A DNA stretch of 64,000 nt from Collinsella sp. An268 (GTDB lineage Bacteria; Actinomycetota; Coriobacteriia; Coriobacteriales; Coriobacteriaceae). The stretch lies in the NCBI RefSeq assembly GCF_002159765.1, contig NZ_NFJH01000001.1, forward strand, positions 248,001-312,000, in the 5' to 3' direction. Every line of letters starts with the position of its first letter. Within the stretch, counting starts at the first letter, position 1. Shown here one piece after another: positions 1 to 64,000 of the stretch. The notes below the pieces were generated by a model. It had not been told where the DNA came from and did no database searches. It saw only the letters and a list, made by a program, of their open reading frames with translations. Made by a program: the position numbers and the translations under genes.

Positions 1-1
1 C

Positions 2-331
2 GCCACCGCCTATGCCCGCGCGAGCCATCTCGCAGACGACGGGCTGGGCACCGAGGTCGATGCGGCGCTCATGGGCGACGCCGAGCTCGAGCTCCTTAGC
101 GCCTCCGACGGGGCCCGCACGGCTGTGGCCGAAGCGCTCGAGGCGCGCGACTTCTCGCGTGTCATCGCCGCGCTCGCCGCGCTTCGCGAGCCCATCGACC
201 GCTTCTTCGACGACGTCATGGTCATGGCGGAGGACACGGCCCTGCGCGAGAACCGCCTGCGGCTTCTCAACCGCTTCTCCTCGGTGTTCGCCGACGTCGC
301 CGACATCAGCGCACTTGCGAAGAAGAAGTAG
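2..331 (+). CDS. glyS: Glycyl-tRNA synthetase beta subunit, C-terminal part
   Basis: Only the last 109 codons are present; the gene enters from the left edge in the frame starting at base 2. The visible part is a helical domain ending in a lysine-rich tail, with a stretch reading FFDDVMVMAED, RENRLRLLNRFSSVF that is typical of the DALR-like anticodon-binding end of the GlyS beta chain. In the two-subunit bacterial enzyme the beta chain binds tRNA-Gly while the alpha chain (GlyQ) forms the adenylate. GlyQ would lie outside the window. The identification rests on recognising the C-terminal motif, which is strong but short. Confidence 0.85.
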   Translation, partial: ATAYARASHLADDGLGTEVDAALMGDAELELLSASDGARTAVAEALEARDFSRVIAALAALREPIDRFFDDVMVMAEDTALRENRLRLLNRFSSVFADVADISALAKKK

Positions 332-358
332 GCAGGTCGGGGCACCTCAAATCTCCAC

Positions 359-386
359 TTGCCAAGCGATGAGCTTTGCGTATACT
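359..386 (+). promoter_or_regulatory. Probable sigma-A promoter for rplS
   Basis: TTGCCA (359-364) and TATACT (381-386) are separated by 16 bases, close to the housekeeping consensus. The promoter lies 70 bases upstream of rplS and just after the glyS stop. The leader between it and the rplS start contains a GC-rich stretch but no clear terminator. Confidence 0.65.
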
Positions 387-455
387 TATTTCGTTTGTCA
401 AACCCATGTGTCCGTCTACGGGCGGGGCACCTCTGGACAAGAGTAAGGACGAGAA

Positions 456-797
456 ATGGACTACATCCGCGCTATTGAGCGTCAGCAGATCCGCGAGGAC
501 ATCCCGCAGGTCCGCGTTGGCGACAACGTCAAGGTGCACTATCGCATCAAGGAGGGCGATCGCGAGCGCATCCAGGTCTTCCAGGGCGACGTCATCCGCA
601 TGAGCGGTGCCGGCGCGCGCGAGACCTTCACCGTGCGCAAGATCTCCTTCGGCGTGGGCGTCGAGCGCACCTTCCCGCTTCACAGCCCCAAGATCGGTAA
701 GCTCGAGGTCGTGCGCCACGGTCGCGTGCGCCGCGCCAAGCTCTACTACCTGCGCGATCGCGTGGGCAAGGCTGCGCGCATCCCCGAGAAGCGCTAA
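456..797 (+). CDS. rplS: 50S ribosomal protein L19
   Basis: A 113-residue protein, the usual length for L19. L19 sits at the interface of the 30S and 50S subunits. Recognisable family segments are the N-terminal [28 protein letters not shown] and the C-terminal [18 protein letters not shown]. The ATG start is preceded by a purine-rich stretch (AAGGACGAG). The gene is followed by its own terminator, so it appears to be transcribed as a single unit from the promoter at 359-386, separate from the rnhB group downstream. Confidence 0.98.
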
Positions 798-818
798 GAG
801 CTCCCATAGCACGAGCGA

Positions 819-842
819 GGGCCGCCCGAGGGCGGCCCTTTT
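819..842 (+). terminator. Rho-independent terminator after rplS
   Basis: The arms GGGCCGCC and GGCGGCCC form a GC stem closed by a 4-base loop, followed directly by TTTT. It ends 20 bases before the rnhB start. Confidence 0.85.
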
Positions 843-862
843 CGTATCCACGAGGTGGTTCC

Positions 863-1651
863 ATGGCAAACCAGCATAGCTCTCAGCCGGCGGCGCATAT
901 CGCGGGGGAGATCTCGAGCGCCTCGTTCGAGGAGATCCCGCATCTGATCGAGCGCTACGGAGACGACCCGCGCCGCCAGGTGGCGCAGGCGCTCGATAGG
1001 GCGCGGCGCCGATATGACCGGGAGACTGCTGAGCGCGACCGGGTCCGGGCGATGTACGCGCGCATGCGCGCGCTCGGAGGCGACGGCGTCATCGTGGGAG
1101 TCGACGAGGTCGGTCGCGGATCCGTTGCGGGGCCTCTCCTCGTGTGCGCCGTCGTTCTACCCGACACGCCCCTCATCTGGGGCATCAACGACTCAAAGAA
1201 GCTCACCCCGGCCAAACGCGAGCTGCTGGCGGAGCGTATCGCCGAGAGCGCCGTCGCCATCGGCTTCGGGCAGATCCCCGCCTCGGAGATCGACGAGGGG
1301 GGCATGGCGCGCGCCCTGAGGAGGGCCGTGCAGCTGGCGGTCGCCGATCTCGGTATCGCATACGATTGCGTGCTCATGGACGGCAATCCGCTCCATGCCG
1401 TCGAGCGCGAGCGCGACGTCGTGCACGGCGATGCCGAGGTCGCCTGCATCGCCGCGGCCTCCATCGTCGCCAAGGTGACCCGTGATGAGCTCATGGTCGA
1501 GCTCGATGCCGAGTACCCCGGCTATCATCTTGCCGAGAGCAAGGGCTACGCTTCGCCCGAGCACATCGCCGCTATCAAGGAGCGGGGCCTCTGCCCCGAG
1601 CATCGGGTGAGCTTCTGTGGAAACTTTCTGGAGACCGAGAGCCTCTTTTAG
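863..1651 (+). CDS. rnhB: Ribonuclease HII
   Basis: This enzyme removes RNA from RNA-DNA hybrids and single ribonucleotides misincorporated in DNA. The 262-residue protein has an N-terminal helical extension of about 70 residues, then the RNase H fold. Catalytic acidic residues are visible in GVDEVGRG and VLMDGNPL, with the DSKKLTPAKR and ASIVAKVTRD blocks typical of type II enzymes. The ATG at 863 follows GAGGTGG. The extension makes it longer than the roughly 200-residue E. coli enzyme but within the range of Gram-positive forms. It starts a series of DNA-handling genes (yraN, comM, dprA). Confidence 0.97.
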   Translation: MANQHSSQPAAHIAGEISSASFEEIPHLIERYGDDPRRQVAQALDRARRRYDRETAERDRVRAMYARMRALGGDGVIVGVDEVGRGSVAGPLLVCAVVLPDTPLIWGINDSKKLTPAKRELLAERIAESAVAIGFGQIPASEIDEGGMARALRRAVQLAVADLGIAYDCVLMDGNPLHAVERERDVVHGDAEVACIAAASIVAKVTRDELMVELDAEYPGYHLAESKGYASPEHIAAIKERGLCPEHRVSFCGNFLETESLF

Positions 1652-1812
1652 TCGCCGCCCCTCGTGTGGGCGGTTCATTTCCGCCCTGTGACCTGCACGG
1701 TCAGAACCACGTTGATATCCGTTTGCCCGGCGTGCGGCGCGCGTGGATTTCGGTCGCCGTCTGGTCAGGCCGCCGGGAGACGATGTTCTCACCCAACGAG
1801 AAGGGAGAGGAC

Positions 1813-2307
1813 ATGCAGCGAGAGCGGACTATTCACGAACGGTGGAACCTGGGTGAGATCGATTGGGACGACGCGTTCGAGGAAGGGGAGGCGCCCCTGT
1901 GGCACGACGTCCCCGTGCAGAATCTGACGCCCCATGAGCTCGGCGAGCTCGGTGAGTACCTGGCCGGGTTGTTTCTGGTGCGCAACGGCTACGAGCTCAT
2001 CCAGCATAGCTACCGCTGTCCCGAAGGGGAGGCGGACTACGTCGCGTACGACCAGATAGAGGAATGCATCGTGCTCGTCGAGGTCAAGACGCGGCGGGCG
2101 CGGGAGCGATCGGGCGACGCGTATCCCGAGGAGGCGGTCGACGCGCGCAAGCAGCGCCGGTACCGGCGCATCGCGGCGAGCTACCAGATGGACAACTTTC
2201 CCGTTCCCTCGCTGCGCTTCGATACCGTCGGCATCACCGTCTACCGTCAGAATGCCATCGAGATCGAGCAGGCCTGCGGGGCCTTCGACTGGGAATGCGA
2301 GCAGTGA
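1813..2307 (+). CDS. YraN-family (UPF0102) endonuclease-like protein
   Basis: A 164-residue protein with the PD-(D/E)XK-type signature of the UPF0102 family: GELGEYLAG, then EGEADYVAYD and VLVEVKTRR, which hold the acidic residues and lysine of the nuclease-like core. Its cellular role is not settled in any organism. An upstream in-frame start at 1666 is possible, but the ATG at 1813 has a strong GAGAAGGGAGAGG just upstream and leaves a sensible N-terminus, so I prefer it. The stop overlaps the comM start (TGATG). The yraN, comM, dprA order is common in bacteria. Confidence 0.88.
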   Translation: MQRERTIHERWNLGEIDWDDAFEEGEAPLWHDVPVQNLTPHELGELGEYLAGLFLVRNGYELIQHSYRCPEGEADYVAYDQIEECIVLVEVKTRRARERSGDAYPEEAVDARKQRRYRRIAASYQMDNFPVPSLRFDTVGITVYRQNAIEIEQACGAFDWECEQ

Positions 2308-3812
2308 TGGGCAGCTTCGTCTCCATCAACGCCGCATGCCTGCGCGGGGTCGAGGCGGTGCCCGTGACGGTCGAGGTCGCCATGAGCGGGGGCATACCCT
2401 CGATACACTACGTGGGTATGGCGGACGGCTCGGTACTCGAGGGGCGCCAGCGCGTGCGCAGCGCCCTCAGATCGGCGGGATACGAGCTTCCCCGTAAGAA
2501 CATCGTCGTCAATCTCACGCCCGGCGATATTCGCAAGACCGGTACGGGGCTCGATCTCGCCATCGCCGTCGGCATTCTCGCCGGGTCGGGGCAGATTCCC
2601 CTGAACGGGCTCGAGGGGGCGCTCTTTGTAGGCGAGCTGACGCTCGATGCCATGGTGCGGCCCGTGAGAGGCGAGGTCGCCTATCAGATTCTCGCGCGCG
2701 ATACCGGTCGCATGCTCGTGGGAAACTGGATCTATGACCACGTCGAGCTGAGCGGCGTCCGCACGGGTCTGCTCACGGGGCTCGGAGAGCTGAAAGGCGG
2801 CTTGGGCGAAGCGCTGTGCGCCTACCCGCAGGGGTCGGCGACGCCCCCTTTGCGCAGCGTCCCGCTTGACTACGCGGACGTGATCGGGCAGGAGGGCGCC
2901 AAGCGCGCCTGCGTTATCGCCGCGGTGGGCGGTCACGGCATGCTCATGATCGGCGCCCCCGGGTCGGGCAAGACGATGCTCGCGCAGCGGCTTACCACCA
3001 TCCTTCCTCCCATCGATCCCGCTGTGCAGCAGGAGGCGCTCCGCATCCACTCCGTCGCAGGAGAGCCCATCGACGGCATCCTCGGTGGCGAGCGGCCGTT
3101 TAGGAGCCCGCATCACACCGCCTCCGCCGCCGGGCTTCTCGGGGGCGGGCGCCCGGTGCGGCCGGGTGAGGTGAGCCTCGCTCACGGAGGGGTCCTTTTC
3201 CTCGACGAGCTCGCGGAGTATCCGCCGTCAGTGCTCGATACGCTCAGGCAGCCCCTTGAGGAGGGATGCGTCCGCATCGTGCGCGTCGACGGCACGTATA
3301 CGTTTCCCTGCAGTTTTCAGCTCGTGGCGGCGAGCAATCCCTGCCCGTGCGGGTATCTCGGCGACCCCGAGGTGCCGTGCAGATGCTCGATCGCTTCCAT
3401 CGAGCGGTACCGCGCGCGCCTATCCGGGCCCCTTCTAGACCGCATCGACCTCATTCTCAGCATCACTCGGCCGGACGCCGGACAGGTGCTGCACGGCGAG
3501 CAGGGGCTCTCGAGCGCGTCCATGGCCGAGCAGGTGCAGCGCGGTCGCGCGTTCAGGGGGTGGCGCCGTGCCCGGGAGAACGGGGAGGCGGAATCCGGGC
3601 GCGCGGGGGAGCCGGGCGTGGGCGAGGTCGCGCTGCGGGCCCGGGAGGAGGGGTGCGCCCTCGCCATCGCCCGATCCCAGCATCTGAGCGCGCGGGGGCT
3701 CGCACGCCTCTGCCGCATCGCGCGGACCATCGCCGATCTGGACGAGAGGCCCGATGTCGAGCGGCGGCACATCATGGAGGCTTCAATGTACGGTGCGGAG
3801 GGGAGGTTGTGA
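2307..3812 (+). CDS. comM: YifB/ComM family Mg-chelatase-like AAA+ ATPase
   Basis: A 501-residue AAA+ protein. The N-terminal domain (about 1-170) is the ChlI-type Lon-protease-like fold with VNLTPGDIRKTGTG. The ATPase core follows, with Walker A GAPGSGKT near residue 216 and Walker B GVLFLDELAE, then the NPCPCGYLGD segment diagnostic of the family and a C-terminal Mg_chelatase_C domain. In Haemophilus and Vibrio, ComM is a helicase that drives branch migration when incoming DNA recombines; assigning that role here is inference, supported by the neighbouring dprA. The start overlaps the yraN stop and the end overlaps dprA, so the three are translationally coupled. Confidence 0.95.
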   Translation: MGSFVSINAACLRGVEAVPVTVEVAMSGGIPSIHYVGMADGSVLEGRQRVRSALRSAGYELPRKNIVVNLTPGDIRKTGTGLDLAIAVGILAGSGQIPLNGLEGALFVGELTLDAMVRPVRGEVAYQILARDTGRMLVGNWIYDHVELSGVRTGLLTGLGELKGGLGEALCAYPQGSATPPLRSVPLDYADVIGQEGAKRACVIAAVGGHGMLMIGAPGSGKTMLAQRLTTILPPIDPAVQQEALRIHSVAGEPIDGILGGERPFRSPHHTASAAGLLGGGRPVRPGEVSLAHGGVLFLDELAEYPPSVLDTLRQPLEEGCVRIVRVDGTYTFPCSFQLVAASNPCPCGYLGDPEVPCRCSIASIERYRARLSGPLLDRIDLILSITRPDAGQVLHGEQGLSSASMAEQVQRGRAFRGWRRARENGEAESGRAGEPGVGEVALRAREEGCALAIARSQHLSARGLARLCRIARTIADLDERPDVERRHIMEASMYGAEGRL

Positions 3813-4741
3813 TGACGGCTTCCATTCCCCGGGACGGGTGGGTGCTCCGCCGGGGCGATGCGGATTACCCCGCGGCGCTCGAGGACCTCCCCGATCCCCC
3901 TGCCCGCCTCTTCGGACGGGGCGCAATCGAGGCTCTGCGGCTCCCGAGCCTGTCCATTGTGGGCACGCGGCGCATCACGCCCTACGGGGAGGCTCTGTGC
4001 GAGCTCGCGGCCCAGATCGCGGTCGAGAGCGGCCTTGCGGTCGTATCGGGCGGGGCGCTCGGGTGCGACATGGTGGCGGGCAGAAAGGCGCTCGATGCGG
4101 GCGGCGTCCACATCGTCGTTCTGGGAACCGGCGCCGATGTGGCGTACCCCGCGCGGAACGCCGGGCTCTTCGAAGAGGCCATCCGCCGCGGGGGAGCGGT
4201 CGTATCCCTTGAACCCTGGGGCATGCAGCCGCGCCGCTATGCGTTTCCCAAGCGGAACCGCATCATCGCGGCGCTCTCCGCTGCGGTCTTCGTGGCCGAG
4301 GCGGGCATGCCCTCGGGCACGTTCTCAACCGCCGAGGCGGCGGTGCAGGTGGGGCGCGAGGTCCTGGCGGCACCGGGTTCGGTGTTCTCGCCCGCCTCCC
4401 GGGGGTCCAACTACCTGATCGAGGCGGGTGCCACTATCGTGCCCGACGCAGCCGGCCTCGAGTGCGCCCTCTCGCGCATCTACGGGACGCTCCGCCACGA
4501 GTACGTTCCCGATTCGTCGGCCCCGCCTCCGGATACGGTCGCGCAACAGGTCCTGGACGCGCTGGCGGCGACGCCGCTCACGGCAGAGGAGCTCCGATGC
4601 GTGATCGGGTGCGATGCCAGGAGCTGCCTCGAGCTGCTGAGCGAGCTGACGGTTGCGGGCCGCGTCGAGCGCCTCATCGATGGACGTTACGCGGCTTCTG
4701 CCGCGGCTCTGCTCGAACGGTCGCTGCATGGTGCACAATAG
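3812..4741 (+). CDS. dprA: DNA-processing protein DprA (Smf)
   Basis: A 309-residue protein. DprA binds incoming single-stranded DNA and loads RecA. The Rossmann-like core shows SIVGTRRITPYG, VVSGGALGCDMVAGRKAL, VVLGTGADVAYPARN, FPKRNRIIAALS and APGSVFSPASRGSNYLI. A C-terminal winged-helix domain (about 235-305, ending near GRYAASAAALLERS) matches the DprA_WH module. The usual ALGID motif reads ALGCD here. The ATG overlaps the comM stop. No topA follows, although dprA-topA-trmFO is the order in many Gram-positive genomes. Confidence 0.96.
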   Translation: MTASIPRDGWVLRRGDADYPAALEDLPDPPARLFGRGAIEALRLPSLSIVGTRRITPYGEALCELAAQIAVESGLAVVSGGALGCDMVAGRKALDAGGVHIVVLGTGADVAYPARNAGLFEEAIRRGGAVVSLEPWGMQPRRYAFPKRNRIIAALSAAVFVAEAGMPSGTFSTAEAAVQVGREVLAAPGSVFSPASRGSNYLIEAGATIVPDAAGLECALSRIYGTLRHEYVPDSSAPPPDTVAQQVLDALAATPLTAEELRCVIGCDARSCLELLSELTVAGRVERLIDGRYAASAAALLERSLHGAQ

Positions 4742-4771
4742 GGCGGAACACTTCGAACGGGAGGGGAGACC

Positions 4772-6112
4772 ATGGGGCTGCCACGCGTAACGGTTGTAGG
4801 GGGAGGGCTCGCCGGCTGCGAGTGCGCGCTCGCGCTGGCGGCGCGCGGCATACCGGTGGGGTTGCACGAGATGCGCCCCGAGACCATGTCCCCTGCGCAC
4901 CATACGGGGCATCTGGCGGAGCTCGTGTGCTCAAACTCGCTCAAGGCGACGCGCATAGACTCCGCGGCGGGGCTTCTCAAGGCCGAGCTGGAGCGCATGG
5001 GCTCGGCGCTTCTCTCCTGCGCGCGGGAGGCCGCCGTGCCCGCCGGCGGCGCGCTCGCGGTCGACCGGGAGCGGTTCTCGGCTGCCGTCGAGGCCCGCAT
5101 CGATTCGGAGCCCTTGATCGAGGTCGTGCGCGACGAGGTGACGAGCCTTCCTTTGGCACCCGCCGTCATCGCGGCGGGCCCCCTCTGCGCCCCGGCTCTT
5201 GCCGAGGACATACGGCAGAGGGTGGGGGGCTCCTCGCTCGCGTTCTTCGACGCGGCCGCGCCCATCGTGGATGCCTCGACGGTCGATCGCGACGTGCTCT
5301 TCGCGCAATCGCGCTATGAGGATCAGGGGGCGGGCGACTACCTGAACGCTCCTTTCAACCGCGAGGAGTACGAGCGCTTCATCGACGAGCTCGTCGCTGC
5401 CGACCGCGTCGTGCAGAAGGATTTCGAGCGCGGAGACCTCTTCCAGGCGTGCCAGCCGGTGGAGGAGATCGCGCGGACGGGCCGCGACGCCTTGCGCTTC
5501 GGCGCCCTCAAGCCCGTCGGCCTCACCGACCCGCGCACCGGGCATCGTCCCTGGGCGGCCGTTCAGCTGCGCGCCGAGAACCGAGAGGGGACCGCGTACA
5601 ACCTCGTCGGATTCCAGACGAACCTCACCTGGCCGGAGCAGCGGCGCGTCTTTCGCCTCATCCCGGGGCTCGAGCAGGCGGAGTTCTTCCGTTACGGCGT
5701 CATGCACAGGAACACCTTCGTGGATGCGCCGCACGTGCTCGACCCCACGTTCGCCATTCCCGGGACGGGCGTGCGGCTCGCGGGACAGATCTGCGGGACC
5801 GAGGGGTATGTGGAAGCCATCGCGTCGGGGCTGCTGGCCGCGCTTCAGACCCATGCCGAGCTCGCCGGGATGCCACCCGTCGCGCTGCCGCGCACGGGTG
5901 CGCTGGGATCGCTCGTCGCCTATGCGACCGACCCCGCCACCGAGGGCTATCAGCCCATGCACGTCAACTTCGGGCTGGTACCGCCTCTCTCGGACGGCAG
6001 GCGCCGCTCCAAGCGCGATCGCTATGCGGCGTACAGCGAGCGCGCCCTCGCCGACCTAGACGCCTACATCGCCTCGCGTCCGGATATCTGGGGTGCGGCG
6101 GGCCTTGGGTGA
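4772..6112 (+). CDS. trmFO: Folate-dependent tRNA (uracil-54-C5) methyltransferase TrmFO
   Basis: TrmFO makes ribothymidine at position 54 of tRNAs, using methylenetetrahydrofolate and FADH2. The 446-residue protein begins with the FAD-binding motif GGGLAGCECALALA and contains the family blocks EMRPETMSPAHHTG, LVCSNSLKA, FQACQPVEEIA, GLTDPRTGHRP, QICGTEGYVEAIASGL and QPMHVNFGLVPPL. Length and order match the family. The ATG at 4772 follows GGGAGGGGAG. The 3' end overlaps xerC by 20 bases. Confidence 0.97.
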   Translation: MGLPRVTVVGGGLAGCECALALAARGIPVGLHEMRPETMSPAHHTGHLAELVCSNSLKATRIDSAAGLLKAELERMGSALLSCAREAAVPAGGALAVDRERFSAAVEARIDSEPLIEVVRDEVTSLPLAPAVIAAGPLCAPALAEDIRQRVGGSSLAFFDAAAPIVDASTVDRDVLFAQSRYEDQGAGDYLNAPFNREEYERFIDELVAADRVVQKDFERGDLFQACQPVEEIARTGRDALRFGALKPVGLTDPRTGHRPWAAVQLRAENREGTAYNLVGFQTNLTWPEQRRVFRLIPGLEQAEFFRYGVMHRNTFVDAPHVLDPTFAIPGTGVRLAGQICGTEGYVEAIASGLLAALQTHAELAGMPPVALPRTGALGSLVAYATDPATEGYQPMHVNFGLVPPLSDGRRRSKRDRYAAYSERALADLDAYIASRPDIWGAAGLG

Positions 6113-7046
6113 TCGCGCGGTCGACCCCGCCTACCTGGAGGCGCTCGACGCCTTCATAGCCTATATCGCACGGGTGCGCGGCCTCTCTCCCGAGACCGTG
6201 CGGGCATACACCACCCATCTGGAGCAGTATGGCGGCTGGGCCGCCCGGTGCGAGGTGCCGCCACTCGAGCCGACTGTCGCCGACCTCAGGTCGTACCTCG
6301 GCGACTTGCGCCGCGCACGCTATGCCCCGCGCACGCTCGCGGCGCACCTATCCGCGCTGCGCGCGTTCTTCCGCTGGTGCCAGCTCGAGGGCGTCCCTGC
6401 CTCGGATGCGGCGCTCTCGCTTCAGTCGCCGAAGATCGGGCGGACCCTGCCGGCCACGGTCGACCACGCGGGCATGGAGCGCCTTTTCGGCGTCGCTGAC
6501 CTCTCCAAGCCCGCGGGCCTTCGGGACCAGGCCATGCTGGAGCTGCTCTATGCATCGGGTGCGCGCATCTCCGAGCTCGCCGGCATGGACATTGAGAGCG
6601 TGGACGCCGCCGAGGGCACGGTGCGCCTGTTCGGAAAGGGTTCCAAGGAGCGCATCGTCCCCCTATACCGGCGCGCACTCGATGCGGTCGAGCGCTATCT
6701 CCGGGAGGGCAGGCCTGCCCTTCTCGCCGCCGCCAAGCGCTGCGACGCCGCCCCGGGGGCCCGTCCGCTGTTCATATCCGCGCGCGGCAACCGCATGAGC
6801 GCCGCCGCGCTCAGAAGCCGGTTCCATCTCCTCGCCCGGCTGGCGGGCCTGCCCGACGACGTCACGCCCCATGCGATGCGGCACTCCTTCGCCACCGATC
6901 TTCTAGAGGGCGGGGCGGACCTGCGCAGCGTGCAGGAGCTGCTCGGCCATGCGAGCCTGTCGACGACCACCATCTACACCCATCTCACGCCCGACCGGTT
7001 GAAGCAGGCGCTTCGCCGATCCCATCCGCGCGGGGACGAGGCGTGA
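6093..7046 (+). CDS. xerC: Tyrosine recombinase XerC/XerD-type
   Basis: A site-specific recombinase of 317 residues, likely used to resolve chromosome dimers at dif. The N-terminal SAM-like core-binding domain spans about 16-100. The catalytic domain keeps all expected residues: R158 (SGARISEL), K182 (FGKGSKER), H260 and R263 (HAMRHSFA), H286 (LGHASLS) and nucleophile Y295 (TTTIYTH). The GTG start lies inside the end of trmFO. The context trmFO-xerC matches the Firmicutes xerC/codV locus, so a housekeeping role is more likely than a phage integrase. Whether it is XerC or XerD cannot be decided from sequence alone. Confidence 0.93.
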   Translation: MRRALGDRAVDPAYLEALDAFIAYIARVRGLSPETVRAYTTHLEQYGGWAARCEVPPLEPTVADLRSYLGDLRRARYAPRTLAAHLSALRAFFRWCQLEGVPASDAALSLQSPKIGRTLPATVDHAGMERLFGVADLSKPAGLRDQAMLELLYASGARISELAGMDIESVDAAEGTVRLFGKGSKERIVPLYRRALDAVERYLREGRPALLAAAKRCDAAPGARPLFISARGNRMSAAALRSRFHLLARLAGLPDDVTPHAMRHSFATDLLEGGADLRSVQELLGHASLSTTTIYTHLTPDRLKQALRRSHPRGDEA

Positions 7047-7072
7047 AGAGTTGCGGGAGCGGAAAATCCCCC

Positions 7073-7101
7073 TTGGAATGACGCCGCGCTCCTGCTATCA
7101 T
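7073..7101 (+). promoter_or_regulatory. Sigma-A promoter for rpsB-tsf
   Basis: TTGGAA (7073-7078) and TATCAT (7096-7101) have an ideal 17-base spacing. It is the only good promoter between xerC and rpsB and gives a leader of about 130 bases. Confidence 0.8.
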
Positions 7102-7108
7102 TTCGAAC

Positions 7109-7240
7109 GTTGCCGTCGGCAACGCGTACTCATCACACACGCGCGGCTACTTCTCCGCCGTGGTGCCCGGGCTCGGTAGCAGGTCCCGGGTGGTAGGAGG
7201 AGGTCGACCCCGCGCGGAGGCGAACCACAGGAGGTTTACC
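7109..7240 (+). promoter_or_regulatory. Structured 5' leader of rpsB
   Basis: The leader begins with a tight hairpin (GTTGCC, loop GTC, GGCAAC at 7109-7123), and the flanking C and G extend the stem by one pair. A second helix can form between the two CCCGGG copies at 7166-7171 and 7185-7190. The ribosome site AGGAGG lies at the end. Leaders of rpsB are known to bind S2 for autoregulation in some bacteria; the sequence shows structure but does not prove this. It matches no riboswitch that I recognise. Confidence 0.45.
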
Positions 7241-7987
7241 ATGGCTACCAAGATCACCATCCGCACGCTGCTCGAGGCCGGGTGCCACTTCGGCCACCAG
7301 ACCCGTCGCTGGAACCCCAAGATGAAGCCCTTCATCTTCGGTGAGCGCAACGGCATCTACATCCTCGACCTCAAGCAGACCATCATCAACGCCGACCAGG
7401 CCTACTCGTTCCTGCGCAACGCCGCCAAGGGTGGCAAGGTGCTCTTCGTCGGCACCAAGAAGCAGGCCCAGGAGCCCGTGCGCGCCGCTGCCGAGCGCGC
7501 CGGCATGCCCTACATCAACCAGCGCTGGCTCGGCGGTATGCTCACCAACTTCGTCACCATCCGCTCCCGCATCAACCGCATGGAGGAGCTCGAGACCATG
7601 GTCGAGGACGGCCGCATGGCCGTGCTCCCCAAGAAGGAGCAGGCGGTGCTCGGCAAGGAGCTCGCCAAGCTGCAGACTAACCTCGGCGGCGCTCGCGACC
7701 TCAAGGGCCTGCCCGCCGCGCTCTTCGTGATCGACACCAAGCGCGAGGAGAACGCCATCAAGGAGGCGCGTCGCCTGAACATCCCGGTCGTCGCCCTCAT
7801 CGACACCAACTCCGACCCCGACGAGGTCGATTACGGCATCCCCTGCAACGACGACGCCATCTCCGCGGTCACCCTCATGTGCGAGCTCATGGCAGATGCC
7901 TGCCTCGCCGGTGCTGGCAAGGAGCAGATCTCCGAGGCCGAGATGGCCGCTCCCGCAGAGGCCCCCGCTGAGGTCGCTGCCGAGTAG
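7241..7987 (+). CDS. rpsB: 30S ribosomal protein S2
   Basis: A 248-residue S2 protein with [60 protein letters not shown] and [22 protein letters not shown], all characteristic of the family. The ATG at 7241 follows ACAGGAGGTTTACC, an excellent ribosome site; an upstream in-frame GTG at 7160 is rejected for that reason. The alanine-rich, glutamate-rich C-terminal tail is common in actinobacterial S2. It is cotranscribed with tsf, 55 bases downstream. Confidence 0.98.
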
Positions 7988-8042
7988 CGCAACATAGCAC
8001 CTGTCCCTTCTGGAAACATCGCTTCTGAGAAAGGATCTCAAC

Positions 8043-8915
8043 ATGGCACAGATCACCGCCGCAATGGTTAAAGAGCTCCGCGAGATGACCGACTCGCCGA
8101 TGATGGAGTGCAAGAAGGCGCTCGTCGAGGCTGACGGCGACATGAACGCCGCGGTCGACATCCTCCGCAAGAACGGTCTCGCCGCTGCAGCCAAGAAGGC
8201 CGGCCGCGAGACCAACGAGGGCGCCGTGGGCGCCTACGTCTCCGCCGACGGCCGCGAGGGCGCGCTCGTCGAGGTCGCGTGCGAGACGGACTTCGTCGGC
8301 TCCAACCCCAAGTTCACCGGTTTCGCCTCTGGCGTCGCCGAGGTTGCCGCCTCTACCGAGCCGGCTGACGTCGAGGCGCTCCTTGCCGCCCCGATGGCCA
8401 CCGAGACCGTCCAGGCCGAGCTCACCGAGCTCATCCACACCATGGGCGAGAACATGAAGATCACCCGCTTCGCCGTCCGCAAGCCTGCCGCCGGCGCCGT
8501 CTCCAGCTACGTCCACATGGGCGGTAAGATCGGCGTCCTCGTCGAGTTCTCGTTCGACAAGGCCGAGACTGCCTCTGCCGACGCGTTCAAGACCTTCGCG
8601 CACGACGTCGCGATGCAGGTTGCCGCCACTGCGCCCATCTGCGCGGTTCGCGAGGACGTCCCGCAGGACGTTATCGACCACGAGGTCTCCATCTACAAGG
8701 CCCAGGCCGCTGAGTCCGGTAAGCCCGAGGCCATTCAGGAGAAGATGGCCATCGGTCGTCTCGAGAAGTTCTACAAGGGCGTCGTCCTCAACGAGCAGGA
8801 GTTCATCAAGGACTCCAGCATGACCATCTCGGCATACGCCGCTAAGGTCAGCAAGGAGCTCGGCGACACCATCAAGATCGTCGCCTTCGACCGTCTGGCG
8901 CGTGGCGAGCAGTAA
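8043..8915 (+). CDS. tsf: Translation elongation factor Ts
   Basis: EF-Ts releases GDP from EF-Tu. The 290-residue protein starts with the UBA-like domain (ITAAMVKELREMTDSPMMEC), followed by the two core subdomains with the family blocks VEVACETDFVGSNPKF and EEFI-type C-terminal segment NEQEFIKDSSMTI. The usual TGAGMMDCKKAL is replaced by MTDSPMMECKKAL, a conservative variation around the EF-Tu contact. Codon use is that of a highly expressed gene. A terminator follows directly. Confidence 0.98.
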   Translation: MAQITAAMVKELREMTDSPMMECKKALVEADGDMNAAVDILRKNGLAAAAKKAGRETNEGAVGAYVSADGREGALVEVACETDFVGSNPKFTGFASGVAEVAASTEPADVEALLAAPMATETVQAELTELIHTMGENMKITRFAVRKPAAGAVSSYVHMGGKIGVLVEFSFDKAETASADAFKTFAHDVAMQVAATAPICAVREDVPQDVIDHEVSIYKAQAAESGKPEAIQEKMAIGRLEKFYKGVVLNEQEFIKDSSMTISAYAAKVSKELGDTIKIVAFDRLARGEQ

Positions 8916-8937
8916 GCTCCGCGCATCCAAGGCTCGC

Positions 8938-8968
8938 AAAAGGGAAGGGCTCCGGTCCTTCCCTTTTT
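8938..8968 (+). terminator. Rho-independent terminator after tsf
   Basis: AAAAGGGAAGG (8938-8948) pairs with CCTTCCCTTTT (8957-8967) across an 8-base loop, and the descending arm ends in TTTTT. It separates the rpsB-tsf unit from pyrH. Confidence 0.9.
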
Positions 8969-8981
8969 CATATCGCAACTT

Positions 8982-8990
8982 TGTTAGAAT
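8982..8990 (+). promoter_or_regulatory. Probable extended -10 promoter for pyrH
   Basis: TGTTAGAAT fits an extended -10 element (TG, one base, TAGAAT), 37 bases before the pyrH start and just after the tsf terminator. No good -35 hexamer lies at the right spacing, which is tolerated by extended -10 promoters. Confidence 0.5.
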
Positions 8991-9026
8991 AGGCTTCAGT
9001 TCCGTGCCCGTCGAAGGAGGCAACCT

Positions 9027-9749
9027 GTGTCCGACTACCAATACAAACGCGTGCTTCTCAAGCTTTCGGGAGAGGCGCTCATGGGGGAGGGGGAGTACGG
9101 CATCGATCCCGCCGTCACCGACCGTCTCGCTCGTGAGATCAAGGCTCTGCACGACGATGGGGTTGAGATCGGCATCGTAGTCGGAGGCGGCAACATCTTC
9201 CGCGGCATCGCCGGTGCCGCCGGCGGCATGGACCGCGCTCAGGCGGATTATATCGGCATGCTCGCCACGATCATGAACGCCCTCGCCCTGCAGGATGCGT
9301 TCGAGCGCGCCGAGTGCCCGTGCCGCGTCATGAGCGCCATCCAGATGAACGAGGTCTGCGAGCCCTACATCCGCCGTCGCGCCATGCGCCATCTCGAGAA
9401 GGGCGATATCGTCATCTTCGCAGCCGGGTCCGGCAACCCCTACTTCACCACCGATACCGCCGCCGCCCTGCGCGCCTGCGAGATCGACGCGGACTGCCTC
9501 ATCAAGGCGACCAAGGTCAACGGCATCTACGACAAGGACCCCGCGAAGTTCGAGGACGCCGTCCGCTTCGAGAAGATCTCCTATCATGAGGTCCTGCTGC
9601 GCGGTCTGCAGGTCATGGACTCTACGGCGACCGCCCTGTGCCAAGACAACCGCATGCCCATCATCGTCCTCAACATCGAGGGCGAGAACAACATCAAGCT
9701 CGCCCTTACGGGCGAGCCCATCGGAACCGTCGTCGTTCGGGAGGATTAG
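9027..9749 (+). CDS. pyrH: Uridylate kinase
   Basis: UMP kinase phosphorylates UMP to UDP; the bacterial type belongs to the amino-acid kinase fold. The 240-residue protein shows [10 protein letters not shown] (phosphate-binding lysine region), [30 protein letters not shown] and [20 protein letters not shown]. The GTG start at 9027 follows AAGGAGG at ideal spacing. It begins the conserved pyrH-frr-uppS-cdsA-dxr-rseP-ispG order, with gaps of only a few bases to the next genes. Confidence 0.97.
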
Positions 9750-9752
9750 ACC

Positions 9753-10286
9753 ATGGCCGACATCACCGCTCATATGGATAAATCGATCGAGAGCCTGAAG
9801 CACAACTTCTCCAAGGTGCGCACTGGCCGCGCCAACCCCAACATCTTGGGCGACATCACGGTCGACTACTACGGAGTCGCCACGCCCATCACGCAGGTTG
9901 CCGCAGTAAAGGTTCCCGAGGCGCATATGCTCATGGTCGAGCCGTGGGACAAGTCGATCCTGAACGCCATCGTGCACGCCATCAATGCATCCGACCTCGG
10001 CATCACCCCGAGCTCCGACGGCACGGTCGTCCGTCTCCCGTTCCCCGCTCCGACCGAGGAGCGCCGCCGCGAGCTCGTAAAGGAGTGCCGCGAGATCGCC
10101 GAGCAGGCGCGTGTCTCCATCCGCAACATCCGCCGCGACTTCAACAACAAGCTCGAGCGCGACGAGGAGCTCTCTGAGGACGAGGTCCGTCGCGAGCAGG
10201 CAAAGGTGCAGAAGCACACCGACGCCTACATCAAGAAGATCGATGAGCTTCTGAAGGCCAAAGAGGCCGAGGTCATGGAGATCTGA
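9753..10286 (+). CDS. frr: Ribosome recycling factor
   Basis: RRF works with EF-G to split post-termination ribosomes. The 177-residue protein is slightly shorter than the usual 185. It has the family blocks KHNFSKVRTGRANPNIL, YYGVATPITQVA and PFPAPTEERRRELVKECREI, followed by the long C-terminal helix with KHTDAYIKKIDELLKAKE. It starts three bases after pyrH and is separated by three bases from uppS, so it is translated from the same operon mRNA. Confidence 0.97.
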   Translation: MADITAHMDKSIESLKHNFSKVRTGRANPNILGDITVDYYGVATPITQVAAVKVPEAHMLMVEPWDKSILNAIVHAINASDLGITPSSDGTVVRLPFPAPTEERRRELVKECREIAEQARVSIRNIRRDFNNKLERDEELSEDEVRREQAKVQKHTDAYIKKIDELLKAKEAEVMEI

Positions 10287-10289
10287 TCC

Positions 10290-11081
10290 ATGGGCGACGA
10301 CGCAACGTTTGAGACCTATTTCGCCAATCCCCCGGCCGGCATCGATCTTACCGCGCTCGACCGCAGCCGCATCCCGCGCCACATCTCATGCATCATGGAC
10401 GGGAACGGCCGCTGGGCCACCGAGCGCGGCCTCGCGCGCGGCGAGGGCCATCGTGCCGGCATCGTCTCTTTACGCGAGATCATCACCGCGTGCGTGCGCC
10501 TCGATGTCGAGGTGCTCTCCGCCTACGCCTTCTCTACCGAGAACTGGTCGCGCCCGCAGGCCGAGGTCAACCTGCTCATGCACCTGTTCGCGCAGACGTT
10601 CATCCAGGAGCTGCCGCTCCTTAGGCGAGAGAACGTCAAGGTTGTGTTCCTGGGCGACATCTCCGCCCTCCCTAAGGAGACGCGCGAGGTATTCGAGTAC
10701 GGCCTGCAGGAGACCGCTCAGCACACCGGCATGACGCTTGCCCTCGCGGTCAACTACGGCGCGCGCGCGGAGCTCGCGCGGGCCGCACGGAGGCTTGCGG
10801 AGCGGGTGGCGGCCGGCGAGCTCGATCCGACCGGTATCGACGAGGCCGCGGTTGCCGGTGAGCTCTACACGGCGGGCCTGCCCGACCCCGAGCTCGTGGT
10901 GCGCACCTCGGGCGAGATGCGCCTTTCCAACTACCTGCTCTGGCAGGTCGCCTACGCCGAGTTCTACATCACACCGACCTATTGGCCGGATTTCAACCGC
11001 TGGGAGCTCCTCCGCGCCATCATCGCCTTCCAGGGCCGTGACCGGCGCTTCGGGGGCCTTTCCGCCACGAAGGAATCGTAA
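10290..11081 (+). CDS. uppS: Isoprenyl transferase (undecaprenyl diphosphate synthase)
   Basis: This cis-prenyltransferase builds the C55 lipid carrier used for peptidoglycan and wall polymers. The 263-residue protein has the catalytic aspartate in IMDGNGRWA (D37), plus GHRAG, LSAYAFSTENWSRP and the C-terminal PDPELVVRTSGEMRLSNYLL and WPDF. The substrate diphosphate-binding RTSGE block reads as expected. It has a roughly 30-residue N-terminal leader before the core. It sits between frr and cdsA in the conserved cluster. Confidence 0.96.
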   Translation: MGDDATFETYFANPPAGIDLTALDRSRIPRHISCIMDGNGRWATERGLARGEGHRAGIVSLREIITACVRLDVEVLSAYAFSTENWSRPQAEVNLLMHLFAQTFIQELPLLRRENVKVVFLGDISALPKETREVFEYGLQETAQHTGMTLALAVNYGARAELARAARRLAERVAAGELDPTGIDEAAVAGELYTAGLPDPELVVRTSGEMRLSNYLLWQVAYAEFYITPTYWPDFNRWELLRAIIAFQGRDRRFGGLSATKES

Positions 11082-11084
11082 ACG

Positions 11085-11978
11085 ATGAATCAATCGCAAC
11101 CGGGACGCCCCTCAACCGATCACGAGACGGCGGGGCGTCCGCGGCCCCAGGTCAGCGAGCCGCCGAAGGACAGCACGCACGCCCTCGCCACAAGGATCGT
11201 CTCCGGCGTGGTGTACGCCGCGCTCTTTATCGGTTGCCTTTTGGGCGGCACCGTCTCGGCAGCACTTTTCGTCGCGCTTATCAGCGCCCTCTGCTGCTAC
11301 GAGTTCTTCATGATGATGCGACGGGACGGCAAGGTGCCCAACCAGGCCCTCGGCATCATCGTGAGCGCGCTCTTCCCCCTGACGGCCCTGGGCGAGAGCA
11401 TCACCATGACGGCCCTCATCTTCCTGTTCGTGCTCGCTTGCGGCCTGTGGTACGTCTACACGCCCCGCACGCGCATCGCCGATGTCGCCGTCACGCTCAT
11501 GGGCCCGCTCTATACCGGATTCATGCTCTCGTCGATCGTTCTTCTGCGCGATGCCGAGCCCGGGTTCTCCGGCGCCCTTCTCGCCATCGGTTCGTGCGCC
11601 TCGCTCTGGGTTTCCGATTCCTTCGCCTACCTCGTGGGACGGCAGTTCGGCCGGCACAAGATGGCGCCCAAGATCTCGCCCAAGAAGACGTGGGAGGGCT
11701 TTGCCGGGGGCATCGTCGGCTCTGTCGTCATCTGGCTCATCGTGTGGGCTACGCACCTGTTCCCGCTGTCGCTTCCCTTCGCCCTCGCTACCGGCGTGGT
11801 GGTCTCGGTGCTCGGTGTTTTCGGCGACCTCATCGAGTCCCGTATCAAGCGGGGCGTGGGGGTAAAGGATTCCGGTAACCTCATTCCCGGTCACGGCGGC
11901 ATGCTCGACCGTTGCGACTCGCTCATCTTCGGCTGCATCACGGCGCAGCTCATGCTCTATATCGGAGGCGTACTATGA
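11085..11978 (+). CDS. cdsA: Phosphatidate cytidylyltransferase (CDP-diglyceride synthase)
   Basis: CdsA makes CDP-diacylglycerol from phosphatidate and CTP in the membrane. The 297-residue protein has a hydrophilic N-terminus of about 30 residues, then about eight hydrophobic segments. The C-terminal signature is clear: SDSFAYLVGRQFGRHKMAPKISPKKTWEG in two adjacent blocks, then GDLIESRIKRGVGVKDSGN and PGHGGMLDRCDSL, which includes the acidic metal-binding residues. Its stop overlaps the dxr start in ATGA. Confidence 0.96.
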   Translation: MNQSQPGRPSTDHETAGRPRPQVSEPPKDSTHALATRIVSGVVYAALFIGCLLGGTVSAALFVALISALCCYEFFMMMRRDGKVPNQALGIIVSALFPLTALGESITMTALIFLFVLACGLWYVYTPRTRIADVAVTLMGPLYTGFMLSSIVLLRDAEPGFSGALLAIGSCASLWVSDSFAYLVGRQFGRHKMAPKISPKKTWEGFAGGIVGSVVIWLIVWATHLFPLSLPFALATGVVVSVLGVFGDLIESRIKRGVGVKDSGNLIPGHGGMLDRCDSLIFGCITAQLMLYIGGVL

Positions 11979-13141
11979 TTGAAGGGGCGCGCCAGCGCGT
12001 GGCGATCCTGGGCTGCACGGGGTCGATCGGTCAGCAGGCGCTTGACGTCTGCCGGAAACACCCCGACCGCCTGGAGGTCGTCGCCTTGAGCGCCCATCGA
12101 CAGACGGACGTCCTCGTCAAGGCGGCACGCGAGTTCTCCAGCCCCTTCGTGGCGGTTACGGACGAGGCGCATCGACACGACCCGGTCTTAGACGAGCTCC
12201 CCGCCTCCACGCGCATCCTTTTCGGAACCGGGGCTCTCACCGAGCTCGCAGAGCTTCCCGAGGTCGACACGGTGCTCGTGGCGGTCGTCGGCGCCGTGGG
12301 CCTCGCCGCCAGCTACACGGTTCTTACCGGGCACAAGCGACTCGCCCTCGCCAACAAGGAGTCGCTCGTCGTGGGCGGGGACCTTCTGATGCCGCTGGCG
12401 GATCCCCAGCAGATGCTCCCGGTGGACTCCGAGCACAGCGCCATCTTCCAGTGCCTGCTGGGGGAGGAGCACCAGCCCATACACGCTATCTGGCTCACCT
12501 GCTCGGGAGGGCCCTTCTTCGGGCGCACGCGGGAGGAACTCGCCGGTGTCACCCGTGCCGAGGCGCTCGCCCATCCCACGTGGAGCATGGGGGCGAAGAT
12601 CACCATCGATTCCGCCACGCTGATGAACAAGGGCTTCGAGCGAATCGAGGCCATGCAGCTCTTCGGGCTTCCTGTCGAGCAGATTCCCGTGCTTATCCAG
12701 CGCGAGAGCCGCATCCACTCCATGGTCGAGTACGCCGACGGCTCGGTGATCGCGCATCTGGGAGCCTCCGACATGCGCATACCCATCCAGTACGCCTTCT
12801 CGTACCCCGAGCGCTGGGACACGCCCGCAGAGCGCATCGACTACCGCTCCATTGGGTCACTCACATTCGCCGAGCCCGATGCCGAGGCGTTCCGCTGCCT
12901 TGCCCTCGCCGAGCGCGCGGCACGCGAGGGCGGCACGATGCCCTGCGTGCTCAACGCTGCGAACGAGGTCGCCGTCGCGAGCTTCCTTTCCGATGCGTGT
13001 TCTTTCACTGCTATCGACGCCTGCGTCGCCCATTGCCTGGACGCCCACGAGCGCGAGCGGGTAGAATCGCTCGGACAGCTGCAAGACGTCGATCGCTGGG
13101 CCCGCGACTGCGCCCGCGCCTACCTGAAGGCGCACGCCTAG
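11975..13141 (+). CDS. dxr: 1-deoxy-D-xylulose 5-phosphate reductoisomerase
   Basis: Dxr converts DXP to 2-C-methyl-D-erythritol 4-phosphate with NADPH, the committed step of the MEP isoprenoid pathway. The 388-residue protein shows the NADPH motif LGCTGSIGQQALDV, LANKESLVVGG, PVDSEHSAIFQCL, LTCSGGPFFG and the metal and substrate residues of the DSATLMNKGFE block. The ATG at 11975 overlaps the cdsA stop. The MEP genes ispG and ispH are also in this window. Confidence 0.97.
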   Translation: MIEGARQRVAILGCTGSIGQQALDVCRKHPDRLEVVALSAHRQTDVLVKAAREFSSPFVAVTDEAHRHDPVLDELPASTRILFGTGALTELAELPEVDTVLVAVVGAVGLAASYTVLTGHKRLALANKESLVVGGDLLMPLADPQQMLPVDSEHSAIFQCLLGEEHQPIHAIWLTCSGGPFFGRTREELAGVTRAEALAHPTWSMGAKITIDSATLMNKGFERIEAMQLFGLPVEQIPVLIQRESRIHSMVEYADGSVIAHLGASDMRIPIQYAFSYPERWDTPAERIDYRSIGSLTFAEPDAEAFRCLALAERAAREGGTMPCVLNAANEVAVASFLSDACSFTAIDACVAHCLDAHERERVESLGQLQDVDRWARDCARAYLKAHA

Positions 13142-13171
13142 CGCATCGCCCCGCTCAAAGGAGTCGAAGGT

Positions 13172-14539
13172 ATGGAGGGAATCCTCACCGTCGTGCGCAC
13201 GGTATTCTGGGGCCTGCTCATGCTCTCACTGCTCGTCTTCGTTCACGAGGGTGGGCATTTTCTCGCATCCCGTCTGATGGGCGTGAGGGTGACGGAGTTC
13301 TTCCTCGGCCTGCCCTGCCGCTTCAACCTGCACCGCGCGTCTCGGCGCATCGGCACCAAGTTCGGCGTGACGCCGATACTGCTCGGCGGGTACGCGATGG
13401 TGTGCGGCATGGAGCCGGAAGGTGACAGCGCGCTCGCCGCGCGCGTCCTGGGGTCGGTGCACCGCAGGGGCAAAGCGACCGTCGAGGATCTCGCCCAGAG
13501 TCTTTCCGTCTCGGAGGACGCCGTCATGGCGGCCTGCATCCAGTTGGCCGACTGGGGGTCGATCGCATCGGTCTACGACACCGAGGCGGGGGAGCGGCCC
13601 GGTGTGTACTATGCGACCACGTACGCCGCCATGCCGCGCGATGCCAAGGGCAACACGCTCTACGACGGACGTGGTTTCGACCGCGCCCATGCCACGGCGG
13701 AGGGCGAGGTCTGGGCGCCGCCCACGCCCGACGAGGAGTTCTTCCAGGCGGAGCGGTCGCGCACCTATGCCGGCAAGGGTTTCTGGGCGCGCGCGTTCAT
13801 CCTTGTTGCAGGCGTCGCCGTCAACCTGGTTACCGGGTTTCTCCTGCTTATGGCCATCTACAGCCTCGTGGGTGTCACGGTGTCGCTCGATATCAACCAA
13901 GTGGGCTCCGTTGAGGCGGGGTCACCCGCCGATTCCGCGGGCATCGAGGCGGGTGATGTCATCACGGCCGTCAACGGTGTCGAGACCGCCACGTTTACGG
14001 AGGTCGGCGACGAGCTCGAGACCGTCGGTCCGGGCGGAGCGGCGTCCCTTGCCATCGAGCGCGGCGGCGATGCCTTGACCATCACGGCGACCCTCGATGA
14101 TGAGGGCGCCCTCGGGATCAACGTCCCGCAGGAGACGGTGCACCTTGATATCGGCCAGGCAGCCCGCGTGACCTGGTCGTACCTCGCCATGACGGCGCAG
14201 AGCATCGGAAACCTCCTCAATCCCCAGCACACCATGGAGGTGCTGAACAGCTCCACCTCGGTGGTCGGCATCTCCGTTATGGCGGCCGCGGCGGCCGAGA
14301 GCGGTGCGTCCACGTTCTTGAGCGTAAGCGCCCTCATCTCCTTCTCGCTCGGCTTCATGAACCTCCTGCCCATACCCCCGCTCGACGGCGGCAAGCTCCT
14401 CATCGAGGTCATACAGGCGATCATCCGCCGTCCGGTGTCGCCTAAAGTCCAGGAGCGCATCTCCTACGTGGGCGTGGCGCTCTTCGGACTGCTGTTCCTG
14501 TACATGCTGCGCCTCGACATCGTGCGCTTCATCCTGTAG
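13172..14539 (+). CDS. rseP: RseP-type site-2 protease with an unusual winged-helix-like insert
   Basis: An M50 zinc protease that cuts inside the membrane (455 residues). The active-site HEGGH lies at 25-29 in the first membrane segment. The second motif is LLPIPPLDGG with D402 near the C-terminus, and a PDZ domain spans about 235-310. Between GGYAMVCGMEPEG (72-84) and the standard FWARAFILVAGVAVN (204-218) there is an extra stretch of about 110 residues. Its first half (about 90-137, VLGSVHRRGKATVEDLAQSL and onward) reads like a winged-helix DNA-binding fold; the second half is aromatic and acidic. Ordinary RseP proteins have only a short loop there. The position between dxr and ispG is the standard one. 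The family call is firm; the role of the insert is unknown. Confidence 0.93.
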   Translation: MEGILTVVRTVFWGLLMLSLLVFVHEGGHFLASRLMGVRVTEFFLGLPCRFNLHRASRRIGTKFGVTPILLGGYAMVCGMEPEGDSALAARVLGSVHRRGKATVEDLAQSLSVSEDAVMAACIQLADWGSIASVYDTEAGERPGVYYATTYAAMPRDAKGNTLYDGRGFDRAHATAEGEVWAPPTPDEEFFQAERSRTYAGKGFWARAFILVAGVAVNLVTGFLLLMAIYSLVGVTVSLDINQVGSVEAGSPADSAGIEAGDVITAVNGVETATFTEVGDELETVGPGGAASLAIERGGDALTITATLDDEGALGINVPQETVHLDIGQAARVTWSYLAMTAQSIGNLLNPQHTMEVLNSSTSVVGISVMAAAAAESGASTFLSVSALISFSLGFMNLLPIPPLDGGKLLIEVIQAIIRRPVSPKVQERISYVGVALFGLLFLYMLRLDIVRFIL

Positions 14540-14551
14540 AAGGGGGTCTTC

Positions 14552-15616
14552 ATGACAGAATCCGTCCCGCGCAGCGCGACGCGCCGGCTGTCCATCGGCG
14601 GGGTGCCCTTGGGCGGCGGGGCGCCGGTCGTCGTCCAGTCGATGACGTCGACCGATACGGCAGATACGGACGCGACCCTAACCCAGGTCCGGGCCCTGGC
14701 GGACGCCGGGTGCGACCTTGTGCGCGTATCGGTGCCCACCAAGGCCGCGCTCGCGTCGTTTGCCGAGATCTGCGCCGCGGCGCCGGTTCCCATCGTGGCG
14801 GACATCCACTTCGATTACCGCCTTGCCTTGGGCGCGCTCGATGCAGGCGCCGCCAAGCTCAGGATCAACCCCGGCAACATCGGTTCCTGGGATAAGGTAG
14901 ATGCCGTCATCGACAAGGCGGGTGAGACCGGTGCAGCGATTCGCATCGGCGTGAACGCCGGATCGCTTGAAGACGATCTCGCGGCCCGCGACGACCTCAC
15001 ACTGCCCGAGAAGCTCGTCGCCTCGTCGCTTAGGTTCGTCGAGCATTTCGAGGCGCGCGGGTTCACCTCCATCGTGCTCTCCGCAAAGGCCCATGACGTG
15101 CCGACGACCATCGCCACCTATCGCGCCCTCTCGCGCGAGCTCCCGCACGTACCGCTCCATCTCGGGGTCACCGAGGCCGGTACGGTGCGGCAGGGCACCA
15201 TCAAGAGCTCGGTCGGCCTTGGCGTGCTCCTCGCCGAGGGGATCGGCGACACGCTCCGCGTCTCGCTCACGGCCGACCCGGTCGAGGAGCCGCCGGTCGC
15301 CTGGGGCATCCTCGAGTGCCTGGGCCTCAGGCGCCGCGGCCCGGAGCTCATCAGCTGCCCCACGTGCGGGCGGACGCAGGTCGACCTCATTCCCATCGCC
15401 GAGGAGGTCGAGCGCCGTCTCGCGCGCGTCGGCAAGCCCATTTCCGTCGCGGTGATGGGATGCGTCGTCAACGGCCCCGGCGAGGCGTCGGGGGCCGACG
15501 TGGGCGTCGCCTGCGGGCGCGGCTGCGGCCTCATCTTCCGCCATGGCGAGGTGCTGCGCAAAGTCGATGAGGATGCTATCATCGATGAGCTGTTTGCCGA
15601 GATAGACCAGTTGTAA
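14552..15616 (+). CDS. ispG: 4-hydroxy-3-methylbut-2-enyl diphosphate synthase (IspG)
   Basis: The penultimate MEP-pathway enzyme, a 4Fe-4S protein. The 354-residue, two-domain bacterial form has an N-terminal TIM barrel with VQSMTSTDTADTDAT, VADIHFDYRLAL and LRINPGNIG. The C-terminal cluster domain has SCPTCGRTQVDL and VMGCVVNGPGEASGAD, supplying three cysteines and a downstream glutamate ligand. It lies 12 bases after rseP and 21 bases before proS, in the expected order. Confidence 0.97.
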   Translation: MTESVPRSATRRLSIGGVPLGGGAPVVVQSMTSTDTADTDATLTQVRALADAGCDLVRVSVPTKAALASFAEICAAAPVPIVADIHFDYRLALGALDAGAAKLRINPGNIGSWDKVDAVIDKAGETGAAIRIGVNAGSLEDDLAARDDLTLPEKLVASSLRFVEHFEARGFTSIVLSAKAHDVPTTIATYRALSRELPHVPLHLGVTEAGTVRQGTIKSSVGLGVLLAEGIGDTLRVSLTADPVEEPPVAWGILECLGLRRRGPELISCPTCGRTQVDLIPIAEEVERRLARVGKPISVAVMGCVVNGPGEASGADVGVACGRGCGLIFRHGEVLRKVDEDAIIDELFAEIDQL

Positions 15617-15637
15617 CCTACGACTAGGGAGTCAAGC

Positions 15638-17371
15638 ATGTCGTTTATGAAGATGTCCCGCCTCTATGCGCCGACCCTCAAGGAGGATCCGGCCGAGGCG
15701 GAGCTCGCCAGCCATCGGCTCCTGCTGCGGGCCGGCATGATCCGCAAGCAGGCGTCCGGCCTCTACAGCTACCTGCCGCTCGCCTGGCGCTCCATCCAGA
15801 AGATCGAGGCCATCTGCCGCGATGAGATGGACGGCATCGGCGCGCAGGAGATGATGGCCCCGATCCTCACCGACGCCGAGCTGTGGGAGCAGTCCGGGCG
15901 CATCGGCGCCTACGGCCCCGAGCTCATGCGCCTCACCGACCGCCACGAGCGCACCTTCTGCCTCGGGCCCACGCACGAGGAGACGTTCACCGACCTCGTG
16001 CGCAACGAGCTCAAGAGCTACAAGCAGCTGCCGGTGGTGCTCTATCAGATCCAGGACAAGTTCCGCGACGAGCTGCGCCCGCGCTTCGGCCTCATGAGAA
16101 GCCGCGAGTTCATCATGAAGGACGCCTATTCCTTCTCCGCTACGCAGGAAAGCCTCTCCGAGGTCTACGAGGACATGAAGGGCGCCTATGAGCGCTACTG
16201 CGCACGCTGCGGCCTGAAGGCCCTGCCCGTCGCGGCCGATTCCGGCGAGATCGGCGGTGACTCCTCCATCGAGTACATGGCGCTCGCTGAGGCGGGCGAG
16301 GCGTCGCTCGTGTGGTGCGACTGCGGCTTCGCGGCAGACGATGAGGCCGCCTCGACCACCGTCACCGTGACGGAGGGGCCGGGCGACGGCACGCTCACCA
16401 AGGTCTCCACCCCGGGGCTCGGCACGATCGAGGCCGTGGCGGAGTTCTTCGGCTTCCCGGAGAACGGGACGCGCAAGTCCCTCGCGCTGATCGATGGCGA
16501 GGGGGCTCCGGTCGTCGCCATCGTGCCCGGTGACCACGAGCTCAACGACATCAAGGCCGCCAAGGTCTTCGGTGCGGGCTATCGCCTCATGACCGATGAG
16601 GAGCTCGAGGAGCACGGGCTCTTCAAGGGCTTCATCGGGCCCGTCGGCCTGCCCGAGGGCATCCGCCTTGTCTGCGACCGCTCGCTCGAGGCGAGCCAAA
16701 GCTGGACCTGCGGCGCCAACGAGGTTGACTTCCACTACACCGGGGCCTGTCCGGGACGTGACTTCACCGTCGACGCGTGGGAGGACCTCGTCACCGTCAT
16801 TCCCGGCGACCCTTGCCCCCATTGCGGGAAACCGCTCCACGGCGGCCGCGGCATCGAGTGCGGGCAGGTCTTCCAGATCGGTCCCGATAAGTACGCTGCC
16901 AAGATGGGTGCCACTTTTGCAGACGAGAACGGGCGCGAGCAGCCCTTCTACATGGGCTGCTACGGCATCGGCATCTCGCGCACGCTCGCTGCCATCGTCG
17001 AGCAGCATCACGACGAGCACGGTATCGTCTGGCCCCTTCCGGTTGCCCCTTACGAGGTCTCCGTCATCGCACTCGACAAGAAGGGCGAGGCGTTCGACGA
17101 GGCCGAGCGCATCGCCCGCGAGCTCGCCGCCGCTGGGCTTGACGTCGTCTTCGACGACCGGGCCGAGCGCCCGGGCGTGAAGTTCGCCGACAACGATCTC
17201 ATGGGCTTCCCGTATCAGATCGTGGTCGGAAAGCGCGGACTTGCCAACGGCACGGTCGAGTGCAAGGACCGCGCCACGGGGGAGCGCTCCGACATCGAGC
17301 TGGAGGGCATCGTTGCGCACGTAACCCAGATGGTCGCTTCCGCCCGCTCCTCGTACGCCGTCCGTTCGTAG
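15638..17371 (+). CDS. proS: Prolyl-tRNA synthetase (bacterial type)
   Basis: The 577-residue class II synthetase contains motif 1 and 2 segments (LRAGMIRKQASGLYSYLPLA; LGPTHEETFTDLV; YQIQDKFRDELRPRFGLMR). An editing INS domain (about 235-390) follows, with GTRKSLALID and VVAIVPGDHELN. Motif 3 reads MGCYGIGISRTLAAIVEQ, and a C-terminal anticodon-binding domain includes DDRAERPGVKFADNDLMG. The INS domain identifies the bacterial rather than the archaeal type and clears mischarged Ala-tRNA-Pro. It closes the pyrH-to-proS run. Confidence 0.97.
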   Translation: MSFMKMSRLYAPTLKEDPAEAELASHRLLLRAGMIRKQASGLYSYLPLAWRSIQKIEAICRDEMDGIGAQEMMAPILTDAELWEQSGRIGAYGPELMRLTDRHERTFCLGPTHEETFTDLVRNELKSYKQLPVVLYQIQDKFRDELRPRFGLMRSREFIMKDAYSFSATQESLSEVYEDMKGAYERYCARCGLKALPVAADSGEIGGDSSIEYMALAEAGEASLVWCDCGFAADDEAASTTVTVTEGPGDGTLTKVSTPGLGTIEAVAEFFGFPENGTRKSLALIDGEGAPVVAIVPGDHELNDIKAAKVFGAGYRLMTDEELEEHGLFKGFIGPVGLPEGIRLVCDRSLEASQSWTCGANEVDFHYTGACPGRDFTVDAWEDLVTVIPGDPCPHCGKPLHGGRGIECGQVFQIGPDKYAAKMGATFADENGREQPFYMGCYGIGISRTLAAIVEQHHDEHGIVWPLPVAPYEVSVIALDKKGEAFDEAERIARELAAAGLDVVFDDRAERPGVKFADNDLMGFPYQIVVGKRGLANGTVECKDRATGERSDIELEGIVAHVTQMVASARSSYAVRS

Positions 17372-17380
17372 TATCTTCAC

Positions 17381-17409
17381 AAGCGAAAACTTTTTGCCGG
17401 TTTTCGCTT
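17381..17409 (+). repeat. Perfect inverted repeat after proS
   Basis: AAGCGAAAAC and GTTTTCGCTT form a perfect 10-bp stem with a 9-base loop that contains TTTTT. The T-run is in the loop rather than after the stem, and the right arm overlaps the -35 element of the tRNA-Ala promoter. It may act as a weak terminator for proS, but this is uncertain. Confidence 0.6.
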
Positions 17410-17436
17410 GCAACGTACCGGCAGTTTCCGTATAGT
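17408..17436 (+). promoter_or_regulatory. Promoter of tRNA-Ala (copy 1)
   Basis: TTGCAA (17408-17413), a 17-base spacer and TATAGT (17431-17436) lie 16 bases upstream of the tRNA. The same two hexamers at the same spacing precede the inverted second copy, so the promoter was duplicated together with the tRNA. Confidence 0.8.
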
Positions 17437-17452
17437 ATTTCCCGCACCGCTT

Positions 17453-17525
17453 GGGGGCGTAGCTCAGCTGGGAGAGCGCTTGACTGGCAGTCAAGAGGTC
17501 AGGGGTTCGATCCCCCTCGTCTCCA
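17453..17525 (+). tRNA. tRNA-Ala(GGC), copy 1
   Basis: A 73-base cloverleaf. The acceptor stem GGGGGCG pairs with CGTCTCC and includes G3-U70, the main alanine identity element. The anticodon loop CTGGCAG gives anticodon GGC. The T arm GGGGTTCGATCCCC is standard and the discriminator is A. The next bases are CCC, so a full CCA is not encoded. An identical copy lies on the other strand at 18909-18984. Confidence 0.97.
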
Positions 17526-17538
17526 CCCAAGTGATCTC

Positions 17539-17569
17539 GCGGCCTCTGGGTAAACTCAGAGGCCGCTTT
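17539..17569 (+). terminator. Strong hairpin between two tRNAs
   Basis: GCGGCCTCTG (17539-17548) pairs with CAGAGGCCGC (17557-17566), followed by only TTT. It probably terminates part of the tRNA-Ala transcription. No separate promoter is seen for the next tRNA, so some read-through, or a processing role, is likely. Confidence 0.6.
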
Positions 17570-17575
17570 GCTATC

Positions 17576-17648
17576 GGGCTCATGGCGCAACGGTTAGCGC
17601 AGGGGACTCATAATCCCTGGGTTGCAGGTTCGAATCCTGCTGGGCCCA
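17576..17648 (+). tRNA. tRNA with CAT anticodon (Ile2 or elongator Met)
   Basis: A 73-base cloverleaf with acceptor GGGCTCA/TGGGCCC, D-stem GCGC, anticodon loop CTCATAA, T arm GCAGG/CCTGC and discriminator A. The anticodon is CAT. The first acceptor pair is G-C and there are not three consecutive G-C pairs in the anticodon stem, so it is not a clear initiator. The acceptor C4-G69 pair and the overall look suggest the isoleucine tRNA whose C34 is converted to lysidine by TilS, but elongator tRNA-Met cannot be excluded. CCA is not encoded. Confidence 0.9.
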
Positions 17649-17660
17649 CCCGCACTTTTC

Positions 17661-17683
17661 AGACCCCGCCATGCGGGGTCTTT
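17661..17683 (+). terminator. Terminator after the CAT tRNA
   Basis: AGACCCCGC (17661-17669) pairs with GCGGGGTCT (17673-17681) around a 3-base CAT loop, followed by TT. It is GC-rich and compact. Confidence 0.8.
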
Positions 17684-17725
17684 CCATATGGCGTGAATTC
17701 TCGACGAGGTACTGCGCGGGTTATA

Positions 17726-17832
17726 GGACAAAATGTGTGTCCCATATCGCCCCGTTCTTACAGGTAGACGCATGTAAATAAGCTCGGGAAGTTGGTTAGC
17801 GCCAACTGCCCGCTTGGACAGAATGTGTGTCC
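17726..17832 (+). repeat. Two-copy 17-bp repeat and hairpin upstream of the transposase remnant
   Basis: GGACAAAATGTGTGTCC (17726-17742) recurs with one change (GGACAGAATGTGTGTCC) at 17816-17832. Each copy has inverted ends, GGACA and TGTCC. Between them AGTTGG (17790-17795) and CCAACT (17802-17807) form a hairpin. The arrangement fits remnants of an insertion-sequence end or its control region. The remaining stretch 17684-17903 shows no gene. Confidence 0.6.
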
Positions 17833-17903
17833 GGTTTGCCGCGTAACCCCAGCTAGACCATGTTGAAACTACCTGAGAAGTTGGTCGATGAGGCGGGTTC
17901 CCG

Positions 17904-18361
17904 ATGAAGGCTCACGCATGCCCCCTGTGCGGGGCGAAGATGAAGAGGAACGGCAGGACGAGCTCGGGCAGGACGCGGTGGAGGTGCACGTCCTGCGGCT
18001 CGAGCACGGTGCGGAGGATCGACAACGCGGCTAAGCTGCTCGACCTCCTCCTGTCAAGGCTGCCCACCGGGAAGAGGCAGGCCGACATGCCGGGCGGCGG
18101 GCGGACCTTCAGGCGGAAGACGGCCCGCTTCTAGGAGATACGGCCCATGCCGCCGAAGGTTGAGGCGCCGAGGAGGGTCGTCTACGTGGACGGGATCCAC
18201 CTCGGCCGCAAGGCCGTGTGCTGATAGCGTCCGACGGCGGGGACGGCCTCGCGAAGGCACTCAAGAGGACATGCCCCGGCACGCGCCACCAGAGCTACGT
18301 CTCCCAAGCCTTCTCGCAGGTATAGCGCTATACCACGACGAGGCCTAGGACACAGGCCTGC
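17904..18361 (+). pseudogene. Broken IS1249-like (IS256 family) transposase
   Basis: The first 76 codons form a zinc ribbon (CPLCGAKM and CTSCGSS) followed by ADMPGGGRTFRRKTARF, which resembles the N-terminus of IS1249-type transposases. A TAG at 18132-18134 stops this frame. The same frame continues with VVYVDGIHLGRKAV, the start of the catalytic core. Near 18215 the frame shifts, and VLIASDGGDGLAKAL and RYTTTRPRTQA follow in another frame, interrupted by a second TAG at 18323-18325. A large internal part and the whole C-terminal half are missing. The protein is therefore dead through two stops, a frameshift and deletions. The family name comes from memory of conserved motifs and has not been checked by a search. 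Confidence 0.8.
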
Positions 18362-18859
18362 GCCGTCCCTGTTGCCTTTTGCAAGCGCGCGTCTGCGGAG
18401 TTTCTGCATATGAGCTCGACGATCGCCTACGAGGGGAGGCTGTACGTCTTAGCGGGCACGCTTGGATCTCCCTATTGCGCCTTCAGCACAACGCATATGG
18501 AAACGGTGCCGCAGCCGGGTGATTATGTTGTGCCCGACTCAAAACCCTCACCGGACTCCGACCCGGGTGAGGGCTGAGGTTCGGGCTTCTCAACCGATCC
18601 CGGTGCCGAAGAGCCCGTATCCGGTAGGCATGATCACGGGGTGCTGCCCAAGGCGGGCGATGCGGCTCCTGTCACGATGGGGATCGCGGCCCTTACAGGC
18701 TTATTCGGGGTCATCATAGGTGCCCTCGCGTTGCGCCGCTCACGTAGGCATGTGGGGCTCATGGCGCCGTCATCCAAACAATCGTTGAGTCACAGTCGTC
18801 CCGGCCCTCTCCGAAGAGGGCCGGGACGTGTATTCGGCCGATGCGCATGCACGCTATAA
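18362..18859 (+). pseudogene. Remnant of a sortase-anchored (LPXTG-like) surface protein
   Basis: One frame first reads a Kelch-like segment (YEGRLYVLAGTLGS), then a proline- and aspartate-rich spacer (DSKPSPDSDPGEG). A TGA at 18575-18577 follows, then more spacer, then a complete cell-wall sorting signal: LPKAGD (codons from 18644), a hydrophobic stretch of about 20 residues and RRSRR. The order spacer, LPxxG, membrane segment, positive tail is diagnostic for Gram-positive wall anchoring. The 5' part is missing, apparently replaced by the transposase remnant, and the frame carries a stop, so no functional product is expected. The reading frame runs on past the expected end at the basic tail. 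Confidence 0.72.
18798..18827. repeat. Perfect 13-bp hairpin
   Basis: GTCCCGGCCCTCT pairs perfectly with AGAGGGCCGGGAC around a CCGA loop. No T-run follows on either strand. It lies just after the surface-protein sorting signal and may be that gene's old terminator. Confidence 0.7.
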
Positions 18860-18873
18860 CGTGAATGAATATG

Positions 18874-18897
18874 AAAAGACCCTGCCTGAGCAGGGTC
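18874..18897 (-). terminator. Terminator of the minus-strand tRNA-Ala
   Basis: Read on the minus strand, GACCCTGC, a 4-base loop and GCAGGGTC are followed by TTTT. It lies 11 bases beyond the 3' end of the second tRNA-Ala copy. Confidence 0.82.
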
Positions 18898-18908
18898 AGA
18901 AAAGTCGA

Positions 18909-18984
18909 TGGTGGAGACGAGGGGGATCGAACCCCTGACCTCTTGACTGCCAGTCAAGCGCTCTCCCAGCTGAGCTACGCCCCC
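18909..18984 (-). tRNA. tRNA-Ala(GGC), copy 2, inverted
   Basis: The reverse complement is identical to the tRNA-Ala at 17453-17525 over the whole tRNA and the next CC. Here the 3' end continues with A, so CCA is encoded (18911-18909). Identity continues a few bases upstream (GCTTG before the tRNA). It has its own promoter and terminator, so it should be functional. Confidence 0.97.
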
Positions 18985-18998
18985 AAGCAACGGAGAAG

Positions 18999-19027
18999 AC
19001 TATACGAAATTGCGCACGACATTGCAA
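18999..19027 (-). promoter_or_regulatory. Promoter of tRNA-Ala (copy 2)
   Basis: On the minus strand TTGCAA (19027-19022), a 17-base spacer and TATAGT (19004-18999) precede the tRNA by 14 bases. The hexamers and spacing are the same as in copy 1. Confidence 0.8.
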
Positions 19028-19167
19028 GCGGCATTTCGAAAAAAGTTGCGATGCGACGTTGGGGGCATCGGGGAGACGGAGACGGACGCCATCGGTTCCA
19101 TGTGCCGCGAGATGCCTTGCCGAGCTCCGCCGGATAGCGGACTTGTGGAGAGATTTGAAATTGGGGG

Positions 19168-19196
19168 TTGGCGCACATGGACGTCCATGCTATAGT
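19168..19196 (+). promoter_or_regulatory. Promoter of tRNA-Val
   Basis: TTGGCG (19168-19173), 17 bases and TATAGT (19191-19196) lie 21 bases upstream of the tRNA. The spacer contains the palindrome CATGGACGTCCATG. Confidence 0.78.
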
Positions 19197-19217
19197 AGCT
19201 ATCGCTGAAAAGCACAG

Positions 19218-19292
19218 GGGCGTTTGGCTCAGGGGTAGAGCACTTCCTTCACACGGAAGGGGTCACAAGTTCAAATCTTGTAACGCCCACCA
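19218..19292 (+). tRNA. tRNA-Val(CAC)
   Basis: Acceptor GGGCGTT pairs with AACGCCC. The anticodon stem CTTCC/GGAAG holds the loop TTCACAC, giving anticodon CAC. The T arm ACAAGTTCAAATCTTGT and discriminator A are present, and CCA is encoded (19290-19292). The D-loop is short. Promoter and terminator flank it closely, so it is a single-gene unit. Confidence 0.96.
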
Positions 19293-19303
19293 TCACCTGT
19301 TCG

Positions 19304-19331
19304 GGGCCGGGGAGAAATCCCCGGCCCTTTT
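19304..19331 (+). terminator. Terminator after tRNA-Val
   Basis: GGGCCGGGGA and TCCCCGGCCC form a perfect 10-bp stem closed by a GAAA tetraloop, followed by TTTT. Confidence 0.92.
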
Positions 19332-19387
19332 GCTAGGAAGACACAGCTGTTGCCCGCGCAACGGACCGCACCGAGGGATGACGCACG

Positions 19388-21424
19388 ATGATTCTGAATG
19401 TGGACAAGGTCGAGAAGAGCTTTGGCAGCCGCGTGCTGTTCTCCGGCGCCTCCTTTCAGGTGAATCCCCGGGACCGTTTCGCCCTGGTGGGGCCAAACGG
19501 CGCGGGCAAGACAACCCTGCTCAAGATCATCATGGGCATCGATTCCCCCGATGCCGGCGCGATCACCTTCGCCAAGGGCGTGAATGTCGGTTATCTCGAA
19601 CAGGAGACGAAGCTCGCCTCCGATGTTGCCGTCATCGATGAGGTGGTCGCATCCGCTCAGGAGATCAGGCAGCTCGGCGAGCGTGCCGAGGAGCTCCAGC
19701 TCCGCATCGCCGAGGCGGGGGAGACGGGCGAGGTCCCCCAGCAGCTCTTAGACGAATACGGACACGTTCAGGACCGCTTCGAGCGCCTGGGAGGCTACGA
19801 GCTCGAGAGCAACGCGCGGCAGATTCTCGCCGGCCTGGGGTTCCCGGTCGCTGATTTCGACAAGCCCTGCGCCGAATTCTCCGGCGGTTGGCAGATGCGC
19901 ATCGCGCTCGCCAAACTCTTTCTCCGCCACCCCGATGTGCTGCTCCTCGACGAGCCCACGAACCACCTCGATCTCGAGAGCGTTCAATGGCTTCGCGGCT
20001 TCATCGCCTCCTACGAGGGCGCCGTGCTGATCGTCTCCCATGACCGTGCGTTCATGGACGCCTGCGTAGACCATGTCGCCGCCATCGAGAACCGCCGCAT
20101 CACCACCTACACCGGCAACTACAGCGCCTATCTCAAGCAGCGCGAGGACAACCTCGAGCAGATGCGCGCCAAGCGCGCCGCCCAGGAGCGCGAGATCGCG
20201 CATATGCAGGTATTCGTCGATAAGTTTCGCTACAAGCCGACCAAGGCTGCCCAGGCGCAGGAGCGCATACGGCGCATCGAGCAGATCAAAAGCGAGCTCG
20301 TGATCCTTCCCGAGGGACACAAGCATGTCGACTTCAAGTTTCCCGATCCGCCCCGTTCCGGCGATATGGTGGTGAAGCTTTCAGACGTCTCCAAATCCTA
20401 TGACGACAAGAAGATCTACGACGGCATCGACCTTACGCTGTACCGCGGCGACCATGTGGCGCTCGTCGGACCCAACGGCGCCGGCAAATCGACGCTGATG
20501 AAGATCCTCGCCGGCATCGAGCCAGCGACGTCTGGCACGCGTGAGCTTGGCGTCAACGTCGGTGTCGCCTATTACGCCCAGCATCAGCTGGAAGGTCTCA
20601 AAGAGGCCAACACCGTGCTGCAGGAGATCGATACCGTCGCTCCGACGTGGACCGTGCCGCAGCAGCGGAGCCTTCTCGGCGCCTTCCTCTTTTCAGGCGA
20701 GGACGTCGATAAGCGCGTCGGGGTGCTCTCGGGCGGTGAGAAGGCGCGACTCGCGCTCGCCAAGATGCTCGTGGCGCCCGAGGCGCTGCTCTGCCTCGAC
20801 GAGCCCACGAACCACCTCGACATCGACTCGGTCGATATACTCGAGAGCGCGCTCAAGAACTTCCCGGGCACCATTGTGCTCATCAGCCATGACGAGCATC
20901 TCGTGCGCGCCGTGGCGAATCGCGTCATTGACATCCGCGACGGTAAGATGACGGTGATCGACGGTGATTACGAGTACTACCTCTACAAGCGCGAGGATTT
21001 GGCGCAGCGCGCGGCGGCGGCAGAAGAAGCGGCAGCTTCGACCCTTGAGCCCCGAGCAGCCGCGCCTGCCCGGCGCGTACCGCGCGTGCATCGCACCGAG
21101 GAGCGCGGGGAGCCCGCGCGCGAGAGCCATAAGTCACGCGATCAGCGCCGGGCCGAGGCCGAGGCGCGCGCCGCCCTCAACAAGCGCCTGAAGCCGAAAC
21201 GCGACCGTCTGGCAAAAATCGACCGGGAGCTCGAGCGAGACCGGGCGCGCTACGACGAGCTCATGGCGCTCATGGCCTCCGAGGAGCTGTACGCAGATCA
21301 GGACCGCTTCGCCGCCGCGCTCTCCGAATACAACGATCTCAAGAAGCGCATAGCCGCCGCCGAGGACGAATGGCTCGAGCTCTCGACCGAGATCGAAGAG
21401 GAGACCTCTCATGTCGGGGCGTAA
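19388..21424 (+). CDS. ABC-F family ATPase (YdiF/Uup-like)
   Basis: A 678-residue protein with two ABC domains and no membrane segments. Domain 1 has [17 protein letters not shown] and [11 protein letters not shown]. Domain 2 has [21 protein letters not shown] and [11 protein letters not shown]. Between them lies the helical linker with [19 protein letters not shown], the P-site interaction motif region of ABC-F proteins. The C-terminal 120 residues form a charged coiled coil. ABC-F proteins act on ribosomes. The C-terminal coiled coil points to the housekeeping YdiF/Uup/YheS type rather than antibiotic-resistance types, but substrate and role cannot be fixed from sequence. Confidence 0.93.
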
Positions 21425-21710
21425 AGCGGCCGCGCTCGCCTGCACCCTTCTCGCTTGGGGGCTCAGGCTGTGCGCCATCGGGCTCATCGCCCTGACGATC
21501 GCGCTCTCGTTCTCCGGCATGGCGACGCGTCTCGGCATCGTGAACCTCGTACTCGACATCGCGCAGGTGCTGCCCGCCGTCATTGCCGGATGGGGCCTTG
21601 TGGCCACGCCGTTCGGCGGCGTGTTCCGCCTCGATTTCGTTATCGTCGCCCTCGTCCTCTTCCTCGCGGACTACGTCTTGCTGCGCATCGCCGATGCGCT
21701 CAGGCATTAG
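21411..21710 (+). CDS. Small membrane protein of unknown function
   Basis: A 99-residue hydrophobic protein with about three predicted membrane segments (about 8-35, 42-65 and 72-93) and a basic start. The ATG overlaps the end of the ABC-F gene by 14 bases, and its stop lies nine bases before the M50 protease gene. Tight packing and even hydrophobicity support a real gene. I do not recognise a family. The position suggests it is made together with the membrane protease downstream. Confidence 0.7.
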
Positions 21711-21719
21711 GGAGTGAGC

Positions 21720-22400
21720 ATGCTGGACTTCTCCTATATCCTCTACCTCCTCATGCAGGCTCTTGCGGTCATCGTGGGGCTCTGCGTGCACGAGAGCGCC
21801 CACGCCCTCGCTGCCTGGGCGCTCGGCGACAAGACCGCGCGCTCACGGGGGCGCGTCTCGCTCAACCCCCTCGCGCATATCGACCCCTTCGGCACCGTGC
21901 TGTTGCCGCTCATCATGATCGTGCTCGGCGGGCCCGTATTCGCCTTCGCCAAACCCGTACCCGTGTACCTGGGCAATCTCAAGCACCCCAAACGGGACGA
22001 GGTCATCGTATCGCTGGCTGGGCCCGTGTCGAACATCGTCCTTGCGGTGGCGTTCGCCTTGCTGCTCCACGGCGTTGCGGGCCTGTCCTTTACACCCAGC
22101 ACCGCACGGGCGCTCTACGCGGCGGCCACGTTCTTGCAGCTCGCCGTCCTCTGCAACCTGTCGCTCGCCTTTTTCAACCTCATACCTCTGCCGCCCCTCG
22201 ACGGGTCGTCGCTCGTCGTGCCCTTCCTCTCGGGCCGCGCGCTCGATACGTACTATCAAATCCAGCGTTATGCGATGCCGATCCTCATCATCGTGCTCTA
22301 TCTGGTACCCCAGGTCCTGCGCATCGACCTCGTGGGCATCTACTTCAACTTCACCGTCTACCCGCTCTTCGACCTTCTGACCGGGCTTGCGTTGGGCTAG
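21720..22400 (+). CDS. Site-2 protease family protein (M50, YwhC-like)
   Basis: A short M50 metalloprotease of 226 residues with no PDZ domain. Zinc-binding HESAH lies in the first membrane segment (GLCVHESAHALAAW), and the second motif is LPPLDGSSLV. NPLAHIDPFGT and AKPVPV are typical of the YwhC/Rip subgroup. The ATG at 21720 is preceded by GGAG at good spacing; a GTG six bases upstream is also in frame. It precedes scpA, an order shared by many Gram-positive genomes. The substrate is unknown. Confidence 0.93.
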   Translation: MLDFSYILYLLMQALAVIVGLCVHESAHALAAWALGDKTARSRGRVSLNPLAHIDPFGTVLLPLIMIVLGGPVFAFAKPVPVYLGNLKHPKRDEVIVSLAGPVSNIVLAVAFALLLHGVAGLSFTPSTARALYAAATFLQLAVLCNLSLAFFNLIPLPPLDGSSLVVPFLSGRALDTYYQIQRYAMPILIIVLYLVPQVLRIDLVGIYFNFTVYPLFDLLTGLALG

Positions 22401-22454
22401 AATGGGAGAACCTGCGCCTCAACAGGGGCATCGAGGGCAAAGGAGGGGAGCGGC

Positions 22455-23255
22455 ATGTCCTATCGCGTGAGCACGGCGGGCTATACCGGCCCCTTCGACC
22501 TTCTGCTCCAGCTCGTCAGCCGTCAGAAGGTCGATATCGGTGCGATATCCATCGCCGAGGTCGCCGAGCAGTATCTCGCCGAGGTCGACCGCATGACCGA
22601 CGTCGACCTCGACGTTGCGAGCGATTTCCTGCTCGTCGCGGCGACCCTGCTCGATATCAAGGCCGCATCGCTCGTTCCCGAGGAGGCGAGTCGCCCCTCC
22701 GGCGACGAGCTCGAGGAGGACGACGAGCTGGCAGGCCTCGACGCCGATGCCCTGCGCGAGGTGCTCATCCAGCGCCTCATCGCGTATAAGCAGTTCAAGG
22801 GCGCCGCATCGGCGCTCGGGGCGCGCATGGAGGCGGAGAGCCGCATGCATCCGCGCGTCGCCGGGCCTGACCCTGCTTTTCTGAACCTCATGCCCGACTA
22901 CCTTGCCGGCATCACCCTTCGCGGTCTCGCCGTCATATGCGCGGATCTCGACAGCCGGCGCGAGACGTTTCTTTTGGAGGCCGAGCACGTCGCCCCGCAT
23001 CGCGTGCCGCTGGAGCTCACCGTCGCCTCGGTAGACCGCCTCACCGCCACTAAGGGCTCATGCACCTTCAGCGACCTCATCGCCGGGGCGGAGACAACCG
23101 ACCAGCTCGTCTCGACCTTTCTGGCGATACTCGAGCTCGCGAAGCGCGGCGCGCTCCTGCTCACCCAAGAGGAGAACTTTGGCGAGATCATGATCGAGCG
23201 CGTGCCCGGCGCCCCCGAGTACCATCCGGGCGAGGCGCTCACCGTAGAGGAATAG
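22455..23255 (+). CDS. scpA: Segregation and condensation protein A
   Basis: ScpA is the kleisin subunit of the SMC-ScpAB condensin. The 266-residue protein has the N-terminal YTGPFDLLLQLVSRQKVDIGAI signature spread over two blocks, ASDFLLVAATLLDIKA, an acidic middle (about 80-95) and the C-terminal winged-helix region that binds SMC (SDLIAGAETTDQLVSTFLA). AAAGGAGGGGAG precedes the ATG. scpB follows 42 bases later. Confidence 0.96.
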   Translation: MSYRVSTAGYTGPFDLLLQLVSRQKVDIGAISIAEVAEQYLAEVDRMTDVDLDVASDFLLVAATLLDIKAASLVPEEASRPSGDELEEDDELAGLDADALREVLIQRLIAYKQFKGAASALGARMEAESRMHPRVAGPDPAFLNLMPDYLAGITLRGLAVICADLDSRRETFLLEAEHVAPHRVPLELTVASVDRLTATKGSCTFSDLIAGAETTDQLVSTFLAILELAKRGALLLTQEENFGEIMIERVPGAPEYHPGEALTVEE

Positions 23256-23297
23256 CCGATGCGCCCCGGGCGCGAAGGGATTGGTTAGATATAGAAG

Positions 23298-24011
23298 ATG
23301 GAAGATCTGGAGAAGTTGAACCCGCTCTCACCCAAAGCGGCGCTCGAGGCGCTGCTCCTGGTGTCGAGCGACCCGGTGAGCGCCAGCGCGCTCGCGCAGG
23401 CGCTCGACATCGCTCCCGGTGAGGCGGCGTCGCTCTTGGCCGAGCTCAAGGTCGAGTACGAGGAGGCGAACCGCGGCTTCCAGCTGCGCGAGGTCGCCGG
23501 CGGGTGGCGCCTGTTCACCCATCCGGCCTTCCACGAGCAGGTGGAGTCGTTCGTCCTGTCGTGGGACACCCAGAAGCTCAGCCAAGCGGCGCTCGAGGCG
23601 CTCGCCGTCATCGCGTACCACCAGCCCGCCACGCGCGAGCAGGTCCGCGGCATACGCGGGGTGAACTCGGACGGCGTCATCTCGTCTCTGGTGGACAAGG
23701 GGCTGGTGCGCGAGCTCGGACGCGACCCGGAGCGCGGCCAGGCCATCCTGTACGGCACGACCAACGCCTTCCTCGAGAAGTTCGGCCTGCGCTCCCTGAA
23801 GGATCTGCCCGACCTCGAGCAGTTTGCGCCGGACGAACAGTCGCGCCAGTACATCCGCGAGCGGCTCTCCGGCCGCAGCATCCAGTCCACGCTCGAGGAG
23901 GCGGACGAGGACCTGGCCGAGGAGCGCGAGCTCATCGACGGGTACGACGGCGACGATGATGACGACCTCATGCTCGTGGGCAACGCGACCGATGAGGAAT
24001 TCGATGACTGA
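23298..24011 (+). CDS. scpB: Segregation and condensation protein B
   Basis: ScpB binds ScpA as a dimer of two winged-helix domains. The 237-residue protein contains SPKAALEALLLVSSDPVSA, FQLREVAGGWRLFTHP, LSQAALEALAVIAYHQPATR and VNSDGVISSLVDKGLVRELG, which match both domains. The acidic C-terminal tail (from about residue 190) is common. The end overlaps the rluB start. Confidence 0.96.
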   Translation: MEDLEKLNPLSPKAALEALLLVSSDPVSASALAQALDIAPGEAASLLAELKVEYEEANRGFQLREVAGGWRLFTHPAFHEQVESFVLSWDTQKLSQAALEALAVIAYHQPATREQVRGIRGVNSDGVISSLVDKGLVRELGRDPERGQAILYGTTNAFLEKFGLRSLKDLPDLEQFAPDEQSRQYIRERLSGRSIQSTLEEADEDLAEERELIDGYDGDDDDDLMLVGNATDEEFDD

Positions 24012-24861
24012 GGGGCGGCCTGACAGCCCGCAGGAGACGACCGGGTATCCGCATACCATGCGCGTGCAGCGCTTTCTCGCCCGTGCAGGCGTGGCGAGCA
24101 GGCGCGGCTCCGAGGCGCTCATGACCGCCGGCCGCGTTTCTGTGAACGGCCGTGTCGTGACCGAGCTCGGCACCAAGGTCGACGTCGACCGCGACCGCGT
24201 AGCCGTCGACGGGGTCGCGGTCACCCTGAACCAGGGCGCGGTATACCTCATGCTCCACAAGCCTGCCGGCTATCTCACCACGATGGCGGACCCTCAGGGG
24301 CGCCCGTGCGTGGCGTCCCTTGTTCCGGGGGACCGCTATCCCGGGCTCTTTCCCGTCGGGCGCCTCGATAAGGACACGACGGGCCTCTTGCTGTTCACGA
24401 CGGACGGGGATCTGGGCAACCTGTTGCTGCACCCCGCCCATCATGTGCCGAAGCACTACGTCGCCGTCGTCGACGGCACCATGGCCGACGGGGAGCTGGA
24501 GCCGCTTCGCCGGGGCATCACGCTCGACGACGGTCCCTGCCAGCCCGCACCCACCGCACTCTGGGACGCCGCCGCAGCAGCGCTCCTGTGGCCGGAGCTG
24601 CGCGAACGCCTCCTGCTGGGCTCTGCGACCCCGGTCGAGATCACGCTGCGCGAGGGGCGCAAGAACCAGGTGAAGCGCATGTTCGGCGCGCTGCACCATC
24701 CGGTCCTCGCGCTGCACCGCGACCGCATGGGGGACCTCTCGCTGGGCGAGCTCGCCCCCGGCACCTGGCGGCTGCTCGATGCCGATGAGGTGCGACGCCT
24801 CCGCTCGGCCGCGGCCGCGGCATCTGAAACGATCGAACACCTCGAAAGGGAAGGAAGATAG
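24004..24861 (+). CDS. rluB: rRNA pseudouridine synthase (RsuA/RluB family)
   Basis: A 285-residue enzyme with an N-terminal S4 RNA-binding domain (MRVQRFLARAGVASRRGSEA) and a catalytic domain with YLMLHKPAGYLTT and GRLDKDTTGLLLFTTDG, whose aspartate is the nucleophile. NQVKRMFGALHHPVL completes the family. Targets are expected in 23S rRNA, by analogy with B. subtilis RluB, which also follows scpAB. The ATG at 24004 overlaps scpB; a second ATG at 24058 would give a shorter form starting at the S4 domain. Confidence 0.93.
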   Translation: MTEGRPDSPQETTGYPHTMRVQRFLARAGVASRRGSEALMTAGRVSVNGRVVTELGTKVDVDRDRVAVDGVAVTLNQGAVYLMLHKPAGYLTTMADPQGRPCVASLVPGDRYPGLFPVGRLDKDTTGLLLFTTDGDLGNLLLHPAHHVPKHYVAVVDGTMADGELEPLRRGITLDDGPCQPAPTALWDAAAAALLWPELRERLLLGSATPVEITLREGRKNQVKRMFGALHHPVLALHRDRMGDLSLGELAPGTWRLLDADEVRRLRSAAAAASETIEHLEREGR

Positions 24862-25548
24862 ATGATAATCGCCATCGACGGGCCCGCCGGCTCGGGAAAA
24901 TCGACCATTGCGGGCGAGATAGCGCATCGATATGGATTCGAGAAGCTCGACACGGGTGCGATGTATCGCGCCGTGGCGCTGTCCGCCCTCGACCGCGGCA
25001 TCGCGCTCGAAGATGAGCAGGCGGTCGACCGCTTGGCCGAGGGCATCACGCTCACCTTTCCGCCCAAAGAGGGTGCGACGACGCGCGTAGAGGTCGACGG
25101 GGTCGACGTGAGCGATGCCATCCGCACGCCGCGCATCGATGCGTGCGTCTCGCAGGTCGCCGCGTATCCGGGCGTGCGCGCCGCCATGCTCGTCCCGCAA
25201 CGCGCGTTCGCTGAGGGGCGCGATGTCGTTGCCGAGGGGCGCGACATCGGCACGGTGGTCTTCCCCCATGCCGATATCAAGGTGTTCCTCACGGCTGACC
25301 CGGCAGAGCGGGCGCGGCGCCGCGTTCTCCAGCGGCACGGCGATAGCGCGACGGATGAGCGCGCGCTCGCCGCAGAAATCGAGGAAACCCGTGCCGCCAT
25401 CGAGCGCCGCGACGCCCTCGACAGCTCCCGCGCCCTGGCCCCGCTCGCCGCCGCGCCGGACGCGGTCGTGCTCGATTCCACGGCGTTCACGATCGACGAG
25501 GTGGTGGCGCGCGTCGCCTCCCTCATCGCTGAGAGGAGGGCCCGGTGA
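24862..25548 (+). CDS. cmk: Cytidylate kinase
   Basis: Cmk phosphorylates CMP and dCMP. The 228-residue protein has Walker A GPAGSGKST, the substrate segments KLDTGAMYRAVA and VAEGRDIGTVVFP, and the C-terminal RDALDSSRALAPLAAAPDAV. It starts directly after the rluB stop and its end overlaps plsC in a GTGA junction. The run cmk-plsC-ispH is well known in Gram-positive bacteria. Confidence 0.97.
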   Translation: MIIAIDGPAGSGKSTIAGEIAHRYGFEKLDTGAMYRAVALSALDRGIALEDEQAVDRLAEGITLTFPPKEGATTRVEVDGVDVSDAIRTPRIDACVSQVAAYPGVRAAMLVPQRAFAEGRDVVAEGRDIGTVVFPHADIKVFLTADPAERARRRVLQRHGDSATDERALAAEIEETRAAIERRDALDSSRALAPLAAAPDAVVLDSTAFTIDEVVARVASLIAERRAR

Positions 25549-26270
25549 AGCTCTTCCACTACACGCGCGACGACTTCTACGACAACGCCATGCGCGACTA
25601 CCCGGCGGTGTTCCGCGGGTTCTATCTGGTGGTCATCGCGATCCTCTTCGTCTTCAGCAAGCTGATGTGGCGCTGGAACGTCGAGAACGCCTCCTATCTG
25701 GAACCTGAGGGCGATACCGGCTCGGTCATCATCTGCAACCACACCTCCATGGCGGAGGTCGTGTCGCTCGTGCCGCACATCGTGCGCTCGGGGCGCCGGG
25801 TTCGCCCCATCATGAAGTCGGAGTTCAACAAGAATCCCATCGTGCGCTGGTTCTTCGCGCGCGTGGGGGGCATCCCGGTGGAGCGCGGAACGGCTGATAT
25901 GAAGGCGCTGCGCCGCGCGCAGCATGCCCTGCAGCGCGGCGAGGACGTCCTCATCTTTCCCGAAGGGACGCGAATCCGCAGCGACGACCAGCCCGTGGAG
26001 GTCCACGGGGGATTCGCTCTCATGGCGCAGATGGGCAAGGCCGACATCGCCCCCATGGCGGTATGCGGATTTCGCGACGTGACGCCCGAGGGCAAGCACC
26101 TCATGCGGCCCGTCAAGACCTGGATGCGCTGCGCGCCCCGCGTGCATCTCTCCGACGCGCCGCAGGGCCTCAAGCGCTCCGAGCGACTTCAGTGGTTCGA
26201 GGACGAGGCGATCGCGCGCATGTACGGCGTGCGCGACGAGCTCCGCCGTGAGCATCCCGGCAGGAGGTAG
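25545..26270 (+). CDS. plsC: 1-acyl-sn-glycerol-3-phosphate acyltransferase
   Basis: PlsC adds the second acyl chain to make phosphatidate. The 241-residue protein has one N-terminal hydrophobic segment (about 20-38) and the acyltransferase blocks NHTSMAEV, GGIPVERG and FPEGTRIRSD. The first block normally reads H, four residues, D; here the aspartate is replaced by glutamate (H-TSMA-E). The other blocks are intact, so activity may be retained, but this is a change at a catalytic position. The GTG start overlaps the cmk stop. Confidence 0.9.
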   Translation: MKLFHYTRDDFYDNAMRDYPAVFRGFYLVVIAILFVFSKLMWRWNVENASYLEPEGDTGSVIICNHTSMAEVVSLVPHIVRSGRRVRPIMKSEFNKNPIVRWFFARVGGIPVERGTADMKALRRAQHALQRGEDVLIFPEGTRIRSDDQPVEVHGGFALMAQMGKADIAPMAVCGFRDVTPEGKHLMRPVKTWMRCAPRVHLSDAPQGLKRSERLQWFEDEAIARMYGVRDELRREHPGRR

Positions 26271-26272
26271 GC

Positions 26273-27118
26273 ATGGCATCGATCGAGATCGCGCGCCAAG
26301 CGGGCGCCTGCTACGGCGTGGAGCGCGCCCTCAAGATGGCGCTCGAGGCGGCGGCGGCTCCCAAGCAGCCCGTGCACACGCTGGGACCGCTCATCCATAA
26401 CCCCTCCGTCGTATCCGATCTCGCCGCGCGGGGCGTCGCCTCGGCGGAGACGCCGGCTGAGGCAGAGCGGGGCACGCTCGTGATTCGCGCGCACGGCGTC
26501 ACGCCCGCCGTGGTCGCCGAGGCCGAGGAGCGCGGGCTTACCGTGATCGACGCGACCTGCCCCTATGTCAAGCGCGTCCACCGCGCCGCCGCGCGCCTTA
26601 GCGAAGACGGCTACCAGGTGGTGGTCGTAGGGGAGTGCGGACATCCGGAGGTCGTCGGGATCCTCGGACACGCAGGGGAGAACGCTGTCGTCGTAAGCGA
26701 TGCGGACGATGTCGCGCGCAACGCTTACGCCGAGCGCGTCGGCGTCGTCGTCCAGACCACGCAGACGGCGGCGACGCTTTCGGCCGTGGTGGGCGCCCTC
26801 GCCGTGCGCGTGCGGGAGCTCAAGGTCGTGAACACCATCTGCGAGGCGACCGCCGAGCGTCAGGGTGCCGCGGCGGAGCTCGCAGGGCGCGCCGACGTCA
26901 TGATCGTCATCGGCGGGCGCTCCTCGGGCAACACGCGCCGTCTTGCCGAGATCTGCCAGAGCCGCTGCCCCCGCACCCATCATATCGAGGATGCCGACGA
27001 AATCGAGTCGTCCTGGCTGTCCGGCGCCTCCCTCATCGGCATTACGGCGGGCGCCTCGACCCCCGCCCAGCAGATCGAGCGCACGCGCGAGCGCGTCGAG
27101 GCGCTGATGGACGCATGA
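26273..27118 (+). CDS. ispH: 4-hydroxy-3-methylbut-2-enyl diphosphate reductase (IspH)
   Basis: The last MEP-pathway enzyme, producing IPP and DMAPP. The 281-residue protein keeps the three cluster cysteines: C13 (GACYGV), C96 (DATCPYV) and C188 (NTICEAT). The histidine and glutamate blocks TLGPLIHNP, RAHGV, GHPEVVGI and GGRSSGNTRRL are also present. AGGAGGTAGGC precedes the ATG. The stop overlaps the next start (ATGA). Confidence 0.97.
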   Translation: MASIEIARQAGACYGVERALKMALEAAAAPKQPVHTLGPLIHNPSVVSDLAARGVASAETPAEAERGTLVIRAHGVTPAVVAEAEERGLTVIDATCPYVKRVHRAAARLSEDGYQVVVVGECGHPEVVGILGHAGENAVVVSDADDVARNAYAERVGVVVQTTQTAATLSAVVGALAVRVRELKVVNTICEATAERQGAAAELAGRADVMIVIGGRSSGNTRRLAEICQSRCPRTHHIEDADEIESSWLSGASLIGITAGASTPAQQIERTRERVEALMDA

Positions 27119-28524
27119 GCGGCGTCGGCGATACCCCGTATGCTCAGGGCGGCGCCGGGTACGGGGACCCTCAGCCCGCGCCTGCTGAGGGAGCGCCCCT
27201 CGGGGGCCGTGTCGCCGCGGTGCGCGAGAACTCGCCCGCGTGGGACGCCGGCATCGAGCCCTCTATGGTCGTCACCAAGGTGGAGGGGGAGCCGCTCACC
27301 GACATGGTCACTTGGCTCTGGCAGGCAGATGACGACGCCGTCGACCTTGTCGTCTACGACCCGCGGGACGGTTCGTACAACCCCTGCACCCTCGAGCGGT
27401 TCCCCGGCGAGGACTGGGGCATCGAGTTCGACGGCGCGGTGTTCGACGGCATGCGCACCTGCGTGAACGGCTGCGTCTTCTGCTTTATGACCATGCTGCC
27501 CGCGCACATGCGCGATTCGCTCTATATCCGTGATGACGATTACCGCCTGAGTTTTCTCCAGGGCAACTTCGTCACGCTCACCAACGTCACGGACGCCGAG
27601 GCAGACCGGATCGTCGCTTGTCAGCTCAGCCCGATGAACGTCTCGCTGCATGCGGTCTCGCCCGACGTGCGCCGCCGCCTCATGGGCAAGAACGCATCGC
27701 GAGGCATCGAGGTGCTCGAGCGCCTCATGGGGGCAGGGATCGAGATCCACGCGCAGATCGTGCTGTGCCCGGGCCTCAACGACGGCGACGAGCTCGCTCG
27801 CACGCTCGCCTACGCCGAGGCCCACCCCGCCATCACGAGCCTGGGCATCGTCCCGCTCGGCTACACGAAGTTCCAGAAGCGATTCTCCTCCTCATATTCC
27901 GATGACCCAGCCTCCGCGCGCGCCGTCATCGATATGGTCCGCCCGTATCAGGAGCGCGCCCGTGCACGCACGGGTCGCACCGTGTTCCAGCTCTCCGACG
28001 AGTTCTACCTCGATGCGGGTATAGAGGTGCCGCCCGCGGCATGGTACGACGGATACCCCCAGTTCTACGACGGCATCGGCATGGTGCGCTCTTATCTTGA
28101 CGATACGCATCGCCTGCTCTCCGAGGAGGGGGAGCGTCTGGCTCACGTCGCCATGCAGCTTGAGGAGCGCGCGCTTACCCTCGTTGCGGTATCGGGAGAG
28201 GCCGCGCGCGATACGGTCGCGGGCTTCGTAGAGGCGCGCCCGCTTTGCGGTCGGGTGCTTGCCATCGAGAACCGCTACTTCGGCGGAAACGTAGACGTGA
28301 CGGGGCTGATCTGCGGATGCGACCTTATCGAGCAGCTTCCCGGCGACCTCACCGGTGTTATGCTCTTTCTGCCGGACGTGATGTTCAACGCAGACGGGCT
28401 CACCTTGGACGGCTATCATCGTGATGACCTGTTGGACCGCCTGGCCGCGCGCGGCGCCGTGGCATACGTAGCCGCCACGCTCCCGCACGACCTTCTCAAC
28501 GCTATCGAGGGCGCACTTGCCTAG
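27115..28524 (+). CDS. DUF512 radical SAM protein with N-terminal PDZ-like domain
   Basis: A 469-residue protein. An N-terminal PDZ-like domain (about 30-100, GGRVAAVRENSPAWDAGIEP) is followed by a radical SAM-like core with the cysteine motif CVNGCVFCF, then the DUF512 region with YGYPQFYDGIGMV-like and YFGGNVDVTGL segments. Members of this family lie next to der in many Gram-positive and cyanobacterial genomes, as here. The biochemical function is not established; a link to ribosome assembly through der is an inference from neighbourhood only. The ATG at 27115 overlaps ispH. Confidence 0.88.
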   Translation: MSGVGDTPYAQGGAGYGDPQPAPAEGAPLGGRVAAVRENSPAWDAGIEPSMVVTKVEGEPLTDMVTWLWQADDDAVDLVVYDPRDGSYNPCTLERFPGEDWGIEFDGAVFDGMRTCVNGCVFCFMTMLPAHMRDSLYIRDDDYRLSFLQGNFVTLTNVTDAEADRIVACQLSPMNVSLHAVSPDVRRRLMGKNASRGIEVLERLMGAGIEIHAQIVLCPGLNDGDELARTLAYAEAHPAITSLGIVPLGYTKFQKRFSSSYSDDPASARAVIDMVRPYQERARARTGRTVFQLSDEFYLDAGIEVPPAAWYDGYPQFYDGIGMVRSYLDDTHRLLSEEGERLAHVAMQLEERALTLVAVSGEAARDTVAGFVEARPLCGRVLAIENRYFGGNVDVTGLICGCDLIEQLPGDLTGVMLFLPDVMFNADGLTLDGYHRDDLLDRLAARGAVAYVAATLPHDLLNAIEGALA

Positions 28525-28546
28525 CGCGCCCGGCAAAGGAGCATAT

Positions 28547-29881
28547 ATGAAACCGATCGTCGCCGTCGTCGGCCGCCCCAACGTGGGCAAGTCGACCCTG
28601 GTGAATCGTTTGGCGGAGACCGCCGACGCCATCGTGCACGAGAGCCGCGGCGTCACGCGCGACCGCAGCTACCATGACGCCGACTGGAACGGCCGCCATT
28701 TCACCCTTATCGACACCGGCGGCATCGAGCCCTTGAAGAGCGACGACGTCTTTGCCGCCAGCATCCGCGACCAGGCGCTCGCCGGCGCCGAGGAGGCGGA
28801 CGCCATCCTCTTCGTCGTCGACGGTTCGGTCGGCGTCACCGAGGAGGACGAGACGGTCGCCCGCCTGCTCAAGCGCGTCAAGAAACCAACGTTTCTCCTC
28901 GTCAACAAACTTGATAACCCTGACCGGGAGCAGGAGCGCCTTTGGGAGTTCTACTCGCTCGGCGTAGGCGACCCCATCCCCATATCCGCCACGCACGGTC
29001 ACGGCACGGGCGACCTGCTCGACGACCTCATCGCTGTGCTTCCCGAGGAGACCGTCGACGAGGACGACTATCCCGAGGCGCTCGGCGTCGCCATCATCGG
29101 CAGGCCCAATGCGGGCAAGTCCTCGCTCTTCAACAAGATCATCGGCCGCGAGCGCTCCATCGTCTCCGACGTCGCGGGCACCACGCGCGACGCCATCGAC
29201 ACGATCGTCGAACGCGACGGGCGCCGCTACCGGCTCGTCGACACCGCCGGCATCCGCAAGAAGAGCACGGTATACGAGAACATCGAGTACTACTCCATGG
29301 TCCGCGGCCTGCGCGCCATCGACCGCGCCGACGTGGCGCTCCTCGTCGTGGACTCCTCGGTGGGCGTAACTGAGCAGGACCAGAAGGTCGCGAACCTCGC
29401 CATCGAGCGCGGATGCGCCCTGGTGGTGCTTCTCAACAAATGGGACTTGCTCACCGACGACCGAGCCCGTGAGCAAGTGATGGAGACGGTCGACCGGCGG
29501 CTGACGATGGCTCCGTGGGCCGAGTTCCTGCGCATCTCCGCCCTCACCGGCCGCTCCGTCGAGAAGATCTGGGCGATGGTCGACAGCGCGGCAGAACACC
29601 GCGCGCAGAAGCTCTCCACGGCCCGCCTGAACCAGTTCCTCACCGACCTGCGCGAATTCGGGCACACCGTCGTCGACGGCAAGCGCCGTCTGCGCATGCA
29701 CTACGTCACCCAGACCGGAGTCGAGCCGCCCGCGTTCACCTTCTTCGTGAACCATCCCGACCTCGTGAACGATACCTATGCGCGCTACATCGAGAACCGC
29801 ATGCGCGAGAAGTTCGAGCTCAAGGGCACGCCCGTACGCCTGCGCTTCCGCGCGAAGACCGCCGACAAGGCAGGTGACTAG
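28547..29881 (+). CDS. der: Ribosome biogenesis GTPase Der (EngA)
   Basis: A 444-residue protein with two tandem GTPase domains. Domain 1 has GRPNVGKSTLVNRL, DTGG and NKLD. Domain 2 has GRPNAGKSSLFNKI, DTAGI and NKWD. A C-terminal KH-like domain ends the protein. Der is needed for 50S assembly. The ATG at 28547 follows AAAGGAG; an in-frame start ten codons upstream lacks such a site. plsY follows after two bases. Confidence 0.97.
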   Translation: MKPIVAVVGRPNVGKSTLVNRLAETADAIVHESRGVTRDRSYHDADWNGRHFTLIDTGGIEPLKSDDVFAASIRDQALAGAEEADAILFVVDGSVGVTEEDETVARLLKRVKKPTFLLVNKLDNPDREQERLWEFYSLGVGDPIPISATHGHGTGDLLDDLIAVLPEETVDEDDYPEALGVAIIGRPNAGKSSLFNKIIGRERSIVSDVAGTTRDAIDTIVERDGRRYRLVDTAGIRKKSTVYENIEYYSMVRGLRAIDRADVALLVVDSSVGVTEQDQKVANLAIERGCALVVLLNKWDLLTDDRAREQVMETVDRRLTMAPWAEFLRISALTGRSVEKIWAMVDSAAEHRAQKLSTARLNQFLTDLREFGHTVVDGKRRLRMHYVTQTGVEPPAFTFFVNHPDLVNDTYARYIENRMREKFELKGTPVRLRFRAKTADKAGD

Positions 29882-29883
29882 CC

Positions 29884-30552
29884 ATGGCTGACGGCATGAG
29901 CGCGGCGGTTCTCTACACCGCCATCACCATGGTCGCATCCTACCTCGTGTGCGGCATCCCCTTCGGGAAGATCATCATCGCGCTCACCATGCACAAGGAC
30001 ATCCAGAAGGAGGGTTCCGGCAACATCGGCACCACGAACGCCCTGCGCGTGGGCGGCCCCAAAGTCGCCGCCCTTACCCTTGCCTTCGACCTCCTCAAGG
30101 GCATGGTCTGCGTCATGGTGTTCCGCGATGTCGTCATCGGCGGCAACTCGTGGACGCCCGACGTGCCCGTCGACCTCATGGTCGCCCTCGTAGCGCTCTC
30201 CGCGCTCTACGGCCACATCTTCTCTCCGTACCTCAAGTTCCACGGGGGCAAGGGCATCGCCACGGGCGTGGGCATCCTCTTCGGCTTCTGCTGGCCGCTC
30301 GCCCTCATCCATCTCGCCATCTTCATCGTGCTCGTCGCGCTCACGCGCTACGTGTCCGTGGGCTCCATCGCCACAGCAGCCGTGGTACCCCTGACCGTGC
30401 ACCTTGCGTTCCCATACCTGCCCCTCGCCGCGCTCGCGGTCTGGGCGCTGCTGGGGTGGACCGTCGTGTGGGCGCATCGAGGAAACATCAGCCGCCTGCG
30501 CGCGGGTACGGAATCGAAGCTCTCGTTCAAGAAGAAAGGGGAGCCCAAGTGA
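29884..30552 (+). CDS. plsY: Acyl-phosphate:glycerol-3-phosphate acyltransferase PlsY
   Basis: PlsY transfers an acyl chain from acyl-phosphate to glycerol-3-phosphate in the membrane, the first step of phosphatidate synthesis. The 222-residue protein has about five membrane segments and the three conserved motifs: GSGNIGTTNALRVGG, HIFSPYLKFHGGKGIATGVG and the C-terminal WAHRGNISRLRAGTESKL. It is followed by gpsA, whose product makes its substrate; their ends overlap. Confidence 0.96.
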   Translation: MADGMSAAVLYTAITMVASYLVCGIPFGKIIIALTMHKDIQKEGSGNIGTTNALRVGGPKVAALTLAFDLLKGMVCVMVFRDVVIGGNSWTPDVPVDLMVALVALSALYGHIFSPYLKFHGGKGIATGVGILFGFCWPLALIHLAIFIVLVALTRYVSVGSIATAAVVPLTVHLAFPYLPLAALAVWALLGWTVVWAHRGNISRLRAGTESKLSFKKKGEPK

Positions 30553-31568
30553 AGATAACGGTCATCGGCGCCGGCTCATGGGGCACGGCAATCGCAGGCG
30601 TGGCGGCAGCTCACGCCGACGAAGTCGAGCTCTGGTCGTTTGACGAGGAGTCGACGCGCGGCATCAACGAACGCCACGTGAACCCGCTCTACCTCAGCGA
30701 TTACGAGCTTCCTGAGAACGTCACCGCCTCGGGATCCTATGCGGACGCGCTTGCCGGGGCCGACGGGATCATCGTCGTCGTGCCCTCGCCCTTCATCCGC
30801 TCGACCATCCGCGGCGCGGCGCCCGACATCGCTAAGGACACGCCCGTCCTCTGCCTCACGAAGGGCATCGAGGCCGGTACGGGGGCCCTCATGAGCGAGG
30901 TCGTCGCCGACGAGATCGGGCGCCCCGAGCGCGTGGCGGCCCTTTCCGGACCCAATCATGCCGAGGAGATCTGCCGCGGCAGCCTCTCCGCCGCCGTGGT
31001 AGCCTCCCCGGACCCCGTCGTCGCGGAGTTCTTCAAGACCCTCCTCATCTCGCCGGTCTTTCGCATCTACACCTCGCAGGACATGATCGGCGTCGAGACA
31101 TGCGCCGCCGTGAAGAACGTCATCGCCATCGTCTGCGGCATCGCCGCCGGTGTGGGATACGGAGACAACACGCTCGCCCTCATCATGACGCGCGGCCTCG
31201 CCGAGATCAGCCGCATCGTGTCCGCCCGCGGCGGGGATCCCATGACCTGCATGGGTCTTGCCGGCATGGGCGACCTCGTGGCAACGTGCACCTCGCCGCA
31301 TTCCCGCAACCGCTCCTTCGGCGTCGCGTTCGCCCAAGGAGAGTCGCTCGATGAGTACCAGAGGCGCACCCATATGGTGGTCGAGGGCGCCGCCGCGGCG
31401 CGCAGCACCGCCGAGCTCGCCCGTGCGCTCGGCGTCGACGCGCCCCTCACCTTCGCGCTCGAGAACACGCTCTACCACGGCATGGGTATCGACGAGGCCC
31501 TCGGCATCCTCACCGACCGGTTCCCCACAGAAGAGTTCTACGGCATCACTCCCACGGAAAGAGGCTAA
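30549..31568 (+). CDS. gpsA: Glycerol-3-phosphate dehydrogenase [NAD(P)+]
   Basis: GpsA makes sn-glycerol-3-phosphate for phospholipids. The 339-residue protein begins with the nucleotide-binding motif ITVIGAGSWGTAIAG. It contains TKGIEAGTG, LSGPNHAEEI, the catalytic lysine block CAAVKNVIAI and GLAGMGDLVATCTSPHSRNR. The GTG start overlaps the plsY stop, which couples the substrate-producing and substrate-using enzymes. Confidence 0.97.
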   Translation: MKITVIGAGSWGTAIAGVAAAHADEVELWSFDEESTRGINERHVNPLYLSDYELPENVTASGSYADALAGADGIIVVVPSPFIRSTIRGAAPDIAKDTPVLCLTKGIEAGTGALMSEVVADEIGRPERVAALSGPNHAEEICRGSLSAAVVASPDPVVAEFFKTLLISPVFRIYTSQDMIGVETCAAVKNVIAIVCGIAAGVGYGDNTLALIMTRGLAEISRIVSARGGDPMTCMGLAGMGDLVATCTSPHSRNRSFGVAFAQGESLDEYQRRTHMVVEGAAAARSTAELARALGVDAPLTFALENTLYHGMGIDEALGILTDRFPTEEFYGITPTERG

Positions 31569-31571
31569 CCC

Positions 31572-32249
31572 ATGACGCACCCCATCCGGATCGCACCCTC
31601 CATACTCTCAGTCAACTTGGGCCACCTCGCCCACAGCCTTGAGAGCATCAGCTGCGCCGATTACGTACATATCGACGTCATGGACGGGCACTTCACCCCC
31701 AACCTCACCTTCGGTCCCGAGATGGTGCGCGCCTGCAAGGGGTTGACCGACCTGCCGCTTGACGTGCACCTTATGATCACGAACCCCGACGAGACCATCG
31801 ACTGGTACATCGATGCCGGCGCCGACCTCGTCACCGTCCACTACGAGACCGCCTCGCACCTGAACCGCGTCGTGAACCACATCAAGAGCCGCGGCATCAA
31901 GGCGGGCGTTGTGCTCAACCCCTCGACGCCGGTGTGCATGCTCGAGGACATCATCGACGATGTCGATGTGGTCATGCTCATGAGCGTGAACCCGGGATTC
32001 AGCGGTCAGAGCTTCATCGAGGGCACCGTGGCGAAGCTCCGTAAGCTCACCGAGCTCTGCCGCGCCCATGACGCAGACCCGCTCATCGAGGTCGACGGCG
32101 GCATCTCGCTCGCCACCATCGATCGCGTCGTCGCGGCCGGCGCCAACCTGCTCGTAGCGGGCTCAGCCGTCTTCGGTGCCGACGACCCCGCCCAGATGGT
32201 GCGCGACCTGCGCGACGCCGGCGAGGCCGCGCGCGCTCCGCGCGCATAG
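31572..32249 (+). CDS. rpe: Ribulose-phosphate 3-epimerase
   Basis: Rpe interconverts ribulose 5-phosphate and xylulose 5-phosphate in the pentose phosphate pathway. The 225-residue TIM-barrel protein shows APSILSVN, HIDVMDGHFTPNLTFG, DVHLMITNP, VMSVNPGFSGQSF-type block (MLMSVNPGFSGQSF) and EVDGGIS, covering the metal and catalytic residues. Xylulose 5-phosphate is also a source for MEP-pathway input, but a direct link is not shown. It starts three bases after gpsA. Confidence 0.97.
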   Translation: MTHPIRIAPSILSVNLGHLAHSLESISCADYVHIDVMDGHFTPNLTFGPEMVRACKGLTDLPLDVHLMITNPDETIDWYIDAGADLVTVHYETASHLNRVVNHIKSRGIKAGVVLNPSTPVCMLEDIIDDVDVVMLMSVNPGFSGQSFIEGTVAKLRKLTELCRAHDADPLIEVDGGISLATIDRVVAAGANLLVAGSAVFGADDPAQMVRDLRDAGEAARAPRA

Positions 32250-32257
32250 GGCCCCTG

Positions 32258-33421
32258 ATGGCCGACGTCGCCCCAATCGTCAACCTCGACTTCGCCGCCT
32301 CAACGCCTCTCAGGCACGAGGCGCGCGAGGCGGAGCGCACCTACGATGCCTCACCGATCGCGGGCGCGAACCCCAACGCGCTGCACCGCCTCGGACGCGC
32401 CGCCGCGCAGTCACTCGAGGAGGCACGGCGCTCTATAGCCCGGTCGCTCGGTGCGCGCATCAGGCCCTCCGAGGTGGTACTCACCGGAGGCGGCACGGAG
32501 GCGGACCAGCTCGCCCTGCTGGGGATCGCCGAGGGCGTGCGCGAGCGCGACCGTACGCGCACGCGCGTGGTCGTCTCCGCTATCGAGCACGACGCGATCC
32601 TCGACAACCTGCCGCTCCTGCGCGCCGCCGGCTTTGAGACCGCGCTCGTGTACCCCAACCGGCAGGGCGTTGTCGAGCCGGGGGCGCTGCGGGACCTCAT
32701 GGGCCGCGACGTCGCCCTCGTCTCCATCATGCTCGCCAACAACGAAACGGGCGTCATCCAGCCCGTGCGCGAGCTCGCCGCCGTAGCCCACGAGGCGGGT
32801 GCCCGCATCCACACCGATGCCATCCAGGGATACCTGCACATCCCCTTCGATGTGGGGGAGCTCGGCGTCGACGCCCTGTCCCTCGCCGGCCACAAGGTCG
32901 GTGGACCGGTCTCGACGGGCGCGCTCTACCTCGCCTCACGCACGCCGCTGCGTCCGCGCGTCTTCGGAGGCGGACAGGAGGCGGGACGCCGTGCGGGGAC
33001 GCAGGATGTGCGCGGTGCGCTCGCCCTGGCGGCCGTGGCCCGCGCGCTCGGCCCGCATGTCGCCGAGGAGAGATGTCGCGTCGGGGCCCTTGCCGACGAC
33101 CTCTACCGGCGCCTCCTCTCGCATCCTCGAATCCGTGCGAGCATGGGGGATCCCTTTCAGGTGGACCGCCTGCCCGGTATCGTCTCGGTGCTCATCGAGG
33201 GCGCCGACAGCCAGGAGCTCGTGCTTAGGCTCGATGCCGCCGGTTTCGCCGTCTCCGCGGGGTCTGCCTGCTCGAGCGGCTCCACCGCGGCGAGCCACGT
33301 CCTTCGGGCCATGGGTCTCACCGCAGATGAGGCGGCGGGCTCGCTGCGCATCTCGTTCGATGACCGCGTCGACCCCTCGTCGCTCACGCGGTTTGCCGAT
33401 GTTCTCCGCGATATGGTGTAG
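32258..33421 (+). CDS. Cysteine desulfurase (NifS/IscS-like, class V aminotransferase)
   Basis: A PLP enzyme of 387 residues that takes sulfur from cysteine for Fe-S clusters or tRNA thiolation. The PLP lysine is in SLAGHKVGGPVSTGALY and the sulfur-accepting cysteine is in GSACSSGS. NNETGVIQPV, HTDAIQ and GGGQEAGRRAGTQD are family blocks. The short loop around the active cysteine resembles the NifS/IscS group. No iscU or mnmA is adjacent. The window also contains many users of sulfur or Fe-S clusters (ispG, ispH, miaB, rimO). Confidence 0.93.
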   Translation: MADVAPIVNLDFAASTPLRHEAREAERTYDASPIAGANPNALHRLGRAAAQSLEEARRSIARSLGARIRPSEVVLTGGGTEADQLALLGIAEGVRERDRTRTRVVVSAIEHDAILDNLPLLRAAGFETALVYPNRQGVVEPGALRDLMGRDVALVSIMLANNETGVIQPVRELAAVAHEAGARIHTDAIQGYLHIPFDVGELGVDALSLAGHKVGGPVSTGALYLASRTPLRPRVFGGGQEAGRRAGTQDVRGALALAAVARALGPHVAEERCRVGALADDLYRRLLSHPRIRASMGDPFQVDRLPGIVSVLIEGADSQELVLRLDAAGFAVSAGSACSSGSTAASHVLRAMGLTADEAAGSLRISFDDRVDPSSLTRFADVLRDMV

Positions 33422-33455
33422 GGTATCCCCGCATCTTGGAAAGGAGCTGAAGCGC

Positions 33456-34265
33456 ATGCTCGTCAAAGAGCTCGAGTCCCGGCTCTTCGCGCGTTTTCCC
33501 GTCTCGGATGCCGAGCCGTGGGACCATGTGGGCCTATCGGTCGGCGACCCCGAGGCGCAGGTGGCGGGCGTCGCCTGCGCCCTCGACCCGACGCCCGCCC
33601 ACGTGGAGGCGGCCGCGGCCCGGGGGGCGAACGTCCTCATCACGCACCATCCGGTCTATCTGAAGGCGCCCGACACCTTTAGCCCGGTTCCCGGCGCCTC
33701 GACGCCCATGGCTGCGGCAACGGTGTGGGCCGCCGTGAAAAGCGGCGTCGCGATTCTCTCGTTTCACACGAACCTCGACCGCTCGGTCGAAGCGCGCCGC
33801 TGCCTCGCGGGCCTCATGGGGGCCGTGCCGGTGAGCTCTTTGGAGCATCCCCGCGACCCCGAAGCACCGGGGCTAGGCGCCCTTATCGACACGCGCCCCG
33901 TGCTCTTGGACGATCTTGCAGGTCGGGCGGCCACGGCATTTATGAGCGTTCCGCGCATCTGGCGGGCAAGCGATATGCCCGTCACGCGCTACGCCCTTCT
34001 CGGCGGATCTCTCGGCGACGTGGGCGCATACGCCCTTGCGGACGGCGCGGGAGCCGTCATCTGCGGCGAAGCCGGCTATCATGTCTGCCAGGACTTGACG
34101 GCGCGCGGCTGCTCGGTGATACTCATCGGCCACGATGCGTCTGAGCTGCCGTTTGCGTCGGTCCTCGCCGCCTGTGCGCGTGAAGCGGGCGTTCAGACGG
34201 AGCAGGTTAGTATACTTAACGAGCATCGCCAATGGCGTTCCTATCGGGAAGAGGAGATTCGATGA
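33456..34265 (+). CDS. Nif3-like dinuclear metal centre protein
   Basis: A 269-residue member of the Nif3/YqfO family. Metal-binding histidines are visible in VLITHHPVYLK and FHTNLD, with a C-terminal GEAGYHVCQD and LIGHDASELPF. It lacks the extra domain inserted in YqfO of Bacillus, so it is the short form. The ATG at 33456 follows AAAGGAG. The family is sometimes annotated as GTP cyclohydrolase type 1, a claim that is not secure. It overlaps the next gene (ATGA). Confidence 0.92.
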   Translation: MLVKELESRLFARFPVSDAEPWDHVGLSVGDPEAQVAGVACALDPTPAHVEAAAARGANVLITHHPVYLKAPDTFSPVPGASTPMAAATVWAAVKSGVAILSFHTNLDRSVEARRCLAGLMGAVPVSSLEHPRDPEAPGLGALIDTRPVLLDDLAGRAATAFMSVPRIWRASDMPVTRYALLGGSLGDVGAYALADGAGAVICGEAGYHVCQDLTARGCSVILIGHDASELPFASVLAACAREAGVQTEQVSILNEHRQWRSYREEEIR

Positions 34266-34977
34266 CCCCCGCTGCGATTCTTATGAAGATGCAAGAACTC
34301 GACCTCGCCCTCGATCGAGATGAGCAGACCCTGCGCGAGCTGCCCGCGCTCAAGGAGCTCGCCCGCAAGCGCGCGGCCTATCAGAAGCTCAAGAGCGAGG
34401 AGGCGCGTCTACTGGGTGTGCGCAAGGATCTCGAGGCGGAGATCGAGGACCTCGTTGCCGAGCAGAAGGCGACGGAGGACGAGGTGACCATCACCCAGGA
34501 AGACGCCCAGCGCCTTAAGGACTACCGCGAGGTGCAGGCGCTGGAGGTCGAGCTCTCCGATCTGGCCAAGAAGCTCGATAAGATTGCCTTCTCTTTGAAC
34601 GACAAGCGCCGCGCCCTCGCCGAGGCTCGGGAGCGCGAGACCAAGGTGTCGCAGTATACGCAGAAGTTCGAGGAGAGCCTCATCGCCGAGGCGCAGGCCA
34701 CCAAGGAGGCGGCCACCGAAGTGCAGGAGCGCGTCGCCTCCGCACGCCGCGAGCGAGAGGCTTGCGCCGCTAACATCGACGAGGGGCTGCTGCAGCGCTA
34801 CACCGCCTCCGTGCGCGCGCACCACGGCATCGGCGTCGAGGTGCTACACGGCGACACACCCTCCGTCTGCCGCATGAAGCTGACCGAGGCCTCGCTCGAC
34901 GACCTCGTCCGCGAGGGGGATATCGCCACGTGCCCGTACTGCGGCCGTCTCCTGCTTCGAGAGGAGCCTGAGCGCGC

Positions 34978-34981
<4 letters not shown>
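34262..34981 (+). CDS. Coiled-coil protein with C-terminal zinc ribbon (CT398-like)
   Basis: A 239-residue protein, almost entirely charged coiled coil (about 10-180) followed by a zinc-ribbon-like end. Family members near nif3 carry two CxxC pairs. Here the second pair is intact (TCPYCGRLLL), but the first has only its second cysteine (SVCRMKLTEA), with proline where the first should be. Zinc binding may therefore be weakened or changed. The Nif3-zinc ribbon pair is conserved in many bacteria; function is unknown. Confidence 0.88.
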
Positions 34982-36201
<1,220 letters not shown>

Positions 36202-36228
36202 CTCCTGTGGTGAATCGCAAAATAGTCC

Positions 36229-36257
36229 TTGCATTCACCGGAAGAGTTGAGTAAAGT
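36229..36257 (+). promoter_or_regulatory. Promoter of tRNA-Pro
   Basis: TTGCAT (36229-36234), 17 bases and TAAAGT (36252-36257) lie 31 bases upstream of the tRNA. Transcription would begin near 36264. Confidence 0.72.
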
Positions 36258-36262
36258 ATCAC

Positions 36263-36282
36263 TTGCTGCTCGCGAGCAGCAA
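36263..36282. repeat. 20-bp perfect palindrome at the tRNA-Pro start site
   Basis: TTGCTGCTCG followed directly by its reverse complement CGAGCAGCAA. It spans the expected transcription start and ends six bases before the mature tRNA. It could be an operator for a dimeric protein or a leader hairpin for processing. Confidence 0.7.
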
Positions 36283-36288
36283 TCGCTT

Positions 36289-36365
<77 letters not shown>

Positions 36366-36374
36366 GAAGCTTCA

Positions 36375-36400
36375 GGGCATCGGGTATCCGATGCCCTTTT
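36375..36400 (+). terminator. Terminator after tRNA-Pro
   Basis: GGGCATCGG and CCGATGCCC form a 9-bp stem with a GTAT loop, followed by TTTT. Confidence 0.9.
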
Positions 36401-36476
36401 CATATGTACGGCATGAGAGCGCCTCCGTTGGGTATCATGCCGTCTAGTGTCAGCGAAACCGAGGTGGGGGAGACCT

Positions 36477-37184
36477 GTGGGCCTGCGGAAAAAAATCAAG
36501 AAGGAGCTCATCGGCACCTCCGAATACCCCTCGAACCAGGTTTTCACGATCTCAAACTTCATCACCTTTCTGCGCCTGGTGCTCACCTTCGTGTTCCTGT
36601 ACCTGTTCGTGACGGATTTCAACCGCTATGTAGCCCTGGTGATCTACGCGGTTGCCGCCTCGACGGATTGGCTCGACGGTCAGATTGCCCGCCTCACGCA
36701 GACGGTGAGCTGGCTCGGCAAGCTTCTCGACCCCGTGGTGGACCGTGCCCTTCTCTTCACTGGTGTCGTCGGGCTCGTATGGCGCGGGGAGCTTCCCGTG
36801 TGGATCTGCGCGGTCATCATCCTGCGCGACGTGTACCTCGCGCTCGGCAACGCGGTGGTGCGCCGGTTCCACAAGCGCCCCATCGACGTCGTCTACACGG
36901 GCAAGGCCGCGACGGCCCTCCTCATGACCGGCTTCTCCTTCATGCTCCTCGGCCTTCCGCTCGTAGCCGGGCCCGCGCTTCTTCCCGATGCCGGGGCATG
37001 GCTCCCCGGGCTCGATGGGACCGCCCAGCCCGTAGGGATCTACCTCGTGTACCTCGGCGTGGCGTTCTCCCTTCTCACGGCGGTGATCTACACCCTCAAG
37101 GGGGCTTCCGCCATCCATCAGGCCCGCCTGCACCCCGAGGAGGAAGAGGAGGATTTCCTGAATCCCGATATCGTTGAATCCTGA
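36477..37184 (+). CDS. CDP-alcohol phosphatidyltransferase (PgsA-like)
   Basis: A 235-residue membrane enzyme with a basic N-terminus, about five or six membrane segments and the complete CDP-alcohol transferase motif: DWLDGQIAR, then GKLLDPVVDRALL, which supplies the metal-binding aspartates. The acidic C-terminus (EEEEED) is unusual. The GTG at 36477 has GGGGGAG just upstream; a GTG ten codons earlier is also in frame. A second PgsA-type enzyme lies at 57343-57957 next to recA. The one here probably uses a different acceptor or makes a different lipid such as cardiolipin, but the acceptor cannot be read from sequence. It precedes the FHA-MerR pair, as pgsA2 lies near garA in mycobacteria. 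Confidence 0.9.
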   Translation: MGLRKKIKKELIGTSEYPSNQVFTISNFITFLRLVLTFVFLYLFVTDFNRYVALVIYAVAASTDWLDGQIARLTQTVSWLGKLLDPVVDRALLFTGVVGLVWRGELPVWICAVIILRDVYLALGNAVVRRFHKRPIDVVYTGKAATALLMTGFSFMLLGLPLVAGPALLPDAGAWLPGLDGTAQPVGIYLVYLGVAFSLLTAVIYTLKGASAIHQARLHPEEEEEDFLNPDIVES

Positions 37185-37271
37185 GGACGGTAGAGATTCG
37201 GCTCAATCCCCGGCCGTGGGGTACAATGGATTAAACCGCAAACGCGCAGCGCGTAGCCGATAGGAGTTCTT

Positions 37272-37706
37272 ATGGCCATGTCACCAGATATGCAAGCACC
37301 GGACCAGCACACCAGCGATCAGACCCGCGTCTTCCGTATGCCTGCCGACGACGCCACGGCTCCAGACCTGCTTAAGAGCGCCACGCTTACGCAGCCGGTC
37401 CTCACCATCATCAAGGGGCCCCAGACGGGAAACACCTTCGAGCTCGACGCCCTCGAGACGACGATCGGCCGCGATCCCGCGAACGCGATTTTTCTGAACG
37501 ATATGACGGTGTCCCGCGCGCACGCCAAGATCCTGCGCAAGCCCACCGGCATGGTCATCGAGGACCTGGGATCGCTCAACGGGACATGGGTCGACGGCGC
37601 CATCGTGAACGCGGCGCCCCTGCGCGACGGCTCCTCGGTGCAGATCGGTACCTTCACGCTGATTTATCACGAGACCAAGCCGGAGCGCATCGAAACGGGT
37701 GAGTAG
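37272..37706 (+). CDS. FHA-domain protein, GarA/OdhI-like
   Basis: A 144-residue protein with a disordered N-terminus (about 1-40) and one FHA domain (about 45-135). The phosphopeptide-binding residues are visible: TTIGRDPANAIF, SRAHAKI and SLNGTWVDG. Near the N-terminus lies DQTRVFRM, which resembles the ETTSVF motif that kinases phosphorylate in mycobacterial GarA and corynebacterial OdhI. After phosphorylation those proteins bind their own FHA domain and release metabolic enzymes such as 2-oxoglutarate dehydrogenase. That role is inferred from length, layout and the MerR neighbour. The stop lies inside the MerR gene. Confidence 0.88.
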   Translation: MAMSPDMQAPDQHTSDQTRVFRMPADDATAPDLLKSATLTQPVLTIIKGPQTGNTFELDALETTIGRDPANAIFLNDMTVSRAHAKILRKPTGMVIEDLGSLNGTWVDGAIVNAAPLRDGSSVQIGTFTLIYHETKPERIETGE

Positions 37707-38700
37707 CTTGGCCGAGCGCAGCTATCTGAGCATCGGTCAGGTCGTCAACTACCTGCGCAGCTCCTATCCTGACCTCTCTAACTCCAAGATCCGCTTCCTG
37801 GAGGACGAGGGTCTCATCACGCCTCATCGCACGCCCAAGGGGTACCGCCAGTACTCCAAGGAGGATGTCGACCGGCTCGAGGTCATCCTGCATCTTCAGA
37901 AGACGCGTTACATGCCGCTCAACGTCATCAAGCAGCGTTTGGAGAGCGCCAGCGACCTCTCTACGCTCGCCTATGAGGTCGGCCTGCTCTCCGACGTGCC
38001 GCTGAAGACGGAACCGAAGGAGACGCAGCAGAAACTGCATCCCATCGAGGACATCCCCGACCTGCTCGGGGTGAAGATCTCCTTCCTGCGACAGCTCGCC
38101 GAAAACGACCTCATCAAGATCGTGCGGAGCCCCAAGAACCGCGAGCTCATAGACGGACGCGATTTCGAGATCATTCGGTACGCCTCCGAACTCGCCCGCT
38201 TTCATATCGAGCCGCGCAACTTGCGCCAGTACGTCGTCGCCGCCAACCGCGAGTCGACGATGTTCGAGCAGGTCCTCACCGGCATGCTCGGCATGGACAC
38301 CTCCGAGGGCGACCGCAACACCAAGATCGAGCGGGCGTTCAAGAAGCTGCACGACCTGACCGACGGGGTGCGGACCGCCCTGCTCAAAAACCGTGTCTAC
38401 GAGTCCCTCAACGCCGTTGTCGAAGATGCCGATATGGATGAGATCGACGAGAAACTCGATCAAAGCGAGGGGCGAAAGGCACAGGACGCGTCCGCCACCG
38501 TCGCCGACTCGCGTGCCGAGGGTGAGGACGCTCCGTCCGCACCCTCACCCCGCCCCACCTCTCAGAAAAAGCCCGCAGGCGCGCAGCGGGCGCACACGGC
38601 AACGGGTTCCGCGGACCATGATGCGCACGGCATAGAACCGCTGCCGCTTCCCGGCCTCGAGCCCGCCGCGGTTCCCATCCGGGCACGCTCGCGCAGGTAA
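37699..38700 (+). CDS. MerR-family regulator, FtsR-like
   Basis: A 333-residue protein. The N-terminal MerR winged helix (about 8-80) has SIGQVVNYL, SKIRFLEDEGLITPHRTPKGYRQYS and VDRLEVILHLQ. A second HTH-like segment lies at about 115-165 (LLGVKISFLRQLAENDLI). The C-terminus from about 260 is rich in alanine, proline and serine and looks disordered. MerR genes of this type sit directly downstream of the GarA/OdhI gene in Mycobacterium and Corynebacterium, where the product (FtsR) controls ftsZ. The GTG start overlaps the FHA stop by eight bases. Confidence 0.88.
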   Translation: MSSLAERSYLSIGQVVNYLRSSYPDLSNSKIRFLEDEGLITPHRTPKGYRQYSKEDVDRLEVILHLQKTRYMPLNVIKQRLESASDLSTLAYEVGLLSDVPLKTEPKETQQKLHPIEDIPDLLGVKISFLRQLAENDLIKIVRSPKNRELIDGRDFEIIRYASELARFHIEPRNLRQYVVAANRESTMFEQVLTGMLGMDTSEGDRNTKIERAFKKLHDLTDGVRTALLKNRVYESLNAVVEDADMDEIDEKLDQSEGRKAQDASATVADSRAEGEDAPSAPSPRPTSQKKPAGAQRAHTATGSADHDAHGIEPLPLPGLEPAAVPIRARSRR

Positions 38701-38727
38701 CTGCTTAACGTACGAAAGGTCGACGCT

Positions 38728-39261
38728 ATGAGCTCCATTGATTTCGACTCCTTCATCCCCTCTATTCCGGATTATCCCGAGCCCGGCGTCATCTTCCGGG
38801 ACATAACCCCGCTTTTCGCCGATCCAGAGGCCCTCGCTGCGGCTATCCGCGACCTTGCAGACCACTTTCGTGATCAGGGGGTTACCAAGGTGCTGGGTCC
38901 CGAGGCTCGCGGTTTTCTCGTGGGCGCCCCCGTCGCCGTCGAGCTCGGAGCGGGCTTTATACCCGCCCGCAAGCCGGGCAAGTTGCCGCGCGCAACCATC
39001 TCTGAAACCTATGAGCTCGAATACGGCACGGATACCATCGAGATTCATGCCGACGCCATTAAACCCGGCGACCGCGTGCTGCTCGTTGACGACCTGATCG
39101 CCACCGGCGGCACCATCTCGGCCGCCGCGCGCCTGGTCGAGAAGGCCGGGGGAGAGGTGGCTGGCTTCGGCTGCATCCTGGAGCTGTGCTTCCTTCATCC
39201 GGAGCAGGCGCTAGCACAGCTCGGCGATCACGAGCTGTACTCGCTCGTTCAATCGCGCTGA
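38728..39261 (+). CDS. apt: Adenine phosphoribosyltransferase
   Basis: Apt salvages adenine to AMP using PRPP. The 177-residue protein contains [40 protein letters not shown] and the PRPP-binding block [13 protein letters not shown]. It has a normal length. GAAAGGT precedes the ATG. It probably shares the transcript of the MerR gene 27 bases upstream. Confidence 0.97.
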
Positions 39262-39331
39262 TGCGAACGTTCTCTACGTTTACGGAAACCTTTCACAGCT
39301 TTGAAGGTTTTCCATATACCGGGGGATACGT

Positions 39332-39360
39332 CTGCCCGAAGAGTCCTCCGCTCCTATACT
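39332..39360 (+). promoter_or_regulatory. Possible promoter of the NlpC/P60 gene
   Basis: A good -10 (TATACT, 39355-39360) lies 48 bases before the start. The -35 at 17-base spacing is weak (CTGCCC). Upstream, GGAAACCTT and AAGGTTTTCC (39284-39313) can form an imperfect hairpin that may terminate apt transcription. Confidence 0.45.
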
Positions 39361-39407
39361 GAAGACACTCCGTACCGTTCCCCAACCATCTTCCGGAGGT
39401 CGTATAC

Positions 39408-40619
39408 ATGTTATGCCAACGAGGCGCCCGCCGCGCCATCCGTTGCGTCACCGCCCTTTCCGTTGCCGGCGTGCTCTCCCTTTCCGGCGTCGCACCCTAC
39501 ATCTCCGCCCTGCCCGTCGCCGCCTACGCAGACACCGCGACCGACCTCGCCGCCGCGCGTGAGGAGCTCTCCGCCATCGGTGCCGAGTACCAGCAGCTTC
39601 AGCGCGAGCTGCAGGAAGCGGGCGCCGCGCTCGAAAACACCGCCTATGAGATCGAGACGACGCAGCAGGAGCTTGCCTCCGCGCAGGCCCTTCTCGCCGG
39701 CAACGTCTCAAGCGACTACAAGAGCGGCTCCGTCAATCTCTTCGACATCCTGCTCAGCTCAGCCGATTTCAACGACCTGATCGCACGCGTCGTGTACGTC
39801 ACCAAGGTCAACGATGCCCAAGCGGATGCCATCGAAAAGGTAAAGGACCTCCAGGCCGCCCTCACCCAGCAGCAGCGCGAGCAGGAGCAGGCGCTTGCGG
39901 ACACTCAGGCGAAGGTCGACGAGCAGGCCGCCAACCAGGAGCGCGCCGCGGCGCTCGTCAGCTCGCTTTCCGCCGAGGTGCAGGCAGAGCTCCAGACGGA
40001 GGCCGCAGAGGACGCGAATCTCGCTGCAGGCGTCCAGTCTGCCGAGGACGCCTCGAACGGCGCCTCGAACGTTCCCATCACCGGCGACAACCCGGGCTCG
40101 GCATCGAGCGGTTCCGGCCAGCAGGGCGGTACCTCCGGCTCCGGTGGGGGCGGCAACGCGCCCTCTGATTCCGGCTCGACGGGCAACGGGGGCAACAACT
40201 CGACTGTCACGCCCGATCCCGACCCCCAGCCCGGCGGCGGCACGGGAGGCGGCAGCGCCACGGTCTCGAGCCCTGTGGCATATGCCCTCCAGATGGCCGG
40301 GCAGCCCTACGTCTATGGTGGGGAGAGCCTTGCCGAGGGCGGTTTCGATTGCTCGGGCCTCACCTATTACGCCTATCAGCAGATAGGCATCACCCTGCCC
40401 CGCACGGCGGAGGGGCAGCTCAGCTACTTCCGCTCCTATGGCGGCCGCTTCACGACGAATGTGAGCGAGCTGCAGTATGGAGACCTCGTCTTCTTCCCGG
40501 GACACGTCGCCTTCTACGTGGGCAACGGCCAGGTCTTCGGCGCCACCCGCCCCGGTCAGGTGGCAGGATACGGCAACATCTCCTGGTACGGCGCCTTCCT
40601 CGGCGGCGGCCAGCTGTAG
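39408..40619 (+). CDS. Secreted NlpC/P60 peptidoglycan hydrolase
   Basis: A 403-residue secreted protein. The signal peptide spans about 1-41: basic start, hydrophobic core, then VAAYADT. A coiled coil follows (about 43-220) of the PcsB/RipA type, then a glycine-, serine- and proline-rich linker (about 222-285), then the NlpC/P60 domain. The catalytic pair is C315 (FDCSGLTYY) and H366 (PGHVAFYVG). Such enzymes cut peptide cross-links during cell separation, and the coiled coil is often the docking part for FtsEX. The gene stands alone with its own probable promoter and a clear terminator. GGAGG precedes the ATG. Confidence 0.94.
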   Translation: MLCQRGARRAIRCVTALSVAGVLSLSGVAPYISALPVAAYADTATDLAAAREELSAIGAEYQQLQRELQEAGAALENTAYEIETTQQELASAQALLAGNVSSDYKSGSVNLFDILLSSADFNDLIARVVYVTKVNDAQADAIEKVKDLQAALTQQQREQEQALADTQAKVDEQAANQERAAALVSSLSAEVQAELQTEAAEDANLAAGVQSAEDASNGASNVPITGDNPGSASSGSGQQGGTSGSGGGGNAPSDSGSTGNGGNNSTVTPDPDPQPGGGTGGGSATVSSPVAYALQMAGQPYVYGGESLAEGGFDCSGLTYYAYQQIGITLPRTAEGQLSYFRSYGGRFTTNVSELQYGDLVFFPGHVAFYVGNGQVFGATRPGQVAGYGNISWYGAFLGGGQL

Positions 40620-40648
40620 ACGTCATTCAATCGATACCACGCACATGG

Positions 40649-40683
40649 GAAGCGGGGAGCCCTGACGGCGCCCCGCTTCTTTT
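40649..40683 (+). terminator. Terminator after the NlpC/P60 gene
   Basis: GAAGCGGGG (40649-40657) pairs with CCCCGCTTC (40671-40679) around a 13-base loop, followed by TTTT. The reverse strand has no T-run, so it serves only the plus-strand gene. Confidence 0.85.
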
Positions 40684-40731
40684 ATGCTTCGACGCCGTCG
40701 CGATTGTATGCGGCGTGCGTATGGTCTAGCC

Positions 40732-41352
40732 TCAGCGCTGGGCGTTCTCCTGATATCCCAAGAAGCTGAGATAGCCAACCAGGTGTGCCTTCGCGGCAAA
40801 AGCCAGCACCGCGCTTCTCACGAGAAGGGATTCACGAGTCACCCTGGATGCGGAATCACGGGGGGCCTTCGCCTCGGTCGTGAAGAACTGCGCTAGCGCA
40901 TGCTCGAGCTCGGTCGCCACATAGTCGTACGCGACATCGGTGATATAGGTCATCTTCTGAATGGCAAAGAGCTCGGAGATGGCGGAGATAGACAGGGCCT
41001 GCTTGAAGATGCAGATCACGACCAGCCGCGCAATCTGATCACGGCCATACAGCTTCTTCTGCGGGGCGGCGATGAGATGGGCCTTAACGTAGTTGTTAAC
41101 CATCGACGGCGTGAGCCACGGTCCCTCGACGCAAGGGGCGAGGGGCGCCAGCACCGAATCGACGAACGATATGACCTGCTCGCGGTAGAGCTCCACATCG
41201 GGAATCTGATTGAACCGGGGCATACGGAACGCGCGGACCTCCCGTGCGAGCGCGGTTTCGAGAAAGTCATCGGGCAGAATGGTGGGCCTGATGTCTTCCG
41301 AGGTGATCTCCGCGGAATGATCGGACATGGGGATGACACGCGAGCGCGACAT
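40732..41352 (-). CDS. DUF1836 protein, probable transcription regulator
   Basis: A 206-residue protein of the DUF1836 family (YkrK-like). The centre contains LTPSMVNNYVKAHLI, then KLYGRDQIARLVVICIFKQ, which looks like a MerR-type winged helix. In B. subtilis the DUF1836 protein YkrK has been reported to repress htpX; that is recalled knowledge. The ATG at 41352 has AGGTGG upstream in the coding sense; a start four codons further upstream would remove this site. It is divergent from degV, and the shared region holds repeats that could be its operators. Confidence 0.83.
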   Translation of the reverse strand: MSRSRVIPMSDHSAEITSEDIRPTILPDDFLETALAREVRAFRMPRFNQIPDVELYREQVISFVDSVLAPLAPCVEGPWLTPSMVNNYVKAHLIAAPQKKLYGRDQIARLVVICIFKQALSISAISELFAIQKMTYITDVAYDYVATELEHALAQFFTTEAKAPRDSASRVTRESLLVRSAVLAFAAKAHLVGYLSFLGYQENAQR

Positions 41353-41372
41353 AGGCCACCTCATTCACTCGC

Positions 41373-41428
41373 TTGAATGAATTCAATTACGAATACTAGC
41401 ACATCTGGTTTCGAATACTAGGTATACT
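41373..41428. promoter_or_regulatory. Shared control region of DUF1836 and degV genes
   Basis: The region contains an inverted repeat TTGAAT-GA-ATTCAA (41373-41386) and two direct copies of CGAATACTAG (41390-41399 and 41412-41421), 22 bases apart, about two helical turns. The second copy abuts a -10-like TATACT (41423-41428) that points toward degV, 52 bases before its start. No good -35 lies at 17 bases. The layout fits a regulator binding on one face of the DNA. Confidence 0.6.
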
Positions 41429-41480
41429 GTAGATGTACTGTTTCACGCCGCTTGAGGCGAATCAGGGGAGAGGATCGTAG

Positions 41481-42335
41481 ATGAGTTGGGCGATCGTAGC
41501 AGATTCGAGCTGCAACCTCAGGAATTATCAGCCTCAGGCGCCGGATACGCAGTTTGCCATAGCGCCGCTGAAGATCAATGTGGGCGGGCGCGAGTTCATC
41601 GATGACGAGGCCCTTGACGTCGCAGAGCTCAACCGCGTCGTTGCCAGCGAGAAAACGGCCAGCTCGAGCGCCTGTCCTAGCGTAGGGGAGTGGGCCGAGC
41701 TGTTCCGCCGCGCCGACAACGTTATCGCTATCACGATATCCGCCAATCTTTCCGGAAGCTATGAGGCGGCCTGCATGGCCAGGGAGCTGGTAGTCGGTGA
41801 AGGTGGCCACCAGATTCATCTTGTCAACTCGCGCGCTGCCGGCGGGAAGCTCGAGATGCTTGCCATCGCATTAGATAGGTACCTAAAGGATAACCCGGAG
41901 GCCACGTTCGAGGCCGCCTGCGACTATGTCGATGCACTCGAACAGAAAAGCACCGTCCTTTTCTCCCTGAGCTCTTACGAGAACCTCATGAAGTCCGGCC
42001 GTATGCCCAAGATGGCGGGCGTGCTGGCTAATCGGCTGAACATTCGCGTGCTCGGAACCGCATCCGATGAGGGAACCATCAAGATTGTTGCGCCTACGCG
42101 AGGTCAAAAGAAGATGACGGCCAAGGTGCTGCAGAGTATGGAGAGCGACGGTTTTACCGGTGGTCTGGTATGTATCGACCATGTAGACAATCAAGAGACG
42201 GCCGATGAGCTCGCCCGGGCCATCTCAGCCAAATGGCCCGCCGCCGAAACCGAGATCATGCCCTGCGGCGGCCTCTGCTCCTACTACGCGGAGGAAAAGG
42301 GCCTCATCATTGGTTACGGCTGGACTGACAGATAG
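41481..42335 (+). CDS. DegV family fatty-acid-binding protein
   Basis: A 284-residue DegV protein with WAIVADSSCNL at the N-terminus, LKINVGGREFIDDE, ITISANLSGSYEAA and a C-terminal GGLCSYYAEEKGLIIGY. DegV (FakB-type) proteins bind a fatty acid and present it to the kinase FakA, which makes acyl-phosphate for PlsY/PlsX. No fakA is in the window. The possible link to plsY (29884-30552) is biochemical, not positional. GGGGAGAGG precedes the ATG. Confidence 0.93.
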   Translation: MSWAIVADSSCNLRNYQPQAPDTQFAIAPLKINVGGREFIDDEALDVAELNRVVASEKTASSSACPSVGEWAELFRRADNVIAITISANLSGSYEAACMARELVVGEGGHQIHLVNSRAAGGKLEMLAIALDRYLKDNPEATFEAACDYVDALEQKSTVLFSLSSYENLMKSGRMPKMAGVLANRLNIRVLGTASDEGTIKIVAPTRGQKKMTAKVLQSMESDGFTGGLVCIDHVDNQETADELARAISAKWPAAETEIMPCGGLCSYYAEEKGLIIGYGWTDR

Positions 42336-42351
42336 CCTTTAGGAATAGCGG

Positions 42352-42382
42352 AAGGGGGCTCGCATTGAGCCCCCTTATTTTC
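42352..42382 (+). terminator. Terminator after degV
   Basis: AAGGGGGCTC and GAGCCCCCTT form a 10-bp stem with a GCATT loop, followed by ATTTTC. It lies between the convergent degV and trxB genes. Confidence 0.87.
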
Positions 42383-42420
42383 TATCAGATACCAACCTTA
42401 CATAAGATATATTATCGTAT

Positions 42421-43350
42421 TTACTGACGCAGATAATGGTATGCAGAGGTTGCCGCTATGGCACCGTCGCTTGCAGCGGTGATAACCTGTCGCAGGCGCT
42501 TGGAGCGCACATCGCCAGCGGCGAATAAGCCCGGGAACCCGGTTGCCATATTCTCGTCGGTCAAGATACCGCCGTCTGGTCCGAGCTCTACATACCCGGA
42601 GACAAGATCGGTTACCGGTAAGGTCCCGGCGAATACGAATATACCGACCGTTCCCTCATCGAAGTGCTCTACCACGACCTCGTTGGTGACATTGTCGCGG
42701 AAGGTGATGTCGGCGATGAACCGCTCGCCGCGAATCTCGGTAATCGAGGTGTTGAAGCGAACCTTTATGTTAGGTACCTCATTGAGTTCATCGACGATGC
42801 CCTTCGGTGCGCGGAACTCATCGCGCCGAACCACCATGATGACCTCGCGCGCGATATGCGAGAGGTAGATAGCCTCCTCGCAGGCCGCATTCCCGCCGCC
42901 GACGACAAACACCGTCTTGTCACGGTAGAACATACCGTCGCAGGTTGCGCAATACGAAACGCCGCGACCGCGGAACGCGCGCTCCCCCTCGAAGCCGACT
43001 TCTCGAGGAACGGCGCCGGTGGCAACGATGAGGGCGCGTCCCTCTATGGGCCCGCTCGGGCCTGTCTCTAAGATGAAGCCCTGTTCGCTATGGCCTACCG
43101 CGGTCACCATCGCATAGACCGTCTCAACGCCAAGCGATGCGGCATGCTCCTCAAAGCGCTGACCGAGTTCGGCGCCAGAGATGTGAGGGATGCCCGGGTA
43201 GTTGTCCACCATATCGGTCGTTGCGATCTGTCCACCGGGCATACCCTGCTCGATCACAACGGTGTGGAGCCCGGAACGAACCGCGTAGATACCCGCGGTG
43301 TACCCAGCGGCACCGCCGCCGAGGATAACGACATCGTACGTATCTGCCAT
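42421..43350 (-). CDS. trxB: Thioredoxin-disulfide reductase
   Basis: TrxB reduces thioredoxin with NADPH. The 309-residue protein has the FAD motif ILGGGAAGYTAGIYA, the redox pair C134-C137 in SYCATCDGMFY, the NADPH motif VVGGGNAACEEA and the C-terminal FAD block LFAAGDVRSKRLRQV. No trxA is adjacent. AAGGAGG lies upstream in the coding sense. It stands apart from the permease gene, which has its own terminator in between. Confidence 0.97.
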   Translation of the reverse strand: MADTYDVVILGGGAAGYTAGIYAVRSGLHTVVIEQGMPGGQIATTDMVDNYPGIPHISGAELGQRFEEHAASLGVETVYAMVTAVGHSEQGFILETGPSGPIEGRALIVATGAVPREVGFEGERAFRGRGVSYCATCDGMFYRDKTVFVVGGGNAACEEAIYLSHIAREVIMVVRRDEFRAPKGIVDELNEVPNIKVRFNTSITEIRGERFIADITFRDNVTNEVVVEHFDEGTVGIFVFAGTLPVTDLVSGYVELGPDGGILTDENMATGFPGLFAAGDVRSKRLRQVITAASDGAIAATSAYHYLRQ

Positions 43351-43417
43351 ATATGGCCCTCCTTATCGTAATGCGCGTTCGCTACGATAGCTCCTACCCC
43401 AACTGCGTCGACCGCAT

Positions 43418-43452
43418 ACAAAAGGGGCCGCTCCGCGGACGGAACGGCCCCT
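43418..43452 (-). terminator. Terminator of the purine permease gene
   Basis: On the minus strand AGGGGCCG and CGGCCCCT enclose a 14-base loop and are followed by TTTTGT. Confidence 0.8.
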
Positions 43453-43476
43453 GGGCATCTTGGTGAGAGGCGTGCG

Positions 43477-44790
43477 CTAGACGAGAAGGAAGTACAGCAG
43501 GAACGCTGCCGCAGCGACCCACATGAGCGGCCTGATCTCCTTAACCTTACCGGTCACGATGGCGACGATGACATAGGTGATGAAACCGAGGCCGATACCG
43601 TTGGAGATGGAATAAGTGAACGGGATGCCGGCGACGATCATGAAGGTCGGGAAGCCCTCGAGAATGTCGGTCCAATCGACGTCGACCACATCGGTCATCA
43701 TGAGGAAGCCGACGAACACGAGCGCGCCGCAGGTGGCTGCAGACGGAATGCAGCTGATGAGCGGCGAAAGGAAAGCGGCAATGAGGAAGAGCACGCCGAC
43801 GACGATGGAGGTGAGACCCGTCCGCCCGCCGTCAGCGGCGCCCGAAGAGGACTCGACGAACGTCGTGATCGACGAGGCGCCGAAGAATCCGCCGACCGCG
43901 GCCGCGATGGAGTCAACGATAAGGATCGGACGGATATCCTCGACCTTACCGTCCTCGGTGAGGAACTCGCCCTGCTTGGCGACGGCCATGGCCGTGCCCA
44001 TGGTATCGAAGAAGTCGCTCATCATGAGCGAGAAGGCGAACAGCAGAAGCGCCGGCGTGGTGAACGCCTCGACAAGACCCATAACACCGGTGGGCGCGGT
44101 CTGGAGAGGCGCCGCGAACGTGGTGAAATCGAGCGGCGCGACGATGGCGGTCGGAACAGGGGTCACGCCGAGTGGGATGCCCACGATTGCGGCGACGACG
44201 ATGCCCCACAGAAGCGCACCCTTGACCTTCATGGAGTACAGGATGACCGAAAGCGCGATCGAGATGATGCCGACGATAAAGGCACCGGACTGCACATCAC
44301 CCAGGGCGACCATGGTGGACTCGTTAGCGACGATGATGCCCGCGTCCTTCAGGCCGATCATAGCGATGAACAGACCGAGGCCGATGGAGATGCCGTGGCG
44401 CAGCGAGACGGGGATGGCGTCCATGATCGCCTCGCGCAGGCCGCAGAGGACGAGGATGAGAATCGCGACGCCCTCGATAAGGATCACCGCCATGGCCGTC
44501 TGCCACCCGTAGCCCATGGAACCGCAGAGCGTGAAGGCGACGATGGAGTTGATGCCCATGCCCGATGCGCAGGCAAGCGGACGATTCGAAAAGACGCCCA
44601 TGGCGATGGTCATAACCGCCGCGCCGATGCAGGTCGCGGTGACCGCCGCGGCACTCGGGATGCCGGCAGCGCTCAGAATGCTCGGGTTGACCACGATGAT
44701 GTACGCCATGGCAAGAAACGTCGTAAGGCCGGCGCGCACCTCCGTCGCGGAACTCGTGCCGCGCTCGGAAAATTTGAAGAACGTATCCAT
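43477..44790 (-). CDS. NCS2/AzgA-type purine permease
   Basis: A 437-residue permease with 12-14 hydrophobic segments. The N-terminus FKFSERGTSSATEVRAGLTTF and MAYIIVVNPSILSAAGIP, then GMGINSIVAF, SDFFDTMGT and ESSSGAADGGRTGL, identify the AzgA subgroup (hypoxanthine, guanine or adenine uptake; PbuG/PbuO in Bacillus). The exact base is not predictable. AAGGGGAG precedes the ATG. It is 54 bases after dut in the same direction, too short for a purine riboswitch, and none is seen. Confidence 0.93.
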   Translation of the reverse strand: MDTFFKFSERGTSSATEVRAGLTTFLAMAYIIVVNPSILSAAGIPSAAAVTATCIGAAVMTIAMGVFSNRPLACASGMGINSIVAFTLCGSMGYGWQTAMAVILIEGVAILILVLCGLREAIMDAIPVSLRHGISIGLGLFIAMIGLKDAGIIVANESTMVALGDVQSGAFIVGIISIALSVILYSMKVKGALLWGIVVAAIVGIPLGVTPVPTAIVAPLDFTTFAAPLQTAPTGVMGLVEAFTTPALLLFAFSLMMSDFFDTMGTAMAVAKQGEFLTEDGKVEDIRPILIVDSIAAAVGGFFGASSITTFVESSSGAADGGRTGLTSIVVGVLFLIAAFLSPLISCIPSAATCGALVFVGFLMMTDVVDVDWTDILEGFPTFMIVAGIPFTYSISNGIGLGFITYVIVAIVTGKVKEIRPLMWVAAAAFLLYFLLV

Positions 44791-44844
44791 CTACTCCCCT
44801 TTTCCTTCGATGTGTTCTTCCTGCTATATGCTCGGATGACGCGT

Positions 44845-45288
44845 CTAGGCGACACCGCTTGAGCCGAAACCGCAGCTCCCCCGATCCGTCTCGTCAAGCT
44901 CCTCAACCTCAACGAGGTTGACGGTGGGAACTTCCTGAATCACGAGCTGGGCGATACGCTCGCCCCGGTCGATGTGTATGGATTCGCGCGAATCGAGGTT
45001 GATGCCGATGATCATGAGCTCACCGCGATAATGCGCATCGATGAGACCTGGGGTGTTCACAATCGAGAAGCCGCGCTTGATGGCAAGACCGCTGCGGGGC
45101 TGCACGAAGCCGGCAAATCCATCGGGGATGGCAATCGCGAGCCCCGTGGGAATCAACGCGCGCTCAAAGGGCGCGAGATCGATGTCGATGTTAGAGCGCA
45201 GGTCAAGTCCGGCGTCGCCCTCATAGGCATACGAGGGAAGCTCAACGCTAGGATCGAGACGCTTCAGCGAAACGGTAATGCTCTTCAT
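44845..45288 (-). CDS. dut: dUTP diphosphatase
   Basis: Dut hydrolyses dUTP to dUMP, keeping uracil out of DNA. The 147-residue trimeric type shows the five motifs: EGDAGLDLRSN, QPRSGLAIKRG, NTPGLIDAHYRGEL, GERIAQLVI and the C-terminal arm RGSCGFGSSG. It begins four bases after nrdR, so both come from one mRNA. Confidence 0.97.
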   Translation of the reverse strand: MKSITVSLKRLDPSVELPSYAYEGDAGLDLRSNIDIDLAPFERALIPTGLAIAIPDGFAGFVQPRSGLAIKRGFSIVNTPGLIDAHYRGELMIIGINLDSRESIHIDRGERIAQLVIQEVPTVNLVEVEELDETDRGSCGFGSSGVA

Positions 45289-45292
45289 TTGA

Positions 45293-45739
45293 TCACCTCA
45301 ATTTTGCGAGCTCGTCTACGAACTCATCGATGTCCTTGAAATCGCGATAGACCGAAGCGAAGCGAATGTAGGCGACCTTGTCGAGAGATTCCAAGCGCTT
45401 TAGAACCATATCGCCGATATCGTGCGAGGTTATGGAGGTGAAGGGCCTGCTTCGCAGGTCCTGCTCGATGTCATCGATAAGATGGTTCAGGGCGGCGAGG
45501 TCGATATCGCGCTTCGATGTGGCGCGCATAAGCCCGACAAGGAGCTTATTGCGATCGAAGGGCTGGGTCGAACCGTCGCTCTTGATAACCTCGATCGGAT
45601 CCTCGCAGCGCTCGAAGGTCGTGAAGCGATAGCCGCACGAGCGGCATTCACGACGGCGCTTAATGGCGTTCGAGGTTTCCTGCATGCGCGAATCAATGAC
45701 GCGGGTATCGTCAGCTCCACACTTTGGGCAGCGCATCAA
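45293..45739 (-). CDS. nrdR: Transcriptional repressor NrdR
   Basis: NrdR senses ATP/dATP and represses ribonucleotide reductase genes. The 148-residue protein has an N-terminal zinc ribbon with C4, C7, C32 and C35 (MRCPKCGAD and ECRSCGYRF), then the ATP-cone domain (VIKSDGSTQPFDRNKL and onward). No nrd genes are in the window. Grouping with dut and a purine permease gives a small nucleotide-supply unit. The 153-base gap 45740-45892 holds its likely promoter, but I find no convincing hexamer pair or NrdR box there. Confidence 0.97.
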   Translation of the reverse strand: MMRCPKCGADDTRVIDSRMQETSNAIKRRRECRSCGYRFTTFERCEDPIEVIKSDGSTQPFDRNKLLVGLMRATSKRDIDLAALNHLIDDIEQDLRSRPFTSITSHDIGDMVLKRLESLDKVAYIRFASVYRDFKDIDEFVDELAKLR

Positions 45740-45892
45740 GCCTCCTCATGCATTGAAAACTTGTCTAGCATACCACTAGTTGTGATGCGACTTTCGAAAA
45801 AACCGAATATGTAGGACCACGTAACATGAGCCTGAGCCGCGCCTCATGACGCCGAAGCCCCCGGGGCAGGTCCGGGGAGAGGTATATTGGCC

Positions 45893-46345
45893 TTAAGAGG
45901 CGATGGGGACCATGAGGACATCACCGGGCTGAAGCGGCTGCGAACCGGTGTCGTTAAGCTCCTTCAAACGATCGACTAGCTCGCGCGTAGTCATGCCGTC
46001 AACCGCGTGGCGCTCCGCGATGGTCCACAGTGAGTCACCCGCCTCAACCGCGACCTCCTCCATCTCGACATGCGAGAACGCCTCGTCAGCCATGGCGGCG
46101 CGCCCCGTGATAACCGACCAGCCTATGGCAAAGGATACCGTGAGGAGCAGGCAGACAAAGCAGGCCGCGACAACCGCAGGCACATTGCCGTGGCGCTGCG
46201 CATCGATAACGAGCTCAGGCATATGGCCCTGGAAGCGCTCGCCGGCGCGGCCCTCGATCACCGTTAAGCGGGGCCGTGGCGCAACCTCCTCGCGAGCGGG
46301 GGCGAGCGCGAGATTACCTATCACCAGATGCTCAACGGCGGTCAT
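45893..46345 (-). CDS. LysM membrane protein, candidate SOS cell-division inhibitor
   Basis: A 150-residue protein with a soluble N-terminus (about 1-52), one membrane segment (about 54-77, VVAACFVCLLLTVSFAIGW) and a C-terminal LysM domain (about 97-148, VEAGDSLWTIAERH and PLQPGDVLMVP). The ATG at 46345 follows AGAAAGGAAC. It is divergent from lexA, with LexA-type palindromes in between. This layout matches YneA of Bacillus, DivS of Corynebacterium and ChiZ of Mycobacterium, which block division after DNA damage. The function is inferred from layout and domain order; sequence similarity within this group is low. Confidence 0.82.
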   Translation of the reverse strand: MTAVEHLVIGNLALAPAREEVAPRPRLTVIEGRAGERFQGHMPELVIDAQRHGNVPAVVAACFVCLLLTVSFAIGWSVITGRAAMADEAFSHVEMEEVAVEAGDSLWTIAERHAVDGMTTRELVDRLKELNDTGSQPLQPGDVLMVPIAS

Positions 46346-46415
46346 GATTCGTTCCTTTCTCCGACTGTGCTGCGATATGGTTATATCGAACCGTGCGGAC
46401 AAAAAACTGGCTAAA

Positions 46416-46483
46416 GAACGAGTGTTCGTGTATTATTATCGACGAACAGCTGTTCCTGTCAATAGAAAATCGAACAGCAGTTT
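46416..46483. promoter_or_regulatory. LexA (SOS) boxes between lexA and the LysM gene
   Basis: Three sites of the GAAC-N4-GTTC type: GAACGAGTGTTC (46416-46427), the perfect palindrome GAACAGCTGTTC (46444-46455) and the weaker GAACAGCAGTTT (46472-46483). They are spaced 28 bases apart start to start. A -10-like TATTAT (46431-46436) for lexA lies between the first two. The positions fit repression of both divergent genes by LexA. Confidence 0.88.
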
Positions 46484-46500
46484 GTATTAAGGAGGCATCG

Positions 46501-47139
46501 ATGGCTCGCAAGATCACGAAGCGCCAGCAGCAGATCTATGATTTCATTCGCGCATACCAGCAGGAGAAGGGCTATCCGCCCAGCGTGAGGGAAATGGCGG
46601 CTGCCGTGGGCCTCTCCTCCCCCTCAACCGTCCACGCCCACCTCTCCGCGCTTGAGGCACACGGGCTCATCAAGCGCGACGCCACGAAGCCCCGTGCGCT
46701 CGAGCTTTTCAACGAGGACGGCTCGTCGGTCAAGCTCGCCGAGGTCAAGGAGGCGCCCAACCGCAACACCGTCGAGCTCCCCCTTGTCGGCCGCGTGGCG
46801 GCAGGCATGCCCATCCTTGCGGAGCAGAACGTGGAAGATACCTTTACGCTGCCCACCGAGATCACGACCGACTCGTGCTCTTTCGTTCTTGAGGTCCACG
46901 GCGACTCCATGATCAACGCCGGCATCTTCAACGGGGACTACCTTGTCGTCCGCGAACAGAAGAGCGCCATGAACGGCGAGATCATCGTCGCCATGATCGA
47001 TGGCGAGGCGACCGTCAAGACGTTCTACAAGGAGCAGGGCCGCGTGCGGCTCCAGCCTGAGAACGACGCGATGCAGCCCATCTATGCCGAGAACCCCGTC
47101 ATTCTCGGTAAGGTTGTGGCGCTCATGCGCCGGTTGTAA
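46501..47139 (+). CDS. lexA: SOS repressor LexA
   Basis: A 212-residue repressor. The N-terminal winged helix (about 1-68) has REMAAAVGLSSPSTVHAHL. The S24 domain keeps the cleavage site A101-G102 (RVAAGMP), the nucleophile S136 (VHGDSM) and the general base K173 (ATVKTF). RecA filaments trigger self-cleavage. The ATG at 46501 follows AAGGAGG; an upstream in-frame start would run through the operator boxes. The SOS boxes directly upstream indicate autoregulation. Confidence 0.98.
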   Translation: MARKITKRQQQIYDFIRAYQQEKGYPPSVREMAAAVGLSSPSTVHAHLSALEAHGLIKRDATKPRALELFNEDGSSVKLAEVKEAPNRNTVELPLVGRVAAGMPILAEQNVEDTFTLPTEITTDSCSFVLEVHGDSMINAGIFNGDYLVVREQKSAMNGEIIVAMIDGEATVKTFYKEQGRVRLQPENDAMQPIYAENPVILGKVVALMRRL

Positions 47140-47151
47140 CCATAGGAACCC

Positions 47152-47874
47152 ATGCGCATGTCGCATACACCCCAACGCCCGCGAATCGCCGTTTTCGATA
47201 CCCTGCGCGGCTTCACCATATTCTCGATGGTTCTGTTTCACGCATGCTATGACGCCGCCTACCTTTGGGGAATCCCCATGCCGTGGTTCATGGGTACCCC
47301 TCTTCAAGCGGTATGGCGGGCGAGCATCAGTTGGACGTTCCTGTTTCTCGCCGGATGGATGACCGCCTTCTCACGCAGCAACCTCCGTCGCGCCGCGCGC
47401 TACGGCGCGGCTGCGTTCGCCGTGTTCCTAGCGACCTCGCTCGCCGGTGTCGACACGGCGATCTCATTCGGCATCCTCTTCTGTATGGCTGCGAGCACGC
47501 TTCTCGGTCATAGCGTGCGAAAGTCGGGGGTCCTCACCCGTCCCGCCGCCGTGCTTCTAGGTGCCGTTATCGCCTTCGCCCTCACCTACACGCTCCCCCT
47601 CTCGCGGTACCCCGTAGAGGGCCTCGCGTGGCTCGGGTTTCCCTCCCCCACCTTCACCTCCGGAGATTACTATCCGCTAATCCCCTATTTCTTTATGTAT
47701 CTCGCGGGCATGGCCGCCTCGTCGCTCTTCGAGCGCGCTCGAGAAGGCGCCTATCCGATCTGGATGCAACGCGATTGGTGCCCGGTCCTTACCTTCGTGG
47801 GTCGCTTGAGTCTTCCCATCTACCTAGCGCACCAGCCCTTGCTAATCGCAATCGGCATGGTGCTAGGATACTGA
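47152..47874 (+). CDS. DUF1624 (heparan acetyltransferase-like) membrane protein
   Basis: A 240-residue protein with about seven membrane segments. The N-terminus VFDTLRGFTIFSMVLFHACYD and the C-terminal LTFVGRLSLPIYLAHQPLL match the DUF1624/acyltransferase-3-related membrane acyltransferase group. The conserved histidine in LFHACYD may be catalytic. The acyl acceptor is unknown. It follows lexA by 12 bases, so it may be cotranscribed and SOS-inducible. An ATG two codons downstream (47158) is an alternative start. The end converges on hflX; no clear terminator is seen in the 56-base gap. Confidence 0.83.
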   Translation: MRMSHTPQRPRIAVFDTLRGFTIFSMVLFHACYDAAYLWGIPMPWFMGTPLQAVWRASISWTFLFLAGWMTAFSRSNLRRAARYGAAAFAVFLATSLAGVDTAISFGILFCMAASTLLGHSVRKSGVLTRPAAVLLGAVIAFALTYTLPLSRYPVEGLAWLGFPSPTFTSGDYYPLIPYFFMYLAGMAASSLFERAREGAYPIWMQRDWCPVLTFVGRLSLPIYLAHQPLLIAIGMVLGY

Positions 47875-47930
47875 TGCCACCTGCGTCGACCCATCTAATC
47901 TGCCGGAAGGGGAAGATGCGCCACCGATGC

Positions 47931-49223
47931 CTAAAGATCGGTCCGCCAGTTTGCAAATCGGGCGGAGTAGCGGTGCGGGATCTTGACCACGAGCCGCACG
48001 CCGCGCTCTCCATACTCCTCCGCAATTACCCGGCTGATGCGGCGAAGAAGTGAGATGGCGGTGCCTTCGCTATACAGCATCACCAGTTCCAGAAGGTCAT
48101 CTTGGCGCGCCGCCTCCTCGCTGAGGCGGGAGACGAGCCCCTCGATGCCCAGACCGGTGAGCGCAGAGCAGAATATCGCATCGGGATACCGATGCGATAG
48201 GGCCCGAACGGCATCTGCGTCTATCTGATCGATCTTGTTGAACACCATGAGCGTAGGGGTAGACGAGGCACCTATCTCGCGAAGCACCTGCATGACAGCG
48301 TCGATATGCCGGCCGCAATCATCGTCGGAAGCATCGACGACGACGGCGATGAGATCGGCCTCCCGGGCTTCTGCCAGCGTCGATTTGAACGCCTCGACTA
48401 ACCCGTGGGGCAGTTTCTGAATGAAGCCGACGGTGTCGGTGATCGTGACATCGCGCCCTCCGGGCAGATGGAAGGCGCGGGTCGTCGGATCGAGGGTCGC
48501 GAACAGCTTATCCTGAGCGAGAACAGCCGCGCCCGTGAGGGCGTTCAGAAGCGACGACTTGCCAGCGTTGGTGTATCCTGCAAGCGCGATGCGGAACATC
48601 GCCGAATCGTTGCGGACCTTTGCCTGTACGCCACGGCGCCTAGCGAGCAGCTCGAGCTCGCGCTTGAGCGTGGCGATTCGGCGACGGATGAGTCGACGGT
48701 CCACCTCCAGCTGCGTCTCTCCCTGTCCGAAACGGCTTCCGATACCGCCTCTGGTCTGCTCCTTAGCGAGATGGCTCCACATGCCGCGCAACCGCGGCAG
48801 GAGATACTGGAGTTGGGCAAGCTGAACCTGTAACCGCCCCTCACGCGTGGTGGCATGAAGACCGAAAATATCGAGGATGAGGGCGGTTCTGTCGATGATC
48901 TTGACCGGTTCGCCGACCGCGCGCTCGAGATTCGCCTGCTGTGACGGAGACAGGTCGTCGTCGAAGATGACGACGTCGACGGAGAGCGCATGGACGAGCC
49001 TGCAGAGCTCCTCCACCTTTCCGGAACCGATGTACGTGCGCGGAGACGGACGTTCGAGCCGCTGCGTGAGACGCGCGACCTCCTCGGCCCCCGCAGTCGC
49101 AGCGAGTCGCGAGAGCTCGTCAAGGGAGCGGTCGACCGGCCAGGAACCCTGCAGCCCCTCGACCCCGACGAGCAGGGCCCTCTCGGCGGCAGGAAGAGTG
49201 GGCACCAGCGGAAAGCGGCCCAT
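47931..49223 (-). CDS. hflX: GTPase HflX
   Basis: HflX binds 50S subunits and rescues stalled or heat-damaged ribosomes. The 430-residue protein has an N-terminal domain with YIGSGKVEEL and VIFDDDLSPSQQANLE, a coiled-coil linker with LAKEQTRGGIGSRFGQGETQ, and the G domain with GYTNAGKSSLLNALT, DTVGFIQKLPHGLV and NKID. The order miaB, miaA, hflX on one transcript resembles the miaA-hfq-hflX locus of proteobacteria, without hfq. Confidence 0.96.
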   Translation of the reverse strand: MGRFPLVPTLPAAERALLVGVEGLQGSWPVDRSLDELSRLAATAGAEEVARLTQRLERPSPRTYIGSGKVEELCRLVHALSVDVVIFDDDLSPSQQANLERAVGEPVKIIDRTALILDIFGLHATTREGRLQVQLAQLQYLLPRLRGMWSHLAKEQTRGGIGSRFGQGETQLEVDRRLIRRRIATLKRELELLARRRGVQAKVRNDSAMFRIALAGYTNAGKSSLLNALTGAAVLAQDKLFATLDPTTRAFHLPGGRDVTITDTVGFIQKLPHGLVEAFKSTLAEAREADLIAVVVDASDDDCGRHIDAVMQVLREIGASSTPTLMVFNKIDQIDADAVRALSHRYPDAIFCSALTGLGIEGLVSRLSEEAARQDDLLELVMLYSEGTAISLLRRISRVIAEEYGERGVRLVVKIPHRYSARFANWRTDL

Positions 49224-49227
49224 GCGA

Positions 49228-50145
49228 TCAGACCCCCTCGCGCTCGCGGATAAGGGAGACTATCTCCGCGGTTTCCATCTCATCGCAATCGATCCACTGT
49301 ACGCGCGGGTCGCGCCTGAACCAGGACAATTGACGCTTCGCGTAGCGCCTGGTGCGCATCTTGATGAGGTCAGTGGCCTCCTCGAGCGACACGGCGCCGT
49401 CCAGATACGAGATGATCTCCTTGTAGCCGATGGCCTGCCTGGATGTCAGGGCATCTCCGAGCCCCTTATCGACAAGGCGGCGCACCTCCTCAATCAGCCC
49501 CCGGGCGATCATCTCGTCGACACGGCGGTCGATGCGATCGTAGAGCCGCCGGCGGTCACCGGTGAGACCGTACTGTGCGGCATCGTAGTGCGGCCGGAAT
49601 TGCGAGAACCCCTGCTTCTGGTCTGCGTACGACGTCCCCTCGTCGCACATCTCGAGAGCCCTGAGCACGCGCCGCACGTTATGCGGGTGAATCACCGCCG
49701 CGCTGCGGGGGTCGCGGTCTTGAAGCAGCCGATAGAGCGCCTCCTCACCATGCTCGCGCGCATAGGCCTCGTAGGCATCGCGCTCAGAGCTGCCGGCCTC
49801 TCCTGCGGGAAATCGCATCTCGTCGAGGGCGGCGCGTACATAGAGCCCCGTTCCGCCGCACAGGATGGCGGTTTTCCCCTCTTCGAGCATTTCGTCGATA
49901 AGGTTTCGCGCGGCACGCTGGTACAGCGCGGCCGAATACGGAACCGAGAAATCGGCCACGTCAACCATGAGCAGGGGCGCCAGGCACTCCCCGGGAGCCA
50001 TCTTAGCGGTGCCGATATCCATGTCCCGATACACCTGCATCGAGTCGGCTGAGACGACCGATGTCCCGAGCTGGTGCGCCAAGAGGTCTGCCACAGCGCT
50101 CTTACCGATAGCCGTGGGCCCCACGATGGCGATAACGCGGCTCAT
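49228..50145 (-). CDS. miaA: tRNA dimethylallyltransferase
   Basis: MiaA adds a dimethylallyl group to A37 of tRNAs reading UNN codons. The 305-residue protein shows the P-loop VGPTAIGKSAVADLLA, VSADSMQVYRDMDIGTAK, GGTGLYVRAAL and the C-terminal YAKRQLSWFRRDPRVQWID. The substrate DMAPP comes from the MEP pathway whose dxr, ispG and ispH genes are in this window. It overlaps miaB by four bases. Confidence 0.97.
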   Translation of the reverse strand: MSRVIAIVGPTAIGKSAVADLLAHQLGTSVVSADSMQVYRDMDIGTAKMAPGECLAPLLMVDVADFSVPYSAALYQRAARNLIDEMLEEGKTAILCGGTGLYVRAALDEMRFPAGEAGSSERDAYEAYAREHGEEALYRLLQDRDPRSAAVIHPHNVRRVLRALEMCDEGTSYADQKQGFSQFRPHYDAAQYGLTGDRRRLYDRIDRRVDEMIARGLIEEVRRLVDKGLGDALTSRQAIGYKEIISYLDGAVSLEEATDLIKMRTRRYAKRQLSWFRRDPRVQWIDCDEMETAEIVSLIREREGV

Positions 50146-51515
50146 CGAGGCTCGCCGCGCATCTCGCCTGCAAGGTACCAGGTGCGGGCCGTCTGTACCT
50201 CGACATCGACGATCTTGCCGACAAGCGAGCCGGGATCGATGCCCTCGGGCACGGGAGCGTGAACCGTCTGGTTCTTGGGGCTCTTGCCCTGCAGGCGATG
50301 GGAGTCCTTCTTGGATACGCCCTCGACCAAGACCGGAACGACCTGTCCCAAATCCAACTGGTTGAAGGCATGGGCCGTATCCTCGATAACGTGCACCAGG
50401 CGGTCAAAGCGATCCTGAATGCGCTCACGGGGCGTATCGTCGGGCATCTCCGCGGCGGGCGTCCCCGCGCGCCGCGAGTAGATGAACGTGAACGCTTGGG
50501 AAAACCGGGCGACGCGCGCCAGCGAGAGCGTCTCGGTGAAATCTTCCTCTGTCTCACCGGGGAACCCGACGATGATGTCAGTTGTGAGGGCGATATGGGG
50601 GACGCGCTCGCGCACCCGCTGTACCAGATCGAGATAGTCTTCGCGCGTGTACCGTCGGTTCATGAGCTTCAAAATGCGCGTGGAGCCGGATTGCACCGCA
50701 AGATGGAGGTGCGGCATGACCGCGGGCACCTCGGCTATAGCGTCGATGGTCTCCGGTAGCAGGTCTTTGGGATGGGACGAGGTGAAGCGAATGCGCTCAA
50801 TGCCCGTCTCCCCGACGGCGCGCAACAGCTCGGCGAAGCGCGGCGCGCCGTAACGGTCACGGCCGTACGAGTTGACGTTCTGACCGAGGAGGGTCACCTC
50901 GCGCACGCCGGTACGCACGAGACCGGTGACCTCGTCGATGATATTCTCGATAGGACGGCTCTTCTCCCGACCGCGGACGTAGGGGACGATGCAGTACGTG
51001 CAGAAATTATTGCAGCCCGTCATGATGGGCACCCAGGCGTGATACGGGGTCTCGCGATGCCAGGGAAGCGACGTCGCGTCGCAAGCGGGGTCTTCGACCG
51101 TAACCACTTGGGGCTCGTCGGACTCAAACGCATGCGCGAGCAGCTCCGCCACATGATTGATGGCGGAGGTGCCAAAGACCACCTGAACGTTATCTAGCTT
51201 GTCGATAAGGCGCTCTCCATCGCGCTGGGCGATGCAGCCGCCGATGGCGACGACACGCTTGCCCGATGGGGCTGCGGGAAGGCTTTTTAGCGAGGAGCAC
51301 TGCCCGTATAGACGCTGGTCGGCGGCCTCGCGCACGCAGCACGTCATGAATATGACGATATCCGCCTCAGCGGGCTCGGCGGCTTCAAGGCAGCCGCACG
51401 CATCGAGCACGCCGCTGACGCGCTCGGAATCATGCAGGTTCATCTGGCATCCGAACGTGCGGATGAAGTAGGTCTTCTGAGAGAGCACCGGATACGAGAA
51501 AGCAGATTGAGACAT
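50142..51515 (-). CDS. miaB: tRNA-2-methylthio-N6-dimethylallyladenosine synthase
   Basis: MiaB adds a methylthio group to the base modified by MiaA. The 457-residue protein has the N-terminal UPF0004 domain with TFGCQMNLHDSER and CCVREAA, the radical SAM motif GCNNFCTYCIVPYVRG and the C-terminal TRAM domain (VLVEGVSKKDSHRLQGKS). The ATG at 51515 lies just after the spoVS stop; earlier in-frame starts would overlap spoVS. miaA follows, so both modification steps are coupled. Confidence 0.96.
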   Translation of the reverse strand: MSQSAFSYPVLSQKTYFIRTFGCQMNLHDSERVSGVLDACGCLEAAEPAEADIVIFMTCCVREAADQRLYGQCSSLKSLPAAPSGKRVVAIGGCIAQRDGERLIDKLDNVQVVFGTSAINHVAELLAHAFESDEPQVVTVEDPACDATSLPWHRETPYHAWVPIMTGCNNFCTYCIVPYVRGREKSRPIENIIDEVTGLVRTGVREVTLLGQNVNSYGRDRYGAPRFAELLRAVGETGIERIRFTSSHPKDLLPETIDAIAEVPAVMPHLHLAVQSGSTRILKLMNRRYTREDYLDLVQRVRERVPHIALTTDIIVGFPGETEEDFTETLSLARVARFSQAFTFIYSRRAGTPAAEMPDDTPRERIQDRFDRLVHVIEDTAHAFNQLDLGQVVPVLVEGVSKKDSHRLQGKSPKNQTVHAPVPEGIDPGSLVGKIVDVEVQTARTWYLAGEMRGEPR

Positions 51516-51516
51516 A

Positions 51517-51834
51517 TCACGCCACCGTTTGAACATCATGGGGTTCGACGAGCTCGCTGTTCTGAAGGCTGAGCTGGTGCACGTATATCGAAAGCCGTAT
51601 TGCCGTGCGCGATTCGCCGTTAATCAAGATATCGGAAAACACGGGCGCGCACGAGATGTCGAACCCCGTGGGGATCAGGAAGCCGCGCGCGATCGCCATG
51701 GCCTTGATGGCCTGATTGACGGCGCCGGCACCCACGCACTGCATATTGACGGGAACCCCATCTTTCACCATACCGGCGATCGCACCGGCGACCGATGCGG
51801 GGGATGATTTGCTCGAGACCTTCAGGTAATCCAT
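51517..51834 (-). CDS. spoVS: Stage V sporulation protein S (SpoVS, Alba-like)
   Basis: A 105-residue protein. The first 86 residues match the small SpoVS family closely (LKVSSKSSPASVAGAIAG, GAGAVNQAIKAMAIARGF, FSDILINGESRTAIRL). The last 20 residues are an extra tail. The ATG at 51834 is chosen because the family begins at this point; GGAGCAACGTAC lies upstream. SpoVS-like proteins occur also in non-sporulating bacteria, and no sporulation genes appear here. In Bacillus the order is rny-ymdB-spoVS; here a GHKL ATPase takes the ymdB place. Confidence 0.93.
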   Translation of the reverse strand: MDYLKVSSKSSPASVAGAIAGMVKDGVPVNMQCVGAGAVNQAIKAMAIARGFLIPTGFDISCAPVFSDILINGESRTAIRLSIYVHQLSLQNSELVEPHDVQTVA

Positions 51835-51917
51835 GTACGTTGCTCCTGCAAATGTGGTTCGATGGGGGTGCGCTAGCTCATTGAGCTTACCGTAAGCTCG
51901 GAATATGGGCAAGAAAC

Positions 51918-53000
51918 CTACTCATCCTTATGGATGTCGAACGTGACGGTGATACGGTCCCCGCGCACGCGCACGGTGGGTTCTTGGGCAAGTGAGAGAT
52001 AGTAGCGGTCTCCGAGCTCGGCGAAATCGCGCTCGAGCGTCCTCGCAAACGCCTGCAGATCATCACGCGTGATGCGCAGGCCGCGCCTATCGCGCGCAAG
52101 ATCGACGGCGGACTCCTGCGGGGCAGCCGTGCGCTCGCGCAGGAGGCGCGCTGCCACGCTCCTCATGGGCTTGATCGTGCCGGCGAGGATGCGGTGCGCC
52201 GTGCGCTCTGACAAAGAGAGGCCGATGCTGCAGGCGATACGCATGAAGTCCTCGGCGTCAGCGGCATATCCGAGGCGATCGACGACGGGGAGCTGCTCCT
52301 CGGAATCCAGAAAGAGGAGCTGGGACGCATCGAGGGCACGGTGCGCGTGCTGATAGAGCGTCGCGGCGATCTCCGTTGCGGAACCGAGATAGACCTCGCA
52401 GCCGTGCAGCTCCTCCAAGGCGAACTCTGCCACGGTGCGCACGATGTTATGCGGGCCGCGTGCGCAGACGTGACGTCCCTCGTCATCTTTCTCAACGACG
52501 GGCCAGCTAGATTGATCGGCACGCTCCGGGAGCACCGATGTGTCGGCGCAGGCGTACAGGGCGGTTCCCAGATTGGCGCCAGACGTGATGACACGTGCCT
52601 CTTCGCAGTTCTGGCGGATTGAGAACAGCGCCATACCGCGACCATGGACGCCCCAACGGTCCATATGCATGCTCTCGAGCTTGGAGGTGACGCGCGCCTC
52701 AAAGATGCGGTCCTGTATATCCTCGGGGACGCCGCACCCATCATCGATGACGACGACCTTACGGAGGTCGTCGTCACGGTACGTCGCAACGTAGATGTGC
52801 TGAGCGCCGGCATCGCGCGCATTGCGCAACAGCTCGATGACCATATCCTCGACATGCTGGATATCGTGCTTAGCCTGCCGGCGCTCAGCCTCAGAGACAC
52901 GCAGGCGGACATAGCCCTCACCGAGGTTCTCCTCGACGCGCAGGTTGGACTCGCCCGTCATCTGAGCGATAAACGAAATGAGTTCCTGCGAGTCCGCCAT
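51918..53000 (-). CDS. GHKL-type ATPase of unknown function
   Basis: A 360-residue soluble protein. The N-terminal part (about 35-150) is an HATPase_c fold: the N box ELLRNARDAGAQ, the G1 box VIDDGCGVPEDI and the G2 box GVHGRGMALFSIRQN. There is no histidine phosphotransfer domain, so it is not a usual sensor kinase; the DDGCGVPE and whole-domain look is closer to MutL, topoisomerase VI B or Hsp90-type ATPases. The middle (about 245-290) has a helical segment (SLSERTAHRILAGTI) that could bind nucleic acid, and a beta-rich end (TVRVRGDRITVTFDIH). It starts 21 bases after rny and probably shares its transcript. I do not recognise a named family. Confidence 0.82.
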   Translation of the reverse strand: MADSQELISFIAQMTGESNLRVEENLGEGYVRLRVSEAERRQAKHDIQHVEDMVIELLRNARDAGAQHIYVATYRDDDLRKVVVIDDGCGVPEDIQDRIFEARVTSKLESMHMDRWGVHGRGMALFSIRQNCEEARVITSGANLGTALYACADTSVLPERADQSSWPVVEKDDEGRHVCARGPHNIVRTVAEFALEELHGCEVYLGSATEIAATLYQHAHRALDASQLLFLDSEEQLPVVDRLGYAADAEDFMRIACSIGLSLSERTAHRILAGTIKPMRSVAARLLRERTAAPQESAVDLARDRRGLRITRDDLQAFARTLERDFAELGDRYYLSLAQEPTVRVRGDRITVTFDIHKDE

Positions 53001-53021
53001 ATAAAACCCTGGATCTTCCCG

Positions 53022-54572
53022 CTACTTTGCGATGTCGACGGCACGACTCTCACGGATAACGACGACGCGAACCTGACCGGGGTACTCCATCTCTTCCTCG
53101 ATCTGATGGGCGATGTCGTGAGCCAGGACGGTCGAATCGGCGTCGGAGATCTTATCGGGCTGAACCATCACGTGGACCTCGCGCCCAGCTTGCATGGCAT
53201 ACGTGCGCTCGACCCCCTCGTAAGAGTTGGCGATCTCCTCGAGCTTCTCGAGGCGCTTGATGTAGTTCTCTGCAGACTCACGGCGCGCGCCGGGACGTGA
53301 AGCAGAGATGGCATCAGCGGCCATGACGAGGACGGCGATGACGGAATCGGGCTCGACGTCGCCGTGGTGCGCCTCGATCGCATGGACGATGACAGGCTTC
53401 TCCCCGTAACGGCGGGCAAGATCTGCACCGATGACGGCATGCGGCCCCTCAACCTCGTGGTCGATTGCCTTGCCGAGGTCGTGCAAAAGGCCGGCGCGCC
53501 GCGCCGTGGTCGCATCGACGCCCAACTCGGAAGCCATGATGCCGCAGAGCTCGGCTACCTCGGTGGAATGTGTCAACACGTTCTGGCCGAAGGAGGTGCG
53601 GTAGCGCAGCGCACCGAGCGTCTTCACCAGCTCAGGGTGCAGGTCGTGGATGCCCGTATCGAAGGCGGCCTGCTCGCCCGCCTCGCGGACGCGCTGCTGC
53701 ACGAGGCTGGAGGCCTTCTGGTACATCTCCTCGATGCGCGCCGGATGGATGCGCCCGTCGGCGATGAGGTTCTCGAGGGCGACGCGGGCCGTCTCGCGAC
53801 GGACGGGGTCGAAGCTCGAGAGCACAACCGTCTCGGGCGTGTCGTCGATTACGAGGTTGACGCCGGAAACCTGCTCGAACGTGCGGATGTTGCGGCCCTC
53901 GCGGCCGATGATGCGGCCTTTGAGGTCGTCTGAGGGAATATGCACGGAGGTAACGGTGACCTCGGCGGTGTGGTCGGCTGCGCAGCGCTGGATAGCAAGC
54001 GAGATGATCTCCTGCGCCGTCTTGTGGCACTCGGCCTTCACGCGCTGCTCGGATTCACGGATGATGGCCGCCGCCTCGTGCGTCACCTCGCCGCGGACCT
54101 TGTCGAGGAGCTCCTGATGGGCATCGTCACGCGTGAGCTCGGATATGCGCTCGAGCTCGGCGGTCTGCTTGCTGACGAGCTCCTCGAGCTCACGGCTGCG
54201 CTTTTCAACCTGGCCTGCCTGGCTCGAGAGCTGGTGCTCACGCTTGTCGAGGGCGTCGTTGCGGCGATCGAGAGACTCCTCGCGCTGCATGATGCGGTTC
54301 TCCATGGTGCGGAGTTCCTTCTTGCGCTGCTTCTCTTCCGCCTCGGCGGCCTGCTTGCTCTGGAGGATCTCCTCCTTCGCCTCAAGAAGGGCCTCCTTCT
54401 TGAGCGTCTCCGCCTGTCGCTGCGCATCGCCTATCATCTGGTCTGCCTGGGTGCGCGCAGACTCGATGGCCGCGTCCGCCTCACGAAGGCTCCCCTGCTT
54501 TGCGCTGCGCATGGCGACCGTAGCGCCGCCGGCACCAAGTGCCAGGCAGACGATACCAATCAAAATCTCCAT
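53022..54572 (-). CDS. rny: Ribonuclease Y
   Basis: RNase Y is the membrane-bound endonuclease that begins mRNA decay in many Gram-positive bacteria. The 516-residue protein has one N-terminal membrane segment (about 3-22), a long coiled coil (about 30-190), a KH domain with [19 protein letters not shown] and an HD domain with [16 protein letters not shown] lies upstream of the ATG in the coding sense. A clear own promoter lies at 54723-54751. Together with rnj at the right end, the window encodes two of the main decay enzymes. Confidence 0.97.
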
Positions 54573-54722
54573 GCCAACTCCTTAAGAAAAAGGTATCCAT
54601 AACGGGCCCTCCCGAGAGAGGGCGAGACATTTGCGTGGTATATAGGCAACCGCTTTGAAGATATGTCTATAACGTCAATCTCATCGGGGATGAGCATATA
54701 TCACAAGGCAAATGACCATTTC

Positions 54723-54751
54723 AGTCTACGTGGAGCTGGTCCAGCTGTCAA
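54723..54751 (-). promoter_or_regulatory. Sigma-A promoter of rny
   Basis: On the minus strand a perfect TTGACA (54751-54746), 17 bases and TAGACT (54728-54723) lie in the recX-rny gap. The leader of about 145 bases contains a hairpin GCCCTC/GAGGGC (54606-54623) shortly before the ribosome site. Confidence 0.8.
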
Positions 54752-54789
54752 TTGTAAACGGACCGTCAAGAGCGGTGTGCGCCAAGGCT

Positions 54790-55470
54790 TCACGCCTCGT
54801 CCCCGTCCTCAGAGAGTCGGGCTTTCACCGCATCGGCGGCAACGCCGTATGAGAAGCCCCTGCCCATCAGAAAGCGGACGAGCTTCTCGAACGGACGGAC
54901 GTCAGGTATGGGTTTGCGTCGCAGAAGCTCCGCAGCGCGGCACCGGTCCTCATCATCGGAAAAGAAGGCATCGGGGTAATCGGCAAGCTGCGTGGGGTCG
55001 GCACCCTTGCGGCGCAGCTCCTGCTCGATCTTTCGACGCCCCCATCCGCGGCGAAGGCGCTCAGCGATGAAGTAGCGGATATAGCGCTCCTCGTCGAGAA
55101 AGCGCGAGGAGCGGGCGCGCTCGACCGCCTCATCGATGGCCGCCGGCGGATACCCGATGCGCGCGAGCTTGTCGCGCGCCTCGCTCTCCCCGTGGTCGCG
55201 CTGAGCGAGCATCTCGACGAGCGCCGCATAGCAAACGCGTCGCCCCACGGCATCTATCCAATTGATAAGCCCCCCGATATCGCACGGAAGATCGGGCGTT
55301 TCCTTGGCGGCGGCACGGGCAACCCGCGCGGGAACGTACACCGTCCGCTCATCTCCCGAGGACAGAGTGCACACCACTCGCGCCTTGGGCCTGCTCTTCC
55401 GATACGCCGCTGCGGCGCGCTCGGTACGATCGGGATAGATGAAGGCGATATCCTCTACCTGCGGCGGCAT
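54790..55470 (-). CDS. recX: Regulatory protein RecX
   Basis: RecX limits RecA filament growth. The 226-residue protein has a basic N-terminal extension of about 65 residues, then the three-helix repeats: LVEMLAQRDHGESEARDKL, FLDEERYIRYFIAERLRRGWGRRKI and FLMGRGFSYGVAADAV. It begins six bases after the recA stop, so it is cotranscribed and under the same LexA control. Confidence 0.94.
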   Translation of the reverse strand: MPPQVEDIAFIYPDRTERAAAAYRKSRPKARVVCTLSSGDERTVYVPARVARAAAKETPDLPCDIGGLINWIDAVGRRVCYAALVEMLAQRDHGESEARDKLARIGYPPAAIDEAVERARSSRFLDEERYIRYFIAERLRRGWGRRKIEQELRRKGADPTQLADYPDAFFSDDEDRCRAAELLRRKPIPDVRPFEKLVRFLMGRGFSYGVAADAVKARLSEDGDEA

Positions 55471-55476
55471 GGGGGC

Positions 55477-56565
<1,089 letters not shown>

Positions 56566-56593
56566 GGGATACCTCCTCGCGTGAACTGATCCA

Positions 56594-56622
56594 ATGATAG
56601 ACGAACGGTTGTTCGCCGTCAA
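56594..56622 (-). promoter_or_regulatory. recA promoter with a LexA box in the spacer
   Basis: On the minus strand TTGACG (56622-56617), exactly 17 bases and TATCAT (56599-56594). The spacer contains the palindromic SOS box CGAACAACCGTTCG (56615-56602), so LexA binding would block RNA polymerase directly. The other stretch, 56623-56808, shows no gene; it holds the 3' end region of pncC. Confidence 0.9.
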
Positions 56623-56808
56623 GGAATCACCTTGATTCTACCGAGGGGTTCTCACCGTATCCCTACCGATATCCACCCCGCTCGGACGTGCGGCCAACCA
56701 CGATATGACATACTCCTGACCGTCCACGCTGACAGGGACGTTGAGCTGCGCAAACCAAAGGCCTCGCATGGCTGGACCCGGAGTGCTCGAGCCTCATGCG
56801 GCAGCGAG

Positions 56809-57318
56809 CTATCCACGAGACAGCACGATATCTTCACATGAGGACCTCAGAAGGCGCAGCGCCTCCATCGTAGCCTGCCATCGCACGTCGTCGCGGTCAC
56901 CGTTGAAATGGCGGCGAACCGCCCTCGCGCCATCTTGATCGGCGATGCCGAGGTACACGGTCCCCACGGGGTTGTCGGCCGTACCGCCCCCCGGCCCGGC
57001 AAAACCTGTGATGCTGACAGCGGCGTCGCTACCGAACAGCGCTCGCGCGCGCGCGGCCATCTCGCAGGCGCACCTCTCTGAGACGGCGCCGACGGTTGCG
57101 AGTGTTTTCTCGGAGACGCCGAGCACCCGGTGCTTGATTTCATTCACATAGGTGACCGCTCCGCCGCGCAGAACCTCGGAGGCGCCGGGCACACCGCCCA
57201 CGACGGCTGCGACCCGGCCGGCCGTGCACGACTCGGCCGTGGCGACCGTAAGCCCGTGGGCAGAGGCGAAGGCGACGAGGCGCTGCGCCTCCAAGTCGCA
57301 CATGTCACTCGAGCACAT
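56809..57318 (-). CDS. pncC: Nicotinamide-nucleotide amidohydrolase (CinA C-terminal domain)
   Basis: A 169-residue protein equal to the C-terminal domain of CinA, which deamidates NMN. It shows LTVATAESCTAGRVAAVVGGVPGAS in adjacent blocks, VTYVNEIKHRVLGV and TGFAGPGGG, with the catalytic serine in AESCTAG. The N-terminal pyrophosphatase domain of full CinA is absent, and no such domain lies next to it. The start at 57318 follows a GGGAGGGGAG; a second ATG five codons later is possible. It lies between pgsA and recA, the usual cinA place. Confidence 0.93.
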   Translation of the reverse strand: MCSSDMCDLEAQRLVAFASAHGLTVATAESCTAGRVAAVVGGVPGASEVLRGGAVTYVNEIKHRVLGVSEKTLATVGAVSERCACEMAARARALFGSDAAVSITGFAGPGGGTADNPVGTVYLGIADQDGARAVRRHFNGDRDDVRWQATMEALRLLRSSCEDIVLSRG

Positions 57319-57342
57319 GGTGAGCCGCTCCCCTCCCGACAG

Positions 57343-57957
57343 CTACACGCGGAAGACGATCTTGCGGGCATTCCAGAAATACTGGGCGCCCGAGACCACG
57401 GTGAGCACCACGGCAGCGATCATGAGCGCCTGCCCGATGGTCCAGATGATCTCGACCGACTGCCCCGTCTGAACGAGGATGGCGCGATCGAGCAGCAGGG
57501 CGCAGATGGCGACCATGGTCACCGCGGTCTTCGCCTTGCCCAGCTTGTCGGCGGCGATGACCTCCCCGCTCGCACTCGCCACCATGCGAAGCGCGCTTAC
57601 CAGAAACTCGCGGAAGAGAATGATGAAAACCGCCCACACGCTCACGATATCCCAAACGAGAAAGAGCAGGAGCGCCGAGAACACCAGCAGCTTGTCGGCG
57701 ATGGGATCGAGGAACTTCCCGAAATCCGTCACCTCTCCTCGCTTGCGGGCAAGGTCACCGTCGACCTTATCTGTTCCGCTCAAGAGGATGTAGAGACAGA
57801 AGGCTATGATCGCCTGGGCGCCGGCACTGAGACCGAGGGAGGCGAAACCCTCGGTGGCGAAGACCATGAACACGGGTATGAAGATGATGCGGACGCACGT
57901 GACGATATTCGCCGGCGTCCAGATGCTCGTCAATTCCTTTTGCGGTGCAGCTGCCAT
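57343..57957 (-). CDS. pgsA: CDP-diacylglycerol-glycerol-3-phosphate 3-phosphatidyltransferase
   Basis: PgsA makes phosphatidylglycerophosphate. The 204-residue protein has about five membrane segments and the motif GTDKVDGDLARKRGEVTDFG with KFLDPIADKLLVF. The first aspartate pair reads D-KV-D-G-DLAR as expected. Position next to pncC and recA matches standard pgsA. A second enzyme of the class is at 36477-37184. The start lies 11 bases after rimO. Confidence 0.95.
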   Translation of the reverse strand: MAAAPQKELTSIWTPANIVTCVRIIFIPVFMVFATEGFASLGLSAGAQAIIAFCLYILLSGTDKVDGDLARKRGEVTDFGKFLDPIADKLLVFSALLLFLVWDIVSVWAVFIILFREFLVSALRMVASASGEVIAADKLGKAKTAVTMVAICALLLDRAILVQTGQSVEIIWTIGQALMIAAVVLTVVSGAQYFWNARKIVFRV

Positions 57958-57968
57958 CGTTTAATTCC

Positions 57969-59309
57969 CTATCCGACTACATGACCGATGAGTTCATAGC
58001 AGAAGCTGTCGGTGAACTCGACCTCCACGATATCACCAACGCACGCCTCCGTCGCGTCAAGATGCACCGCGCCGTCGGAATCGGGCGCCTGGAACCAGGC
58101 GTGACCGATGAGCTCCGGACCCTCATCCGTCTCGTCGATGCCGTCGATGATCACCTGCGCGCGCTCCCCCACGTGCGATGCCGTGGCGGCGAATCCGAGA
58201 GCCTCGGCAAGGTCCTGCGCGGCCTGCGCGCGCTCGATCTTGGTCTCTTCATCCACCTGGCCCTCCATGCGGGCCGCGCGCGTGCCGTCCTCCTGCGAGT
58301 AGGCAAATACGCTCGTATAGTCGAAGCCGACGCGGTCGAGGAACCCCATGAGCTCCTCGAACTCCTCATCGGTCTCGGTGGGAAAGCCCACGAGCGCCGT
58401 TGAACGGATGACCATGCCCGGGATCTCGCGACGCAGCCGGTCGAAGAGCGCCTCGAACTCGGCGGCAGATCCCGTGCGGTTCATCTCCTTGAGAACGCGC
58501 GCGGCGCAGTGCTGGATGGGGATGTCGATATACGGCAGAACCTCGGGAACGTCGCGCAGCGTCGCAATGAGCTCGTCGGTCATGCCCTCGGGCTGCAGGT
58601 ACAGCACGCGCACCCAAGCGCCAAAGGGCCTGGCGACCTCGGCAACGGCGCGCAGGAGCTCAGCGAGCGTGCGCGGCCCCGGGGTCTCGGCGTCGAAGTC
58701 GTTGCCCCAGATGCCGGTATCCTGACCGATGAGGACGAGCTCGCGGACGCCTCCCTCGAGGAGCTCGGCGGCCTCGGCGAGAATCGAGGAGGCCTCGCGG
58801 GAGCTATATCGACCGCGGATATAGGGGATCGCGCAGAAGCTGCAGAAACGGTTGCAACCGTCAGAGATCTTGAGATAGGCGACCGACCCCTCGACCGTGC
58901 GCTTCACCCGAGGGATGAAGGCGGGTTCTGCACGCGTAACGCCGAGGATCCCGTCGACCACCGCCACGATGCCGTCCTCCTCGTCGGTGCGGACGAACGC
59001 GCGGACCTCGGGCAGCGTCTCCGGCAGGTCGGAACCATAGCGCGAGGGCACGCACCCGCACATCACGATGGGGCAGCCGCGCACGCCTTGGGCGATCTCG
59101 TCGGCGAGCCCGAGCGTGCACTCGATGCTCTCAGAGGTGGCGGAGGCCAAGAAGGAGCAGGTGTTGATGAGAACGGCGTCCGCCTGCGCGACATCGGTGA
59201 CCTCGCCGTAGCCTGCCGCCGTAAGAAGGGAGCGCATGCGGTCGGTATCGACCTCGTTTTTCGCGCATCCCAGCGTGATGAAGAGTAGGTTTCCGAACGA
59301 TGCGGGCAT
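57969..59309 (-). CDS. rimO: Ribosomal protein S12 methylthiotransferase RimO
   Basis: RimO methylthiolates an aspartate of S12. The 446-residue protein is a MiaB relative, with UPF0004 domain TLGCAKNEVDTDRM and NTCSFLASA, radical SAM motif GCNRFCSFCAIPYIRG and TRAM domain. The GCAKNEVD start and CAIPYIRG separate it from MiaB, also in this window. It lies upstream of pgsA in the same direction. Confidence 0.95.
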   Translation of the reverse strand: MPASFGNLLFITLGCAKNEVDTDRMRSLLTAAGYGEVTDVAQADAVLINTCSFLASATSESIECTLGLADEIAQGVRGCPIVMCGCVPSRYGSDLPETLPEVRAFVRTDEEDGIVAVVDGILGVTRAEPAFIPRVKRTVEGSVAYLKISDGCNRFCSFCAIPYIRGRYSSREASSILAEAAELLEGGVRELVLIGQDTGIWGNDFDAETPGPRTLAELLRAVAEVARPFGAWVRVLYLQPEGMTDELIATLRDVPEVLPYIDIPIQHCAARVLKEMNRTGSAAEFEALFDRLRREIPGMVIRSTALVGFPTETDEEFEELMGFLDRVGFDYTSVFAYSQEDGTRAARMEGQVDEETKIERAQAAQDLAEALGFAATASHVGERAQVIIDGIDETDEGPELIGHAWFQAPDSDGAVHLDATEACVGDIVEVEFTDSFCYELIGHVVG

Positions 59310-59388
59310 CGAGCATCCTTTCGTTTGGCGCGCGGCACGTCGCTAGCGCTCTGCGGCAATCCGGCGCCGTAAAGGGAGATGGAGGTGG

Positions 59389-59886
59389 TTAGCGGTAATT
59401 GATGAACTGGAGCGGCCTGCCGTAGTCCTGCCCGCGCAGAAACTGAATGACCTCTTGAAGGGCGTCTTTAGAAGCCGAGGTGACACGGAGCTTGTCAGCC
59501 TCGATGGCAACCTTGACCTTGAGCTTGAGGTCGCGGACGTCCTTGCTGATCTTCTTCGCGGTGGGCTGGTCGATGCCCTCCACGATGTGACCGACCACGC
59601 GGACGGTACCTCCGGAAGCCGCTGCCGGGGCGTCCCAGGAGACCGACTTGAGGTCGACGCCGCGCTTGACGAACTTAGCGGACAGGATGTCGGTGACCTG
59701 CCGGGCGACGAACTCTGCAGGCGCCGAGATGGTGATGGTGCGCTCGGCCTTTGCGAACTCAAGCTTGGCGCCCGAGTCCTTGAGGTCGTAGCGCTGGGCG
59801 ACCTCGCGGACCGCCTGCTGGAAGGCGTTGTCGACCTCTTGGACGTCGACCTGCGACACGACGTCGAAACTAGCGTCCTTTGCCAT
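59389..59886 (-). CDS. YajQ family nucleotide-binding protein
   Basis: A 165-residue protein with two ferredoxin-like repeats: DASFDVVSQVDVQEVDNA at the start, then LKSVSWDAPAAASGGTVR, and the C-terminal SASKDALQEVIQFLRGQDY. Some YajQ proteins bind cyclic di-GMP; whether this one does is not known. The ATG at 59886 follows AGGAGG in the coding sense. Its place between rodZ and rimO is not one I know from Bacillus. The 79-base gap to rimO shows no clear terminator. Confidence 0.94.
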   Translation of the reverse strand: MAKDASFDVVSQVDVQEVDNAFQQAVREVAQRYDLKDSGAKLEFAKAERTITISAPAEFVARQVTDILSAKFVKRGVDLKSVSWDAPAAASGGTVRVVGHIVEGIDQPTAKKISKDVRDLKLKVKVAIEADKLRVTSASKDALQEVIQFLRGQDYGRPLQFINYR

Positions 59887-59908
59887 GGAAGTTCCTCCTA
59901 AGCGTTCG

Positions 59909-61174
59909 TTATTGAGCCGCGGCGGCGCTCGGGTCACTTGCCGCCGCGTCCCCGGTCTCACCATCGGTGGTCGTCGCGGCCTCACCCGTGGTCGCCGGCG
60001 TCTCGGGAGCGGTCAGGTTGATGCGCGCCACACCCGAGGTGCTGGTGTCCCAACGAACGGTCTCGCCGTTCTGCGTCACGGTGACGCTCGAGGGCGTGTT
60101 CGCGGTGATCCGGATGGACTCGGTCACGGTGTACTCCTGCTCGAAGGGCCCGATGACCTCGTTGCCGTAGACGATGGAGCCGTCGAGCCGTATCTCGAGC
60201 CAAGACGACTCGCCCTCGGGAACCGAGACCCTCACGACGAGCTGCTGCGGCTCCTCGGTGGTTTCGGCCTCGGGGTCGGTGGCGGGATCCTGGGTGTCAT
60301 CCGTTGCATCGTCGGCCGAGGTGGCGGGTGTGTCGGGCGAGGCCGCCTGCGTCGTCTCGGGGATAGCGGCCTCGGAGCCGGCGCCCGATGTCGCGTCCGC
60401 CGGCGTGCAGCCGCGGAAGAGCAGGAGCGCAAGCAGGACGATGATAACGAGGCCGGCGGCAATAAGGGCTATGAGGAGGCGGTTGTCCGGCGCGGGCGCG
60501 CTCCCCCGCCCCTGCTGCCGCCCGCCATAGGGCGGCCTGCCCCCGCGGCCGGGGGCATTGCGGTACGGCGCGCCGCTGCGACCGGCGCCCGCCGGGCGCG
60601 CCTGCCCCTGCTGACGGCGCTGCGCCGTACCGCGCGGGTCGGCATTCCCCTGCGCGCTGCTCCCGTAGGCGGGCATGCGCATCGTCTGGTCGGCGCGGCG
60701 CGGCCCCGCACCGGAGACAGCCCCATAGGAACGCTGCCGATAGGGTCCCCGGTTGAGCTGTGGCTCGTGGCCCGACTCGGTTTCTGAGACGTACCCCGCC
60801 TGCGGGGGGCGCTGCGCATAGCGCGAGCGCGGCGCGGAGTCCACCATCATGAAGCGCCCGGTGGCGCTCGCAGAGCGCGTGCTCACGAGGCCCGCCGCAT
60901 CTTGAAAGCGCCCTCCGTGGTTGTCGGTCGCCTGCTCATACGCGCGGAGGTCCTCGAAGTACGCCTCGACGACCTCTCGGGGGTTCAGCCCCAGGTACCG
61001 CGCGTAGCTCGAGATCATGCCCTGTGCATAGCCGCGCGGCGGCATGGCGGTGAAGTCACCGTTCTCGAAGAACTCGATGATCTGCGGCCTGATCTTGATG
61101 GTGTTCGCAACCTGCAGAATGGTAAGGCCCATCTGACGTCGCCGCTGGTAGAGCATGTCCCCAAACCGTGCCAT
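59909..61174 (-). CDS. rodZ: RodZ-like cell-shape protein
   Basis: A 421-residue single-pass membrane protein. The N-terminal helix-turn-helix (about 1-75, GLTILQVANTIKIRPQIIEFFENG and YAQGMISSYARYLGL) is followed by a long basic, proline- and glutamine-rich linker, one membrane segment (about 231-253), a threonine- and aspartate-rich stretch and a DUF4115 domain (about 305-395). RodZ links MreB to the cell wall machinery in rods. The start overlaps the ftsK stop. The linker of about 150 residues is long for the family. Confidence 0.88.
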   Translation of the reverse strand: MARFGDMLYQRRRQMGLTILQVANTIKIRPQIIEFFENGDFTAMPPRGYAQGMISSYARYLGLNPREVVEAYFEDLRAYEQATDNHGGRFQDAAGLVSTRSASATGRFMMVDSAPRSRYAQRPPQAGYVSETESGHEPQLNRGPYRQRSYGAVSGAGPRRADQTMRMPAYGSSAQGNADPRGTAQRRQQGQARPAGAGRSGAPYRNAPGRGGRPPYGGRQQGRGSAPAPDNRLLIALIAAGLVIIVLLALLLFRGCTPADATSGAGSEAAIPETTQAASPDTPATSADDATDDTQDPATDPEAETTEEPQQLVVRVSVPEGESSWLEIRLDGSIVYGNEVIGPFEQEYTVTESIRITANTPSSVTVTQNGETVRWDTSTSGVARINLTAPETPATTGEAATTTDGETGDAAASDPSAAAAQ

Positions 61175-63831
61175 CAGAACCCTCCCAACTCCTCGTCCTC
61201 GATCGCCATGCGGGCCTCGAGGGACTCGAGCTCCGCGAGCCCCTCTTCGTCGAGGAGCACCTCGCGGGGCTTCGACCCGTCAGGCGGACCCACGATGCCC
61301 TTTTCTTCCAGCATATCCATAATACGCCCGGCGCGCGCGTAACCGACCTTCAGGCGCCGCTGCAACCCGGACGTTGAACCAAGGCGGGATTCGACGACGA
61401 TATGGGCCGCCTCCCACATAAGCGGGTCGTCGTCAGCCGGCTCATGCCCGCCCGTGCCCGCAGAAAGCGTCGCCGGGGAAACGGCGGAGAGTATCTCCTC
61501 GTGGTACTCCGCCTCGCCCTGGCTTTTGACGAACTCCACGACGCCGTTGATTTCCTCGTCGGAGACGAAGCAGCCCTGGATGCGCTTGGGTTTACCCCAA
61601 TCGACCTTGGAGAAGAGCATGTCGCCGTAGCCCGTGAGCTTCTCGGCGCCCATCTGGTCGATGATGACGCGACTGTCGATGCCGGTGGCCACGTTGAAGG
61701 CGATGCGGTTGGTGATGTTCGCCTTAATGAGGCCCGTCACGACGTTGGAGCTCGGACGCTGCGTCGCCACGATGAGGTGGATGCCGGCCGCGCGACCGAG
61801 CTGGGCGATGCGCACGATGGATGCCTCGACGTCCTTGCCGGCCACCATCATGAGGTCGGAGAGCTCGTCGATGATGATGACGAGATAGGGCATCTTGGCG
61901 GGAGGGTTGTCGTACTGCTCGAACTCACCGGCGGCCTGCTTGGCGTTGAAGGTGGCGATGTTGCGCACCCCGATGCGCTCGAACACCTTGAGGCGCCGCT
62001 CCATCTCGGAGACGCCCCACTGCAGGGCGCTCGCGGCCTGCTTGGGCTCCGTGACCACCGGGACGTACAGATGGGGCAGGCCGTTGTAGCCCGAGAGTTC
62101 CACGCGCTTGGGGTCCACCATAATCAAGCGGACATCCTCCGGGACCGTGCGCATGAGCAGCGTGACGACGATGGAGTTAATCATAACGGACTTGCCCGAG
62201 CCGGTGGTGCCGGCGATGAGCAGGTGCGGCATCTTGGCGAGGTCGGCGACGATGGGCGAGCCCTCCGCGTCACGGCCGATCGCGAGCTCCAGAGGACCAC
62301 CCTGAACATAGGGCAGCACGTCGCCGAGGTTGACGTTTTGGCGCTTGCGGTTGGGAATCTCGATACCCACGAGCGAGGTGCCGGGGATGGGCGCGAAGAT
62401 GCGGACCGACTGCGCCGCGAGGGTGAGCGCGATGTCGTCCTCGAGGCTCGAGATGCGGCTCACGCGCTCGCCCTCGCCCGGCTGCACCTTGAACGTCGTG
62501 ACCGTGGGACCGGAGATCCAACCGACCACGCGCGAATGCAGGCCGAACTCCTCGAGCGTCGACTGCAGCGACTCGGCGGTCTGGGCGAGCTCGGCGTCCG
62601 AGGACGCCGCCTTGGCAGACTGCGGATTGTGGTTGAGGATGGTCGCCGGGGGCAGCGCGCGCCCCTCGGGCTCCCCTGCGGCGTCGACGTCTGCCGCGGG
62701 CGCGGCGTCCGGCGCGCTGTCGCCCGCGGCTGGCGTCGCCTGAGCGCGCGCAGTAGGACGAAGCAGAAAATCGGGAATGGCCGGCGCGGTCTCCGCGGCA
62801 GAGGGCTCTGCCGCGCTCTTATCGGAAGGGGCGTCCGCGGCGCGCTCGGCTGCCGGCGCCTCCTTCGCTGCGGAAGCCGCCTGCCCGCGCGAGGCGCGGC
62901 CCTTCGCGCGAGAAGCGTCGATGAGGGTCGTCGGCGCTGAATCGGCCTCGGAGTACGTGTCCTCGATGGGGATGAGCGTCGTCTCGGCGCGCTCGGCGGC
63001 AAGCTGGGCGGACAGGTCGACGAAGGGGTTGTCGTCCCCGTCATCCAGATCCTCGATCAACGTGGTCCTCTGCGTATCGAGCGCGCGGTCGGACTGGGCG
63101 AGCGCGCCCTCCTTCCCATGCGAGAAGATCCCCCGCGTCGCACGCCGCGGCGCCTGCGGGGGCTCCTCGCCCCAAGGCGTCTCGTTGACGGACACGCGGC
63201 GACGCTCGGCCAGGCGCTCCGCGCTGTCGCGCACCGCGCCGATCACGGAGCTGATAGAGAACCCGACGAGTGCGGCGCCGGCGACGCCCACGCCGACGAG
63301 CACGACGGTCGCGATCGGCTTCCCGAGACCGGCGGCCAGAAACGACGCGATCGCGAAACCCACGAACCCGCCGCTTCGAGCGAGGTCGGCCTCACCAACC
63401 GTGACGCCCCACACCATCGTGTCGGGCGTCATGGCGAGCACGAGGAGCCCGAGGACCGCCACGAAAACCAGGCTCGAGCCGATGACCGTGCGGGCGGGCA
63501 TCTGAACGGCGCCGCGCAGGAACACGAGGGCGGCACAGCCGAGGATGACGAAGGGCAGCACGTATCCGCCCAGGCCGAAGCCCAGGTGATAGAAGCCGGC
63601 TATGGCCTGCGTCACCGGCGCGGTCGCCGGCGTGACGACGGCGATGAGCGAGGCGACCGCGATGACGGCCAGCACCACGCCTGCGATATCGCGCCCCGCG
63701 CCCTGATCCCACAGGGGCTCCGCGGGGGCCGCGGCGGCCGCGGATGCGTTCGCTCGCAGGTGGCGTTGAGACGCCTTGCCCTTGCCGGCGCGCTGCTTCG
63801 CCTTGGCGCCCTGTCCCTTACGCTCGGCCAC
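61174..63831 (-). CDS. ftsK: DNA translocase FtsK/SpoIIIE
   Basis: An 885-residue DNA pump that clears chromosomes from the division septum. The N-terminus has about four membrane segments (about 45-190), a proline-, alanine- and serine-rich linker (about 200-400), then the RecA-like motor with LLIAGTTGSGKSVMIN (Walker A), LVIIIDELSDLMM (Walker B) and VATQRPSSNVVTG. A C-terminal gamma winged helix (from about 815, GSTSGLQRRLKVGYARAGRIMD) reads KOPS-like sites. XerC/D at the other end of the window is its usual partner. The start is GTG, just after the rnj stop. Confidence 0.96.
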   Translation of the reverse strand: MAERKGQGAKAKQRAGKGKASQRHLRANASAAAAAPAEPLWDQGAGRDIAGVVLAVIAVASLIAVVTPATAPVTQAIAGFYHLGFGLGGYVLPFVILGCAALVFLRGAVQMPARTVIGSSLVFVAVLGLLVLAMTPDTMVWGVTVGEADLARSGGFVGFAIASFLAAGLGKPIATVVLVGVGVAGAALVGFSISSVIGAVRDSAERLAERRRVSVNETPWGEEPPQAPRRATRGIFSHGKEGALAQSDRALDTQRTTLIEDLDDGDDNPFVDLSAQLAAERAETTLIPIEDTYSEADSAPTTLIDASRAKGRASRGQAASAAKEAPAAERAADAPSDKSAAEPSAAETAPAIPDFLLRPTARAQATPAAGDSAPDAAPAADVDAAGEPEGRALPPATILNHNPQSAKAASSDAELAQTAESLQSTLEEFGLHSRVVGWISGPTVTTFKVQPGEGERVSRISSLEDDIALTLAAQSVRIFAPIPGTSLVGIEIPNRKRQNVNLGDVLPYVQGGPLELAIGRDAEGSPIVADLAKMPHLLIAGTTGSGKSVMINSIVVTLLMRTVPEDVRLIMVDPKRVELSGYNGLPHLYVPVVTEPKQAASALQWGVSEMERRLKVFERIGVRNIATFNAKQAAGEFEQYDNPPAKMPYLVIIIDELSDLMMVAGKDVEASIVRIAQLGRAAGIHLIVATQRPSSNVVTGLIKANITNRIAFNVATGIDSRVIIDQMGAEKLTGYGDMLFSKVDWGKPKRIQGCFVSDEEINGVVEFVKSQGEAEYHEEILSAVSPATLSAGTGGHEPADDDPLMWEAAHIVVESRLGSTSGLQRRLKVGYARAGRIMDMLEEKGIVGPPDGSKPREVLLDEEGLAELESLEARMAIEDEELGGF

Positions 63832-63832
63832 G

Positions 63833-64000
63833 CTAGACCTCCATGACCACGGGGATGATCATCGGGCGGGTCTTGGTACGGTTCCAGATAAAGTTGGAAA
63901 CGGAATCGCGCACCGCTTTGCGCAGGGCGTCGGTACCGCTCGCCGTGAAATTAAACTTGCCCTTCTCGATGACCTTGATGATGGCCTCCTCCGCATCGTG
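63833..64000 (-). CDS. rnj: Ribonuclease J, C-terminal part
   Basis: Only the last 55 codons are present; the gene continues past the right edge. The end reads KAVRDSVSNFIWNRTKTRP and MIIPVVMEV, which is typical of the RNase J C-terminal domain. RNase J is a 5'-3' exonuclease and endonuclease of mRNA. It stops one base before the ftsK start. The call rests on a short but characteristic stretch. Confidence 0.85.
   Translation of the reverse strand, partial: HDAEEAIIKVIEKGKFNFTASGTDALRKAVRDSVSNFIWNRTKTRPMIIPVVMEV

Follow-up and report, generated by a model that had tools for sequence, protein, structure and literature searches.

A predicted winged-helix domain in the first cytoplasmic loop of the intramembrane protease RseP in Coriobacteriia

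RseP is known for gating its substrates from outside the membrane by means of PDZ domains. The solved RseP structures from E. coli (7w6x), Kangiella (7w6y/7w6z) and Aquifex (9j82/9j83) share the group I site-2 protease (S2P) core, the HExxH and LDG motifs, a membrane-reentrant β loop and PDZ domains, of which each protein has two; none carries an insert between the β loop and TM2. In E. coli RseP, substrate is bound by the C1N segment and the β loop after it, which belong to the same loop as the one discussed here (PMC4597795, PMC7728848), and a size filter is provided by the PDZ domains (PMC7728848). Among the S2P groups, group I is characterized by PDZ domains and group III by CBS domains, and groups II and IV are without extra domains; the available text of the review that sets out this scheme (PMC10202637) does not mention a winged helix. 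The group III enzymes SpoIVFB and mjS2P likewise have an additional cytosolic domain, but there it is a C-terminal CBS domain.

Here we describe RseP of Collinsella sp. An268, encoded in a stretch of DNA of 64,000 nucleotides (the window), which differs from these enzymes in having one PDZ domain and, inside its first cytoplasmic loop, a predicted winged helix. The protease itself is known. Its clade-wide winged-helix form appears to be new, with a fold that is well supported by prediction and a function that we infer. In the open-access literature we found no description of a winged helix in RseP, nor of site-2 proteases of Coriobacteria, in agreement with the sequence-only reading of the window, which knew of no described RseP with such an insert. 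The class concerned comprises gut and environmental bacteria, among them a group that is abundant in the human gut (Collinsella, Olsenella and relatives of Eggerthella) and whose envelope signalling has been little studied.

The rseP gene and the position of the insert

The rseP gene (13172..14539, + strand) is an intact open reading frame for a 455-aa S2P (RIP metalloprotease RseP). The protein passes the curated cut-offs of both Peptidase_M50 (E 4e-44) and the RseP equivalog TIGR00054 (171.6 versus 147.55 bits), and its gene lies in a row that, judged by sequence, reads frr, uppS, cdsA, dxr, rseP, ispG and proS. The hallmarks of group I S2Ps (HExxH, NxxPxPxLDG and the M50 domain) are all present. 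The HEGGH zinc/catalytic motif in TM1 (residues 25–29, 13244..13258, +) is invariant in the orthologue alignment, as are N397, P400 and L404–G407 of the second catalytic motif, NLLPIPPLDGG (residues 397–407, 14360..14392, +). Pfam identified one PDZ domain (PDZ_6, match at residues 244–297, E 6.2e-12), corresponding to a single extracytoplasmic domain at residues 236–312 (13877..14107, +). Thus both catalytic motifs and the PDZ domain are intact, as had been noted from the letters. A Pfam scan of RseP found no CBS domain, the mark of group III.

The reentrant β loop ahead of TM2 is also present, as judged from an AlphaFold strand at residues 73–77 and from the alignment to E. coli RseP (7w6x); TM2 itself corresponds to an AlphaFold helix at residues 204–233 (13781..13870, +). 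The second half of the β loop (VTPILLGGYAMVC, residues 66–78, 13367..13405, +) abuts the insert (residues 80–202, 13409..13777, +), which is found neither in the RseP structures from E. coli, Kangiella and Aquifex nor in RseP of the other phyla examined, and which lengthens the first cytoplasmic loop by ~100 residues relative to the latter. This confirms the earlier proposal of ~110 extra residues at 13415–13757, a range that the insert encloses. The distance from the GGY of the reentrant loop to the AG..VN of TM2 is 138 residues here and 28–46 in almost every RseP locus from other phyla (the comparison set consists of the RseP relatives returned by one scan, and the few values outside this range are plainly failures to match the pattern). 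A profile alignment to 7w6x places the additional residues between positions 78 and 81 of the E. coli protein. As the E. coli β loop has been studied as residues 61–75 (PMC4597795), the insert starts ~3 residues past it. The known topology of the E. coli enzyme places the loop that bears the insert in the cytoplasm.

Predicted fold of the insert

The core of the insert (13427..13630, +) is modelled by AlphaFold2 as a helix (H1, residues 86–99), a strand (101–103), a second helix (H2, 104–111), a third, ‘recognition’ helix (H3, 115–127) and two wing strands (131–134 and 150–153). This H1-b1-H2-H3-b2-b3 order in a compact domain is that of a canonical winged helix. The mean pLDDT was 88.6 for the insert alone and 91.3 for full-length RseP, with most of the core at 91–97. 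The C-terminal part of the insert (residues 155–198, RDAKGNTLYDGRGFDRAHATAEGE..FFQAERSRTY, 13634..13765, +) contains short helices in the model (163–168 and 187–195) and is shorter in other families in the alignment.

Structure searches with the insert model pointed in the same direction. Foldseek returned no match at E ≤ 0.001, and its top rows were nearly all winged-helix proteins. VIA-align placed Z-alpha, MarR, ROK and ESCRT-II winged helices at Z 6.7–7.9, the best being 4wcg_A (Z 7.9, rmsd 1.5 Å over 61/61 residues). Because VIA Z values <8 often arise by chance, we rely on the concordance of fold, sequence and conservation. In Pfam, members of the insert family matched TrmB (4e-4), HTH_PafC (5.5e-4), FeoC (9e-4) and MarR_2 (2.4e-3). 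Where cut-offs were shown, no HTH family (MarR_2, TrmB or HTH_PafC) exceeded its curated value: the best HTH score of the window insert was 18.4 versus 27 bits, and TrmB reached 23.2 versus 25.6 bits in the homologue L130. A profile of the insert compared with the PDB matched DDRGK1/UFL1, eS25, MntR and FtsK gamma, of which DDRGK1/UFL1 was the best (1.3e-4 for the whole sequence at best, the best single stretch being weak).

Taken together, a winged-helix fold of the insert is well supported by prediction, which bears out the winged-helix-like pattern that had been read from the letters. Nor is this a chance resemblance: orthologues whose inserts share as little as ~20% identity still have the domain, and its predicted elements follow the canonical order. 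The sequence-only reading had named three outcomes that would speak against it, namely predicted disorder, lack of a compact fold and an insert that is standard in RseP of distant phyla. All three were looked for, and none was found.

Distribution, conservation and history

The winged-helix insert is standard throughout the class Coriobacteriia and is not peculiar to the Collinsella genome. All genomes of the same family (67/67) had a match to the window RseP, nearly always an RseP spanning the insert; one assembly (G038) contained another M50 protein only, with no RseP seen. The insert was also present in the other sampled families of the order and, in a shorter form (~86–99 residues between the fixed points), in other orders of the class. 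A profile built from 48 inserts matched 236 of the 248 Coriobacteriia genomes and 218 of the 221 good ones, a tally that counts any match anywhere in the genome. As the G038 assembly shows no RseP, its profile match (E 2.4e-4) probably lies in some other protein. Of the good genomes, three lacked a profile match: one had an intact RseP without the insert (G219), one a truncated RseP (G269) and one no RseP that we could see (G273). In several RseP homologues the insert is itself interrupted by a long acidic or low-complexity loop, which lies in the helix 2–helix 3 region in L142 and L143 and in the wing in L160.

Outside the class the picture was different. In the sample of the phylum, profile matches at E 1e-17 or better were confined to Coriobacteriia. 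The 358 genomes outside the class yielded no RseP-sized match, and the six weak matches there (E 2e-6 to 8e-6) lay in other reading frames. Other Actinomycetota have RseP without an insert or with a different one, and the winged-helix insert was found neither in them nor in the other phyla examined. A lineage limit of the insert is thus supported, with the class as its boundary among the Actinomycetota sampled and the RseP relatives from other phyla that one scan returned.

Loop-spanning matches from two other families of Actinomycetota were considered as the same insert and rejected. Those of family f38 carry an unrelated insert of ~100 aa. In family f74 (L162–L165), this cytosolic loop of RseP likewise houses an additional domain, but one that Pfam identifies as PDZ (PDZ_6, E 2.2e-12); it is present besides the usual extracytoplasmic PDZ domain and is of separate origin on the tree. 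Four RseP proteins of other Actinomycetota (L166, L167, L172 and L174) have inserts of ~90–120 residues in this loop, two of which (L166 and L172) had no Pfam match. The first cytoplasmic loop of RseP looks like a hot spot for insertions.

On a quick tree built from columns outside the insert and the PDZ domain (SH-aLRT support only), the RseP proteins of Coriobacteriia group together with a support of 99, and the winged helix needs two changes. The most plausible reading is a single gain on the stem of the Coriobacteriia and a single loss in three genera (g97, g106 and g112) of family f13, where no sign of a substitute was found. In RseP of these genera (L183, L185, L186 and L188), which has no insert, the PDZ region measures 111–126 residues versus 84–97 in most others. 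The PDZ domain was also lost once, on the common stem (support 96) of family f2 (L125–L130), which from its sequences and lineage we read as Eggerthellaceae, and a sister lineage (L068 and L069). These proteins have kept the winged helix, and Pfam found no PDZ domain in L125, L127, L130 or L068.

Within Coriobacteriaceae and Atopobiaceae, the mean pairwise identity was 0.40 for the winged-helix core, 0.35 for the PDZ domain and 0.71 for TM1 with the β loop. In most close pairs dN of the core was well below dS (e.g. 0.012 versus 0.14 and 0.038 versus 0.31), indicating that the domain is under purifying selection of roughly the same strength as the PDZ domain. The conserved positions of the insert are core residues and a glycine (L93, G100, A108 and L125), and a tryptophan at position 128 is nearly constant (83%). 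A metal site was considered and dismissed, as no Cys or His of the insert is conserved class-wide.

Possible functions of the domain

The explanation that we prefer, and to which we give an even chance, is that the insert is an acquired, degenerate winged helix that no longer binds DNA and serves as a protein-docking or gating module on the cytosolic face. A single event in the ancestor of Coriobacteriia would have placed the winged helix in the first cytoplasmic loop, between the β loop and TM2. Its contacts there would be with a cytosolic partner or with the portion of type II membrane substrates that reaches into the cytosol (an anti-sigma factor carrying its ECF sigma factor, for instance), and it would help to decide which transmembrane segments get to the β loop and the active site. 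Such a role is made likelier by the fact that the insert directly follows the substrate-gripping β loop. By analogy with E. coli RseP, a folded domain between the β loop and TM2 seems well placed to meet a type II membrane substrate from the cytosol, or else a partner by which access is controlled. The retention of the winged helix where the PDZ domain was lost also speaks for docking or gating, as does the higher conservation of its core relative to that domain. The DDRGK1/UFL1 profile match also points this way, as the partial winged helices of these proteins sit in a protein–protein complex; however, they belong to eukaryotic UFMylation, the match is weak and there is no evidence of common descent with the insert. 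Against docking or gating, the loss of the insert in the three f13 genera suggests that it is dispensable in some settings. Protein binding, the nature of the partner and the gating of cleavage are what we infer, and the protein half of the original suggestion of a DNA- or protein-binding module is plausible on these grounds.

The genome itself offers candidate substrates. At two places (L230:132-2043 and L231:581-1980), an ECF sigma gene precedes one that encodes a putative anti-sigma protein with a membrane anchor. The putative regulator of the first pair is DUF4179-like, below threshold, and that of the second has an RsgI central domain (E 3.9e-21). RseP of Clostridium thermocellum cleaves RsgI (PMC12203970). 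Both anti-sigma proteins may be cut by RseP and touched by the winged helix. The anti-sigma zf-HC2 domain was not found in this genome.

A bolder form of the docking reading, which we regard as a long shot, is that control of RseP in Coriobacteriia has shifted to the cytoplasmic side, with the winged helix sensing the cytosolic part of the substrate or a partner and, in Eggerthellaceae, replacing the PDZ size filter. If true, this would be an inside-sensing form of regulated intramembrane proteolysis in Eggerthellaceae. A cytosolic domain behind the substrate-gripping loop that is kept without PDZ would be a natural test of PDZ-free substrate choice by an S2P.

Two other roles seem rather unlikely to us. 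One is self-association, in which the winged helices of two RseP chains would pair to give a dimer or a higher assembly. Such pairing is seen in many proteins, the insert profile matches the composite winged helix of DDRGK1/UFL1, and SpoIVFB, another S2P, is tetrameric with its substrate, but the RseP structures from E. coli, Kangiella and Aquifex lack the domain and so give no guidance. Alternatively, and with a similarly modest chance of being right, the domain could merely stabilize the loop and the reentrant β sheet, with no specific partner. This would fit conserved positions that are those of the core and a glycine, a loop that seems tolerant of PDZ and unrelated ~100-aa inserts in other Actinomycetota, and one loss without visible compensation. 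However, retention in almost the entire class, conservation above that of the PDZ domain and the tryptophan at 128 suggest more than filler.

Least probable by far is binding of DNA by the winged helix, which would anchor RseP on the chromosome or make cleavage depend on the state of DNA: the domain lies on the cytoplasmic side, its fold is common to many DNA-binding domains and its best matches include Z-alpha and MarR structures, but the recognition helix and core are without net positive charge in all 48 inserts, unlike MarR-type helices of the same clade, and no Pfam HTH family reached its cut-off. The net charge of helix 3 was ≤0 in 48/48 inserts (mean −2.94, with 0.54 Lys/Arg per helix), and that of the whole core ranged from −2 to −11. 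In comparison, 24 MarR-type helices from genomes of the same clade, at least one row of which looks misaligned, had a mean charge of +0.21 and 2.2 Lys/Arg. Winged helices of the MarR, TrmB and PafC types share the fold (sub-threshold in Pfam, VIA Z ∼7) but bind DNA via more basic helices, whereas the insert is acidic and forms part of a membrane protease. Ordinary DNA binding by the insert is thus disfavoured, and with it the DNA half of the original suggestion, although low positive charge would not be a strict bar to nucleic-acid binding.

The window contains a second M50 protein, of 228 aa and without PDZ, which is encoded directly ahead of an scpA-like (22455-23255) and an scpB-like (23298-24011) gene (window 21714-24011). 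ScpB was considered as the donor of the winged helix and set aside, because the alignment leaves the origin of the domain undecided: the ScpB of the window aligns with the insert in the same HTH register at an hhalign probability of 18%, as does a generic MarR-like sequence at 5%.

Follow-up and report, generated by a model that had tools for sequence, protein, structure and literature searches.

In many bacteria mRNA decay begins with RNase Y, and most of what is known about the steering of this enzyme comes from Bacillus, in which the steering proteins are not ATPases. RicA and RicF, from the same genus, carry iron-sulphur clusters, and we know of no ATPase in the Bacillus Ric complex. In the Bacillus chromosome, ymdB lies beside rny and spoVS, and its product is a metallophosphoesterase whose fold is unrelated to that of a GHKL ATPase. 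One study indicates that a stable RicT-RNase Y complex does not form without RicA and RicF (PMC10470536), and another that the Ric complex sets the specificity of RNase Y (PMC13230545). Regarding GHKL ATPases, a further paper states that in MutL and in MORC proteins a basic residue is provided to ATP by the S5 transducer domain (PMC2292703). Among the papers searched, none contained both "GHKL ATPase" and "RNase Y", and no title among those listed concerned the ATPase family described here.

The window, by which we mean the whole stretch of 64,000 nucleotides of Collinsella sp. An268 that was analysed, contains the gene order recA-recX-rny-ATPase-spoVS-miaB-miaA-hflX; its ORFs, together with the Pfam and NCBIfam results, agree with the order recA-recX-rny-X-spoVS-miaB read in the first-pass annotation. 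On the reverse strand, recA (55477..56622, named from its sequence and from blastp matches in related loci) is followed by recX (54790..55470, with RecX_HTH domains) and rny (53022..54572), which encodes an RNase Y of 516 aa scoring 720 bits against TIGR03319 (cut-off 454) and ends 21 bp before the ATPase gene. A promoter-like site (TTGACA-17-TAGACT; 54723..54751, reverse strand) is located upstream of rny, although it comes from a consensus scan only, with 3 sites found versus 1.5 expected by chance. Between rny and the ATPase gene, scans, which are a weak method, revealed neither a promoter-like site nor a terminator. Downstream, also on the reverse strand, the listed ORF of spoVS (51517..51834; PF04232, E=4.5e-33) begins with a TTG at 51912; in our reading, the ATG at 51834 is the likelier start and fits the family start better, placing spoVS 83 bp after the ATPase gene. 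It is followed by miaB (50142..51539, reverse strand; TIGR01574, 449 bits, cut-off 355), whose likelier start is the ATG at 51515. At 56809-57318 the window encodes a short form of CinA (169 aa), a protein of ~400 aa in other lineages (e.g., L057:1207-2427).

The place of the ATPase gene had been called the ymdB position, a label that is misleading. The YmdB model TIGR00282 has no match in the window genome, and it is missing among the best 25 of 44 NCBIfam matches obtained with the ATPase protein, which without exception fall on the ATP site. Among ATPase-containing genomes, YmdB was matched in 2 of 30, in both cases under the cut-off, in family f22 and away from rny (far from it in G070 and on another contig in G276). 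It was also matched in 2 of the 21 genomes of the set formed by 20 ATPase-negative genomes and the window genome (G000), both without an RNase Y over the cut-off. The proposal that the ATPase replaces YmdB was therefore rejected, YmdB being nearly absent and never beside rny.

The gene product and its domains

The ORF at 51918..53000 (reverse strand) starts with ATG and encodes 360 aa. Its Pfam scan gives two families and no more, HATPase_c (E=1.7e-9) and HATPase_c_3 (E=7.7e-8), HisKA and any further domain being absent, and only these two recur in more than one of its relatives (E<=0.01; family alignment A1, 41 rows). A HATPase fold match in 41 of 41 relatives (Pfam), together with the presence of the N, G1 and G2 boxes, places the family in the GHKL ATPase superfamily. 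R59, N60, D63, D86, G90, H119, G120 and G122 are invariant in all 41 relatives; the catalytic-type E56 is kept in 40 of them, and ATP hydrolysis is predicted. The alignment has 27 invariant columns, which include, besides those of the ATP site, E37, R41 and I47 in the N-terminal part, Q163, N185 and G206, and S264, R266 and R270 in the middle domain. The gene is thus confirmed as real, and the earlier observation of a 360-residue GHKL ATPase with all its ATPase boxes and without a kinase domain was correct.

NCBIfam models of MutL and of histidine kinases match the protein, far under their cut-offs and over the ATP site throughout; the mutL model gives 36 bits (cut-off 180) and covers residues 52-130 only. 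When the family profile was searched against the PDB, MutL ranked first (E=1.3e-9, residues 48-135). AlphaFold2, run on the whole ATPase with ten sequences, gave a modest model (pLDDT 68, pTM 0.63), in which the first ~45 residues, highly conserved, mostly have a pLDDT <50. The best VIA-align matches of the ATP domain were MutL, Topo VI-B and GyrB (Z about 9 to 10.7, 117 to 150 residues), with Z 10.7 and rmsd 4.5 over 150 residues for MutL 9n2k_A; Foldseek alone placed histidine kinases slightly above the other matches of this domain.

From invariant columns, the PDB profile match and the model alignment, residues 1-207 (52380..53000, reverse strand, as for the following features) can be assigned to the conserved N-terminal segment (EENLGEGYVRLRVSEAERRQAKHDI) and a MutL-like ATP-binding domain with N, G1, TSKL and G2 boxes. 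A helical middle domain follows (residues 208-290; 52131..52379; model helices 208-222, 239-245, 249-258, 265-272 and 282-287), the ends of both domains being estimates. It contains the motif SxRxxxR (residues 264-270; 52191..52211), identical in 41 of 41 relatives; when this domain was modelled alone (pLDDT 70), the fold searches gave no convincing match (best Z 3.4). Residues 312-356 (51933..52067) form a long helix and a beta hairpin in the AlphaFold2 model (pLDDT about 55). Sequence models of the S5 transducer, nuclease or C-terminal dimerization domains matched none of the 41 relatives; an S5 fold beyond the reach of such models may nevertheless exist, the structure model being modest.

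Extent and inheritance of the family

The ATPase is present in 59 of 60 near relatives, window genome included, and in 150 of 396 genomes sampled from the window's own phylum (E<=1e-20), the whole-genome counts being drawn from this phylum only. One assembly, of 290 contigs (G046), has neither an ATPase nor a SpoVS match. The family carries no name in any library searched; the nearest named record to the protein is from Candidatus Coprousia avicola (99% identity), and the public annotation of one close relative reads merely "ATP-binding protein".

By its look on the RNase Y tree, the family has been inherited vertically. Of five matches in plasmid records, only one, from Collinsella, is to a true relative; the remaining four (E 9e-4 to 4e-3) were discarded, being to MutL, to a kinase and to a response-regulator record. 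An identity as an anti-phage defence protein was rejected (0 PADLOC families for 3 members tested), as was a phage origin, the phage matches being weak and over the ATP site, with no relative in two viral-contig scans.

Family f22 has a shorter ATPase of ~310 aa (309 aa at L063:6856-7785 and L065:6862-7791). In L063, Q takes the place of E56 and the N-terminal segment has degenerated. In f22, PSP1 also scores low or is absent, and the fast evolution seen there is common to MiaB and MiaA. Five genomes of one genus (G028, G032, G033, G035 and G036) contain a second, weak match (26-28% identity) in long frames, and in three of these genomes the frame includes a TAG.

Linkage to rny

In 95 of 96 loci, corresponding to about 89 genomes with some loci repeated, no listed gene lies closer upstream of the ATPase gene than rny, which is on the same strand and at gaps of -32 to 526 bp; the sole exception (L084) is a contig end. 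Thus, the homologues do sit with rny, a point that the first-pass annotation had left to be checked. By coordinates, rny also adjoins the ATPase gene in G084, G245, G087 and G144, and the two are likewise adjacent in G041, G057, G045, G050 and G051.

As a synteny control, gene pairs were counted in 43 of the 96 loci. rny and the ATPase gene are within 300 bp in 41 of the 42 loci with both (526 bp in the remaining one), and neither was ever seen alone where the locus had room. The same distance holds for ATPase-spoVS in 32 of 35 loci with both (7 further loci being without spoVS), recA-recX in 24/26, recX-rny in 19/27, pgsA-cinA in 14/14, spoVS-miaB in 13/31 and miaB-miaA in 21/32. The bond between rny and the ATPase gene is among the tightest of the block, pgsA-cinA being equally tight where both are seen.

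The best natural test of this bond is family f6 (loci L093, L135 and L136; three genomes), where the pair stays intact in three differing contexts while the remaining neighbours differ. In G041 the order is recA-recX-rny-ATPase-ruvC-ruvA-ruvB; in G049 the pair lies near yceD, rpsB and tsf, with no recA in the stretch read; in both genomes, spoVS-miaB-miaA is on a separate contig. In G057 the pair is followed by carA and carB, again with no recA in the stretch read. The G049 locus also has a Fic-domain gene between yceD and rpsB (L093:3749-4639).

In most of the loci read in which a gene separates spoVS from miaB, it encodes a PHP-domain phosphoesterase, an arrangement common in loci outside Coriobacteriaceae. 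These proteins (L057:8137-8982, L075:3159-3998, L077:8319-9140 and L094:2857-3675) are of the type of RNase RNM / nucleoside bisphosphatase, with scores below the curated cut-offs. The operon would thus gather a third possibly RNA-related enzyme.

Co-occurrence with RNase Y and PSP1/RicT

RNase Y is over the cut-off in 33 of 33 ATPase-positive genomes. Among the 20 genomes in which the family profile search finds no ATPase, 12 have RNase Y without it and 8 have neither; elsewhere in the phylum, RNase Y thus functions in lineages that have no such ATPase. In the RNase Y-containing genomes of this ATPase-negative set, recA-(recX)-rny leads, where these genes were seen, to miaB either directly or with spoVS, a PHP gene or a different gene in between.

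PSP1/RicT was found in 33 of 34 ATPase-positive genomes versus 2 of the 12 with RNase Y and no ATPase, these two (G061 and G076) being exceptions to the pattern. For the RicA/RicF family, a match was obtained in 0 of 46 actinobacterial genomes. Mapped on the RNase Y tree, the ATPase and PSP1 each require 2 changes, L048 being assigned the state of G000 in the PSP1 count. Presence and absence of the ATPase are therefore little replicated, and its co-occurrence with PSP1 amounts to 1 to 2 independent events, with no statistical power.

Proposed role in RNase Y function

Given that the family is conserved, that its GHKL ATP site is intact and that its gene stays attached to rny, the ATPase is, on balance, probably an ATP-driven accessory factor dedicated to RNase Y. 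Speaking against this role are the ordinary rny-ATPase correlation in distance matrices, the few changes of the ATPase on the RNase Y tree and the lineages whose RNase Y does without it. Of the readings considered, the one with most support is a GHKL switch acting on RNA decay, an idea already put forward in the first-pass annotation, the candidate partner being RNase Y rather than SpoVS; its mechanism and its functional effect on RNA decay are matters that we only infer. The ATPase would be made together with RNase Y and would bind either this enzyme or its RNA substrate. ATP binding would close the ATPase as a dimer, like other MutL-type GHKL domains, and the conserved N-terminal segment (the first ~45 residues, not resolved in the model) could act as a dimer strap. 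The middle helical domain would sense the gamma-phosphate, with R266/R270 perhaps replacing the S5 lysine, and this switch would decide if RNase Y cuts and at which sites. The product of spoVS, frequently the next gene, may be a co-factor that binds RNA/DNA, but one that the pairing can do without.

A bolder proposal is thinkable because RicA and RicF are needed in Bacillus for the RicT-RNase Y complex and PSP1 co-occurs with the ATPase. The latter would be an ATP-driven loader handing PSP1/RicT to RNase Y, doing the job of Bacillus RicA/RicF in an unrelated, nucleotide-controlled version of the specificity complex; we consider this quite improbable.

If the ATPase does serve RNase Y as an accessory factor, it would be the first ATP-controlled RNase Y partner of this kind known to us, a GHKL ATPase whose gene keeps its place beside rny over a large part of a phylum, among lineages in which RicA/RicF were not found. 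That gene would then offer a one-gene target for testing the response of RNA decay to the energy of the cell.

Alternative explanations

The alternative that survives best, unlikely in our view, is that of a co-transcribed housekeeping protein with its own function (e.g., ribosome or tRNA related), its link to rny being due to shared expression and not to contact. The neighbours miaB, miaA and hflX, and yceD and rpsB in G041/G049, would suit such a protein, as would the absence of pair-specific co-evolution: in distance matrices, with RecA and MiaA removed, the partial r is 0.25 for rny-ATPase, 0.35 for rny-MiaB and 0.43 for ATPase-MiaB, without any rny-ATPase signal beyond MiaB. However, the pair persists where all other neighbours differ, and it is tighter than nearly every other pair of the block.

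It is rather more doubtful that the protein is a DNA repair or recombination factor, that is, a reduced MutL-like ATPase in a recA-recX operon. Its ATP site is of the MutL type, recA is upstream in most loci with enough flank, and 29 of 34 ATPase-positive genomes (G000 and 28 of the other 33) have no MutL match at E<=1e-30, such matches being found in 5 of 46 genomes, all of them f22. Nevertheless, the f22 genomes, with a true MutL, keep the ATPase beside rny, and G049 and G057 retain the pair without recA in the stretch read. Moreover, recA and rny are >300 bp apart, usually with recX between them, in 31 of 32 loci, and the S5, nuclease and dimerization domains of MutL are missing in the 41 relatives. 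A MutL-type repair factor, the outcome that the first-pass annotation had named as contrary to its idea, is thus not what the S5 and nuclease models, both unmatched, point to.

Less probable still is that the ATPase loads or remodels SpoVS in an ATP-dependent manner, SpoVS being an Alba-like protein that binds nucleic acids (assigned to the Alba superfamily in PMC11621453). Although spoVS is the next listed gene, at <=300 bp, in 32 of the 35 loci with both, SpoVS was matched in 23 of 33 ATPase-positive genomes and not in the other 10, it is present in 4 of 20 ATPase-negative ones, and it needs 6 changes on the RNase Y tree versus 2 for the ATPase. In f22, f31, G064 and G266, rny adjoins the ATPase gene and spoVS does not. 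The tie to SpoVS suggested earlier is therefore unsupported.

Finally, an ATP-controlled DNA-binding regulator, with a Cro/C1-type helix-turn-helix as middle domain, is extremely improbable: GLxxSxRxxxRI resembles a recognition helix and L065 matches Pfam HTH_3 over this invariant motif (E=3.7e-4), but with a score of 20.9 versus a cut-off of 23 and in no other member, a profile comparison against 16 HTH_3 domains from the same genome aligns a different part (probability 20%), no HTH repressor is among the listed fold matches of the middle domain, and the PDB profile search gave no support.

Comparison with known systems

Sensor histidine kinases share the HATPase_c domain with the ATPase and differ from it in their HisKA/DHp phosphoacceptor domain, found in none of the 41 relatives. 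The likeness to YmdB is one of position, its gene being beside rny and spoVS in Bacillus, whereas TIGR00282 is unmatched in the window genome. The N-terminal ATPase domain of MutL/MLH/PMS is closer, with the GHKL boxes, the TSKL and G2 layout and a helix before the N box, and it provides the top profile and VIA-align matches; in contrast, no S5 transducer, C-terminal dimerization or nuclease domain was found in the ATPase family, which has a different middle domain and an operon with RNase Y.

MORC and paraMORC proteins, as described in PMC2292703, are likewise bacterial GHKL ATPases encoded in operons with nucleases. According to the same text, theirs have an S5 domain and belong to restriction-modification operons, whereas the present family, without an S5 match, belongs to the RNase Y operon recA-rny-miaB. 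As for the RicA/RicF/RicT Y-complex of B. subtilis, its proteins have no homology to the ATPase by the models used, and the likeness would lie in the proposed role, that of a protein partner setting the specificity of RNase Y, as two studies describe for that complex (PMC10470536, PMC13230545).
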